Shown here: one piece after another, positions 1-36,958 of the stretch
Layout: the number at the start of each line of letters is the position of its first letter
How positions within the stretch are numbered: the first letter of the stretch is position 1
DNA from: Alistipes sp.
GTDB taxonomy: Bacteria; Bacteroidota; Bacteroidia; Bacteroidales; Rikenellaceae
Direction: 5' to 3'
Length of the DNA: 36,958 bases
NCBI GenBank assembly: GCA_017546725.1
Contig: JAFYRX010000039.1
Location: forward strand, 1-36,958
Notes under the pieces: model-generated
The model's database searches: none
The model's input: only the letters and a program-made list of their open reading frames with translations
Told to the model about the DNA's origin: nothing
Translations under genes and position numbers: made by a program

Positions 1-180
1 CAGATGAATTTTAGGAAAAAGGATAAGCGGAGAAATTTCCGTTAAAAAACGGAGAATTTTTCACGAAGTAAAAACGCGAAGGCGTCCGTTTTAGGAAATT
101 TGTTCGGTTAGCCCCTAAAATTTATCACTGCGCCGCTTTTTGCTCACCTTTTTACGGCTAAAAAGGTGAAAAAGAAAGTA
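1..180 (+). repeat. Dispersed repeat, module F (with degraded module E end)
   Basis: This stretch is an inverted relative of 8644-8800. Shared blocks include CGGAGAATTTTTCACGAAGT (46-65 here) followed by AAAACGCG and GGCGTCCGTTTT, and further right a hairpin in which CACCTTTTT pairs with AAAAAGGTG (about 147-167). The left 45 bases look like a decayed module E. I see no coding capacity. It lies downstream of the PAP2 gene and may extend past the window edge. Confidence 0.6.
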
Positions 181-183
181 AAT

Positions 184-218
184 AAAAATTCTCCCACTAT
201 GTGAGTGGGAGAATTTTT
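184..218 (-). terminator. Bidirectional intrinsic terminator after the PAP2 gene
   Basis: A perfect 14 bp stem pairs 184-197 with 205-218 around the 7-base loop TATGTGA. On the minus strand the stem ends in a T run, directly downstream of the PAP2 stop at 250. The AAATTCTCCC start resembles module B, so B and this terminator may be related. Confidence 0.8.
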
Positions 219-249
219 AGTATTATTACCTTGAATCAATCTTACATTA

Positions 250-1062
250 TTAGAAGCATATCGCGCACGATGCTCCTGCGGCCTTGAACTCCGAGTAGTA
301 TACAGGCGCAACTGCTACAGCCGAAGAACTCTTCAGGTTGAACAATTTGCGGCTCAAGGGCAACATCCAATAACCTATGCGTGCCGAGAGTATACCCACC
401 GCAGCCCCTCCTATGGTGTCGGTAATCCAGTGGCGGTCGTTATACAGACGCATAAATCCCACGCCCGTAGCGATGACGTATGCTGGTATGCCGTATGCCC
501 AGCCATACTCCGTGCGGACCAACTCTGCTCCCGCAAAGGCTGTAGTTGTATGTCCCGATGGGAAGGAGTTATGTTCTGCGAAGTTGGGGCGTTGCTCACG
601 AATCGTATATTTCAGTCCATTCACAAGGGCCGTCTCTGCGATGAATGTCACAGCCGCCACACACACCTTCTCAGGGAACGTATGTTTCGACTTGGTGGGC
701 AGGGCCGACAAACCAAGATACATAGCCGTCGGTAGATACTGCAGGTAGTCGTCAAAGTGCATCGGGCAGTTGCCACGTATCTGCAGGGCCTTCTCTCTGA
801 CCTTGAGGTCCAACTTGTTCAGCGGAGCGTTTTCGCCAATGCCGAGTGCACCTACAGTAAACAGTGCGGCAGGAGCGATTAGTTGTTTTGGTCGAAATGT
901 CGTTGTGTAGTCACTCTTTTCGTGCCACCAGCCCTTCTTGGCGGCGGTATTGCTTACGGCCAAAGAGTCCTTGCCGTAAGAGTCTGCAAGGCCCTCTGCC
1001 TGTGCCACTACCGACACAAAGAGCATAGAGCAGGTTAGGATTATTGTCAATATTTGCCTCAT
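250..1062 (-). CDS. Secreted PAP2-family phosphatase
   Basis: The product is a 270-residue type 2 phosphatidic acid phosphatase, likely acting on a lipid phosphate or pyrophosphate at the periplasmic face of the inner membrane. All three PAP2 motifs are present: K151-x6-R158-P159, P168-S-G-H171, and R205-x5-H211-x3-D215, which holds the catalytic histidine and aspartate. The ATG at 1062 was chosen because it starts a clean signal peptide (hydrophobic core, then AQA at residues 20-22); an upstream in-frame ATG at 1104 would add 14 residues before it. The upstream methyltransferase gene ends 119 bp away, so the gene may have its own promoter (a TAnnTTTG match lies at 1136-1143). LpxE/LpxF-like lipid A dephosphorylation is possible, but the substrate cannot be read from sequence. 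Confidence 0.88.
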   Translation of the reverse strand: MRQILTIILTCSMLFVSVVAQAEGLADSYGKDSLAVSNTAAKKGWWHEKSDYTTTFRPKQLIAPAALFTVGALGIGENAPLNKLDLKVREKALQIRGNCPMHFDDYLQYLPTAMYLGLSALPTKSKHTFPEKVCVAAVTFIAETALVNGLKYTIREQRPNFAEHNSFPSGHTTTAFAGAELVRTEYGWAYGIPAYVIATGVGFMRLYNDRHWITDTIGGAAVGILSARIGYWMLPLSRKLFNLKSSSAVAVAPVYYSEFKAAGASCAICF

Positions 1063-1135
1063 ATTGATACAAATATAACAATAAAAATCTATTTTATACC
1101 ACAAATGGGCACAAATAGTTCAAACCGTCGTTGCT

Positions 1136-1143
1136 CAAATGTA
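1136..1143 (-). promoter_or_regulatory. Possible -7 box for the PAP2 gene
   Basis: The minus strand reads TACATTTG, a full match to the Bacteroidetes -7 consensus TAnnTTTG, about 70 bases upstream of the PAP2 start. No good -33 TTTG is seen at the right spacing, so the call is weak. Confidence 0.3.
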
Positions 1144-1181
1144 GGGATGGATAAAGGAGTAATAAGAGAATATACTTCTTG

Positions 1182-2333
1182 CTACTCCAACCAGATGGTG
1201 TAGCATTTGCCGCCTATGCGTGTCAGGGCTATGCGGTGGGTGTTGCCACTGCGCAGAGAGCACTTGCGGCGCACCTCATCCAGCGACGAGGGGAAGTCGC
1301 GCATAATGATATCGACACCCTTGCCCTTCAGTTGGCGGCGCAGGGCCTTGCTGTCGTACTCCTCTATTTTTGTGATTGGCTCTGTGCGGCCGAGCACCCC
1401 CTCGGGCCTCTGGCGTGCAAAGCCGAATGAGTTGTTGTTCCAGATGTCAGCCTTGCCTTGCAGTGCCGATGCCGTCAGGCGGGCCTTCTGCAACGCTACG
1501 TCGGGGATTATTAGGTAACGATACTCCTCGGGGATGAACTCCTGCGACGAAAAAGTTGCATTCATAGCCTCATCGCGGCTCACCTCATAACGTCCTGCAC
1601 CCACAGCCTCGGCTGCCAGGCGGGGCATAGAGCCATCTATGTATATCATCACCTCCTTGCACTCGCCACCGAGCGAAATGACCTCCACTGAGCAATCGCC
1701 AAAGAGCCTGAAGGCCTCATCGACATCAAACAGCGGCGAATTCTTTATCGCCACACGTTGGCTCACGCGCTTAATGGCGGGCCACAGCGCAATCATATTG
1801 GGCGAGCAATCCTCCAGCCTCACAACTCTGCGCCCCTCGGCTGTACGACGGTCGGGGTCGGCATATACCCAATCGAATTGCTCCTTGCACGAGGCCAGAT
1901 AATCCTCGGCAGAAGATGTAACTACCTCTATATTAGTGATGTTTAATCGTCGCAGATTCTCCCTAACCACCTCGGCCAGCACCTCGTCACGCTCGATGGC
2001 GACCACACGCTTGAATCGCTCGGCAAAGGCCATCGAGTCTATGCCCAATCCGCAGGTGAGGTCGAGCAATGTCTCGCCCTCGATGCGCTTGGCGGCGGCA
2101 CACTGCTCGCTCGACGACTGCTCGAAGGCGCGTTGCGGGATGATGCAACGTGCCGAATATAGCGCAGGCAGTTTGGTGCGTGCTCGTTGCAGATACTTCA
2201 CCTGCGTGGCTACCTCGCGGGCGTGAGGAATCTTGCTGTCGAGAGCAATGCGTACGGGGTCACGCTCGATGTTCTTATCGATGGCGGTGCGTACATCCTC
2301 GCGCAGTAGTATCTCTATCTCCTCGCGTGTCAT
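1182..2333 (-). CDS. PG1098-like class I SAM-dependent methyltransferase
   Basis: This 383-residue protein has a helical N-terminal part, a Rossmann-type methyltransferase core, and a C-terminal part resembling the THUMP-like/PG1098 ferredoxin-like domains of Bacteroidetes homologues. Motif I is DLTCGLGIDS (91-100), the acidic residue after beta-2 is in AIERDE (about 112-117), and the catalytic-loop motif is ADPDRR (158-163). RNA methylation is likely by analogy with the THUMP-like arrangement, but the substrate is unproven. It is third in an operon with the HAD hydrolase and DUF486 genes; the preceding stop is 24 bp upstream. There is no signal peptide, so it should be cytoplasmic. Confidence 0.85.
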   Translation of the reverse strand: MTREEIEILLREDVRTAIDKNIERDPVRIALDSKIPHAREVATQVKYLQRARTKLPALYSARCIIPQRAFEQSSSEQCAAAKRIEGETLLDLTCGLGIDSMAFAERFKRVVAIERDEVLAEVVRENLRRLNITNIEVVTSSAEDYLASCKEQFDWVYADPDRRTAEGRRVVRLEDCSPNMIALWPAIKRVSQRVAIKNSPLFDVDEAFRLFGDCSVEVISLGGECKEVMIYIDGSMPRLAAEAVGAGRYEVSRDEAMNATFSSQEFIPEEYRYLIIPDVALQKARLTASALQGKADIWNNNSFGFARQRPEGVLGRTEPITKIEEYDSKALRRQLKGKGVDIIMRDFPSSLDEVRRKCSLRSGNTHRIALTRIGGKCYTIWLE

Positions 2334-2357
2334 TCTTTCAGTCAGGGTGGGGGTGGG

Positions 2358-2726
2358 TTACTTCATAAAGATGAAATATACGGCCAAAATCAAGCATCCG
2401 AAGGCTGCGAAGTGGTTCCACTGCAGCGACTCGCCTCGGAAGAAGATGGTCGTAAAGAGTGTAAAGATGATGAGCGTGATGACCTCCTGCATCACCTTGA
2501 GTTGCATCAGCGTGAAGGGGCCTCCGTTACCCGTGAAACCTATTCTGTTGGCAGGTATCTGGCACGAATATTCGGCCAAAGCGATACCCCACGAAAAGAT
2601 GATAACGAGCCACAGTGGCCACGATGAAATGAGTTTCATCTGTTGCAACTTCAGGTGGCCATACCACGCAAAGGTCATAAATATGTTCGATACTACCAAC
2701 AGTAGTATGGTGTATATTGCTTTCAT
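2358..2726 (-). CDS. DUF486 (DMT-like) small membrane protein
   Basis: The product is 122 residues with four predicted membrane helices (about 3-20, 33-52, 73-95 and 101-121). Length and sequence fit the DUF486 family, distant relatives of drug/metabolite transporters. The conserved middle segment around residues 50-75 (AEYSCQIPANRIG, then GPFTLMQLK) is typical of the family. Its transport function, if any, is unknown; dimers would be expected from the four-helix size. It lies 10 bp after the HAD gene and 24 bp before the methyltransferase gene, consistent with one transcript. Confidence 0.88.
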   Translation of the reverse strand: MKAIYTILLLVVSNIFMTFAWYGHLKLQQMKLISSWPLWLVIIFSWGIALAEYSCQIPANRIGFTGNGGPFTLMQLKVMQEVITLIIFTLFTTIFFRGESLQWNHFAAFGCLILAVYFIFMK

Positions 2727-2736
2727 TATGAGTTAA

Positions 2737-3573
2737 TTAAAATGTTTTCAACTCCTCCAGAGCCACATCTGCCGCAATCTTGTCGATTATGCGTTTTACC
2801 ACTTTGTCAATCTCCGAGTCTTCGGTGTAGTCGGCGGCGCAGACGTAGTTCACACGGTTGTCGCGTATGAGGGTGTTCATCTCACGGCGTTTGCTCTTGT
2901 CCTCGGGGTTGTAAACGGCAATCGAGTGTCCGCCGTAGTTCTTCACCAAGCGCATACAGGGGATGTCTGTCGTACCGTCACCCACATAAATCATACGCTT
3001 GAACGGTACGGGGCGGTGCTCCTCCTCCATATAGCGGTTCACCAGACGTGTGTCGTAAACCGACTCCACACCCTTGTTAATCTTGAAGATGAACTGTGTC
3101 TTGTTGGTGTAGTTAATCGCCACCGCAGGCCAATAGGCTATGCCATCGACGTTGTAGAGGAACGAGCAGGCATAGATGTGCTTGAACTCGTGGGCGATGG
3201 ATGTACCCTCGATAATCTCCTTCAGTCCCGATGAGTTGATGTAGTGCAGCAGGCGCAGACCACGCTCCTCGGCATAGCGGTTCATACGTCCGAACCACTC
3301 CTCGACACCCGCAAAGTAACGGACGTGGCGGCCCGACTCCTGAAACGCCTCACGACGCAACGAGAGGTCTTTGCTCTGTGCCTCCTGAATCATACGAGCC
3401 ATATAGGCCAATACGGGGTCGGCATCCTGTGTCTCGGCCAGCACGTTGGCATCGGTCCAAAACTCACGGTTGCTCTTACCCACGGCGGGTATGAAGTCGT
3501 ACTCCTGCATATTGCCAGGAGAGAGTGTGCCGTCAAAATCGTAAATGAGTGCTACGGTCTTTTTCTGCGTCAT
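2737..3573 (-). CDS. HAD-superfamily hydrolase
   Basis: This 278-residue cytoplasmic phosphatase-like protein carries the haloacid dehalogenase motifs: motif I is YDFDGTL with the nucleophile D12 and acid/base D14, motif II is the serine in HYINSSG, and motif IV is VGDGTTDIPC with two acidic residues. The small cap between motifs I and II and the overall layout resemble phosphoserine-phosphatase-like HAD proteins (PF12710). The substrate is not apparent. It is the first gene of a three-gene operon; a TAACTTTG -7 box lies about 30 bases upstream and overlaps the terminator of the M13 gene. Confidence 0.85.
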   Translation of the reverse strand: MTQKKTVALIYDFDGTLSPGNMQEYDFIPAVGKSNREFWTDANVLAETQDADPVLAYMARMIQEAQSKDLSLRREAFQESGRHVRYFAGVEEWFGRMNRYAEERGLRLLHYINSSGLKEIIEGTSIAHEFKHIYACSFLYNVDGIAYWPAVAINYTNKTQFIFKINKGVESVYDTRLVNRYMEEEHRPVPFKRMIYVGDGTTDIPCMRLVKNYGGHSIAVYNPEDKSKRREMNTLIRDNRVNYVCAADYTEDSEIDKVVKRIIDKIAADVALEELKTF

Positions 3574-3602
3574 AATGCATTAGGTTTTATATGTTTGTAA
3601 AA

Positions 3603-3610
3603 CAAAGTTA
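3603..3610 (-). promoter_or_regulatory. Candidate -7 box of the HAD operon
   Basis: The minus strand reads TAACTTTG, a perfect TAnnTTTG match, about 30 bases before the HAD start codon. The box occupies the 3' arm of the preceding terminator hairpin. No convincing -33 box is visible. The same octamer occurs upstream of queD and sppA. Confidence 0.4.
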
Positions 3611-3638
3611 GCGTAATTTCTGGGATTACGCTAACTTT
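3604..3638 (-). terminator. Intrinsic terminator of the M13 peptidase gene
   Basis: A perfect 13 bp stem (3604-3616 with 3626-3638) surrounds a 9-base loop. On the minus strand it is followed by TTTGTTTT-like sequence, and on plus by a short T run. It sits 18 bases beyond the M13 stop codon. Confidence 0.75.
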
Positions 3639-3655
3639 TTCCGACTTAAATCGCT

Positions 3656-5692
3656 TTACCAGATGATAATGCGCTCCTTCTCGGCGAGGAACATCTCGCC
3701 ATCGGTGATGCCGAAGGCCTCGTAGAACGATTCGATGTTGCGCAACGTAGCATTCACACGGTTGCGGCCCAACGAGTGTACATCGACCTTCGTAAGGCGT
3801 GCAATCTCCTCGTCGCGGATGTTCTGTCCCCAAATTGTGGCGTATGAGAGGTAGAAACGCTGCTCGGCAGTGAAGCCGTCGATAGGCTCGGGCTTGCCAG
3901 CCTCGCCAAACGAGTTCTGCAATGCGGTGTATGCTACACGCAGACCACCCTGGTCGGCAATGTTCTCGCCGAGTGACAACGCACCGTCGGCCATAATTGC
4001 GGGCTGGTCACCCTTGGCGGGCAACACCTCTATCTTGTTGAACTGCTCAACCAATACGTCGGTACGGCTCTTGAATGCGGCAGCATCCTCTTCGGTCCAC
4101 CAGTTGTTCATATTACCGTCCTTGTCGAATTGGCGGCCCTGGTCGTCAAAGCCGTGAGTCATCTCGTGGCCGATAACCACACCGATAGCACCATAGTTCA
4201 CAGCATCGTCAGCCGCAGAGTTGTAGAACGGGGGCTGGAGAATAGCGGCGGGGAAGCAAATCTCGTTAGTAGTGGGGTTGTAGTAGGCATTCACGGTCTG
4301 GGGTGACATAAACCACTCGTCACGGTCAACCTCCTTGCCCAACTTCGAGATGTTGTCGCGTGTGTACCAAGTGTTTGCACGCTTGATATTCTCCCAATAT
4401 GACTGCTTGGGGTCGATTGTGAGTGATGAGTAATCCTTCCACTTGTCGGGGTAGCCAATCTTCACGGTGAACGAAGCCAACTTCTCGTGAGCCTTCGCCT
4501 TTGTGGCATCCGACATCCACTCCAGAGCGTCGATATGCTCGCCCAAAGCCACCTGCAGGTTCTTCACCATATCGGTCATACGCTGCTTGTCGTTCTCGGG
4601 GAAGTATTTTGCTACATAAATCTCACCTACAGCCTCGCTCAAGATGTTGTTGGGTACAGCCATAGCACGCTTCCAGCGGGGACGCATCTCCTGCTGGCCC
4701 GACATCAGGCGACCAAAGAACTCGAAGTTAGCCTCATACAAGTCGTCACCCACGTAACCTGCTGCGCTACGCAATACGCTGGCAGCCAAGTAGTTCTTGA
4801 TTGTTGAGAGTGACTCCTTCTTCAGTAGGTCGTTCATATGGTCCAAAACCTCGGGCTGTCCCAAGATAATCTTATCGAACTCGCCGATGCCCATCTCCGA
4901 GAAGTAAACACCCCAATCGAATGCCGTATAACGCTTCACGAAGTCGGCCTTCGACATAGGGTTGTAGTTAGCCTCGACGTCACGCAACTGTACGTTTGTG
5001 CGGAACTTCTCGGCCATCTTGGTCTCAAATGCCATCACATCCTCGGCCATAGCCGCAGCATTCTCGGCGCCGTAGATTGTAAATGCCTTTGTGAGCCACT
5101 CGGTGTAGCCCTTGCGCTTTGCCTCGTTCTCATCACCAAAGTAGTAGTCGCGGTTACCCATACCCAAACCCGACTGCTCGGCATAGAGGGCGTTGATGTT
5201 GCTGTTCAACAGGTCGGCGCTCACGCCAATGCTGAACAAGGGGTTACCTGCGGCTGTGTGGATGCGAGCCGTAGCGATAGCCACCTCGGTGAGGTTGTTG
5301 AGGGCCATAATCTGGTTGATATCGTTCTTTACGGGAGTGATACCCTCCTGATTCAAGCGTACAGAGTCCAAGCCCATAGTGTAGAGGTCCGAAATTTTCT
5401 GCTCCACGCTGCCACGCTCGGCCTCCGACTTGGTCATCGAGGCGAAGAGGTCGTTGAGGCGAATCTCGTTGTTCTCGCGCAACACGTCAAATGTACCGTA
5501 GCGAGCGAACTCGGGCTTCAAGGGGTTATTCTTTTGCCAGCCGCCCGTAGCGTACTGGTAAAAATCGTTGTTCAGAGCGATGCTCTCGTCAAAGTTGGCA
5601 CGGTCGATAGCGGGCGTAGCAGGCTGCTCGGCCACATTGTTGCAACTTGCCATAAATGCAATGGTTGTAATGGTTAATAAAATACGTTTCAT
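3656..5692 (-). CDS. M13 (neprilysin-type) zinc metallopeptidase lipoprotein
   Basis: The product is 678 residues, normal for M13 peptidases (PepO/neprilysin type), which cleave peptides of limited size. The start is a lipoprotein signal with lipobox FMAS before C17, placing the enzyme on the cell envelope. The N-terminal domain has the DFYQYATGGW signature (about 44-53). The catalytic domain shows the substrate-binding NAYY motif, the zinc site H509-E510-M-T-H513, and the third ligand in E576-N-I-A-D580. The chain ends in a C-terminal tryptophan, typical of the family. It appears to be a single-gene unit: a dispersed repeat precedes it and a strong terminator follows it. Peptide nutrition is the likely role, though the substrate is not shown. 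Confidence 0.95.
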   Translation of the reverse strand: MKRILLTITTIAFMASCNNVAEQPATPAIDRANFDESIALNNDFYQYATGGWQKNNPLKPEFARYGTFDVLRENNEIRLNDLFASMTKSEAERGSVEQKISDLYTMGLDSVRLNQEGITPVKNDINQIMALNNLTEVAIATARIHTAAGNPLFSIGVSADLLNSNINALYAEQSGLGMGNRDYYFGDENEAKRKGYTEWLTKAFTIYGAENAAAMAEDVMAFETKMAEKFRTNVQLRDVEANYNPMSKADFVKRYTAFDWGVYFSEMGIGEFDKIILGQPEVLDHMNDLLKKESLSTIKNYLAASVLRSAAGYVGDDLYEANFEFFGRLMSGQQEMRPRWKRAMAVPNNILSEAVGEIYVAKYFPENDKQRMTDMVKNLQVALGEHIDALEWMSDATKAKAHEKLASFTVKIGYPDKWKDYSSLTIDPKQSYWENIKRANTWYTRDNISKLGKEVDRDEWFMSPQTVNAYYNPTTNEICFPAAILQPPFYNSAADDAVNYGAIGVVIGHEMTHGFDDQGRQFDKDGNMNNWWTEEDAAAFKSRTDVLVEQFNKIEVLPAKGDQPAIMADGALSLGENIADQGGLRVAYTALQNSFGEAGKPEPIDGFTAEQRFYLSYATIWGQNIRDEEIARLTKVDVHSLGRNRVNATLRNIESFYEAFGITDGEMFLAEKERIIIW

Positions 5693-5724
5693 CTATTTTG
5701 TCTTGAGTTTTTACTTTTTTGCAA

Positions 5725-5814
5725 GTCATTGCGAGGCTTGGTACAAGCCGTGGCAATCTCCTGCATCCCTGATAGTGGAAGATTACCACAGTTGCTACGC
5801 TCCTTCGTAATGAC
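5725..5814. repeat. Module D palindromic repeat, short form
   Basis: This 90 bp element begins GTCATTGCGAGG and ends with its near inverse, CCTTCGTAATGAC, giving 13-14 bp terminal inverted repeats. Relatives are at 8507-8623, 28253-28311, 32541-32712 and a decayed copy at 34150-34190. It fills the gap between the metallophosphoesterase stop and the M13 start. It resembles small non-autonomous repeats known across many bacteria that are often mistranslated as short proteins. Confidence 0.8.
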
Positions 5815-5831
5815 AAGTGTATTTTCCTTAT

Positions 5832-6743
5832 CTATCCTCTTCTCATTACCCTGTCGGGGCAGTCACGAAATCCCTCTACGATGATGTCGCCATCGGGCAT
5901 AACCTCTATAATGGCGTAGGAGTTGTGTTCGGGGGCTGACTTCTCAATCATTCCGTTCAGCGTCAGGTAGTGTATGCCCGCGCGGTGGCTGTGATGGCCA
6001 GGGTGATGATGCCCCTGAATGACAGCCAGCACCTGCTCGTTGCGCTCCAGCACCTCGACAACCTTCTCGGCATTGCTGACGCATAGTTTACGGCTTACGG
6101 TAGAGAAACTATCCAGCATCTGATGCACAAAAATCAGCGTCGGCTGCTTGCTGTGCGCTGCGAGTTCCTGCTCCAGCCACTCCAACTCCTCCTGCGGAAT
6201 CATCGCCTTGGTCCAGTCGAAGTTGCCACGCGAGTAGGGGTTGCCGTCGAGGTTGAAGTTGGCATCAAGAACTATGCAACGGTAGCCGTTCGCCGAGAAC
6301 GAGTAGTAACTCCTGCCCGTTGTGCGGCCCTCGTTGGTGGTGTGTGCCAAAAACTCCTCTTTCGTCAGGCAATCCATATCGTGGTTACCCAAAACGTGGT
6401 ACGACGGACCGTCGAAGCGTTTGAACTCACGCTCTATGGCATCCAGGAAACGCAACGTAGGCTCTGCTGCAGAGTCCGTAGTGGTATCCTTCATATCGCC
6501 CAACTCGATGATAAAGTCGAGGTTAGAGCGATTGAACTCCCTGATGGCCTCCTGCATCTTGAGCATAGAGTCGCGGTAGTAGCGTGTGCCACTCGGCTCG
6601 CGGTCAGCATAGTGAGCATCGGTGATGACTCCAAAGCGCAGACCACGCCCTTTGCGGGCCGCCACGACCTCCTCAGGCAACCGCCCTGCAGCGAGGAGCA
6701 ACGCTCCGCTTGAGAGGTATTTCAAAAATTCGCTGCGACGCAT
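5832..6743 (-). CDS. Secreted calcineurin-like metallophosphoesterase
   Basis: This 303-residue protein has a Tat-like or Sec signal (twin arginine R2-R3, hydrophobic stretch about 10-20). The metal-binding motifs of calcineurin-like phosphoesterases are intact: D42-x-H44, G82-D83, G119-N-H-D122, a histidine in FVHQ, and the GHHHPGHH cluster near residue 245. It should be a periplasmic or surface phosphoesterase using a two-metal centre; the phosphorylated substrate is unknown. It stands alone between two repeat-containing gaps. A 10 bp leader hairpin lies at 6781-6804. Confidence 0.87.
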   Translation of the reverse strand: MRRSEFLKYLSSGALLLAAGRLPEEVVAARKGRGLRFGVITDAHYADREPSGTRYYRDSMLKMQEAIREFNRSNLDFIIELGDMKDTTTDSAAEPTLRFLDAIEREFKRFDGPSYHVLGNHDMDCLTKEEFLAHTTNEGRTTGRSYYSFSANGYRCIVLDANFNLDGNPYSRGNFDWTKAMIPQEELEWLEQELAAHSKQPTLIFVHQMLDSFSTVSRKLCVSNAEKVVEVLERNEQVLAVIQGHHHPGHHSHRAGIHYLTLNGMIEKSAPEHNSYAIIEVMPDGDIIVEGFRDCPDRVMRRG

Positions 6744-6780
6744 CGTTAGGTAAGATTAAGGAATCTATTATCAATCAATT

Positions 6781-6804
6781 AAGGGCCGAGCGGACTCGAC
6801 CCTT
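6781..6804 (-). promoter_or_regulatory. Leader hairpin of the metallophosphoesterase gene
   Basis: On the minus strand AAGGGTCGAG pairs with CTCGGCCCTT around TCCG, with one G-U pair. It lies about 40 bases upstream of the ATG and has no T run, so it is more likely a leader structure than a terminator. Confidence 0.4.
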
Positions 6805-6823
6805 AAAATTTATTTTGTATCTC

Positions 6824-6866
6824 AAAAATTCATTTTTCGTGAGGGCTCCCTACGAGAAACAATTTT
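6824..6866. repeat. Imperfect palindrome, short copy
   Basis: AAAATTCATTTTTCGTGAGGG (21 bases, split here as AAAATTCATT and TTTCGTGAGGG) is followed after two bases by its near inverse, ending CGAGAAACAATTTT. Its left half is repeated at 6894-6917 and its right half at 6990-7013. Confidence 0.6.
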
Positions 6867-6892
6867 CAAGAAGTTGGTTAAACCCCTCTCCC

Positions 6893-7014
6893 TGAAAATT
6901 CATTTATCGTGAGGGTTTTCAAGGCTTGCGCAGCGACATAATGCGGAGCATACTGGCGTATGTGAGCAATTATGGCGCAAGCGTAACGCAGAAAACACCA
7001 CGAGAAATAATTTT
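6893..7014. repeat. Palindrome with central stem-loop insert, long copy
   Basis: The outer arms (6894-6920 and 6990-7013) are inverted copies of each other and match the short palindrome at 6824-6866. The centre holds nested stems: GCTTGCGC with GCGCAAGC, CATAAT with ATTATG, and CATAC with GTATG. The right arm ends one base before the pgk stop codon, so the element may also form the 3' end of pgk mRNA. Confidence 0.6.
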
Positions 7015-7015
7015 G

Positions 7016-8278
7016 CTACTTGCGGATAGCAGCTACACCAGGCAACTCCTTACCCTCCATATACTCCAACAATGCGCCACCGCCTGTTGAAACGTAAGAT
7101 ACCTTGTCAGCCAAACCGAACTTGTTGATACAAGCAACAGAGTCACCACCACCGATGAGTGAGAACGCACCGTTAGCAGTAGCCTCAGCGATAGCATCAG
7201 CAACAGCCTTTGAACCTGTAGCGAACTTGTCAATCTCAAATACACCTACGGGACCATTCCAAAGGATAGTCTTGCACTCCTTAATCTCCTCAGCGAAGAG
7301 CTCCTTACCCTTTGAAGCGATGTCAACACCCTCCCAAGCGTCGGGAATGCAGTTTACGCAAGCCTCCTCAGTGTTAGCATCCTGTGAGAAATCGTCAGCG
7401 ATAAGAGCGTCGGGTGAAGTAACAATCTTGATACCATTCTCCTCAGCCTTCTTCAAAATCTCCAATGCTACGGGGAACATATCGGGCTCGCAGATTGACT
7501 TACCTACCTTACCACCCTGTGCAGCAGCGAATGTGTATGTCATACCACCACCGATGATAATCTTGTCGCACTTCTCCATCAACTTCTCGATGATAGTAAT
7601 CTTTGTAGATACCTTTGAACCACCTACGATAGCCACGAAAGGACGCTGGGGGTTAGACATCACACCGTCGATAGCCTTCAACTCGTTCTCCATAACGTAA
7701 CCGAACATCTTGTCATTGGGGAAGTAATCAGCGATAAGCGCTGTAGATGAGTGAGCACGGTGTGCAGTACCGAAAGCGTCGTTGATGTAGCAATCAGCGT
7801 ATGAAGCCAACTTCTTCACGAACTCCTTCTGGGGACCCTCTTTCAAGGCCTTCTTTGCAGCCTTCTTCTCCTCGTCGGTAGCGTCCTCTGCCAAGCCACG
7901 GGGCTTACCCTCCTCCTCAGCATAGAAACGAAGGTTCTCCAAAAGCATAACCTCACCGGGTTTCAATGCAGCAGCCATTTCGGCAGCCTTCTCGCCCATA
8001 CAGTCACCAGCGAACTCAACCTTAACACCCAAACGAGCCTCGATAGCAGGGATAATCTGCTCCAATGAGAACTTGGGGTCGGGGTTCTTCTTGGGACGGC
8101 CCAAGTGTGACATCAAAATAACGGCACCACCCTTCTCCAATACCTTCTTGATAGTGGGGATAGCAGCACGGATACGAGTATCGTCTGTTACCTGACCTTC
8201 GCCATTGAGGGGCACATTGAAATCTACGCGGATGATTGCGCGTTTGCCAGTGAAATCGTAATTGTCGATTGCAAACAT
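7016..8278 (-). CDS. pgk: Phosphoglycerate kinase
   Basis: The 420-residue protein catalyses ATP formation from 1,3-bisphosphoglycerate in glycolysis, in the cytoplasm. The N-terminal half has the signature RVDFNVPL (about 18-25) and the substrate-binding SHLGRP segment (about 58-63). The C-terminal nucleotide-binding half has [20 protein letters not shown] and the glycine-rich SLIGGGDSV and STGGGA loops. Length matches bacterial PGK. Codon choice is strongly biased (uniform third positions), as in the plus-strand porin, suggesting high expression. A TAnnTTTG box lies about 110 bases upstream, and a palindromic element follows the stop. Confidence 0.98.
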
Positions 8279-8372
8279 AGTCTTAAATCTGTTTTTGTTT
8301 AACTTTTATTTGATTGAATTTTTCTGTTTCCTTTTCCTGGTCTCATCCATTTCCGCCCTTGCTGAGCCGAAA

Positions 8373-8394
8373 TGCCACATTCGTGGCAAATATA
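8373..8394 (-). promoter_or_regulatory. Candidate pgk promoter -7 box and start-site hairpin
   Basis: The minus strand reads TATATTTG at 8387-8394, a perfect TAnnTTTG match. It runs straight into GCCAC-GAAT-GTGGC, a 5 bp hairpin that would lie at or just after the transcription start. No TTTG is seen at the expected -33 position. The inferred leader is about 100 bases. Confidence 0.4.
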
Positions 8395-8506
8395 ATGATT
8401 ATTTTTTTAATATAGGTGTTTTGCAGACCGAAAAACATCTCTTATCAGGCATATAAGTCGCATTTTGTAGATTTTTATTCAGAATTATATCAATTAGTGT
8501 TATAGA

Positions 8507-8623
8507 GTCATTGCGAGGAGCGTAGCGACGTGGTAACGCTGCGATTAAGGCGAGAGCAGAGTATGTTTACATACTTTGCCGAGCCGTAGCAGTGAAAAGC
8601 CGCGTAGCGGATTAATCTCCCAC
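8507..8623. repeat. Module D repeat, long form, truncated
   Basis: The left end (GTCATTGCGAGGAGCGTAGC) and about 115 bases match the reverse complement of the long copy at 32541-32712, including the nested insert with AGTATGT-TT-ACATACT. Similarity stops after CTCCCAC; the opposite terminal repeat is missing and unrelated sequence leads into module F. Confidence 0.75.
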
Positions 8624-8643
8624 GTTCAGGCAATATCCTACAT

Positions 8644-8787
8644 CCCCATTTAATCCACTTCGTGTCTTTTTCACCTTTTTAGCCGTAAAAAGGTGATAAA
8701 AAAGCGGCGCGGTGACAAGTTTTCGGGGTCGCCGCTTGCCGTCGGTAAAACGGACGCCTACGCGTTTTTACTTCGTGAAAAATTCTC
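8644..8787 (-). repeat. Module F repeat
   Basis: This is the inverted relative of 1-180. It contains the hairpin CACCTTTTT-AGCCGT-AAAAAGGTG (about 8669-8693), a GCGGCG-rich centre, and ACTTCGTGAAAAATTCTCCG at its right end, where it joins module E. Confidence 0.6.
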
Positions 8788-8866
8788 CGTTTCTTAACCC
8801 TCCGTCTGCGCGTCGCCCTTTATCCGAAAACTTGCCTGCCGCGATTGGGCTAACGCACGGTAATAT
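8788..8866 (-). repeat. Module E repeat
   Basis: On the minus strand this reads almost the same as 32287-32371 and 36849-36933: shared blocks are GCGGCAGGCAAGTTTTCGGA, GGGCGACGCGCAGACGGAGG and GTTAAGAAACG. No reading frame is conserved. Confidence 0.75.
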
Positions 8867-8872
8867 TCTATT

Positions 8873-8930
8873 AATTCCTCCTCTTGCGTTAGAGGAGGTG
8901 GCACGAACGAATGTGAGTGACGGAGGAGTC
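8873..8930 (-). repeat. Module C repeat
   Basis: The minus strand has GACTCCTCCGTC, a variable middle, then GCCACCTCCTCTAACG and its complement AGAGGAGG. Its variable middle pairs poorly compared with other copies. A module B remnant follows at about 8971-9005. Confidence 0.75.
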
Positions 8931-8970
8931 TGTCTATCTTTCATCTTTGAACTTTCAACTTTCATCTCAA

Positions 8971-9347
8971 GTGTACTTCCTCCCTATAAATGGAGAATTT
9001 TGAATTCAAAAACGCCCCCGTTTTGCCCCTTTTTAGCCCCTGTATTGCGGCCCGTTTAAAATGCTAAATATCTCATTTAGGATATTTTTGCGGGGAAATT
9101 CGCCACAAAATATGCCCTTTTGCCCCATAAAAACCGTTTTTCGCAACAATCAGGAGGGGTTAGCCACATATATTTTGCGATTAAAGAAATTTAACGGATT
9201 TTTGCATCCGAGTTGGTTTGTAGGTTTCCCCCGAAAACTCGCATCCAATTTCAGCAAACAGCACGCAAATTAAAAAACCATAAAATTAACACCGCGTGCC
9301 GACAAAATTATAGGTTGGCACACAAGCGCGGACTAAACACAAACAAA
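8971..9347. other. Intergenic region before the plus-strand porin
   Basis: The left 35 bases look like a decayed module B (TACTTCCTCCC, then GGAGAATTTT). The rest is AT-rich and without a convincing gene. A weak -7-like TAGGTTTC occurs near 9222 without a properly spaced -33 box. The main visible structure is the leader hairpin at 9292-9330. Confidence 0.4.
9292..9330 (+). promoter_or_regulatory. Leader stem-loop of the plus-strand porin gene
   Basis: GTGCCGAC (9296-9303) pairs with GTTGGCAC (9314-9321) around ten A/T-rich bases, and flanking CCGCG and CGCGG can extend the stem. It ends about 20-27 bases before the ATG, so it could affect translation or mRNA stability of this probably abundant protein. 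Confidence 0.45.
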
Positions 9348-10895
9348 ATGAAAATTTTTACAAAGACAGTTTTGGCTCTTGTAGCCACAGTTGCAGTTGC
9401 GGGACAGGCCTTTGCGGGTGGTCCTATGACTAACACAAACCAGAGTGCATCATTCTTGCGTAGCCTTGCTCGCGGTACATCACTCGACCCCGATGCAGTG
9501 TATAACAACCCCGCAGGTACAGTATTTATGGCTGACGGCTGGCACATCGGTATCAACGACCAGATGGCTAAGCAGACTCGTACAACCACTTCAACATTCG
9601 CTCCCTTCGCATTGGGTGCAAAGAACGGTGGTCAGGCAACAAAGGATTTCCAGGGTTCAGTATTCTCTCCGCTGGTACCCAGCGTTCACGCTATGTGGAA
9701 GCATAACCGTTGGGCTATTATGTTGGGTATGGGTGTAAACGGTGGTGGTGGTACCATCGAGTACAACGACGGCTTGGCATCATTCGAGCGTCAGTTCTCA
9801 GTATTGCCCGCAGGTATGAAGGCTTTGGGTATCGATGCAACTGCATACGATATGGATATGATGTTGAAGGGTTCTTCAATGACATTGGCTTTCAACGCTG
9901 GTGCTGCATTCCGCATCACAGATTGGTTGTCAGTTGCTGCACAGGTTCGTTATAGCTCTACTTCAAACGGCTATGAGGGTCATATGAAGAATATCGGTGT
10001 AGTTGTAGGTGGTCAGATGACTCCCGCTACTACTATCTTCCAGGGTGCACTTGCACAGTTGCAGGGCCAGTATCAGCAGTACTCAGCACAGTACGATGAG
10101 TACAACAATATGTATCAGCAGTTGGTTGCTGCAGGTATGGGTGATTCAGCACAGGCACAGCAGTTGCAGGCAGGTTTGACTCAGTTGGAGGCAGGTTTGG
10201 CTCAGTTGCAGGCAGGTATGCAGACTGTAGGCGAGAACGCTGTTAAGGTTTCAGACCACACATTGAGCGTTAAGCAGAAGGGTTCTTCAATCAGCCCCGT
10301 AGTTGCTTTGGCTTTCCACAAGGATAAGTGGGATGCATCGTTGAAGTATGAGTTCAAGATGGCTACTGAGTTGGAGATTGAGGCTGACGAGGTATCAGCA
10401 AACGACCCCGTAATCAACGCTATCTTCCCTAACGGTGCTAAGGTTAAGTCAGAGACTCCCGCGTTGTTGGCTGCTGCAGTGAGCCGTCACTTCGGTCCCG
10501 TAAAGGTTACAGCCGAGTGGCACCACTACTTCGACAAGAACGCCGAGAACTCATTCTCACCCGTTATCAAGGGCAACACTAACGAGTATTTGTTGGGTGC
10601 CGAGTGGTCAATCTCTGACCGTTGGTTGGTATCGGCTGGTACACAGCGCACACAGCTCAATATGGATGAGAACGCATACTCAGATATGAACTTCTCAATC
10701 TCATCTTGGTCAATCGGTGCTGGTTTGGCATTCGTTTGCACAGACAACATCCGCCTTAACCTCGGTGTTATGCCCACAATCTACGATGAGGCTGTAGCCG
10801 TAGGTAAGGATAGCAACGGCATCGACTTCAAGGATGTTTACAAGCGTACTTCAATGGCTTGGGGTATCGGCTTGGACCTTAAGTTCGGTAAATAA
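9348..10895 (+). CDS. OmpP1/FadL-family outer-membrane protein
   Basis: The start at 9348 gives 515 residues with a signal peptide cleaved after AFA (21-23). The upstream in-frame extension to 9213 has no signal character. The mature N-terminus carries the FadL-type hatch motif NPAG (54-57), and alternating-residue beta-strands follow to the C-terminus, fitting a 14-strand FadL-like barrel for hydrophobic substrates. Residues about 227-300 are unusual: a Gln/Ala/Leu-rich segment with repeats of QLQAG and QLEAG that probably forms a coiled coil between strands. Codon use is strongly biased as in pgk, implying high expression. It is the only plus-strand gene in the window and appears monocistronic, with a structured 3' region. 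Confidence 0.85.
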   Translation: MKIFTKTVLALVATVAVAGQAFAGGPMTNTNQSASFLRSLARGTSLDPDAVYNNPAGTVFMADGWHIGINDQMAKQTRTTTSTFAPFALGAKNGGQATKDFQGSVFSPLVPSVHAMWKHNRWAIMLGMGVNGGGGTIEYNDGLASFERQFSVLPAGMKALGIDATAYDMDMMLKGSSMTLAFNAGAAFRITDWLSVAAQVRYSSTSNGYEGHMKNIGVVVGGQMTPATTIFQGALAQLQGQYQQYSAQYDEYNNMYQQLVAAGMGDSAQAQQLQAGLTQLEAGLAQLQAGMQTVGENAVKVSDHTLSVKQKGSSISPVVALAFHKDKWDASLKYEFKMATELEIEADEVSANDPVINAIFPNGAKVKSETPALLAAAVSRHFGPVKVTAEWHHYFDKNAENSFSPVIKGNTNEYLLGAEWSISDRWLVSAGTQRTQLNMDENAYSDMNFSISSWSIGAGLAFVCTDNIRLNLGVMPTIYDEAVAVGKDSNGIDFKDVYKRTSMAWGIGLDLKFGK

Positions 10896-11260
10896 TTTAA
10901 GGATTACGCTATAACCTCCGTTTGTAGGGAGGTCAAACAAGAGGGCTTCGGCCCTCGCCACTACTGCGCGTCGAGCGGAAGTGACTTTTGATAGGTACCT
11001 TATTTCGGCGACGACGTGACAATCCGAATAACGCGACAATTCAGATTGACACGAAGTCGTAGAATGTTCGAGATGCAAAAGGCGCGGACTTACTCCTCGT
11101 GTGGTAGGCATATCGAGAGAGAAAGGCGGGTTGTTTTTGATTGGTTTTACTCGCCTGCTTTCTTGATATAATGAGCAAATGAAGAAAATACTCTTTTTGT
11201 AGAATATGGTTTTTGATTGCTGGACGGCTGCATCTTAATGGTGCAGCCGTTGTTTTTTTT
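10896..11260 (+). ncRNA. Structured 3' region or candidate small RNA after the porin
   Basis: Four hairpins precede a terminator. ACCTCC pairs with GGAGGT (10914-10933). GAGGGC-TTCG-GCCCTC is a UUCG tetraloop hairpin (10941-10956). A 19 bp stem with a 3-base bulge pairs 11011-11029 with 11039-11060. A bulged stem pairs AGAAAGGCG with CGCCTGCTTTCT near 11122-11166. I see no good internal promoter, so this may be a long 3' UTR or a processed RNA, not a separate gene. Confidence 0.4.
11224..11260 (+). terminator. Intrinsic terminator, plus strand
   Basis: ACGGCTGCA (11224-11232) pairs with TGCAGCCGT (11242-11250) and is followed by TGTTTTTTTT. It is a textbook terminator, yet it lies about 330 bases after the porin stop codon. 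Confidence 0.85.
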
Positions 11261-11360
11261 GTGGCGGATAAGAAGAGGAGAGGAAATGTCTACGTCACTC
11301 CACCGAGCCTTTAGGCGAGGATTGGAGTCTCTACACTCAATAAAATTTAAGTAGACAATA

Positions 11361-11411
11361 AAATTCTCCCTCTAAGGCAAGAGGGAGTACCCTTTAGGGG
11401 GAGGGAGTGTG
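11361..11411 (+). repeat. Module B repeat
   Basis: The copy reads AAATTCTCCCTCTAAGG, then a complementary AGAGGGAG, then TACCCTTTAGGGGGAGGGAG and GTGTG. The first half is a hairpin. It is followed by a short AT-rich spacer and a module C copy. Confidence 0.8.
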
Positions 11412-11435
11412 TTTTAGATGAAAGATAGACAGACA

Positions 11436-11490
11436 GACTCCTCCGTCGCTCGCTATGCTCGTGCCACCTCTTCTAACTTAGAGGAGGAAA
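11436..11490 (+). repeat. Module C repeat
   Basis: GACTCCTCCGTC, a variable middle (GCTCGCTATGCTCGT), then CCACCTCTTCTAACTTAG and GAGGAGG. The terminal hairpin pairs nine bases. It abuts the SGNH hydrolase stop codon at 11494, so it is transcribed as that gene's 3' UTR. Confidence 0.78.
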
Positions 11491-11493
11491 TTA

Positions 11494-12216
11494 TTATCTC
11501 GCCAAATACTTTATTGCGCGCATCAGCGAGTGCGCTATCAGACGCATACCCTTGTCGTTGGGGTGACCTATGATTATATCCTTGGTGATGGTGTAGGGCT
11601 TGCCCTCGATGTCGTAGAGTGTGTCGCCCACCTTGGGGTAGATGTCGTTGAGCAGTGTTATCCAGCCTAAATCGACATATTCTAACCCATATCGTTCGGC
11701 CGAGGCTGCGAGTATGCGTTCATAACGCTCGTTGCGCCAAAATGTGCCTGCAACGATGACGTGGGGCGTTTTCTCGGGGCAGAACTCTATCAATCGCCCC
11801 ATATTCTGCTCAAAGGCCTCAATATCGCGCACATTGTCGCACATACGCAGTATTATTACGTCTGCTCCGTGGCATACCTCGCCCGCTAACGAGTCGAGGT
11901 CGCACGTCGGATTTATCTCCCAACCGTAGATGTTGAGCGGCGAGACTTCGCTCTTGCGGTTGTATTGCTGTAACTCCTTCTCGAGCACGTGGCAGAAGTC
12001 GTTTTCGCGTTTAGATGCCGCCATTCCCCAGTCGCCATACCACTCTATCTCGGCCAGGTATCCGTGATGCGTGAGCGAGTTACCCAGACACACCACCTTC
12101 AGCGGCCGCTTCAGGTTGAGTTGCCCGCCCTTTGTCTTGGCGGTGAGGCTCTCCGACCCCGCCGCCATAGTTATCAATGCGACAGCCAATACCGCTATCC
12201 GTAACAGATGCCTCAT
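11494..12216 (-). CDS. Secreted SGNH/GDSL-type hydrolase
   Basis: The 240-residue product has an N-terminal signal (hydrophobic 4-19) and the SGNH block I motif LGNSLT with nucleophile S47. The C-terminal block has the catalytic histidine in GHPNDKGM (about 217-224). Such enzymes remove acetyl or other acyl groups from carbohydrates or lipids. It starts four bases after the six-hairpin-like gene, so the two are co-transcribed and probably act on one glycan. A canonical block III glycine-x-asparagine is replaced by ILRMCDN (about 123-129), in which the asparagine is retained. Confidence 0.82.
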   Translation of the reverse strand: MRHLLRIAVLAVALITMAAGSESLTAKTKGGQLNLKRPLKVVCLGNSLTHHGYLAEIEWYGDWGMAASKRENDFCHVLEKELQQYNRKSEVSPLNIYGWEINPTCDLDSLAGEVCHGADVIILRMCDNVRDIEAFEQNMGRLIEFCPEKTPHVIVAGTFWRNERYERILAASAERYGLEYVDLGWITLLNDIYPKVGDTLYDIEGKPYTITKDIIIGHPNDKGMRLIAHSLMRAIKYLAR

Positions 12217-12220
12217 ACGC

Positions 12221-13861
12221 CTACTTCAATGAAATCTCTACGCTCTGCCCGCCCTTGCGGTTGATGCGCACCACGCCACCGCTGGCCATCTTCTCCCAAC
12301 TCCAACCCTCGGCATCATCTGTGTTATCCACTCGTTTGAGGGGTTTGCCATCCACCAATATCTGCTTGGGCATCTTCGTAAGGCGTAATATCTCCTTTGC
12401 GCTGGGCATAAAGGTCTTGTAGATAATCTGTGTGGGCGAGTATGTGATGTTCTGCACTATGCTGCTCGATTTCAGCAGGTGATTTTCGTCGGCGGGGGCC
12501 CACTCGGGCATAGCCGCTATGCCGTCAAAGAAGTGCTTGATGTAGTCGCCGTAACCATCCGAGAACCACGATGGGTTGTAGGTCGGGCCTGTAGCCACAT
12601 AGCCTGTCTCCGAGGTGCAGTATGTAGCCCAATTAAAATTCTCGAAAGCCTCCTGCTTGTACCAATCCTCTTTGCACAGGTTGTACCACATAGCGCATAC
12701 CGAAGCGTAGCGAGCCGTGTGGCTACCCATCGGGAGCATACAAATCGACTGCTCGCACTGTGCATTATAACCTAAAGTGCTATGCGTGCCGAATGCCATA
12801 TTGCAGTAGTGAATCAGCGCGGTAACGTTCTCCTTGAGGTAGGGGTCTTGGTCGGCGTTCTCCATCAAGTAACGGGCTGTCTCCATCGGAGCAATCTGCA
12901 CACGGTTTTTGTTGTCGTGGTCGTAGGGTACATCCTCGAAGTAACCCTTCCACACGAAGGTCTTCATCGGGCCCTCAATCGAGAACAACCACTCCCAAGC
13001 CTTGTCACGCGCACTCTTGTAGGCCGCCAAACGCTCCTCGCCCAAGTTGAGTCGGGGGTTGATGTTCGCCAACATATCGAACAATCTGATGGGCGAAATC
13101 ACCGAACTACAATACTCCTCCATCGCAAGGTTTGTCCTTGCGTGTACGCGATAGGGCCACGGCGATTGCTTGTAGTTTCCATCGCGCACATTTGCCGCCA
13201 GAGCATCGGCGCAGTTGAGCGCTGCCTCGAGATACTTCTCCTCCTCGGTAATCTGATAAAATTGGAGATATGCCACACCCATCTCGCCCACCTTGTCGGG
13301 CTCCAGGCATAGGGGCGCATCGCCATTTCCATTTCCGTGATAGTTCGTACCCTGAATTATGGGTGAGCCAGGGTCACTGCTTGCATAGGGGCACGATGCC
13401 CAATGAAAGTCGGCGGGCGTAGTGGCGTTCGAAAGCATAAAATCCAGATTTTCGCGCACCATCTGCAGGTAAGCCGCCTCACCTCCATACATATAGTATT
13501 TTACGGCCAAACTCTCGGTCAATCCTGCTGCAATACAGGCGGGATTTGTGCGGTGTGTCTCGCCTCGGAATGTATCTTCGGTGCTGTTTTGGAAGCCGTC
13601 AAACGAAGCGTATAGATAGTAATATTTCAGCCCCGTAGCCTCATCCTCGGGTAGCACATCCTTCAGGAACTTTGCGGCCAAGCCTGCAACGTGAGAGTAT
13701 GCAGCCCCAGGTACATCGGGTTTGTACCACGACAGCAGTGTTTTGTCGGGCGAATATATGGCCTTGTGCGTAATGATTCTCTCCTCCTCGCCATCACCCG
13801 CAGCCCACACACTGCCGATGACCGCTGCCGACAGCAGCAACGCACTAAACAACTTTTTCAT
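12221..13861 (-). CDS. Secreted protein with six-hairpin glycosidase-like fold (family unknown)
   Basis: This 546-residue protein has a signal peptide ending VWA (19-21). The middle consists of alpha-helical repeats with recurring aromatic/acidic patterns such as GLTESLAVKYYMYGG, GEMGVAYLQFYQIT and MEEYCSSVISPIRLF, which suggests an (alpha/alpha)6 barrel like those of six-hairpin glycosidases, lyases and epimerases. The last about 90 residues look like a beta-sandwich. I do not recognise a specific CAZy family and cannot assign catalytic residues. The four-base gap to the SGNH hydrolase gene supports a shared role in glycan processing. It is preceded by a structured leader with its own promoter and terminator, so expression is probably controlled by attenuation. 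Confidence 0.7.
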   Translation of the reverse strand: MKKLFSALLLSAAVIGSVWAAGDGEEERIITHKAIYSPDKTLLSWYKPDVPGAAYSHVAGLAAKFLKDVLPEDEATGLKYYYLYASFDGFQNSTEDTFRGETHRTNPACIAAGLTESLAVKYYMYGGEAAYLQMVRENLDFMLSNATTPADFHWASCPYASSDPGSPIIQGTNYHGNGNGDAPLCLEPDKVGEMGVAYLQFYQITEEEKYLEAALNCADALAANVRDGNYKQSPWPYRVHARTNLAMEEYCSSVISPIRLFDMLANINPRLNLGEERLAAYKSARDKAWEWLFSIEGPMKTFVWKGYFEDVPYDHDNKNRVQIAPMETARYLMENADQDPYLKENVTALIHYCNMAFGTHSTLGYNAQCEQSICMLPMGSHTARYASVCAMWYNLCKEDWYKQEAFENFNWATYCTSETGYVATGPTYNPSWFSDGYGDYIKHFFDGIAAMPEWAPADENHLLKSSSIVQNITYSPTQIIYKTFMPSAKEILRLTKMPKQILVDGKPLKRVDNTDDAEGWSWEKMASGGVVRINRKGGQSVEISLK

Positions 13862-13911
13862 AGGTTTTCGTTTTTATTATTTATTTTTCACTTTTTATGC
13901 TTTCCTGCAAC

Positions 13912-13950
13912 AAAAAAAGGGAACAGCCACCCTTGCAGGCGGTTATCCCT
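13912..13950 (-). terminator. Intrinsic terminator inside the leader
   Basis: On the minus strand AAGGGATAACCGCC folds with GGTGGCTGTTCCC (one bulge, one mismatch, two G-U pairs), followed by seven T. It lies about 50 bases before the start codon at 13861, the usual place for an attenuator. Confidence 0.65.
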
Positions 13951-13963
13951 TCTTATAATCTAC

Positions 13964-14059
13964 CTACGCCAGACGCTCTGCGAATGACGTAACTGCCCCC
14001 CCCCACAACAAGTTGCGAGTTGCACGGCTAATCATCTGGTTGGTAGGTAATTGCTTCAT
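13964..14059 (-). CDS. Possible 31-residue leader peptide
   Basis: An ATG at 14059 opens a frame of 31 codons ending in TAG. The peptide starts MKQLPTNQM and ends SFAERLA; its centre is NLLWGG, where the nine-G tract encodes part of WGG. The inferred transcription start falls almost on the ATG, so translation would be leaderless or would begin at the internal Met9. Codons are plausible for this genome. Whether the conserved unit is this peptide or the RNA fold cannot be told from one sequence. Confidence 0.3.
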   Translation of the reverse strand: MKQLPTNQMISRATRNLLWGGAVTSFAERLA

Positions 14060-14064
14060 ATTGA

Positions 14065-14096
14065 CAAATTTAATCTTTATTTGCCAATTATGCAAT
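14065..14096 (-). promoter_or_regulatory. Promoter of the structured leader
   Basis: The minus strand has -7 box TAAATTTG (14065-14072), a perfect TAnnTTTG match, and ATTG (14093-14096) as a one-mismatch -33 box with 20 bases between them. The predicted start is about 14057-14060. Confidence 0.6.
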
Positions 14097-14114
14097 AGTA
14101 TCTGCAATATCAAA

Positions 14115-14168
14115 CACACTCCCTCCCCCTGACGGGTGCTCCCTCTAACTTTAGAGGGAGAATTTTTT
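14115..14168 (-). repeat. Module B repeat
   Basis: The minus strand reads AATTCTCCCTCTAAAG, its complement, then CACCCGTCAGGGGGAGGGAG and TGTG. It lies downstream of the RdgB gene, separated by an AATTTTG microrepeat at 14195-14226 that overlaps the RdgB stop codon. Confidence 0.78.
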
Positions 14169-14224
14169 ATTATATACCAAATATTACGGCTCGCAATTTT
14201 GAATTTTGAATCTTGAATTTTGAA

Positions 14225-14809
14225 TTACAAGGCCTTACTATTTTGCAGGAACTCGGCCAATTTCCTTACGGCACGGCCTCTGTGCGATATGGCGTTCTTC
14301 TCCTCTGCTGAAATCTCGGCAAACGATAGGCTGTGCCCCTCAGCCACAAACAATGGGTCGTAACCGAAACCGCCCTCGCCCTTCTCCTCGGTGGTGATGT
14401 GGCCTCGCACGATGCCCTCAAAGAGATACTCCTTGCCGCCGATGATGAGTGCTATTGCTGTGCGGAACTGTGCGCCACGAGCCTCCACACCTTGCATACG
14501 CTCCAACAGCAGGCGCTTGTTGGCCTTATCGTCGTGGCCGTCGGTGGCGTAACGTGCCGAGCGCACACCAGGCTCGCCACCCAAAGCATCTACCTCCAAC
14601 CCTGTGTCGTCGGCAAAGCAATCCAACCCCGTGCGGGCATATATGTAACGTGCCTTCTGCAAGGCGTTGCCCTCCAGCGTGGGCTGTTCCTCGGGTATAT
14701 CCTCCACTATTCCGCACTCACGTAGTGATACGAGTGTGAACTCATCGCCCACGACCTGACTCACCTCACGCAGTTTGTGAGCATTATTTGTTGCAAATAC
14801 AAGTTTCAT
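14225..14809 (-). CDS. rdgB: dITP/XTP pyrophosphatase, RdgB/HAM1 family
   Basis: The 194-residue protein hydrolyses deaminated purine nucleoside triphosphates (dITP, XTP) to monophosphates, cleaning the nucleotide pool. It starts with the family motif [14 protein letters not shown], has the acidic metal site in [10 protein letters not shown] (about 64-73), the glycine-rich [11 protein letters not shown] stretch, and the C-terminal base-recognition motif ISHRGRA. Length matches the family. It begins four bases after the symporter gene and closes the apparent four-gene operon. Its stop codon lies within an AT-rich microrepeat. Confidence 0.96.
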
Positions 14810-14813
14810 TGTC

Positions 14814-15971
14814 CTATCTCTTTTTATTGAATTTATCTACAATTATCGCCAATGCGCCGTCGCCTGTGACGTTGCACGCCGTACCGAAACTATCCATAGC
14901 CACATAGAGCGAAATCATCAGCGCCTGGTCCTCTGCCGTGAAGCCCAACATCGAGGCCAGCACTCCCAAAGCCGCCATAATCGCTCCTCCTGGTACTCCA
15001 GGGGCGGCGACCATCGTCACGCCCAACATAGCGATGAAGCCTGCAAAGAGCGCAAAATCGTACTCCATACCCTGCATCATCATCAGCGCCAGCGAGCAGG
15101 CCACAATCTTGAGCATACTGCCCGAGAGGTGTATCGTTGCGCATAACGGAATCACGAATCCCGCTACATCGTCGCTTACGCCCATCTTTTGGGCTTGCTT
15201 CAGCGTTACGGGAATAGTCGCAGCCGATGATTGCGTGCCGAGTGCCGTGAAGTAGGCGGGCATCATTGTCGAGAGCATCTTCAGCGGGTTGCGGCCTCCG
15301 ATGGCACCAGCCACGCAGTAAAGTCCTACGAGCCATACGATGTGCAGGGCGAAGATGATGCCTATAATCTTGATGAAAAGTCCCAATATCTGCCCCACTT
15401 CGCCCGCAGCCGTCATATCGAGGAATATGCCGTAGATGTAAATCGGCAACAGCGGTATGATAATCTTCTCGATGAAGTTGCTGATAATATCCTTGAACTC
15501 CGCAGCGCCACGACGCAACACGTCACCCTTGATGTAGGCTATGCCCAAGCCCAAGAGGAATGCCACGACGAGTGCCGTCATCACATCCATCAGAGGTGGA
15601 ATCGTGAGCGAGAAGTAAGGCGTAAGTTTCACTCCTTCGGCTATCTGCTCCGCTGCCTGACTACTTATGAGCGAGGGGAAGGTAAGTACGCCCGTCAGGT
15701 AGGAGAGTGTGCCCGCCACCAACGTCGCACCATATGCCAGCGCCACTGTCAGCAGCAACATTCGTCCAGCACTGCGGCCGAGGTCCGATATGGCGGGGAT
15801 GACCATTCCGACGATGATAAGTGGTATGGCAAAGCCCAGCAACTGGTTGAAGATGCCGTTGAATGTCAGAAATACTCTTATCACGCCATCGGGCATCACA
15901 AAACCCGTAGCCACACCCAACGCTATGGCCAAAAGGATGCGTGGCAGAAGTCCAAGTTTTATACTCTTCAT
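14814..15971 (-). CDS. Dicarboxylate/amino acid:cation symporter (DAACS family)
   Basis: The start at 15971 gives 385 residues; an upstream ATG at 15989 adds only six polar residues. The inner-membrane protein has about eight helices plus the two re-entrant hairpins typical of glutamate-transporter homologues. HP1 has the serine-rich QSSAATIP motif, HP2 has APGVPGG, and TM8 has NVTGDG, which contains the conserved asparagine and aspartate that bind substrate and cation. Substrate may be a dicarboxylate, serine/threonine or an acidic amino acid. It is co-transcribed with a PLP aldolase gene upstream, so an amino acid substrate such as threonine or serine is reasonable, but that is inference. 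Confidence 0.92.
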
Positions 15972-16004
15972 TATCTTACAATGCGCCAAATTATGAATTT
16001 TGAA

Positions 16005-17816
16005 TTACTTTTTGGGGCTTATTTTCCAAATCTTACCCTCGAATAGCGAGATGTAGATATCGCCTCGCTCATCGACCTCAAAGCCGTTTACAGCCGATAT
16101 GCCGCACTTCTTGCGCCAGAGCAATTCGCCCGATTGGGCATCTACAGCGGCCACAACACCCTGTCGGGATGCGGCATAGACTACGCCACGACTCTCCACC
16201 ACAGCGCAGGGTGAAAATTCGTAGCCGAAGCCCAAATCGACCATCCACACCACGTCGTACTCATCGGCTTGGGTGCTCACGGCGATGAGTTCGCCATCCA
16301 TCGTGCGGGCATATACCTTCGTCTTGTCGGCCGAGAGTCCGAGGCTCTCCCTTACGCGGTAGTCCTTCACTCGCCAAATCTCCTTGCCCGTAGTGCGGTC
16401 AAGGGCTGTCATTGCACGGTCGGGGGCAACGATAAATACCCTGTCGCCTACGGCGGCGGGTATGCAGTTACCGGGGCTGTAGAGGTGGCTCGAATGGCCG
16501 TTGTTCCACTTCCAGCGAGTCTGGCCCGTTGTGCGGTCAAGATTATAGAGGTGGGTATCCCACGCACCAAATGTTATGTCCTGCTCCATCACTGCGGGTG
16601 CAGCCTGACAGTAGTTTGTCATCTCGGTGTTGCTCCAAAGTAGTTTGCCACGTTTGGCATCCCACGCCTCAAAGCATTTGTATCCGCCCTGATAAAGCAC
16701 GCCCTTAACGACCACACCATCAGCCGCATAGGGGCCTTTGGCCTTGCGCTCGAAGAGCATCTCACCCGTACGCTTGTCCAACCACAACAGACGCTCGTCC
16801 GATGTGGGTACGATGAGTCGCTTACCGCAGAGTGAGGGTTGCGAGAAGAGTGAATTGGCCGTTTTGTGTTGCCAGCGCACCTCGCCCGTAGCCTTGTCTA
16901 TGGCCTTCACAAAGCCTAACGAGTTGCCGAAATAGATGCTATTCTTATCGACTGCCATACGCGTAAAGATTGATGCATCGTCGGCGTGAAGCAACTCCAC
17001 TGTGGCCTGCTCGGGCTCGTCGAACGACTCCAATTCACGCTTGATGGGCTGCTTGGGGCTGTCGTCGATAGGCATCTGCATCACCAGCGTAGGCTCTGCA
17101 CCCAACTGCTTGTCCCATTGGCGCAGGGTGTCGCCATCAATCTCGATGATGGTGTAGCCGTAGTTGCCATCCATCATCAGCGAACGGTTCATCAGCGCAT
17201 CAATCTCTCCGCCCTTGTAGTGGTGGAAGCGGTGGTGGTGACCACATAGATGCACCGCGACGCGATACTTCGCCAGTACGTTGATGTATTGGTCGTAATT
17301 GTCAAGGTCTTCGGTAGTTATGGGGTAGTGGTTGAACGATATGACGCGCTTGTCCTTGTGCTGCGAGAGTGTCTCATCGAGCCACGTCAAATCCTCACGC
17401 TTGATGTGGCCGTCTGCCGCCTTCATATAAGGGCCGCAGTTGATACCCACTATGACCATACCGTCCAACTCGGTAACAAATCTGTCGTCACCCCACAAAT
17501 CGTTGAATCGCTTGCAGGCGCTCTGCGACCATTGGTCTTCGTGGTTGCCGGGGATGACATATTGGGGCTTCTTTATCCCGTCAAGCGCAGCCTTTACGGC
17601 CCGCAACTCCTCGTCGCTGCCCTCGTTCGTAAGGTCACCCGCCACGACGACAATCTGCGTCGCATCGGCGTTTATCTCCTCGACAACCTGTTTTAATATC
17701 TGCTCGTTGCGGTTGCCTGGCGAGACGTGCAGGTCGCACAGCAGGGCTATGCGTGTCTGTGCCGAAGCTGATAGCGTCACGAGCGACAGAAGCAGTGCGT
17801 AAAAAATTCTTTTCAT
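16005..17816 (-). CDS. Metallophosphoesterase fused to a PQQ-like beta-propeller
   Basis: This 603-residue secreted protein (signal ending ASA, 17-19) joins two domains. Residues about 22-225 are a calcineurin-like phosphoesterase with D28-x-H30, G60-D61, G90-N-H92-E93, the histidine of FNHYP and CGHHHRFH. Residues about 270-600 form PQQ-like propeller blades with recurring signatures such as AIDKATGEVRW, WLDKRTGEML, NLDRTTGQTRWKW, ALDRTTGKEIW and AVDAQSGELLW. The propeller probably binds a partner or glycan; true PQQ dehydrogenase residues are not evident. It lies 30 bp after the aldolase gene and 33 bp before the symporter gene. Confidence 0.87.
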   Translation of the reverse strand: MKRIFYALLLSLVTLSASAQTRIALLCDLHVSPGNRNEQILKQVVEEINADATQIVVVAGDLTNEGSDEELRAVKAALDGIKKPQYVIPGNHEDQWSQSACKRFNDLWGDDRFVTELDGMVIVGINCGPYMKAADGHIKREDLTWLDETLSQHKDKRVISFNHYPITTEDLDNYDQYINVLAKYRVAVHLCGHHHRFHHYKGGEIDALMNRSLMMDGNYGYTIIEIDGDTLRQWDKQLGAEPTLVMQMPIDDSPKQPIKRELESFDEPEQATVELLHADDASIFTRMAVDKNSIYFGNSLGFVKAIDKATGEVRWQHKTANSLFSQPSLCGKRLIVPTSDERLLWLDKRTGEMLFERKAKGPYAADGVVVKGVLYQGGYKCFEAWDAKRGKLLWSNTEMTNYCQAAPAVMEQDITFGAWDTHLYNLDRTTGQTRWKWNNGHSSHLYSPGNCIPAAVGDRVFIVAPDRAMTALDRTTGKEIWRVKDYRVRESLGLSADKTKVYARTMDGELIAVSTQADEYDVVWMVDLGFGYEFSPCAVVESRGVVYAASRQGVVAAVDAQSGELLWRKKCGISAVNGFEVDERGDIYISLFEGKIWKISPKK

Positions 17817-17846
17817 ACTCTATGGTCTTTTTCGGTTATCGTTGTT

Positions 17847-18869
17847 TTATAGTGCCTCAAGCAGTGCATCCACATCTTCGCTGCGTGTGGCCCAACTCGT
17901 AGCCAAACGGATTATGGTGTTGCCGTCGGGTAGTCGGTCCCACTCGGTGAAGGTTGTCACCTGCTTTACTGTGGCCAACTCTTCGGGCGAGAGCAGCAGA
18001 AATATCTGATTTGTTGGCGATGTGGAGTAGTTCTTGTAACCCTTTGCCACCAAGCCCTCACGCAGACGTGTGGCCTCGTTGATGGCGTGGCGGGCAATCT
18101 TCAGGTAGAGTCCGTCGGTAAAGAGCGTATCGAATTGCAGGCCGAGCATCCATCCCTTTGCCAGAAGTGCTCCTTGCTGCTTTATGAGTGTAAAGAAACG
18201 AGGCACCAATCCCTTGCGCATTACGACCGCTTCACCAAACATCGCTCCTACCTTGGTGCCACCGATGTAGAAGACGTCGCACAGACGGGCAATATCCTCC
18301 AACGTGAAGTCGGCCTCTGCAGATGCCAAGCCATAGCCCAATCGTGCACCATCCATAAAGAGCGGAATCTGCCACTTGCGACATACCGCAGCGATGGACT
18401 CCAATTCCGCGAGCGAATAGATTGTACCATACTCGGTGGGTTGCGAGATATAGACCATCGCGGGGAATACCATATGCTCGAAACTCTCGTCGGCATAGAA
18501 GTGCTCGATGTAGGCATCAATCTCTTCGGCCCACAACTTGCCGTCGTGTTGCGGCAGCGTCAGCACCTTATGCCCCGTAGCCTCAATCGCACCCGACTCG
18601 TGAACAGCAATGTGGCCCGTTGTGGCCGCTATCACCCCCTCGTGCGGGCGCAACAGAGCCTTGATGACCGTAGCATTGGTCTGCGTGCCGCCTATGAGGA
18701 AGTGTACCTCCGAGTCGGGATTGCCACACGCTGCGAGTATCTTCTTACGGGCCGAGGCGCAAATCTCATCACAGCCGTAGCCCGTAGTCTTTACCATATT
18801 GTGCTCGACCATCCGCTCCAGAATCAGCGGATGGGCGCCCTCCATATAATCGCAATCGAAATGCTGCAT
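17847..18869 (-). CDS. Low-specificity threonine aldolase / beta-eliminating lyase family
   Basis: This 340-residue cytoplasmic PLP enzyme of fold type I has the schiff-base lysine K206 in YIGGTKVGAM, the pyridine-nitrogen aspartate D173 in FMDGARLGYG, and the cofactor-stacking histidine H90 in HIAVHESG. The family cleaves L-threonine or L-allo-threonine to glycine and acetaldehyde, or acts on related beta-hydroxy amino acids. It is the first gene of a likely operon with a phosphoesterase, a symporter and rdgB. A run of 7 bp tandem repeats lies upstream of its start. Confidence 0.92.
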   Translation of the reverse strand: MQHFDCDYMEGAHPLILERMVEHNMVKTTGYGCDEICASARKKILAACGNPDSEVHFLIGGTQTNATVIKALLRPHEGVIAATTGHIAVHESGAIEATGHKVLTLPQHDGKLWAEEIDAYIEHFYADESFEHMVFPAMVYISQPTEYGTIYSLAELESIAAVCRKWQIPLFMDGARLGYGLASAEADFTLEDIARLCDVFYIGGTKVGAMFGEAVVMRKGLVPRFFTLIKQQGALLAKGWMLGLQFDTLFTDGLYLKIARHAINEATRLREGLVAKGYKNYSTSPTNQIFLLLSPEELATVKQVTTFTEWDRLPDGNTIIRLATSWATRSEDVDALLEAL

Positions 18870-18893
18870 TTTTTTAATTCAAAATTTTCTTTC

Positions 18894-18941
18894 CTCTTTG
18901 CTCTTTGCTCTTTGCTCTTTGCTCTTTGCTCTTTGCTCTTT
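18894..18941. repeat. Heptanucleotide tandem repeat (CTCTTTG)
   Basis: Six complete CTCTTTG units (18894-18935) and a partial seventh lie 25-72 bases upstream of the aldolase start codon at 18869. The unit length is not a multiple of three and the array is non-coding, so copy-number change would alter promoter spacing or leader length. Confidence 0.9.
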
Positions 18942-18987
18942 CCTTCAGTCGAGGATTGTAATCTCTAATCTATTTCTTCTCTCTCTC

Positions 18988-21219
18988 CTACTCCATCAAA
19001 GTCAGTGCGCTACCCTGTGAAGGGGGTACAGCGTCAGCACCTACACCCCAAGTCTTGCAGGGGCGGTTACCCATCACAAGTTCCAATGTGCCACCGCTTA
19101 CGATATCCTCGTGTGAGAAGTAAGTCTTGTTGTAGGGCTTACCGTTGAGTGTAACCGACTGTATGTACTTGTTGTCAGCAGAGTTGTTCTTTGCCACTAC
19201 GGTGAATGTCTTGCCATTGTCGAGGTCGATTGATACCTTGTCGAACAACGGACTACCGATAACATAGTAGGGCAGACCTGCAGTTACGGGGTAGAATCCC
19301 ATAGCCGAGAATACGTAGAATGCCGACATACCGCCACCATCCTCGTCACCGCAGTTACCCATCAAGTCGTTGCGGAACCACGCTTCCATCAACATACGGA
19401 TACGCTTTTGAGTCTTCCAGGGCTCACCTGCATAGCAGTAGAGGTAGGGGATGTGGCAACTTGGCTCGTTACCCATCACATATTGGCCTACGTTACCCGA
19501 TGAGTCGGGGTGTACGGCATAGTATTGCCACTTCGAGCGATGCAAGCCCTCGACAAAGAGCTGGTCGAGTTTCTCAACGAAACGCTCTGTTGAGCCGAAC
19601 AATGCAATGAGGTCGCCAATGTTGTGGTGTACATCCCAGATGTATGTCCACGCATTGTTCTCGTCGTAGTAAGCGCGTGAGCCAATGCCGCCAGAGAAGA
19701 TGTAATCGAAAGGCTGGATGAACTCGCCCTTAGCATCTTTGGGGTGGAAGAATCCTGTCTCCTTGTTGAACAGGTTACGGTAGTTGAAACTGCGCTTCAG
19801 GAAGAAGTTATAATCATCTTTCTTGCCTAACTCCTTAGCCAACTGTGCGATACACCAGTCGTCGTACGATGCAGCCAACGTAACGGCTACAGCCTGACGC
19901 TGCTCGAATCCCTCGGCCTGTTTAACCCACTCCTGCTCACCTGGGTGGAGTGCGGGGAACCAGCCATTGGCGTGGTAGAACTCATCAAGTTCGGTGTTGG
20001 GGCCCAAAGTCCAGGGTATCATAGTCTCGTTGAGTACAGTGTGCTTCATACCCTCGAATGCTCCCTCGACATCAAAGTCTATACCTTTGGCCAATGCGTC
20101 AGCAAATACAACAGCCGCGTGGTTACCGTTCATACGGTGTGAGTCGCCGCATACTGCAGGGAATGTGGGCATCCAGCCCGCCTCACGCCACATTCTGACA
20201 AATGAGTTCATCTTCTCGCTCTCGGCTGCGGGGTTGAGGATGCAGTGCAAAGGGTGCAAAGCGTGATAAGTATCCCATACCCAGTCATCGGTCCAGAATG
20301 CTATGCCCTCGTCGTCGTGAATCTGCTTGTCGAATGGTCCACGATAGCGGCCCTCCTCCGAGATGTTAATCATACGCTCGTGGCAACGGTAGAGAGCAGT
20401 ATAGAATGTAGTGCGCTCATCCTCTGTACCTCCCTCGACGCGAATCTTGCCGAGTGCCTTGTTCCAAGCCTTACGACCAGCCTCCACTACAGCCTCGATG
20501 TCATACTCGGGAATCTCGTTGAGCATATGTTTCTTAGCCTGCTCTTCGTCGATATATGAGATACCGTAACGTACGTTTACAGTAGATGGGCCTGTCGAGG
20601 GTGCGAATGATACATAACGAGTTCTGTCGCCATCCTTGCCACTCACCTTCTCGGGTGCCTGGTCAAACTCCATATAGAAGTAGTGCTTTGTGCCGTCGTA
20701 GTTCTCCCAGCCCCACAGAGCATTGTCCTTGCTGTATAACTCGCCGTGGTCGTTGGAGCGTATCTGCAGGTAGCGGCCGCCAGTCTGCTCGTAAGTGAGT
20801 GAGAAGATGGCCGAGTGTGCTGCAGGAGCATAATCTACCGCAATCATAAAGTCATCCAACAGCACCGAGTAACGGTAAGGCTCGGTCTTCTCCTGGTCGT
20901 AACGATAGCCGAAGTGGGGCTTGATGACGCTCTCGTCACCAGCAAAGGGCATCATCGTTAGCACTGTACCCTGACGGTGTGAGGGCACGTTGAGGGGCAG
21001 ACCACTCATACGGTCAGTTGTGAACTCCTCGTGTCCGGGGTTCATACGCAACATTGAGTTGGGCAGGTGAGCCGTAGGATAGGTGGGCACCAGCAAGTGG
21101 CTGATGTTACCTATGCGGTTGTTTACATAATCCACAGGTTGTGTCTTCTCTGTCATCAGGTCACATCCTGCGAGCAGCATCGTTGCCGCTGCGATTGTTA
21201 GTAATGAAAATCGTTTCAT
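18988..21219 (-). CDS. GH92-family alpha-mannosidase lipoprotein
   Basis: The 743-residue lipoprotein (lipobox LLAG, C19) belongs to glycoside hydrolase family 92, calcium-dependent exo-acting alpha-mannosidases that trim N-glycans and yeast mannan. The (alpha/alpha)6 catalytic domain shows DWVWDTYHALHPL, E585 in MGNEPSCHIPYLY (equivalent to the general acid in the family) and the acidic pair D625-x-D627 in GDEDGGGMSAFY (equivalent to the base). The N-terminal 250 residues form the beta-sandwich domain. It should be cell-envelope anchored. A promoter and a leader hairpin lie upstream; it has no close downstream partner. Confidence 0.95.
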   Translation of the reverse strand: MKRFSLLTIAAATMLLAGCDLMTEKTQPVDYVNNRIGNISHLLVPTYPTAHLPNSMLRMNPGHEEFTTDRMSGLPLNVPSHRQGTVLTMMPFAGDESVIKPHFGYRYDQEKTEPYRYSVLLDDFMIAVDYAPAAHSAIFSLTYEQTGGRYLQIRSNDHGELYSKDNALWGWENYDGTKHYFYMEFDQAPEKVSGKDGDRTRYVSFAPSTGPSTVNVRYGISYIDEEQAKKHMLNEIPEYDIEAVVEAGRKAWNKALGKIRVEGGTEDERTTFYTALYRCHERMINISEEGRYRGPFDKQIHDDEGIAFWTDDWVWDTYHALHPLHCILNPAAESEKMNSFVRMWREAGWMPTFPAVCGDSHRMNGNHAAVVFADALAKGIDFDVEGAFEGMKHTVLNETMIPWTLGPNTELDEFYHANGWFPALHPGEQEWVKQAEGFEQRQAVAVTLAASYDDWCIAQLAKELGKKDDYNFFLKRSFNYRNLFNKETGFFHPKDAKGEFIQPFDYIFSGGIGSRAYYDENNAWTYIWDVHHNIGDLIALFGSTERFVEKLDQLFVEGLHRSKWQYYAVHPDSSGNVGQYVMGNEPSCHIPYLYCYAGEPWKTQKRIRMLMEAWFRNDLMGNCGDEDGGGMSAFYVFSAMGFYPVTAGLPYYVIGSPLFDKVSIDLDNGKTFTVVAKNNSADNKYIQSVTLNGKPYNKTYFSHEDIVSGGTLELVMGNRPCKTWGVGADAVPPSQGSALTLME

Positions 21220-21268
21220 TTTTTGTTTTATTTAATTGTTAATTGATTAATCTACTTGTTTACAAGGC

Positions 21269-21291
21269 TTAACTCCTCTATTAGGAGTTAA
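21269..21291 (-). promoter_or_regulatory. Hairpin at the GH92 transcription start
   Basis: TTAACTCCT (21269-21277) pairs perfectly with AGGAGTTAA (21283-21291) around CTATT. It overlaps the end of the -7 box and the predicted start, so it would lie at the very 5' end of the GH92 mRNA or act as a DNA palindrome for a regulator. Confidence 0.45.
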
Positions 21292-21319
21292 AAATAGGGC
21301 TTTTTTTTCGTTTGGCAAA
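21289..21319 (-). promoter_or_regulatory. Promoter of the GH92 gene
   Basis: The minus strand has TTTG (21316-21319), a 19-base spacer, and TATTTTTA (21289-21296), which differs from TAnnTTTG only at the last base. The predicted leader is about 60-65 bases. Confidence 0.55.
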
Positions 21320-21322
21320 ATA

Positions 21323-21358
21323 AAAACAGAGATTAACCGCAAAGTCAATCTCTGTTTT
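21323..21358 (-). terminator. Intrinsic terminator of the proS/DUF4838-like transcript
   Basis: AAAACAGAGATT (21323-21334) pairs perfectly with AATCTCTGTTTT (21347-21358). On the minus strand it is followed by TTTTATTTT and lies about 30 bases beyond the stop at 21387. Confidence 0.82.
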
Positions 21359-21386
21359 GTCTGTCAAGTGTTTTTATATGCTCTTA

Positions 21387-22424
21387 TTACTTGCTCTCGA
21401 GTACATAATTCTTCAATCCCTCGCCATACTCCTTCAGCGGAGTTGTGTCGGGATATGCCTCGAAGTAAGCCGAATCCATATAGACACCAAACGATGTTAC
21501 GTTCTTGATGCCCAACTCGGCATAAGTGTTTATATCCGAGAGGAATACGTCACGTCTCCAGGGTAACTGTACTGCGGGCTTCTTCCAACCGCTGAACAAC
21601 GACACGTCCAACCAATACTCCAGCACCACAGCCGTCTCGGCGGGGAAAACCTCCAAGTTCTCCTTCAGGTGAGCCATATTCTGTGCGTGCGACATACCTC
21701 TGTCCTCGACCGAGAGGTCTGCCAATGGCTTCTCCCACGAGCGTAGGAATGGCGCAAACTCCAGGAAGATACCCTCGGCGGGCTTCACCTTGCGTGGAGC
21801 CTTCAATGAGTTGTAGTAGGCCAAGTGTGCAAGTTGTGCCTCGGGGTCCTGCTCACGCAGAGCCGCGATGATGCGGTTCTCGATGATGAGCGCCTGCTCA
21901 CTCTCGGTGTACTCCTTACACTTTTCGCATTGGCATACGGGTTTGCCGTCATCCAGCCAAAAATAGTAGCGGTGGTTAGTCGGGCGCAATATCTCGGCCA
22001 CCTTCACAGCATTCTCGGCAATGGTCTCGAGCGCACGCTCCGAGTGCACACAGCAGTTGGCATCGGCTACTCTGCGACCATTCTCGTCCATACGGAACAT
22101 AGTAGAGTCCTCGGAAAAGAGTTCGCGGGGCAATAATTCCGCCATCGAGTGCAACTGGTGCTCCACATCCACGCCGTGCTCCTTGCACGAAGCGAGGAAG
22201 GCCTGTCCCTTCTCCGACTGGATGAACTCAATCACCTCACCAGGGAACATATGAGTACCTACGGTGTTGATGCCATTCTCGGCGGCCAACTTACCCCAAT
22301 CGACAGTCGCGAGGTCTTGCGTGTTGACGATGATACCCTTCATCTGGTAGTGGCTCTGCGGTTTGCAACCCACCACGGCCAATGCGGCACACAACGCCAC
22401 AACGATTAACGAGAGTCGTTTCAT
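21387..22424 (-). CDS. DUF4838-like lipoprotein
   Basis: The 345-residue protein starts with a lipoprotein signal (lipobox VVG before C20). The sequence resembles the DUF4838 domain found in Bacteroidetes carbohydrate-active proteins: a TIM-barrel-like pattern with the cysteine-rich CQCEKCKEYTES motif near residue 170, followed by the helix LIIENRIIAAL and later strands YYNSLK, LEFAPFLRSW and VLEYWLD. A role in binding or hydrolysing glycans, possibly with glucuronidase or hexosaminidase relatives, is inferred. It starts 21 bp after the proS stop and shares its terminator, so the two genes are probably one transcript. No catalytic residues can be assigned with confidence. Confidence 0.68.
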   Translation of the reverse strand: MKRLSLIVVALCAALAVVGCKPQSHYQMKGIIVNTQDLATVDWGKLAAENGINTVGTHMFPGEVIEFIQSEKGQAFLASCKEHGVDVEHQLHSMAELLPRELFSEDSTMFRMDENGRRVADANCCVHSERALETIAENAVKVAEILRPTNHRYYFWLDDGKPVCQCEKCKEYTESEQALIIENRIIAALREQDPEAQLAHLAYYNSLKAPRKVKPAEGIFLEFAPFLRSWEKPLADLSVEDRGMSHAQNMAHLKENLEVFPAETAVVLEYWLDVSLFSGWKKPAVQLPWRRDVFLSDINTYAELGIKNVTSFGVYMDSAYFEAYPDTTPLKEYGEGLKNYVLESK

Positions 22425-22445
22425 TAGTTTGCTTTGTAATAATTT

Positions 22446-23945
22446 TTAGTAACTGCGAGCAAAGAGTACGCGCATCTTCGAGGGTTTGCCTGTAAAGATA
22501 CACTTGCCCTCCTCCTCCTTTGCATCCAACGGAATACAACGGATTGTAGCCTTTGTAGCCTCCTTGATAGCCACCTCGGTATCTACGGTGCCGTCCCAGT
22601 GAGCCGACACGAAACCGCCCTTGTTGTCCAATACGTCGATGAACTCCTCCCAAGTGTTTACCTCGGTAATCATCGAGTTGCGGTAGTCGAGTGCCTTCTT
22701 ATAGATGTTCTCCTGAATCTCGTCAAGCAATGCTACGATACGCTCTGTGAGGCCCTCCTGCGGAACAACCTCCTTGGTGAGTGTGTCGCGGCGGGCGAGT
22801 TCGATAGTGCCGTTCTGCAAGTCGCGTGGACCGAGTGCCAAACGTACGGGTACACCCTTCAACTCATACTCTGCGAACTTGAAGCCCGAACGCACGTTGT
22901 CGCGTGCATCAACCTTAACCGATACACCCTTGGCGCGCAACTCGGCAGCGATAGCCTCCAACTTCTGCTTCATCTCGGCAAGTTGCTCCTCACCCTTGTA
23001 GATGGGCACCATAGCAACCTGGATAGGAGCCAACTTCGGCGGCAAAACGAGTCCGTTGTTGTCAGAATGAGCCATAATCAAAGCACCCATCAAGCGTGTA
23101 GATACACCCCACGATGTAGCCCAAACGTACTCCTGCTTACCCTCCTTTGTAGCGTAAGTCACGTCGAATGCCTTGGCGAAGTTCTGGCCCAAGAAGTGTG
23201 ATGTACCACTCTGCAGAGCCTTACCGTCCTGCATCAAAGCCTCGATAGTGAGTGTATCCTCAGCACCTGCAAATCGCTCGTTGGGTGACTTGTGACCTAC
23301 GATAACGGGCACACCCATCCAATTCTGCGCGAAGTCCTGATATACGCGAATCATACGCTCTGCCTCCTCGATAGCCTCCTCGCGTGTAGCGTGTGCTGTG
23401 TGGCCCTCCTGCCAGAGGAACTCGGCTGTACGCAGGAAGAGGCGAGTACGCATCTCCCAACGAACTACGTTAGCCCACTGGTTGCAGAGGATGGGCAGGT
23501 CGCGGTATGATGTAATCCAATTCTTGTATGTATTCCAGATGATGGTCTCCGATGTGGGGCGCACGATGAGTTCCTCCTCCAACTTTGCCGAGGGGTCCAC
23601 AACGATACCCTCACCACGTGGGTTGTTCATCAAGCGGTAGTGAGTCACTACGGCACACTCCTTTGCGAAGCCCTCGACGTGAGAAGCCTCACGTGAGAAG
23701 AACGACTTGGGAATAAACAATGGGAAGTATGCGTTCTCGTGACCTGTAGCCTTGAACATATCGTCCAATACGCGCTGCATCTTCTCCCAGATGGCATAGC
23801 CATAGGGCTTGATTACCATACATCCTCTTACGGCCGAGTTTTCGGCCAAGCCAGCCTTCACGACCAACTCGTTGTACCACTTCGAGTAGTTATCCTCGAC
23901 TTTGGTCAAATCTTTAAGTTCTACTGCCATATCTTTATTGTTCAA
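22446..23945 (-). CDS. proS: Prolyl-tRNA synthetase, archaeal/eukaryotic type
   Basis: The 499-residue class II enzyme charges tRNA-Pro with proline. It is the shorter ProS type 3 form without the bacterial editing insert. Class II signatures visible are the motif 2 region [14 protein letters not shown], the motif 3 region [16 protein letters not shown] and a C-terminal anticodon-binding domain from about 285, ending FARSY. The protein starts [10 protein letters not shown]; a second ATG five codons in could also serve. It has a promoter that overlaps the terminator of the upstream EEP gene. The following gene starts 21 bp after its stop. Confidence 0.97.
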
Positions 23946-23961
23946 TTATAATTCTGCGCAT

Positions 23962-24001
23962 AAAAAAGGGTTACCCCTGCACTTAAAGTACAAAAGTAAC
24001 C
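23962..24001 (-). terminator. Possible terminator of the EEP-lipoprotein/porin transcript
   Basis: On the minus strand GGTTAC and GTAACC (23996-24001 and 23969-23974) enclose 21 bases and are followed by CTTTTTT (T run at 23962-23967). The large loop makes it weaker than the other terminators. It overlaps the proS -7 box. Confidence 0.45.
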
Positions 24002-24024
24002 ATTTTTTATTTACATTATGCAAT
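23991..24024 (-). promoter_or_regulatory. Promoter of proS
   Basis: The minus strand has -7 box TACTTTTG (23991-23998), a full TAnnTTTG match, and ATTG (24021-24024) at a slightly long 22-base spacing. The predicted leader is about 40 bases. Confidence 0.5.
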
Positions 24025-24063
24025 TTATTGCCTAATTTTCGCTCGTTCGGGTTGAAAATCACC

Positions 24064-24909
24064 CTATTCTATCCTTACGCGGCTCACTATGGGCAGGTGG
24101 TCCGAGGGGTAGTGACCATTTTCGCGCTTATCCTCGATGGTGATATATGAGTTTACATCGACATCATCGCTCACGAAGATGAAGTCTATACGATTGTATG
24201 CAGGCCCGATGAAATTGCCGCCACCGAGGTTGGTGCTTTCGCACCCCTGCGGGGGTGTCGAGGTCAGGCGGTAAGAGTCACCCAGCACCTCCAAAATATC
24301 CTTCACTTGCTTTGTATCCTCCTCGGAGTTGAAGTCGCCCACGCTGATTACGGGTTTGTCGCCAGCTATCTTCTTTATCATATCGACGTGTACTCGTCCC
24401 GAGTTGGCACGAGCCACCTCCAACTTCCAGTAGAGGTGCGAGTTGAAGAAATAAAACTCCTTGCCCGAAGGCTTGTGGCGGAACAATCCCCAATGGCACA
24501 GACGCAGGTCCGTAGCATCCCAACCGATGCTCTCCACCTCGGGTGTGGGGCTGTACCAGAATGTACCCTGCTCCAAGCACTCCATTACATCACGCTTATA
24601 GAATATCGTAGCCGTATGCGACGTGCCCGTCTTGCCGCCATAGGGGTGGCCCGTGCAGTCGTAGTCGGGCAGCAGTTGCTTCATATCCTCAATCTGCCCC
24701 TTATTGCCCTCCTGTGTGCCTACGATGTCGAAGTCGTATTTTAGTATCACCTGCGCTACATCGTCCTTGCGCTCATCCCAGCCGTCACCCTGCTTGGCAT
24801 CTGCCGATGAGGCGTAGCGTATGTTGAACGATGCGGCGTTAAATTCCGCTTTGCGTGAGCAGCCGACGAGCGTCATAAGCACTACGGCCGCAGCAAGAAG
24901 TCTCTTCAT
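24064..24909 (-). CDS. Endonuclease/exonuclease/phosphatase-family lipoprotein
   Basis: The 281-residue protein has a lipoprotein signal (TLVG before C17) and an EEP-fold domain, the Mg-dependent phosphodiesterase fold shared by DNase I, sphingomyelinases and inositol phosphatases. Catalytic-site elements are the asparagine in ASFNIRY, the glutamate in GTQEG, the histidine in FFNSHLYW, the DFN of SVGDFNS, RIDFIFVS, and the terminal aspartate-histidine pair in YPSDHLPI. The motif after FNSH is atypical (LYW instead of a DH-type turn), so substrate preference may differ. The cell-envelope location argues for a phospholipid or nucleic-acid substrate outside the cytoplasm. It starts 18 bp after the porin stop. 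Confidence 0.88.
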   Translation of the reverse strand: MKRLLAAAVVLMTLVGCSRKAEFNAASFNIRYASSADAKQGDGWDERKDDVAQVILKYDFDIVGTQEGNKGQIEDMKQLLPDYDCTGHPYGGKTGTSHTATIFYKRDVMECLEQGTFWYSPTPEVESIGWDATDLRLCHWGLFRHKPSGKEFYFFNSHLYWKLEVARANSGRVHVDMIKKIAGDKPVISVGDFNSEEDTKQVKDILEVLGDSYRLTSTPPQGCESTNLGGGNFIGPAYNRIDFIFVSDDVDVNSYITIEDKRENGHYPSDHLPIVSRVRIE

Positions 24910-24927
24910 AAGGTGTTCCTATGTCAA

Positions 24928-26592
24928 TTAAAATTTAACACCCATTGTCATTACAAGCAAGTTGCGGTTCAAGTCGCTCTTGTAGATGGGGCTTGCTGTG
25001 TCGAAGTAACTCTGTCCGCCTCGAGGTGTGTGGAGTGCATAGTAGAGCAGATACTCCGTGCGGTGATACTTCAAGTGCTGGTAAGCAAAATCCAACGATA
25101 CTCGGCCAAATGCAAAGCCTACACCTGCCGACAAGCAGTCGGTCTTATAAACCGTAGGCGAGTTGTAGTAGAGGTCCTGTGCGTTGCGCAGAGCCGAGCC
25201 CGACAAACCATAACCCACTCGGAGCGAGAGTATGGGCAGAGGCTTAACCTCGATGCCGGCACGCAGTGTGTTCGAACCCTTGTAGTTGTTGGTAATCTCA
25301 GTGCGGTAAGCCTCCTGCGAAATGTCGAATCCGCCAGGGATGTTTGTTACACGCATACCGTTGTACCAGGTGCGCTCATAATCCACTGAGAAGATAGCCC
25401 AGCGGCCCAATGTGTATGAGCCTCCCAACATCAAACGTGTAGGAGAATAGAACTCCCAAGCATTCTCGCCCTCATCATCCAGCGGACGTGTTGTGTCGCC
25501 GTTGGGGTTGAAGTTCGAGGCCATATATGCCTGATAAGAGCGGTTCAAGAGGTACTCTGTCGGTGTATGTACAGCCAAACCCAAACGTATAGACTCTATG
25601 GGGCGATAGATAACACCCAACTTGAGGTTTACACCCATACCCTTGAGGTTTATGGCCTGATTGTAATCCATCCACTGTGCGGGCTCTGCCAACGGCTCTC
25701 CGTCGGAATAGACGGGTATCTGACCGTTGTAGAGGTAATCCTCGCCGTAGTATAATTGACGCTTCCAGCGAACGCTCTGGATGCCGACTGTAGCACCTAT
25801 ATAGAGGTTGTTGTTGTAGTTCACACCGAGTGCGATGTCAAACTCGTTAATCGAGCCCTTGCTCTGCTCCTCTACGGTGTGACCTATGCCTGCATTGGCA
25901 CCCAAGCGGTCGGCCGATGTCCAGTAATCGCCATACTCATCGGTGTATGCATCGATGAGGTAGTTGTTGTAGGCCAATGCTCCGCCCCAGTAGTATGAGT
26001 CGGCATAGTTGTAGTTCAGGATTCCCATTCCGTTGGGGAATACGCCTCCCTGGCCCATCTGGCGGATAAATGCGTCGTTGATAGAGCGATAGGGCGAAGT
26101 CGAAGGAGCGCTCGTTGAGGTGTAACCCATACGATAGTTGAAATCGGCAATGCGATTCATACCTACAGCCAAATTAACCGATACCAATCCTCCCGAAGCA
26201 CTCTCCTGCAGTTTTGCTACCGCCGTAAAGTTGCTCATCGCAAAGCGGCTCTGTTCGTTGTTGCCCCAATCTGTTGCGGTTGCGTTGTTCTCTGCGCGTG
26301 TAACGCTTATGATGGGCGAGAACGAAATCTCGTTGTGGCGGTACATACCCAAACCTGCGGGGTTTATACCTATAGCCGAGGCATCGGCACCCAACGAGGT
26401 GAATGCACCCGCCATAGCCATCGAGCGGGCTGTGCCGAACCCGAAATTGACCTGCGAGAGTGAGAACATATCCGACGACATCATACCGTCGTGGTCCATC
26501 ATCATTCCGCCGAACCTATACTCTTGAGCCGATGCTGTCATAGCACCCACTCCCATTGCTATCAAAAGCGATAATTTGCGTAAAACTTTCAT
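24928..26592 (-). CDS. OmpP1/FadL/TodX-family outer-membrane porin
   Basis: The 554-residue protein has a signal peptide (cleavage near ASA, 20-22) and the FadL hatch signature AMAGAFTSLGADASAIG, then INPAG (76-80). Beta-strand patterns continue to an aromatic C-terminus (MGVKF), as expected of outer-membrane barrels. FadL-type channels admit fatty acids and other hydrophobic compounds. The mature N-terminus carries an unusual methionine- and aspartate-rich segment (GGMMMDHDGMMSSDMF, 28-43). It shares a transcript with the EEP lipoprotein gene. A hairpin occurs in its leader (26609-26625). Confidence 0.9.
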   Translation of the reverse strand: MKVLRKLSLLIAMGVGAMTASAQEYRFGGMMMDHDGMMSSDMFSLSQVNFGFGTARSMAMAGAFTSLGADASAIGINPAGLGMYRHNEISFSPIISVTRAENNATATDWGNNEQSRFAMSNFTAVAKLQESASGGLVSVNLAVGMNRIADFNYRMGYTSTSAPSTSPYRSINDAFIRQMGQGGVFPNGMGILNYNYADSYYWGGALAYNNYLIDAYTDEYGDYWTSADRLGANAGIGHTVEEQSKGSINEFDIALGVNYNNNLYIGATVGIQSVRWKRQLYYGEDYLYNGQIPVYSDGEPLAEPAQWMDYNQAINLKGMGVNLKLGVIYRPIESIRLGLAVHTPTEYLLNRSYQAYMASNFNPNGDTTRPLDDEGENAWEFYSPTRLMLGGSYTLGRWAIFSVDYERTWYNGMRVTNIPGGFDISQEAYRTEITNNYKGSNTLRAGIEVKPLPILSLRVGYGLSGSALRNAQDLYYNSPTVYKTDCLSAGVGFAFGRVSLDFAYQHLKYHRTEYLLYYALHTPRGGQSYFDTASPIYKSDLNRNLLVMTMGVKF

Positions 26593-26608
26593 AGTTGCAC
26601 ACGTTTGT

Positions 26609-26625
26609 GGTCTCCCTGCGAGACC
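26609..26625 (-). promoter_or_regulatory. Leader hairpin of the porin gene
   Basis: GGTCTC and GAGACC pair perfectly around CCTGC, about 17 bases upstream of the porin start. Without a T run it is a leader stem-loop, not a terminator. Confidence 0.4.
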
Positions 26626-26656
26626 GATTTTGCTTGCCGTTTATAGTGTAAAAACT

Positions 26657-26698
26657 TACAAAAACCTCCCACCTCGCCTCTGGGGCAAGGTGTGGAGG
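26657..26698 (-). terminator. Intrinsic terminator after the low-complexity lipoprotein gene
   Basis: On the minus strand CCTCCACACCTTGCC pairs with GGCGAGGTGGGAGG (one mismatch plus one G-U) and is followed by TTTTTG. It lies about 20 bases after the stop at 26717. Confidence 0.8.
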
Positions 26699-26716
26699 CC
26701 TTTATTTATCTCTGTA

Positions 26717-28120
26717 TTAGCGTCCGCGTGAGCCACCGCCACCGCCTGATGCGCCACCACCGCCACTGCGTGAGCCGCCGCCACCGCCGCTGTATGACGA
26801 GCCACCACTGTACGATGAGCCACTGCTGTATGACGAAGAACTGCTCGAAGAACCGCGGTTGATAGATACATTGTTGCGGCTCGATGAACTGCTATTGCTG
26901 TAACTACTGCGTCCTGCCGAATTCGATGAACTGCGGCCTACCGATGAAGAGCGTGAGTTCTGTGCCGCACGCTGCTGCTGGATGGCTGCTGTTGCGCTCT
27001 TGCCGCGTGTGCCACCTCCGTAGGTTGCGCCGTTGCTCGGTGAACGGTAGGGTGTAGAGTGCGATGAGCCACGATTTACTATCGAGCCGTTGTTGCGACT
27101 GCCACCCTGACCTGTATTCTGGTTGCGAGAGCCGTAGATGCTACCGCCACGGTCGTAGTTGGGGTTAGGTCCCTTCTCCAAGCGAGGAGCGTTGGGACGA
27201 GGATATGCAGGAGCCCAGCCTCCACCCCAACCGTAGTGGACGTGTAGGTGACCCCAGTGGCCTGTCCAATGGCCGTGATACTGTGGGTGGTGCCATCCCC
27301 AATGGTATGAGGGACAGTACATACCTCCCCAACCCCACCAGCCGAGTGAGCCTGTCCAGCGATATACGTCGGGGTCAGCGTAGCACATATGCCAATTCCA
27401 ATCCCACCACGAGTAACGGGGGAATCCCCAGCACGAGCGGAACGAACGGTAGTACCAGGGGTCGTAAGTGCCCCAACTGCGCCAGCCGTAGTACCAGGGT
27501 GAAGAGAATGCTATCGTTGCGTTGATTGCACCCCAAGTGCCGAACATCGAAGTGATGTATTTGGGCTCAACCCAAACCTCATCGCCCGATACCATAATAT
27601 TATATAGCGCAGGGTCATAAGCCGTTACGATTGATGCTGTAGAGTTGTAACGCAAGTTGAAGTAACTCGACGGCATTCGATACGTAGGTGATGAAAATCC
27701 CTTCAAACGGCGAGCGTAGGCGCTCTCGTATGAGTCGGCCACATAACTGTTCTCCAACGAGGCCACTGTGGGTACGTTGTCGTCGGTGATGAGCAGACCG
27801 TCTGCTGTCGTTGTTACGCGAATCGATGAGTTGTCCGATTTCAATGCAGCGTTGATGGCCGCTACCTTGGCCTCATACTCTGCTGCCTCGGCTTTGCGTT
27901 GTGCTATCAGAGCCTCTGCTTCGGCCTTTGCAGCCTCAGCCTCAGCCTTACGCACCTCGGCTTCCGCCTTCTGACGCTCGGCAATAGCCTTCACGTCGTG
28001 CGTAGCATAAAGGTCGTCGTATGCGCTTACCGATGAAAAGTAAGCCGATGTGCATCCGCTTGCTACAACCGCTATCACGGCCGCGAGCAAAAATCTCTGT
28101 ATATTCTTCATAGCGCACAT
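26717..28120 (-). CDS. Low-complexity lipoprotein, unknown function
   Basis: I do not recognise this 467-residue protein. A lipoprotein signal (VASG before C23) leads to a charged coiled coil (about 45-90) built of AEAEA, KAEAE and VRKAEAE repeats, like TolA or periplasmic scaffolds. Next is a beta-rich region (about 100-200), then a tryptophan-, tyrosine-, glycine- and histidine-rich section (about 205-305) with runs such as SWWDWNWHM and HWGWHHPQYHGHW. The tail (about 310-467) is serine-, glycine- and asparagine-rich and ends in poly-glycine. The ATG at 28120 has an A-run immediately upstream; an in-frame ATG at 28111 is a close alternative. The gene is monocistronic with a strong terminator. 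Confidence 0.75.
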   Translation of the reverse strand: MCAMKNIQRFLLAAVIAVVASGCTSAYFSSVSAYDDLYATHDVKAIAERQKAEAEVRKAEAEAAKAEAEALIAQRKAEAAEYEAKVAAINAALKSDNSSIRVTTTADGLLITDDNVPTVASLENSYVADSYESAYARRLKGFSSPTYRMPSSYFNLRYNSTASIVTAYDPALYNIMVSGDEVWVEPKYITSMFGTWGAINATIAFSSPWYYGWRSWGTYDPWYYRSFRSCWGFPRYSWWDWNWHMCYADPDVYRWTGSLGWWGWGGMYCPSYHWGWHHPQYHGHWTGHWGHLHVHYGWGGGWAPAYPRPNAPRLEKGPNPNYDRGGSIYGSRNQNTGQGGSRNNGSIVNRGSSHSTPYRSPSNGATYGGGTRGKSATAAIQQQRAAQNSRSSSVGRSSSNSAGRSSYSNSSSSSRNNVSINRGSSSSSSSYSSGSSYSGGSSYSGGGGGSRSGGGGASGGGGGSRGR

Positions 28121-28252
28121 TTTTTCAAAGGTTTAACACTATTCTGTTTTCTTAATAAACGTCTCGTTGCGGTTTATTATTGTATCTGTTAGCAAATATC
28201 TCGTTCGGTGGCCTCCATTATGCGGGGCCGTGGTAAATCTTTTATATTGTAT

Positions 28253-28311
28253 GTCATTGCGAGGAAGACTTTAGTCCGACGTGGTAATCTCCTGCGCTCC
28301 TTTGTAATGAC
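28253..28311. repeat. Module D palindromic repeat, minimal form
   Basis: At 59 bp this is the shortest copy: GTCATTGCGAGGA at one end, TCCTTTGTAATGAC at the other, with CCGACGTGGTAATCTCC inside. It lies between polA and the low-complexity lipoprotein gene. The rest of that gap (28312-28579) is AT-rich with nothing recognisable. Confidence 0.8.
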
Positions 28312-28579
28312 AAGTGTGTTACATCGTAAAAATGTTTCTTTATGCAAATATAGTCAAAAAATGTTCGACTCCATTGCTTTTCGTTGCGCTTAAACCTGCA
28401 ATATAGATTTTTTAAAATCTTTATTGCTGATTCATAACGGCTTAATCTTTTATAAAAGTGGAATATGTGGAGCGCCTATTTTTGCAAAAATAGTGAAAAA
28501 ATGCCTAAAATTATCCCATAAGCACTCTGAATCGCCCCATTTTTTGCGCCTTAAACTCTCCGTTCTGGCCACTGTACCA

Positions 28580-31501
28580 CTAATGCGCCTCCAGCCAATT
28601 CTTACCTACGCCAGCCTCCGAGATTAGCGGAATACTCAACGCAGCAGCACCCTCCATCGACTCCTTTACGATTGCGACTACGCGCTCCTGCTCCTCCTTG
28701 AGCATATCGACTATGACCTCATCGTGTACCTGAAGTATCATCTTCGAGCGTATGCCCTCCTCGCGGAATCGGCGCTGAATCTCTATCATCGCTATCTTCA
28801 TAATGTCGGCGGCACTACCCTGAATGGGGGCGTTTATGGCGTTGCGCTCCGCTACACCACGTGCCACAGCATTGCGTGAGGCTATGTCGCGCAGATAACG
28901 TCGGCGGCCAAACACAGTCTCCACATAGCCCTTCTCGCGGGCATCGGCAATAGCACCATCCATATACTCCTTCACCTTGGGGTACGATGAGAAGTAGCCG
29001 TCGATAATCTCCTTGGCCTCCTTACGCGGTATGTCGAGTCGTTGGCTCAATCCAAAGGCTGATATACCATATATTATACCGAAGTTTGCGGTCTTGGCTC
29101 GGCGACGCTCCTCTGAGGTCACCTCATCGGTTGTCTTGTGGAACAACTTGGCGGCTGTAGCCGAGTGGATATCCTCACCCTGACGGAACGCCTCGATGAG
29201 CGAATCGTCGCCACTCAAGTGCGCCATCAGTCGCAACTCCACCTGCGAGTAGTCGGCCGAGAGCAGCAAGTGATGCTCATCGCGCGGAATGAATGCCTCG
29301 CGGATGCGACGGCCCATCTGGTCGCGCACGGGTATATTCTGCAAGTTAGGGTTGGTCGATGATAATCGGCCCGTAGCCGTAACTGCCTGATTGAACGATG
29401 TATGTATTCGGCCCGTTGCGGGGTTTATCAGCGTTGGCAGAGCCTCGACATAGGTCGAAAGCAACTTCTTTACGCCTCTGTACTGCAATATCATATCGAC
29501 AATGCGGTGCTTGCCCGCAAAGCCCTGCAGGTACTCCTCGTCGGTGCTGAACTGACGTGTCTTGGTCATCTTGGGCTTGTCGGTGATGCGCATCTTGGCA
29601 AACAACACCTCGCCTAATTGGCGTGCCGAGTTGACGTTGAGCGCAGGCTCATCGGCTTCGCGACGTATCTCGCTCTCCAACTGTTGCAGTTCGTTGTTGA
29701 GTTCGACGGCATAGTCGGCCAACTGCTTGGGGTCGATTCTCACACCCTGCATCTCCATATCGGCCAGCACCTCAATCATCGGCTCCTCTATTCTCTCGTA
29801 CAACTCCTTGAGTCCCTGCGCCTCGATTTCGGGCCAGAGGCAATGCTTGAGTTGTAGCGTAATGTCGGCATCCTCGGCGGCGTACTCCTTGACACTCATA
29901 ATGTTAACCTGGTCCATCGTGAGTTGTCGTGCACCACGTCCTATGAGTGTCTCGATGGCTATGGGGGTGTAGTGCAGATAGCGTTCAGCGAGGAAATTCA
30001 TATTGTGGCGTGACTCGGCATCAATCAGATAGTGCAGAATCATCGTGTCAATTTTGCGCCCCTTGACCTTGATGCCAATCCTTGCCAATACCATCAGGTC
30101 GAACTTCATATTTTGCGCCACCTTCGTGATGCGCTCGGCCTCGAACAGCGGGCGTACAATCTCGGCAAAGCGAGCCGTATTCTTCACTGTGAACGATATG
30201 TACCACGCCTCGTGTGGCTCGATGGCGAGCGAAAGGCCCACGATGCGGTCGGAGTAGATGTCAAAACCCGTAGTCTCGGTGTCGAAGCAGAACTCCTCGA
30301 CGCCCATCAGCCTGTCAACGAGTGCCTGCAATTCGGCCTCATCGGTTATCAGATGATAGGTGTGGGGTGTTGTGGCAGCCGTCTTAAACTCCTCTGCTAC
30401 AATATCTTCTGCGCTGTTTACTTGATTATCTTCCACTGCCTCAGCCATCGTGGTCGCTGCTTCGGGCGCAGATGTCGTAGCAGGTGCTGCGGGTGCGGCA
30501 GGTGCGGCGAACATATCGGCAAAGAGGTCACCCTGACCAGCCATAGCCTGTTGCTTCTTGGCGGCGGACTTGGCCTGTGCCATCTCGGTGAGTTGTCGCT
30601 GGGATGCCTGTTGCGGAACATCGGTAGGCTCGGCGGGCGCAAGGTTGTGGATGTCGCGCAGGAACGAGGTGAAATCCAACTCGGCATACAAGGCCTTCAA
30701 CTCGTCGAGGTTGGGCTCGCATATCTCCAAATCGTCGGGACGGAACTCTACGGGTACGTCGGTGCAGATGGTGGTCAATCGCTTTGCCATCAGTAGGTTA
30801 TCGCCCCAAGCGGCGATTTTCTCACCCTGCTTGCCCTTGATGTTCTGGACGTTGGACAGGATGTTCTCCACCTCTCCCCATTCGCCCACCAACTTGCAGG
30901 CGCCCTTCTCGCCAATGCCTGGCACACCAGGAATATTGTCCGATGAGTCGCCCCAAATGGCCAAAATGTCGCGCACCAACAACGGGTCCGTGATGCCATA
31001 TTTCGCGCATATATCCTCGCTGCGCACTATCTCAATGCCGTCGCCCTTCTGCTTGTAGAGGTGGCGGTTGGTGCCGACCAACTGACCGTAATCCTTGTCG
31101 GGTGTCACCATAAATACCTCATAACCAGCCTCTGACGCACGAAAAGCCAATGTTCCGATGACGTCGTCGGCCTCGTAGCCCTCAATCTCGAATACGGGTA
31201 TGCGCATAGCGTTGAGCAGTCGGCGCAAGTAGGGTACCGAGGCGATGATATCCTCGGGTGTCTCGGGGCGGTTGGCCTTATAATCTGCGAACAACTGATT
31301 GCGGAATGAGCCTCCCTTGGGGTCTAACGCTACACCCAACAGGTCGGGCGATTCGCGTTTCTGGATATCGCGCAGAAACTTGGTGAAACCGAACAGAATA
31401 GAGGTATTCATTCCGTGACGGTTGCGCATAGGTCGCCCCATAAAGGCGTAGTAATATTTGAAAACGAGCGCGTAGGCATCGATTAGGAAAAGACGTTTCA
31501 T
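28580..31501 (-). CDS. polA: DNA polymerase I
   Basis: The 973-residue protein has all three activities. The 5'-3' exonuclease domain (about 1-290) starts LFLIDAYALVFKYYYA and contains EGYEADDVIGTLA, TPDKDYGQLV and GDSSDNIPGVPGIG. A low-complexity Ala/Pro linker (about 295-375) follows. The 3'-5' exonuclease (about 400-560) is intact, with D407-x-E409 in FDTETTGF, the aspartate in QNMKFDLM and EYAAEDADIT. The polymerase domain (about 575-973) has SADYSQVELRLMAH (motif A), RRAKTANFGIIYG (motif B) and QVHDEVIVDM (motif C). It repairs DNA and removes RNA primers. It follows queD by 22 bp. Confidence 0.98.
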   Translation of the reverse strand: MKRLFLIDAYALVFKYYYAFMGRPMRNRHGMNTSILFGFTKFLRDIQKRESPDLLGVALDPKGGSFRNQLFADYKANRPETPEDIIASVPYLRRLLNAMRIPVFEIEGYEADDVIGTLAFRASEAGYEVFMVTPDKDYGQLVGTNRHLYKQKGDGIEIVRSEDICAKYGITDPLLVRDILAIWGDSSDNIPGVPGIGEKGACKLVGEWGEVENILSNVQNIKGKQGEKIAAWGDNLLMAKRLTTICTDVPVEFRPDDLEICEPNLDELKALYAELDFTSFLRDIHNLAPAEPTDVPQQASQRQLTEMAQAKSAAKKQQAMAGQGDLFADMFAAPAAPAAPATTSAPEAATTMAEAVEDNQVNSAEDIVAEEFKTAATTPHTYHLITDEAELQALVDRLMGVEEFCFDTETTGFDIYSDRIVGLSLAIEPHEAWYISFTVKNTARFAEIVRPLFEAERITKVAQNMKFDLMVLARIGIKVKGRKIDTMILHYLIDAESRHNMNFLAERYLHYTPIAIETLIGRGARQLTMDQVNIMSVKEYAAEDADITLQLKHCLWPEIEAQGLKELYERIEEPMIEVLADMEMQGVRIDPKQLADYAVELNNELQQLESEIRREADEPALNVNSARQLGEVLFAKMRITDKPKMTKTRQFSTDEEYLQGFAGKHRIVDMILQYRGVKKLLSTYVEALPTLINPATGRIHTSFNQAVTATGRLSSTNPNLQNIPVRDQMGRRIREAFIPRDEHHLLLSADYSQVELRLMAHLSGDDSLIEAFRQGEDIHSATAAKLFHKTTDEVTSEERRRAKTANFGIIYGISAFGLSQRLDIPRKEAKEIIDGYFSSYPKVKEYMDGAIADAREKGYVETVFGRRRYLRDIASRNAVARGVAERNAINAPIQGSAADIMKIAMIEIQRRFREEGIRSKMILQVHDEVIVDMLKEEQERVVAIVKESMEGAAALSIPLISEAGVGKNWLEAH

Positions 31502-31523
31502 CGGTGGAAATCAGTGAGTTGTG

Positions 31524-31976
31524 TTATAGATTGTCGGCCGCATACCACTCGGCATACGACGATGCTGTCTCGTGCAGACGCAACGAGTAGAGTTCCACCT
31601 CATCGGGCAGACTCTCCAACAGTCGCTCGGCAAAGTCGGCCAGCATATTCTCGCACGTAGGCTGGTAATCGACCATCACGGTGTTGTTGTAGCCGTCACC
31701 CAACATCTCACAAAGTTGCTCGCCATAGTCGGTACGACGCACGATGAATGCGTGGTCGAACTGTGATATAATCTGCTCACCTACAATGCGTTTGAGCAAT
31801 CCGAAGTCCATAACCATACCCTGTTTGGGGTCGTACTCATCAACCGAGGGCTCGCCCTTGATTGTGACGAACAGACGATAGGAGTGGCCGTGAATGTGGC
31901 GACACGCGCCGTCGTATCCCTCGAGAAAATGTGCTGCCTCGAATGTAAATTCCTTTGTGAGTCTGATAGTTGCCAT
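31524..31976 (-). CDS. queD: 6-carboxytetrahydropterin synthase (QueD)
   Basis: The 150-residue enzyme of the PTPS/QueD family converts dihydroneopterin triphosphate to 6-carboxytetrahydropterin in queuosine and 7-deazaguanine synthesis. The zinc site is H16 (EAAHF), H29 and H31 (CRHIHGHSY) and the catalytic cysteine is C25. The PTCENML motif (about 106-112, normally PTSEN) and the C-terminal LRLHETASSYAEWY histidine-glutamate pair are also present. Length fits the family. It precedes polA by 22 bp, so the two may share a transcript; a TAACTTTG -7 box lies about 40 bases upstream. Confidence 0.94.
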   Translation of the reverse strand: MATIRLTKEFTFEAAHFLEGYDGACRHIHGHSYRLFVTIKGEPSVDEYDPKQGMVMDFGLLKRIVGEQIISQFDHAFIVRRTDYGEQLCEMLGDGYNNTVMVDYQPTCENMLADFAERLLESLPDEVELYSLRLHETASSYAEWYAADNL

Positions 31977-32011
31977 AATCTTTATAGACTAATGTTGTAA
32001 AACGCTAACTA

Positions 32012-32019
32012 CAAAGTTA
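32012..32019 (-). promoter_or_regulatory. Candidate -7 box of queD-polA
   Basis: The minus strand reads TAACTTTG, matching TAnnTTTG, about 38 bases before the queD start. The nearest TTG is too close (15 bases) to be a standard -33 box. Confidence 0.4.
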
Positions 32020-32141
32020 ATGCTTTTTCATTTACAAGATTAACATCTTCCGATTTTTTTCATCTCTGGCTCCGTGCAACCTTGTAATACATAATTATTT
32101 TGGTAACATTTGGGAGAGAGGAAAGAGAGGTAAAGTAAACA

Positions 32142-32192
32142 AAAATTCTCCCTCTAAGGTAGAGAGAGTACCCGTTAGGGGGAGGGAGTGTG
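32142..32192 (+). repeat. Module B repeat (array unit 1)
   Basis: AAAATTCTCCCTCTAAGG, a complementary arm TAGAGAGAG (one change), then TACCCGTTAGGGGGAGGGAG and TGTG. It opens the longest composite array in the window and is followed by a 22-base spacer and module C. Confidence 0.8.
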
Positions 32193-32214
32193 CTTTTTGA
32201 ATTCAAAATTTACA

Positions 32215-32267
32215 GACTCCTCCGTCACACCTTTGGTGTGCCACCTCCTCTAACTTAGAGGAGGAAA
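32215..32267 (+). repeat. Module C repeat (array unit 1)
   Basis: GACTCCTCCGTC, then the hairpin ACACC-TTT-GGTGT, then CCACCTCCTCTA-ACT-TAGAGGAGG, a perfect 9 bp stem. Confidence 0.8.
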
Positions 32268-32286
32268 TAATACTATATATATAATT

Positions 32287-32371
32287 AATCATTCCCGTGC
32301 GTCAGCCTAAACGCGGCAGGCAAGTTTTCGGATGAAGGGCGACGCGCAGACGGAGGGTTAAGAAACGCAAA
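32287..32371 (+). repeat. Module E repeat
   Basis: Nearly identical to 36849-36933: ATTCCCGTGCG, GCCTAAACGCGGCAGGCAAG, TTTTCGGATGAAGGGCGACG, CGCAGACGGAGGGTTAAGAA. It separates two B-C pairs. Confidence 0.82.
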
Positions 32372-32372
32372 T

Positions 32373-32423
32373 AAAATTCTCCCTCTAAGGTAGAGGGGGT
32401 ACCCTTTAGGGGGAGGGAGTGTG
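32373..32423 (+). repeat. Module B repeat (array unit 2)
   Basis: AAAATTCTCCCTCTAAGG, TAGAGGGGG, TACCCTTTAGGGGGAGGGAG, TGTG. It follows module E as at 36934. A GATGAAAGATGAAAG-type spacer (32424-32467) then leads to module C. Confidence 0.8.
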
Positions 32424-32467
32424 CTTTTTGAGATGAAAGATGAAAGTTCAAAGATGAAAGATTAACA

Positions 32468-32522
32468 GACTCCTCCGTCACACCTTTGGTGTGCCACCTC
32501 CTCTAACGCAAGAGGAGGAAAT
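32468..32522 (+). repeat. Module C repeat (array unit 2)
   Basis: Same variable stem (ACACC-TTT-GGTGT) as 32215-32267 but with CTAACGCAAG in the terminal stem, which pairs CCTCCTCT with AGAGGAGG. It ends just before the module D copy. Confidence 0.8.
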
Positions 32523-32540
32523 TTATTATAAAACATTGAT

Positions 32541-32712
32541 GTCATTGCGAGGAGGACATCAGTCCGACGTGGCAATCTCCTGCATACCAGAAAGTGGGAG
32601 ATTAATCCGCTACGCGGCTTTTCACTGCTACGGCTCGGCAAAGTATGTAAACATACTCTGCTCTCGCCTTAATCGCAGCGTTACCACAGTCGCTACGCTC
32701 CTTCGTAATGAC
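32541..32712. repeat. Module D repeat, long form, complete
   Basis: This 172 bp copy has both terminal repeats, GTCATTGCGAGGA and TCCTTCGTAATGAC. Compared with the short form, about 80 bp are inserted in the TGGTAA/TCT region, containing a long hairpin centred on AGTATGT-AA-ACATACT and flanked by TTAATC and ATTAA-like ends. Confidence 0.8.
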
Positions 32713-32738
32713 AACAGTATTAACTATATATTTCCAAT

Positions 32739-32799
32739 AAAAAATGGCAACACGCTGATAGTTATGTATGTAGATACACTCCCTCAAGCATTGTTGCCA
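32739..32799 (-). terminator. Possible terminator of rplY-pth
   Basis: On the minus strand TGGCAACA (32792-32799) pairs with TGTTGCCA (32745-32752) across 39 bases that include a small GTAT-CTAC-ATAC hairpin, then a T run (32739-32744) follows. It is about 20 bases after the pth stop. The long loop lowers confidence. Confidence 0.5.
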
Positions 32800-32819
32800 C
32801 TTTGGCGGCGATAATAAAT

Positions 32820-33383
32820 CTATTTCTTATTAAATGTGTTCATCGTAAAGTCGGCGCCAGCCGTCGCAAACGACAGAATAGCATCTCCAAAGACCTTCAA
32901 TCGTGCAGGCATAGCCTCGCGCTCCTCGGCGTTCCACTCGCCCAACACATAATCCACCTGCTGACCGCGTGCGAAATCGCCTCCGATGCCAAAGCGCATA
33001 CGCGCATAATCCTCTCGGCCCAACAATTCGGTGATATTTTTCAAGCCGTTGTGACCGCCCGCGCTGCCCTTCTTACGCATACGCAACTGTCCGAATGGCA
33101 ACGATATATCGTCCGAGATGATGAGAATCTTCTCGATGGGAATCTTCTCCTGCTCCATCCAGTAACGTACGGCCTTGCCCGAGAGATTCATATACGTCGA
33201 GGGCTTGAGCAGGATAATCTGGCGGCCCTTGTGACGCAGCGTCGCAGTCGAGCCGTAACGTCCTGCCATAAAAGAGACGTTGGATGCCTCTGCTAAGGCA
33301 TCCAACACTCTGAATCCTATGTTGTGACGGGTATCGGCGTACTCGGCACCGATGTTTCCCAATCCTACAACGAGGTATTTCAT
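32820..33383 (-). CDS. pth: Peptidyl-tRNA hydrolase
   Basis: The 187-residue cytoplasmic enzyme frees tRNA from prematurely released peptidyl-tRNA. Catalytic residues known from the family are all present: N10 (GLGNIG), H20 (TRHNIGF), N66 (TYMNLSGK), D92 (ISDDISLP) and N112 (GSAGGHNGL). Length is typical. It begins 12 bp after the rplY stop, the usual rplY-pth arrangement, and is followed by a terminator-like structure and the repeat array. Confidence 0.97.
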
Positions 33384-33395
33384 TCGCTAACTTTT

Positions 33396-33959
33396 TTACT
33401 GCTGTGCTGCACGAGTTGCACGAGTTACGCGAACGGCGCAAACGGCAGTAGTAGCGGGAGTTACGAACTGAAGATTCTCGAACTGGAGGTCACCAACGAA
33501 GATTGTCTGACCAACCTTCAAAGGAGTAACGTCAACAACGATTTCGTCGGGCAACTGGTCAACCATAGCCTTAACAACCAACTTACGAGCTGACAAAGCC
33601 AACTTACCACCGACCTTAACACCCTCGGCAGTACCTGTCAAACGTACGGGGATAGCGATAGCAACGGGCTTGCCCTCCTGTACACGGTAGAAGTCGATGT
33701 GGAGAATCTGCTCACGAACGGGGTGGAACTGTACCTCGCGCATTACAGCCTTCTCTACCTTACCATCGATTTCAATCTCAACGATGTAAGAGTTGGGTGA
33801 ATAGATAAGAGGCTTAACTGACTTAGTGTCAACGTTGAATGCTACCTCCTCGCCACCGCCATACATTACGCAGGGGATAAGACCCTCACGACGGTAAGCC
33901 TTTGCTGACTTCTTGCCGAAGCCCTCACGCTTAGTTGCGCTAATCTGAAGTGTTTTCAT
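33396..33959 (-). CDS. rplY: 50S ribosomal protein L25/general stress protein CTC
   Basis: The 187-residue protein is the long (CTC) form of L25, which binds 5S rRNA in the large subunit. The N-terminal L25 domain (about 1-90) starts LQISATKREGFGKKSAKAYR and includes VREQILHIDFYRV; the C-terminal TL5-like domain (about 95-180) contains DQLPDEIVVDVTPLKVGQT. It ends in an Ala/Arg/Thr-rich tail. It heads a two-gene unit with pth and has the best promoter in the window. The leader carries a 6 bp hairpin. Confidence 0.95.
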   Translation of the reverse strand: MKTLQISATKREGFGKKSAKAYRREGLIPCVMYGGGEEVAFNVDTKSVKPLIYSPNSYIVEIEIDGKVEKAVMREVQFHPVREQILHIDFYRVQEGKPVAIAIPVRLTGTAEGVKVGGKLALSARKLVVKAMVDQLPDEIVVDVTPLKVGQTIFVGDLQFENLQFVTPATTAVCAVRVTRATRAAQQ

Positions 33960-34004
33960 AGTTTTAATAAATGTTAAATGTTATTACCTGCGGCATTACT
34001 CAAC

Positions 34005-34026
34005 CCGCCTAAAACACCTAAGGCGG
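34005..34026 (-). promoter_or_regulatory. Hairpin in the rplY leader
   Basis: CCGCCT and AGGCGG pair around ten bases, about 45-65 bases before the start codon, inside the predicted 85-base leader. Ribosomal protein leaders are often regulatory, but no L25 leader consensus is recognised here. Confidence 0.4.
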
Positions 34027-34050
34027 TTCCCATTATGCCTGAATCGGCGA

Positions 34051-34081
34051 CAAAGATAGGGCTAATAAATGAAAAAACAAA
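34051..34081 (-). promoter_or_regulatory. Promoter of rplY-pth
   Basis: The minus strand has TTTG (34078-34081), exactly 19 bases, then TATCTTTG (34051-34058). Both boxes match the Bacteroidetes consensus fully. Confidence 0.75.
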
Positions 34082-34089
34082 TTATTTGC

Positions 34090-34128
34090 AAAAAAATCAG
34101 CCGCCCTGCACTCGGCAAAGCGGCTGAT
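34090..34128 (-). terminator. Intrinsic terminator of the sppA transcript
   Basis: ATCAGCCGC and GCGGCTGAT pair perfectly (34096-34104 with 34120-34128); on the minus strand TTTTTTG follows. It is about 360 bases beyond the sppA stop, so modules B and C and a decayed D copy lie in the sppA 3' UTR. Confidence 0.75.
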
Positions 34129-34149
34129 AATCATATTATTTTGACTTAT

Positions 34150-34190
34150 GTCATTGCGAGCAGCGTCATCAATGTCACAATCTCAATTTT
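34150..34190. repeat. Module D repeat, decayed copy
   Basis: Only GTCATTGCGAG and fragments such as TCACAATCTC remain recognisable; there is no intact second terminal repeat. Confidence 0.45.
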
Positions 34191-34199
34191 GAGTAATCA

Positions 34200-34252
34200 C
34201 ACACTCCCTCCCCCTAAAGGGTACTCCCTCTAAACTTAGAGGGAGAATTTTA
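34200..34252 (-). repeat. Module B repeat
   Basis: The minus strand reads AAATTCTCCCTCTAAG, its complement, then TACCCTTTAGGGGGAGGGAG and TGTG. Confidence 0.8.
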
Positions 34253-34283
34253 TTTATTTTCTATTTCTTTGTAAGCATCTCTT

Positions 34284-34343
34284 TAATTCCTCCTCTAAGT
34301 TAGAGGAGGTGGCACTCGCCCCAAGCGAGTGACGGAGGAGTCT
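34284..34343 (-). repeat. Module C repeat
   Basis: On the minus strand GACTCCTCCGTC is followed by the hairpin ACTCGC-TTGGG-GCGAGT, then CCACCTCCTCTA and its complement. The variable stem differs in sequence from other copies but still pairs. Confidence 0.8.
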
Positions 34344-34351
34344 GCAAATCC

Positions 34352-34386
34352 AATTTTGAATTTTGAATTTTGAATTCTGAATTTCA
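34352..34386 (-). repeat. AT-rich microrepeat spacer
   Basis: Repeats of AATTTTG with AATTCTG variants, the usual spacer type between modules C and B here. A similar tract is at 36711-36755. Confidence 0.7.
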
Positions 34387-34389
34387 GTT

Positions 34390-34445
34390 ACACACTCCCT
34401 CCCCCCTAAAGGGTACTCCCTCTAATTTAGAGGGAGAAATTTTTG
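34390..34445 (-). repeat. Module B repeat
   Basis: On the minus strand AATTTCTCCCTCTAAATT, complement, then TACCCTTTAGGGGGGAGG and GAGTGTG. It lies 40 bases beyond the sppA stop. Confidence 0.8.
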
Positions 34446-34484
34446 TATTATCCTAATTTTGAATCTTGAATTCCCTCGCACCCT

Positions 34485-36518
34485 TTACTCATTCATATAG
34501 ATGTAGGGGCAGAAGGCATACACGCCCTTGCCGCCGCTGAACAAACGCTCCATACGGCTGTACTCGCCATACAAGCGGCCCAACTCCGTGCGTGCGGTCA
34601 TCTGCTGGCGTACCTTCACGTTGAGTGACTCCAGGATGGCCATAAAGCCCTCGGCGGGAGTCTTGACCTCCTCAATCTGGTAGTTGTCGCCCAACTCGGC
34701 CTTGTCGATAGCGATGGCGATAGCGGCCTTCAAACCACCATTTGTGTCAGCCAAGCCGTTTGCCTGAGCAGCTGTTCCACTCCATACGCGGCCCTCAGCC
34801 AACTCCAATACTCTCTCAATCGGCAGGTTACGTCCCTCGGCTACGAGTGATGTGAATCGCTCATATACGCGGTCTACGCTGCGCATCAAGGCTTGGTACT
34901 CACCCTCCTTGAGCGGAGCGAAGCCGTTACCCATACCTGCATATTTGTTAGTCTGTACGCCGTCGATTGTCACACCCAACTTATCCTTCAATGCATCACC
35001 GAAACTTGGTATCATACCGAACACACCGATTGAGCCAGTGAGCGTCATCTTATCAGCCACGATAGCATCTGCGGGAGCCGAGATGTAGTAACCACCGCTG
35101 GCTGCGTAGTCACCCATTGATACGATTACGGGCTTCTTCTCCTGCAACAACTTCACCTCACGCCATACGATGTCGGCAGCCAATGCGCTACCACCGGGTG
35201 AGTTCACACGTAAAACGACAGCCTTCACGTCATCATCTTCGGCTACGCCACGAATCTTCTTCGCTACCGAATAACCGTAGATTTGGTTCTCGGGTCCCTC
35301 GCCATCGAGTACCTCACCCTGTGCATATACGATTGCCACCTTCGGAGCATCGAGTTTCTTCAGGTCGGGAGTAAGTGTTGCGGCATACGCGCCCAAAGAG
35401 ACGTATTCGGGCTTCTCGATGCCGTATTCGCTCTTGAACAACTCCTCCATCTCGTCGGCATACTTCAAGCCATCGACCAATTTGTGCTCAACGGCCTCGC
35501 TGGGCAACACTACCGAGAGGTTGTCAGCCAAAGCGTTCAACTCCTCGACGCTGATATTACGTGAAGCCGATACAGCCTCTGTAACGACACTCCAAATGCC
35601 ATCAACCAACTCCTGCATCTGCTGGCGGTTGGCAGGTGACATCTCAGTCAGGAAGTAAGGCTCTACGGCACTCTTGTACTTACAAACGGTGGGACGCAAA
35701 ATCTGTACATCTACACCCAACTTGTCAATCAGACCCTTGAAGAATAGAGTCTGTCCTGCATTACCAATCCACTCGAATGTACCCTCGGGCTGGATGTAAA
35801 CCTTGTCGGCTACCGAGCAGAGGTAGTATTGGCCCTGAGTGAAGCGGTCACCATAAGCCACAACCCACTTGCCCGACTTCTTGAACTCTACGATGGCGTC
35901 ACGCACCTCCTCGATAATGGCGTTCGATGCGCCACCCATACCTGTGAGGTTGATGTAGATACCTTTGATGCGCTCATCTGCAGCGGCTGCGTCAAGAGCC
36001 TGCAACGTGCTGTATAGCGAGATAGATGAGTTCTGGCTCATCGACATAAAGTCGAACGAATCCATCGGGTTTGACGATGGCAGGTCAACGATGCTCTCTG
36101 CAAAGTCTATCTTCAGGATTGCACTCTCGGGCACTGCTGCAGCCTTCGGAGTCATAAGTGCCGACACACTTGAGAAGAATCCCATCATAATCACGAATGA
36201 CAATACGCTACCAACGACCACAGCCAGCAACGCCGCCAGGAAAATCTTACCAAACGATGTCTTCGTAGCCTTTGCGGGGGCTTTCTTTACCACACGCTTT
36301 GCGGCGGGTGCGGCGGGCGCTGCCTCTGCTTTGGGAGTCTCCTCTGCTGCGGGAGTAGCGGGAGTGGCCTCCTCGTTGGGCTCAACGGCTGGCTCCTCTG
36401 CGGGAGTAGTATTCTCTACAGCGTTCTGTTCTGCAACATTCTCTTCGGCGGGAGTAGGCTCAATATTCTGATTCTGAGTCTCTTCAGCCTTAATCTCATT
36501 TACTTTGTTCTCTTCCAT
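34485..36518 (-). CDS. sppA: Signal peptide peptidase SppA, 67K type, with extended N-terminus
   Basis: The 677-residue membrane protease degrades leftover signal peptides. It is the long, tandem-domain form: the general-base lysine is K282 (CKYKSAVEP) and the nucleophile S474 lies in YAASGGYYIS, with VLRVNSPGGSAL and LTGSIGVFG flanking as in characterised SppA. A membrane helix spans about 91-113. The first about 85 residues are unusual: a Glu/Ala/Pro-rich disordered tract with repeats of PAEE, followed by a basic KRVVKKAPAKATKT stretch just before the helix. A TAACTTTG box is about 45 bases upstream. Terminator and repeats follow. Confidence 0.94.
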   Translation of the reverse strand: MEENKVNEIKAEETQNQNIEPTPAEENVAEQNAVENTTPAEEPAVEPNEEATPATPAAEETPKAEAAPAAPAAKRVVKKAPAKATKTSFGKIFLAALLAVVVGSVLSFVIMMGFFSSVSALMTPKAAAVPESAILKIDFAESIVDLPSSNPMDSFDFMSMSQNSSISLYSTLQALDAAAADERIKGIYINLTGMGGASNAIIEEVRDAIVEFKKSGKWVVAYGDRFTQGQYYLCSVADKVYIQPEGTFEWIGNAGQTLFFKGLIDKLGVDVQILRPTVCKYKSAVEPYFLTEMSPANRQQMQELVDGIWSVVTEAVSASRNISVEELNALADNLSVVLPSEAVEHKLVDGLKYADEMEELFKSEYGIEKPEYVSLGAYAATLTPDLKKLDAPKVAIVYAQGEVLDGEGPENQIYGYSVAKKIRGVAEDDDVKAVVLRVNSPGGSALAADIVWREVKLLQEKKPVIVSMGDYAASGGYYISAPADAIVADKMTLTGSIGVFGMIPSFGDALKDKLGVTIDGVQTNKYAGMGNGFAPLKEGEYQALMRSVDRVYERFTSLVAEGRNLPIERVLELAEGRVWSGTAAQANGLADTNGGLKAAIAIAIDKAELGDNYQIEEVKTPAEGFMAILESLNVKVRQQMTARTELGRLYGEYSRMERLFSGGKGVYAFCPYIYMNE

Positions 36519-36560
36519 ATCTTTAATGTTTTTTAATTTTTCTTGTACTTTACGTTAATG

Positions 36561-36568
36561 CAAAGTTA
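36561..36568 (-). promoter_or_regulatory. Candidate -7 box of sppA
   Basis: The minus strand reads TAACTTTG, the same octamer as at 3603 and 32012, about 43 bases before the start codon. There is no clear -33 box. Confidence 0.4.
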
Positions 36569-36657
36569 GTGATAAATTCGAAAAATTCGTTCCTTTATAT
36601 ATTATAGTCGCATAAAACGCCGAAAAACTACATTTTTTTTCTAAAAAAATACAAAAT

Positions 36658-36708
36658 AAATTCTCCCTCTAAGGTAGAGGGAGTACCCGTCAGGGGGAGG
36701 GTGTATGC
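36658..36708 (+). repeat. Module B repeat
   Basis: AAATTCTCCCTCTAAGG, TAGAGGGAG, TACCCGTCAGGGGGAGGG, with a changed end. An AATTCAGAATTCAAA microrepeat spacer (36711-36755) connects it to module C. Confidence 0.8.
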
Positions 36709-36776
36709 ATTTTAATTCAAAATTCAGAATTCAAAATTCAGAATTCAAAATTAGATTTTGATAGTTAAGATTAACA

Positions 36777-36834
36777 GACTCCTCCGTCGCTCGCCGAGCG
36801 AGTGCCACCTCCTCTAACGCAAGAGGAGGAATTT
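36777..36834 (+). repeat. Module C repeat
   Basis: GACTCCTCCGTCG, hairpin CTCGC-CGA-GCGAG, then CCACCTCCTCT and AGAGGAGG. The variable stem again pairs with a different sequence. Confidence 0.8.
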
Positions 36835-36848
36835 TTTACTATACAAAA

Positions 36849-36933
36849 AATCATTCCCGTGCGAAGCCTAAACGCGGCAGGCAAGTTTTCGGATGAAGGG
36901 CGACGCGCAGACGGAGGGTTAAGAAACGCAAAT
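36849..36933 (+). repeat. Module E repeat
   Basis: Nearly identical to 32287-32371 over about 80 bases, preceded by module C and followed by module B as there. Confidence 0.82.
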
Positions 36934-36958
36934 AAAATTCTCCCTCTAAGGTAGAGGG
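36934..36958 (+). repeat. Module B repeat, cut by window end
   Basis: The first 25 bases of a B copy (AAAATTCTCCCTCTAAGG and TAGAGGG) are visible; the array continues beyond the window. Confidence 0.75.

Follow-up and report, generated by a model that had tools for sequence, protein, structure and literature searches.

A candidate family of G-tract leader elements in Alistipes and its putatively attenuator-like member ahead of a 546-aa protein gene

Introduction

What occupies the 363 nt that separate a Ham1/RdgB family gene (14225..14809, minus strand) from the gene for a 546-aa protein (12221..13861, same strand) in a genome of Alistipes, and does it control the latter? The stretch of DNA analyzed here, hereafter the window, comprises 36,958 nt and represents contig 49 of a source genome of 2.14 Mb that is 85% complete. 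An original prediction, made from the letters of the window, placed a structured leader RNA in this gap, with its own promoter and terminator in the layout of a riboswitch or attenuator, and set that reading against a 31-codon small gene. In leader-peptide attenuators of the trp and his type, a promoter is followed by a short ORF, an intrinsic terminator, and the regulated gene. We examined the parts of this locus, its homologues in related genomes, and the explanations that could account for them.

Results

The leader element lies between the two genes on the minus strand, and several of its predicted parts were present. The promoter consisted of a TTG (14095-14093), a 20-nt spacer, and the -7 box TAAATTTG (14072-14065), spanning 14065..14095 on the minus strand, and it was one of three TTG-N18..21-TAnnTTTG sites on that strand of the window, with none on the plus strand. 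The ORF, MKQLPTNQMISRATRNLLWGGAVTSFAERLA, occupied 14059-13964 of the minus strand (13964..14059) with 31 codons and a stop codon at 13966-13964. Its ATG was located 5 nt after the -7 box, so the leader mRNA is probably leaderless. The ORF crossed a G-tract leader box, CGCAACTTGTTGT-G9-CAGTTACG (13988..14017, minus strand), with two successive GGG codons, GGG being the rarest glycine codon (3.3% of the 799 glycine codons counted across 24 ORFs of the window). This box had no place in the original prediction. Its G-run, at 14004-13996, was the sole run of at least seven G or C in the whole window. An intrinsic terminator followed (13912..13954, minus strand), in which a hairpin at 13954-13914 overlapped the seven-U run at 13918-13912 as proposed; the hairpin had a z of -2.97, and 6 of 1,000 shuffles were equally stable.

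The 546-aa gene downstream of the leader has a signal-peptide-like start (by eye) and is followed by a 240-aa gene, the second of the unit (11494..12216, minus strand), which had a weak match to GDSL lipases (24.5 bits versus a Pfam cut-off of 32.9). The 546-aa protein itself had no Pfam or NCBIfam match, and its best PDB match was at E 0.39, leaving its description as secreted and carbohydrate-active-like unproven. Additionally, a dispersed repeat, CTCCCTCTAA..TTAGAGGGAG with CACCCGTCAGGGGGAGGGAG, was noted at 14111-14167 and 11360-11427, with many copies in the source genome, G001, and G014. The two-gene unit is bracketed by two oppositely oriented copies, one of which terminates on the plus strand in a T run resembling a terminator.

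Whole-leader DNA similarity recovered only the leader's own copy at convincing length from 61 relatives, 393 genomes of the order, and 180 of the genus; weak genus-level matches in G500, G529, and G558 were, in hindsight, the box. A whole-leader search of phages and plasmids gave no match, the leader peptide found nothing beyond itself below E 0.25 in 61 genomes, and back-translated peptide and box patterns gave no hits in viral contigs. A G9 pattern matched seven stretches of the viral contigs, all of which were G runs lacking the box flanks and were rejected.

A covariance model built from the window leader alone (two identical rows) was then run on the 180 congeneric genomes and returned five matches outside the source genome with E no higher than 0.1. 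Two of these, L112 (genome G001) and L116 (G500), were full-length homologues with the part order TAnnTTTG, ATATG, ORF, TGA-G9-CA, stop, terminator, about 40 nt, and gene, while L113, L114, and L115 matched mainly at the terminator and were set aside. A promoter-ATG-G9 pattern gave 13 matches in 12 genomes of the genus, four of these matches being family members, and contributed a fourth locus, L124. Matches to the stretch AAATTTGTCAATATGAAG in L066 and L071 fell within coding-looking sequence, and most others of the 15 inspected looked like ordinary promoter regions.

The element common to the homologues was CGYAACTYGCTGA-G(8-10)-N-ATTTAGC/CG. Scanning with the pattern YGYAACTYGCTGAGGGGGGG, allowing up to two mismatches, produced 42 matches in 29 of the 180 congeneric genomes against seven for the reversed-pattern control, and in 324 genomes of the order it produced four matches outside the leader's own genome (contexts uninspected) against three for the control. 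As far as tested, the box family thus appears confined to Alistipes. Curation left 35 distinct loci, the window included, in 25 of 180 genomes (counted by hand), with at most three distinct loci per genome; each species was represented by a single genome, and many of the genomes were incomplete. Loci were dropped as repeats of an identical 80-nt context (L178, as L158, and L181, as L180), for failing a run of at least five G (L143 and L176), or in part for having no TAnn[T/C]TTG within 160 nt (L148, L152, and L171). With its AATTACG right arm, the dropped L152 may nevertheless belong to the family. Six near-duplicates (L165, L173, L174, L177, L179, and L183) were left out of second counts. Additionally, four boxes of a single genome (L158, L177, L178, and L179), located near contig ends, have the sequence just behind the box in common, a likeness that points to recently duplicated loci, to loci that have recombined with each other, or to an effect of assembly.

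Because members were sought by the left half of the box and its G-run, the conservation of these parts is partly selected; the right arm lay outside the search pattern and was also conserved, with its core T present in 34 of 35 loci. G-run lengths, which may carry assembly errors as homopolymers, were 5 (one locus), 7 (three), 8 (seven), 9 (19), and 10 (five). A Bacteroidota-type promoter was located within 100 nt at 35 of 38 box-regex loci (34 TAnnTTTG and one TAnnCTTG), although the promoter was partly a membership criterion in that the three promoter-less loci among the 38 were dropped. In 275 control windows taken 200-1000 nt upstream, most of them coding, TAnnTTTG did not occur; it is of the type given as the consensus for B. 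fragilis sigma-ABfr in PMC7366714.

The distance from promoter to box fell into few classes across the 35 loci: 46-49 nt (14 loci), 57-60 nt (17), 68 nt (one), and 91-94 nt (three, among them L179, assigned 92 nt because it resembles L160 and L184, with another TAnnTTTG at 75). Using the nearest promoter, 31 of 33 distances within 40-75 nt fell in two 4-nt windows, against a maximum of 18 in 300 uniform simulations; the clustering remained without near-duplicates (26/28; simulation maximum 16) and with L179 left out (26/27; maximum 18 in 500 simulations). The spacers themselves were unrelated in sequence, with a mean identity of 33% and 35% within the two main distance classes. These loci establish a recurrent arrangement of predicted promoter, box at 46-49 or 57-60 nt (rarely at other distances), and then gene.

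Such spacing could reflect a duplex DNA operator in the early transcribed region, bound by a protein on one helix face relative to the promoter, with tract length altering the geometry. Spacings of about 47 and 58 nt, and one of 68, differ in steps of 10 to 11 across unrelated spacers, and the step of about 11 nt hints at helical phasing. However, two main clusters and the 91-94 group are no proof of it: only two clusters are well filled, making the periodicity suggestive, and a 10.5-bp period poorly accommodates the members at 91-94, one of which has another promoter-like site at 75. The linkage between ORF and terminator and the pairing of the G-run with pyrimidines, described below, point to RNA instead, and we regard an operator as clearly unlikely. 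The nadA repeat reportedly precedes its promoter and consists of something other than a G tract, whereas the box here is predicted to be transcribed. The comparison is with the phase-variable nadA promoter of Neisseria meningitidis and its repressor NadR (PMC2791445), where repeat length alters the spacing of regulatory sites before an adhesin gene.

Alternatively, a C/U-rich small RNA acting in trans might target the box, with tract length tuning expression gradually. In Helicobacter pylori, the RepG sRNA reads the G-repeat leader of tlpB, according to PMC8295292, a precedent that resembles our loci in having a variable-length homopolymeric G tract in the 5′ leader of envelope-related genes. 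Likewise, G8-10 tracts with conserved flanks were found in the leaders, transcribed as inferred from the promoter, of many surface genes, and their lengths varied between loci. Our loci are unlike RepG/tlpB in having flanks conserved on both sides, a set promoter distance, and many loci, and the partner RNA is hypothetical. RNA pairing needs no fixed promoter-to-box spacing, and all 35 loci were in sense orientation behind a promoter, with none resembling an antisense-sRNA gene (shorter or wobble-rich seeds would escape). We therefore consider a small-RNA target rather unlikely.

Other arrangements of the box itself were pursued. A hairpin between its arms would retain two A-T pairs in 35 of 35 loci, but the C position paired in only 12 of 35, so that no stem is claimed; C-G to G-C changes between the arms were seen in L154 and L156. 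As for DNA inversion, none of the 35 loci had an inverted or second box nearby, judged by at least two 13-nt matches with up to two mismatches.

The loci fell into two predicted designs, with an ORF running through the box to a terminator in eight of 35 and no terminator in 27. An intrinsic terminator between box and gene was identified in the window, L075 (which is L116), L112, L154, L156, L164, L165, and L175; for L158, L177, and L179, the available downstream sequence was too short to reveal the gene, and perhaps too short for a terminator. The ATG frame CGT-AAC was open through the box in all eight terminator members and in three of the 27 others (Fisher p 7e-6, in a test devised once the first members were known), and in 7/7 versus 3/22 without near-duplicates (p 7.7e-5), while frames 1 and 2 showed no such link. 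In six of the eight terminator members the ATG lies 5-8 nt past the promoter, where an mRNA would be nearly leaderless, and in those six the ORF stops before the terminator at the observed number of G. Leaderless mRNAs are rare in B. thetaiotaomicron, where about 3.7% of 5′ UTRs are shorter than 10 nt (PMC7366714). The distance from G-run to start of the hairpin core was similar in the window (46 nt), L075 (47), and L112 (46); the terminator of L175 was weak (-6.3 kcal/mol), and that of L154 was 199 nt behind the box.

In 24 of the 35 loci there was no box ORF, and the box is therefore conserved at the nucleotide level. A coding-only explanation was rejected on this ground and because the rarest glycine codon is used twice. 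The peptides of the 11 box ORFs differed, apart from those of two near-duplicates and the stretch that the box encodes (RNSLRGG, RNLLWGG, and CKLLRGG, for example). RNA element and small gene, posed as competitors, were accordingly not exclusive: the frame was kept in 8/8 terminator members, and the box occurred without an ORF in 24/35.

One could also read the leader as a stand-alone small gene or small RNA that acts elsewhere and whose terminator precedes the 546-aa gene by chance, given that a complete unit of promoter, ORF, and terminator is present and that the leader is missing at the orthologous locus. Yet a gene on the same strand follows in 8/8 terminator members, and the 11 peptides are not alike in the manner just described, making this very improbable.

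Among terminator-less loci, predicted pairing of the G-run with a pyrimidine run downstream of the box often ranked in the top 5% relative to shuffles (15 of 27, or 10 of 22 without near-duplicates), as compared to none of the eight terminator members. Consensus folding (alifold) gave the class at 57-60 nt, class B, -9.0 for a hairpin of G-run and pyrimidines, and the class at 46-49 nt, class A, -1.6; a column-shuffle control of this fold was uninformative, as it destroys every helix.

The closing helix proposed for the window leader existed, pairing UACCUAC with GUAGGUA and CCAGAUG with CGUCUGG. Its 5′ strands are at 14049-14043 and 14039-14033 (14033..14049, minus strand) and its 3′ strands at 13975-13969 and 13967-13961 (13961..13975, minus strand), the latter overlapping the ORF stop codon. 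It was weaker than claimed and not conserved, being absent from L075 and from L112, in which there was only a 7-pair A-U helix around the G-run. Helices enclosing the G-run in L154, L156, L164, L165, and L175 differ in sequence from it and were not counted as conservation. A comparable closing helix arose in 6 of 2,000 shuffles of the 104-nt leader, and 11 helices of its kind were found on the plus strand of the window and 10 on the minus strand. Without the terminator, the leader had ordinary stability (z -0.93, 173/1,000 shuffles as stable); a longer cut that included the terminator had a z of -1.59 (12/200). The complementarity of CCUGCAA (13939-13933) and UUGCAGG (13910-13904) was likewise present, but UUGCAGG cannot be an antiterminator because it is transcribed only after the U-run. 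Pairing between leader and the 5′ arm of the terminator was no better than in shuffles in any of the eight terminator members (at best, 56 of 200 shuffles were as good).

That the leader belongs to no known class held up, since an Rfam search of the window returned no family at gathering score and only chance-like sub-threshold matches (best E 0.21). The same search recovered the cobalamin riboswitch in L087 as a positive control, and among 20 box-bearing loci it found two tmRNA matches only, both away from the box. A metabolite riboswitch of a new class would fit a long leader with a terminator before a gene, and leader plus terminator was somewhat stable (z -2.02, 38/1,000 shuffles). The lack of an Rfam match, the missing helix in the two homologues, the failure of antiterminators to surpass shuffles, and the fact that the sole conserved part seen was the 30-nt box, which occurs in leaders irrespective of a terminator, all oppose it, and we give the riboswitch hardly any credence. 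Hence, of the riboswitch or attenuator layout, the attenuator-like part was retained, with promoter, short ORF, terminator, and gene recurring at independent loci elsewhere, and the riboswitch part was not supported.

We next considered the genes behind the boxes, with labels assigned by reading the sequences rather than by family search. Some encode fimbrillin-like lipoproteins that start with MKA(R/K)F(L/F)ALAALVLG, others outer-membrane-like proteins or an ABC transporter, and by this reading the boxes most often appeared to precede surface lipoprotein, fimbrillin-like, or outer-membrane-like genes. In seven of the eight terminator leaders, all but the window, the leader was followed by a small gene with the pattern (A/R)P(E/N)(I/L)(E/D)...E.GF and then a lipoprotein-like gene. 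Small genes of 38-55 aa with this pattern were noted behind the box in L139, L138, L156, L164, L165, L154, and L175, coinciding with the leaders that bear a terminator.

Several individual loci had peculiarities. In L155 (about 773-853, minus strand), the leader ORF enters the downstream outer-membrane-like gene in frame at G8 and would end within 20 nt at G7 or G9, a possible N-terminal extension switch. In L151 (2422-2825) and L153 (230-633), from two species, the boxes serve similar outer-membrane-like proteins about 1 kb from a tmRNA gene, and the promoter-to-box spacing differs (60 versus 46).

For the 546-aa protein, the only close orthologue was at L033/L079, with 87% identity. The other 179 congeneric genomes had a sole strong match, in G502, and two weak ones, and relatives at 28-31% occurred in three of 24 other genomes of the order that were searched. 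At L033 only 12 nt separate the orthologue from rdgB, with no counterpart of the 363-nt leader block; in G014, which has the most similar RdgB (93%), a different ORF directly follows rdgB.

The ABC transporter allowed a broader comparison. A protein search of 20 chosen genomes, three of which (G528, G558, and G465) were chosen for having the box, placed a box between the promoter and the start codon of the orthologue in four, including a further, diverged copy in G443, and the other 16 had no run of at least six G in the 240 nt upstream. Among the box-less orthologues (L193-L208), 13 of 16 have TAnnTTTG about 50 nt or less from the start. Compared with these, loci L189-L192 look as if the box had been inserted behind a pre-existing promoter.

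Discussion

Our preferred explanation, which we hold with somewhat more confidence than doubt, is that the window copy is an attenuator-like member of a lineage-specific family of 5′ leader elements, with the box as a common recognition site. In the window, the terminator would end most transcripts, and production of the 546-aa protein would depend on read-through decided at the box. Sensing could fall to a ribosome delayed on the rare GGG GGG or to a trans-acting factor recognizing the box. Of these, the ribosome would be the simplest sensor, because the ORF crosses the box with the rarest glycine codon twice. The leader ORF cannot, however, be the general mechanism, with 24 of 35 members having no ORF, and because the role of the box must serve both designs, it is most likely read by a factor, which may recognize it in the RNA, in the non-template DNA strand of the elongation complex, or in duplex DNA. 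Counting against the preferred explanation are the orthologue at L033/L079, which has no leader, the absence of an antiterminator, the unconserved helix, and the rarity of leaderless mRNAs in B. thetaiotaomicron.

The window leader resembles leader-peptide attenuators in its short ORF before a terminator, its rare codons, and the linkage of ORF and terminator across loci. It is unlike them in that no antiterminator was found, that the box also occurs without ORF or terminator, and that the downstream genes are surface-type rather than for biosynthesis of the encoded amino acids; for GGG GGG in the window ORF, no matching pathway was apparent among the downstream genes as read. The ops sequence is GGCGGTAGCGTG, and by eye, against this sequence, the 35-row box consensus was not ops-like, setting it apart from RfaH/ops. 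NusG paralogues recruited in leaders, as outlined in PMC12691694 for RfaH at ops, LoaP at the dfn hairpin, and UpxY, nevertheless offer a likeness, namely a short leader element of special operons that stands before a terminator in a subset. Among the titles and abstract beginnings listed by narrow searches of the open-licence literature, none described a G-tract leader element in Alistipes or its relatives.

More speculatively, a single trans-acting factor may read the G-tract box at a few set promoter distances as a genus-wide surface code, with two output devices, the ORF-coupled terminator and the hairpin of G-run and pyrimidine run, and with slippage of the G tract tuning each surface gene independently. 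We offer this as a tentative possibility about which we are more doubtful than confident.

The search also illustrates that a leader without a BLAST homologue can still be assigned to a family when the relevant 30 nt are identified. The family predicts a trans-acting reader, polymorphism in tract length, and read-through. Surface-gene switching in gut Bacteroidales is mostly ascribed to invertible promoters, and a box at set promoter distances, in ORF-terminator and hairpin versions, would add another layer of control for surface genes.
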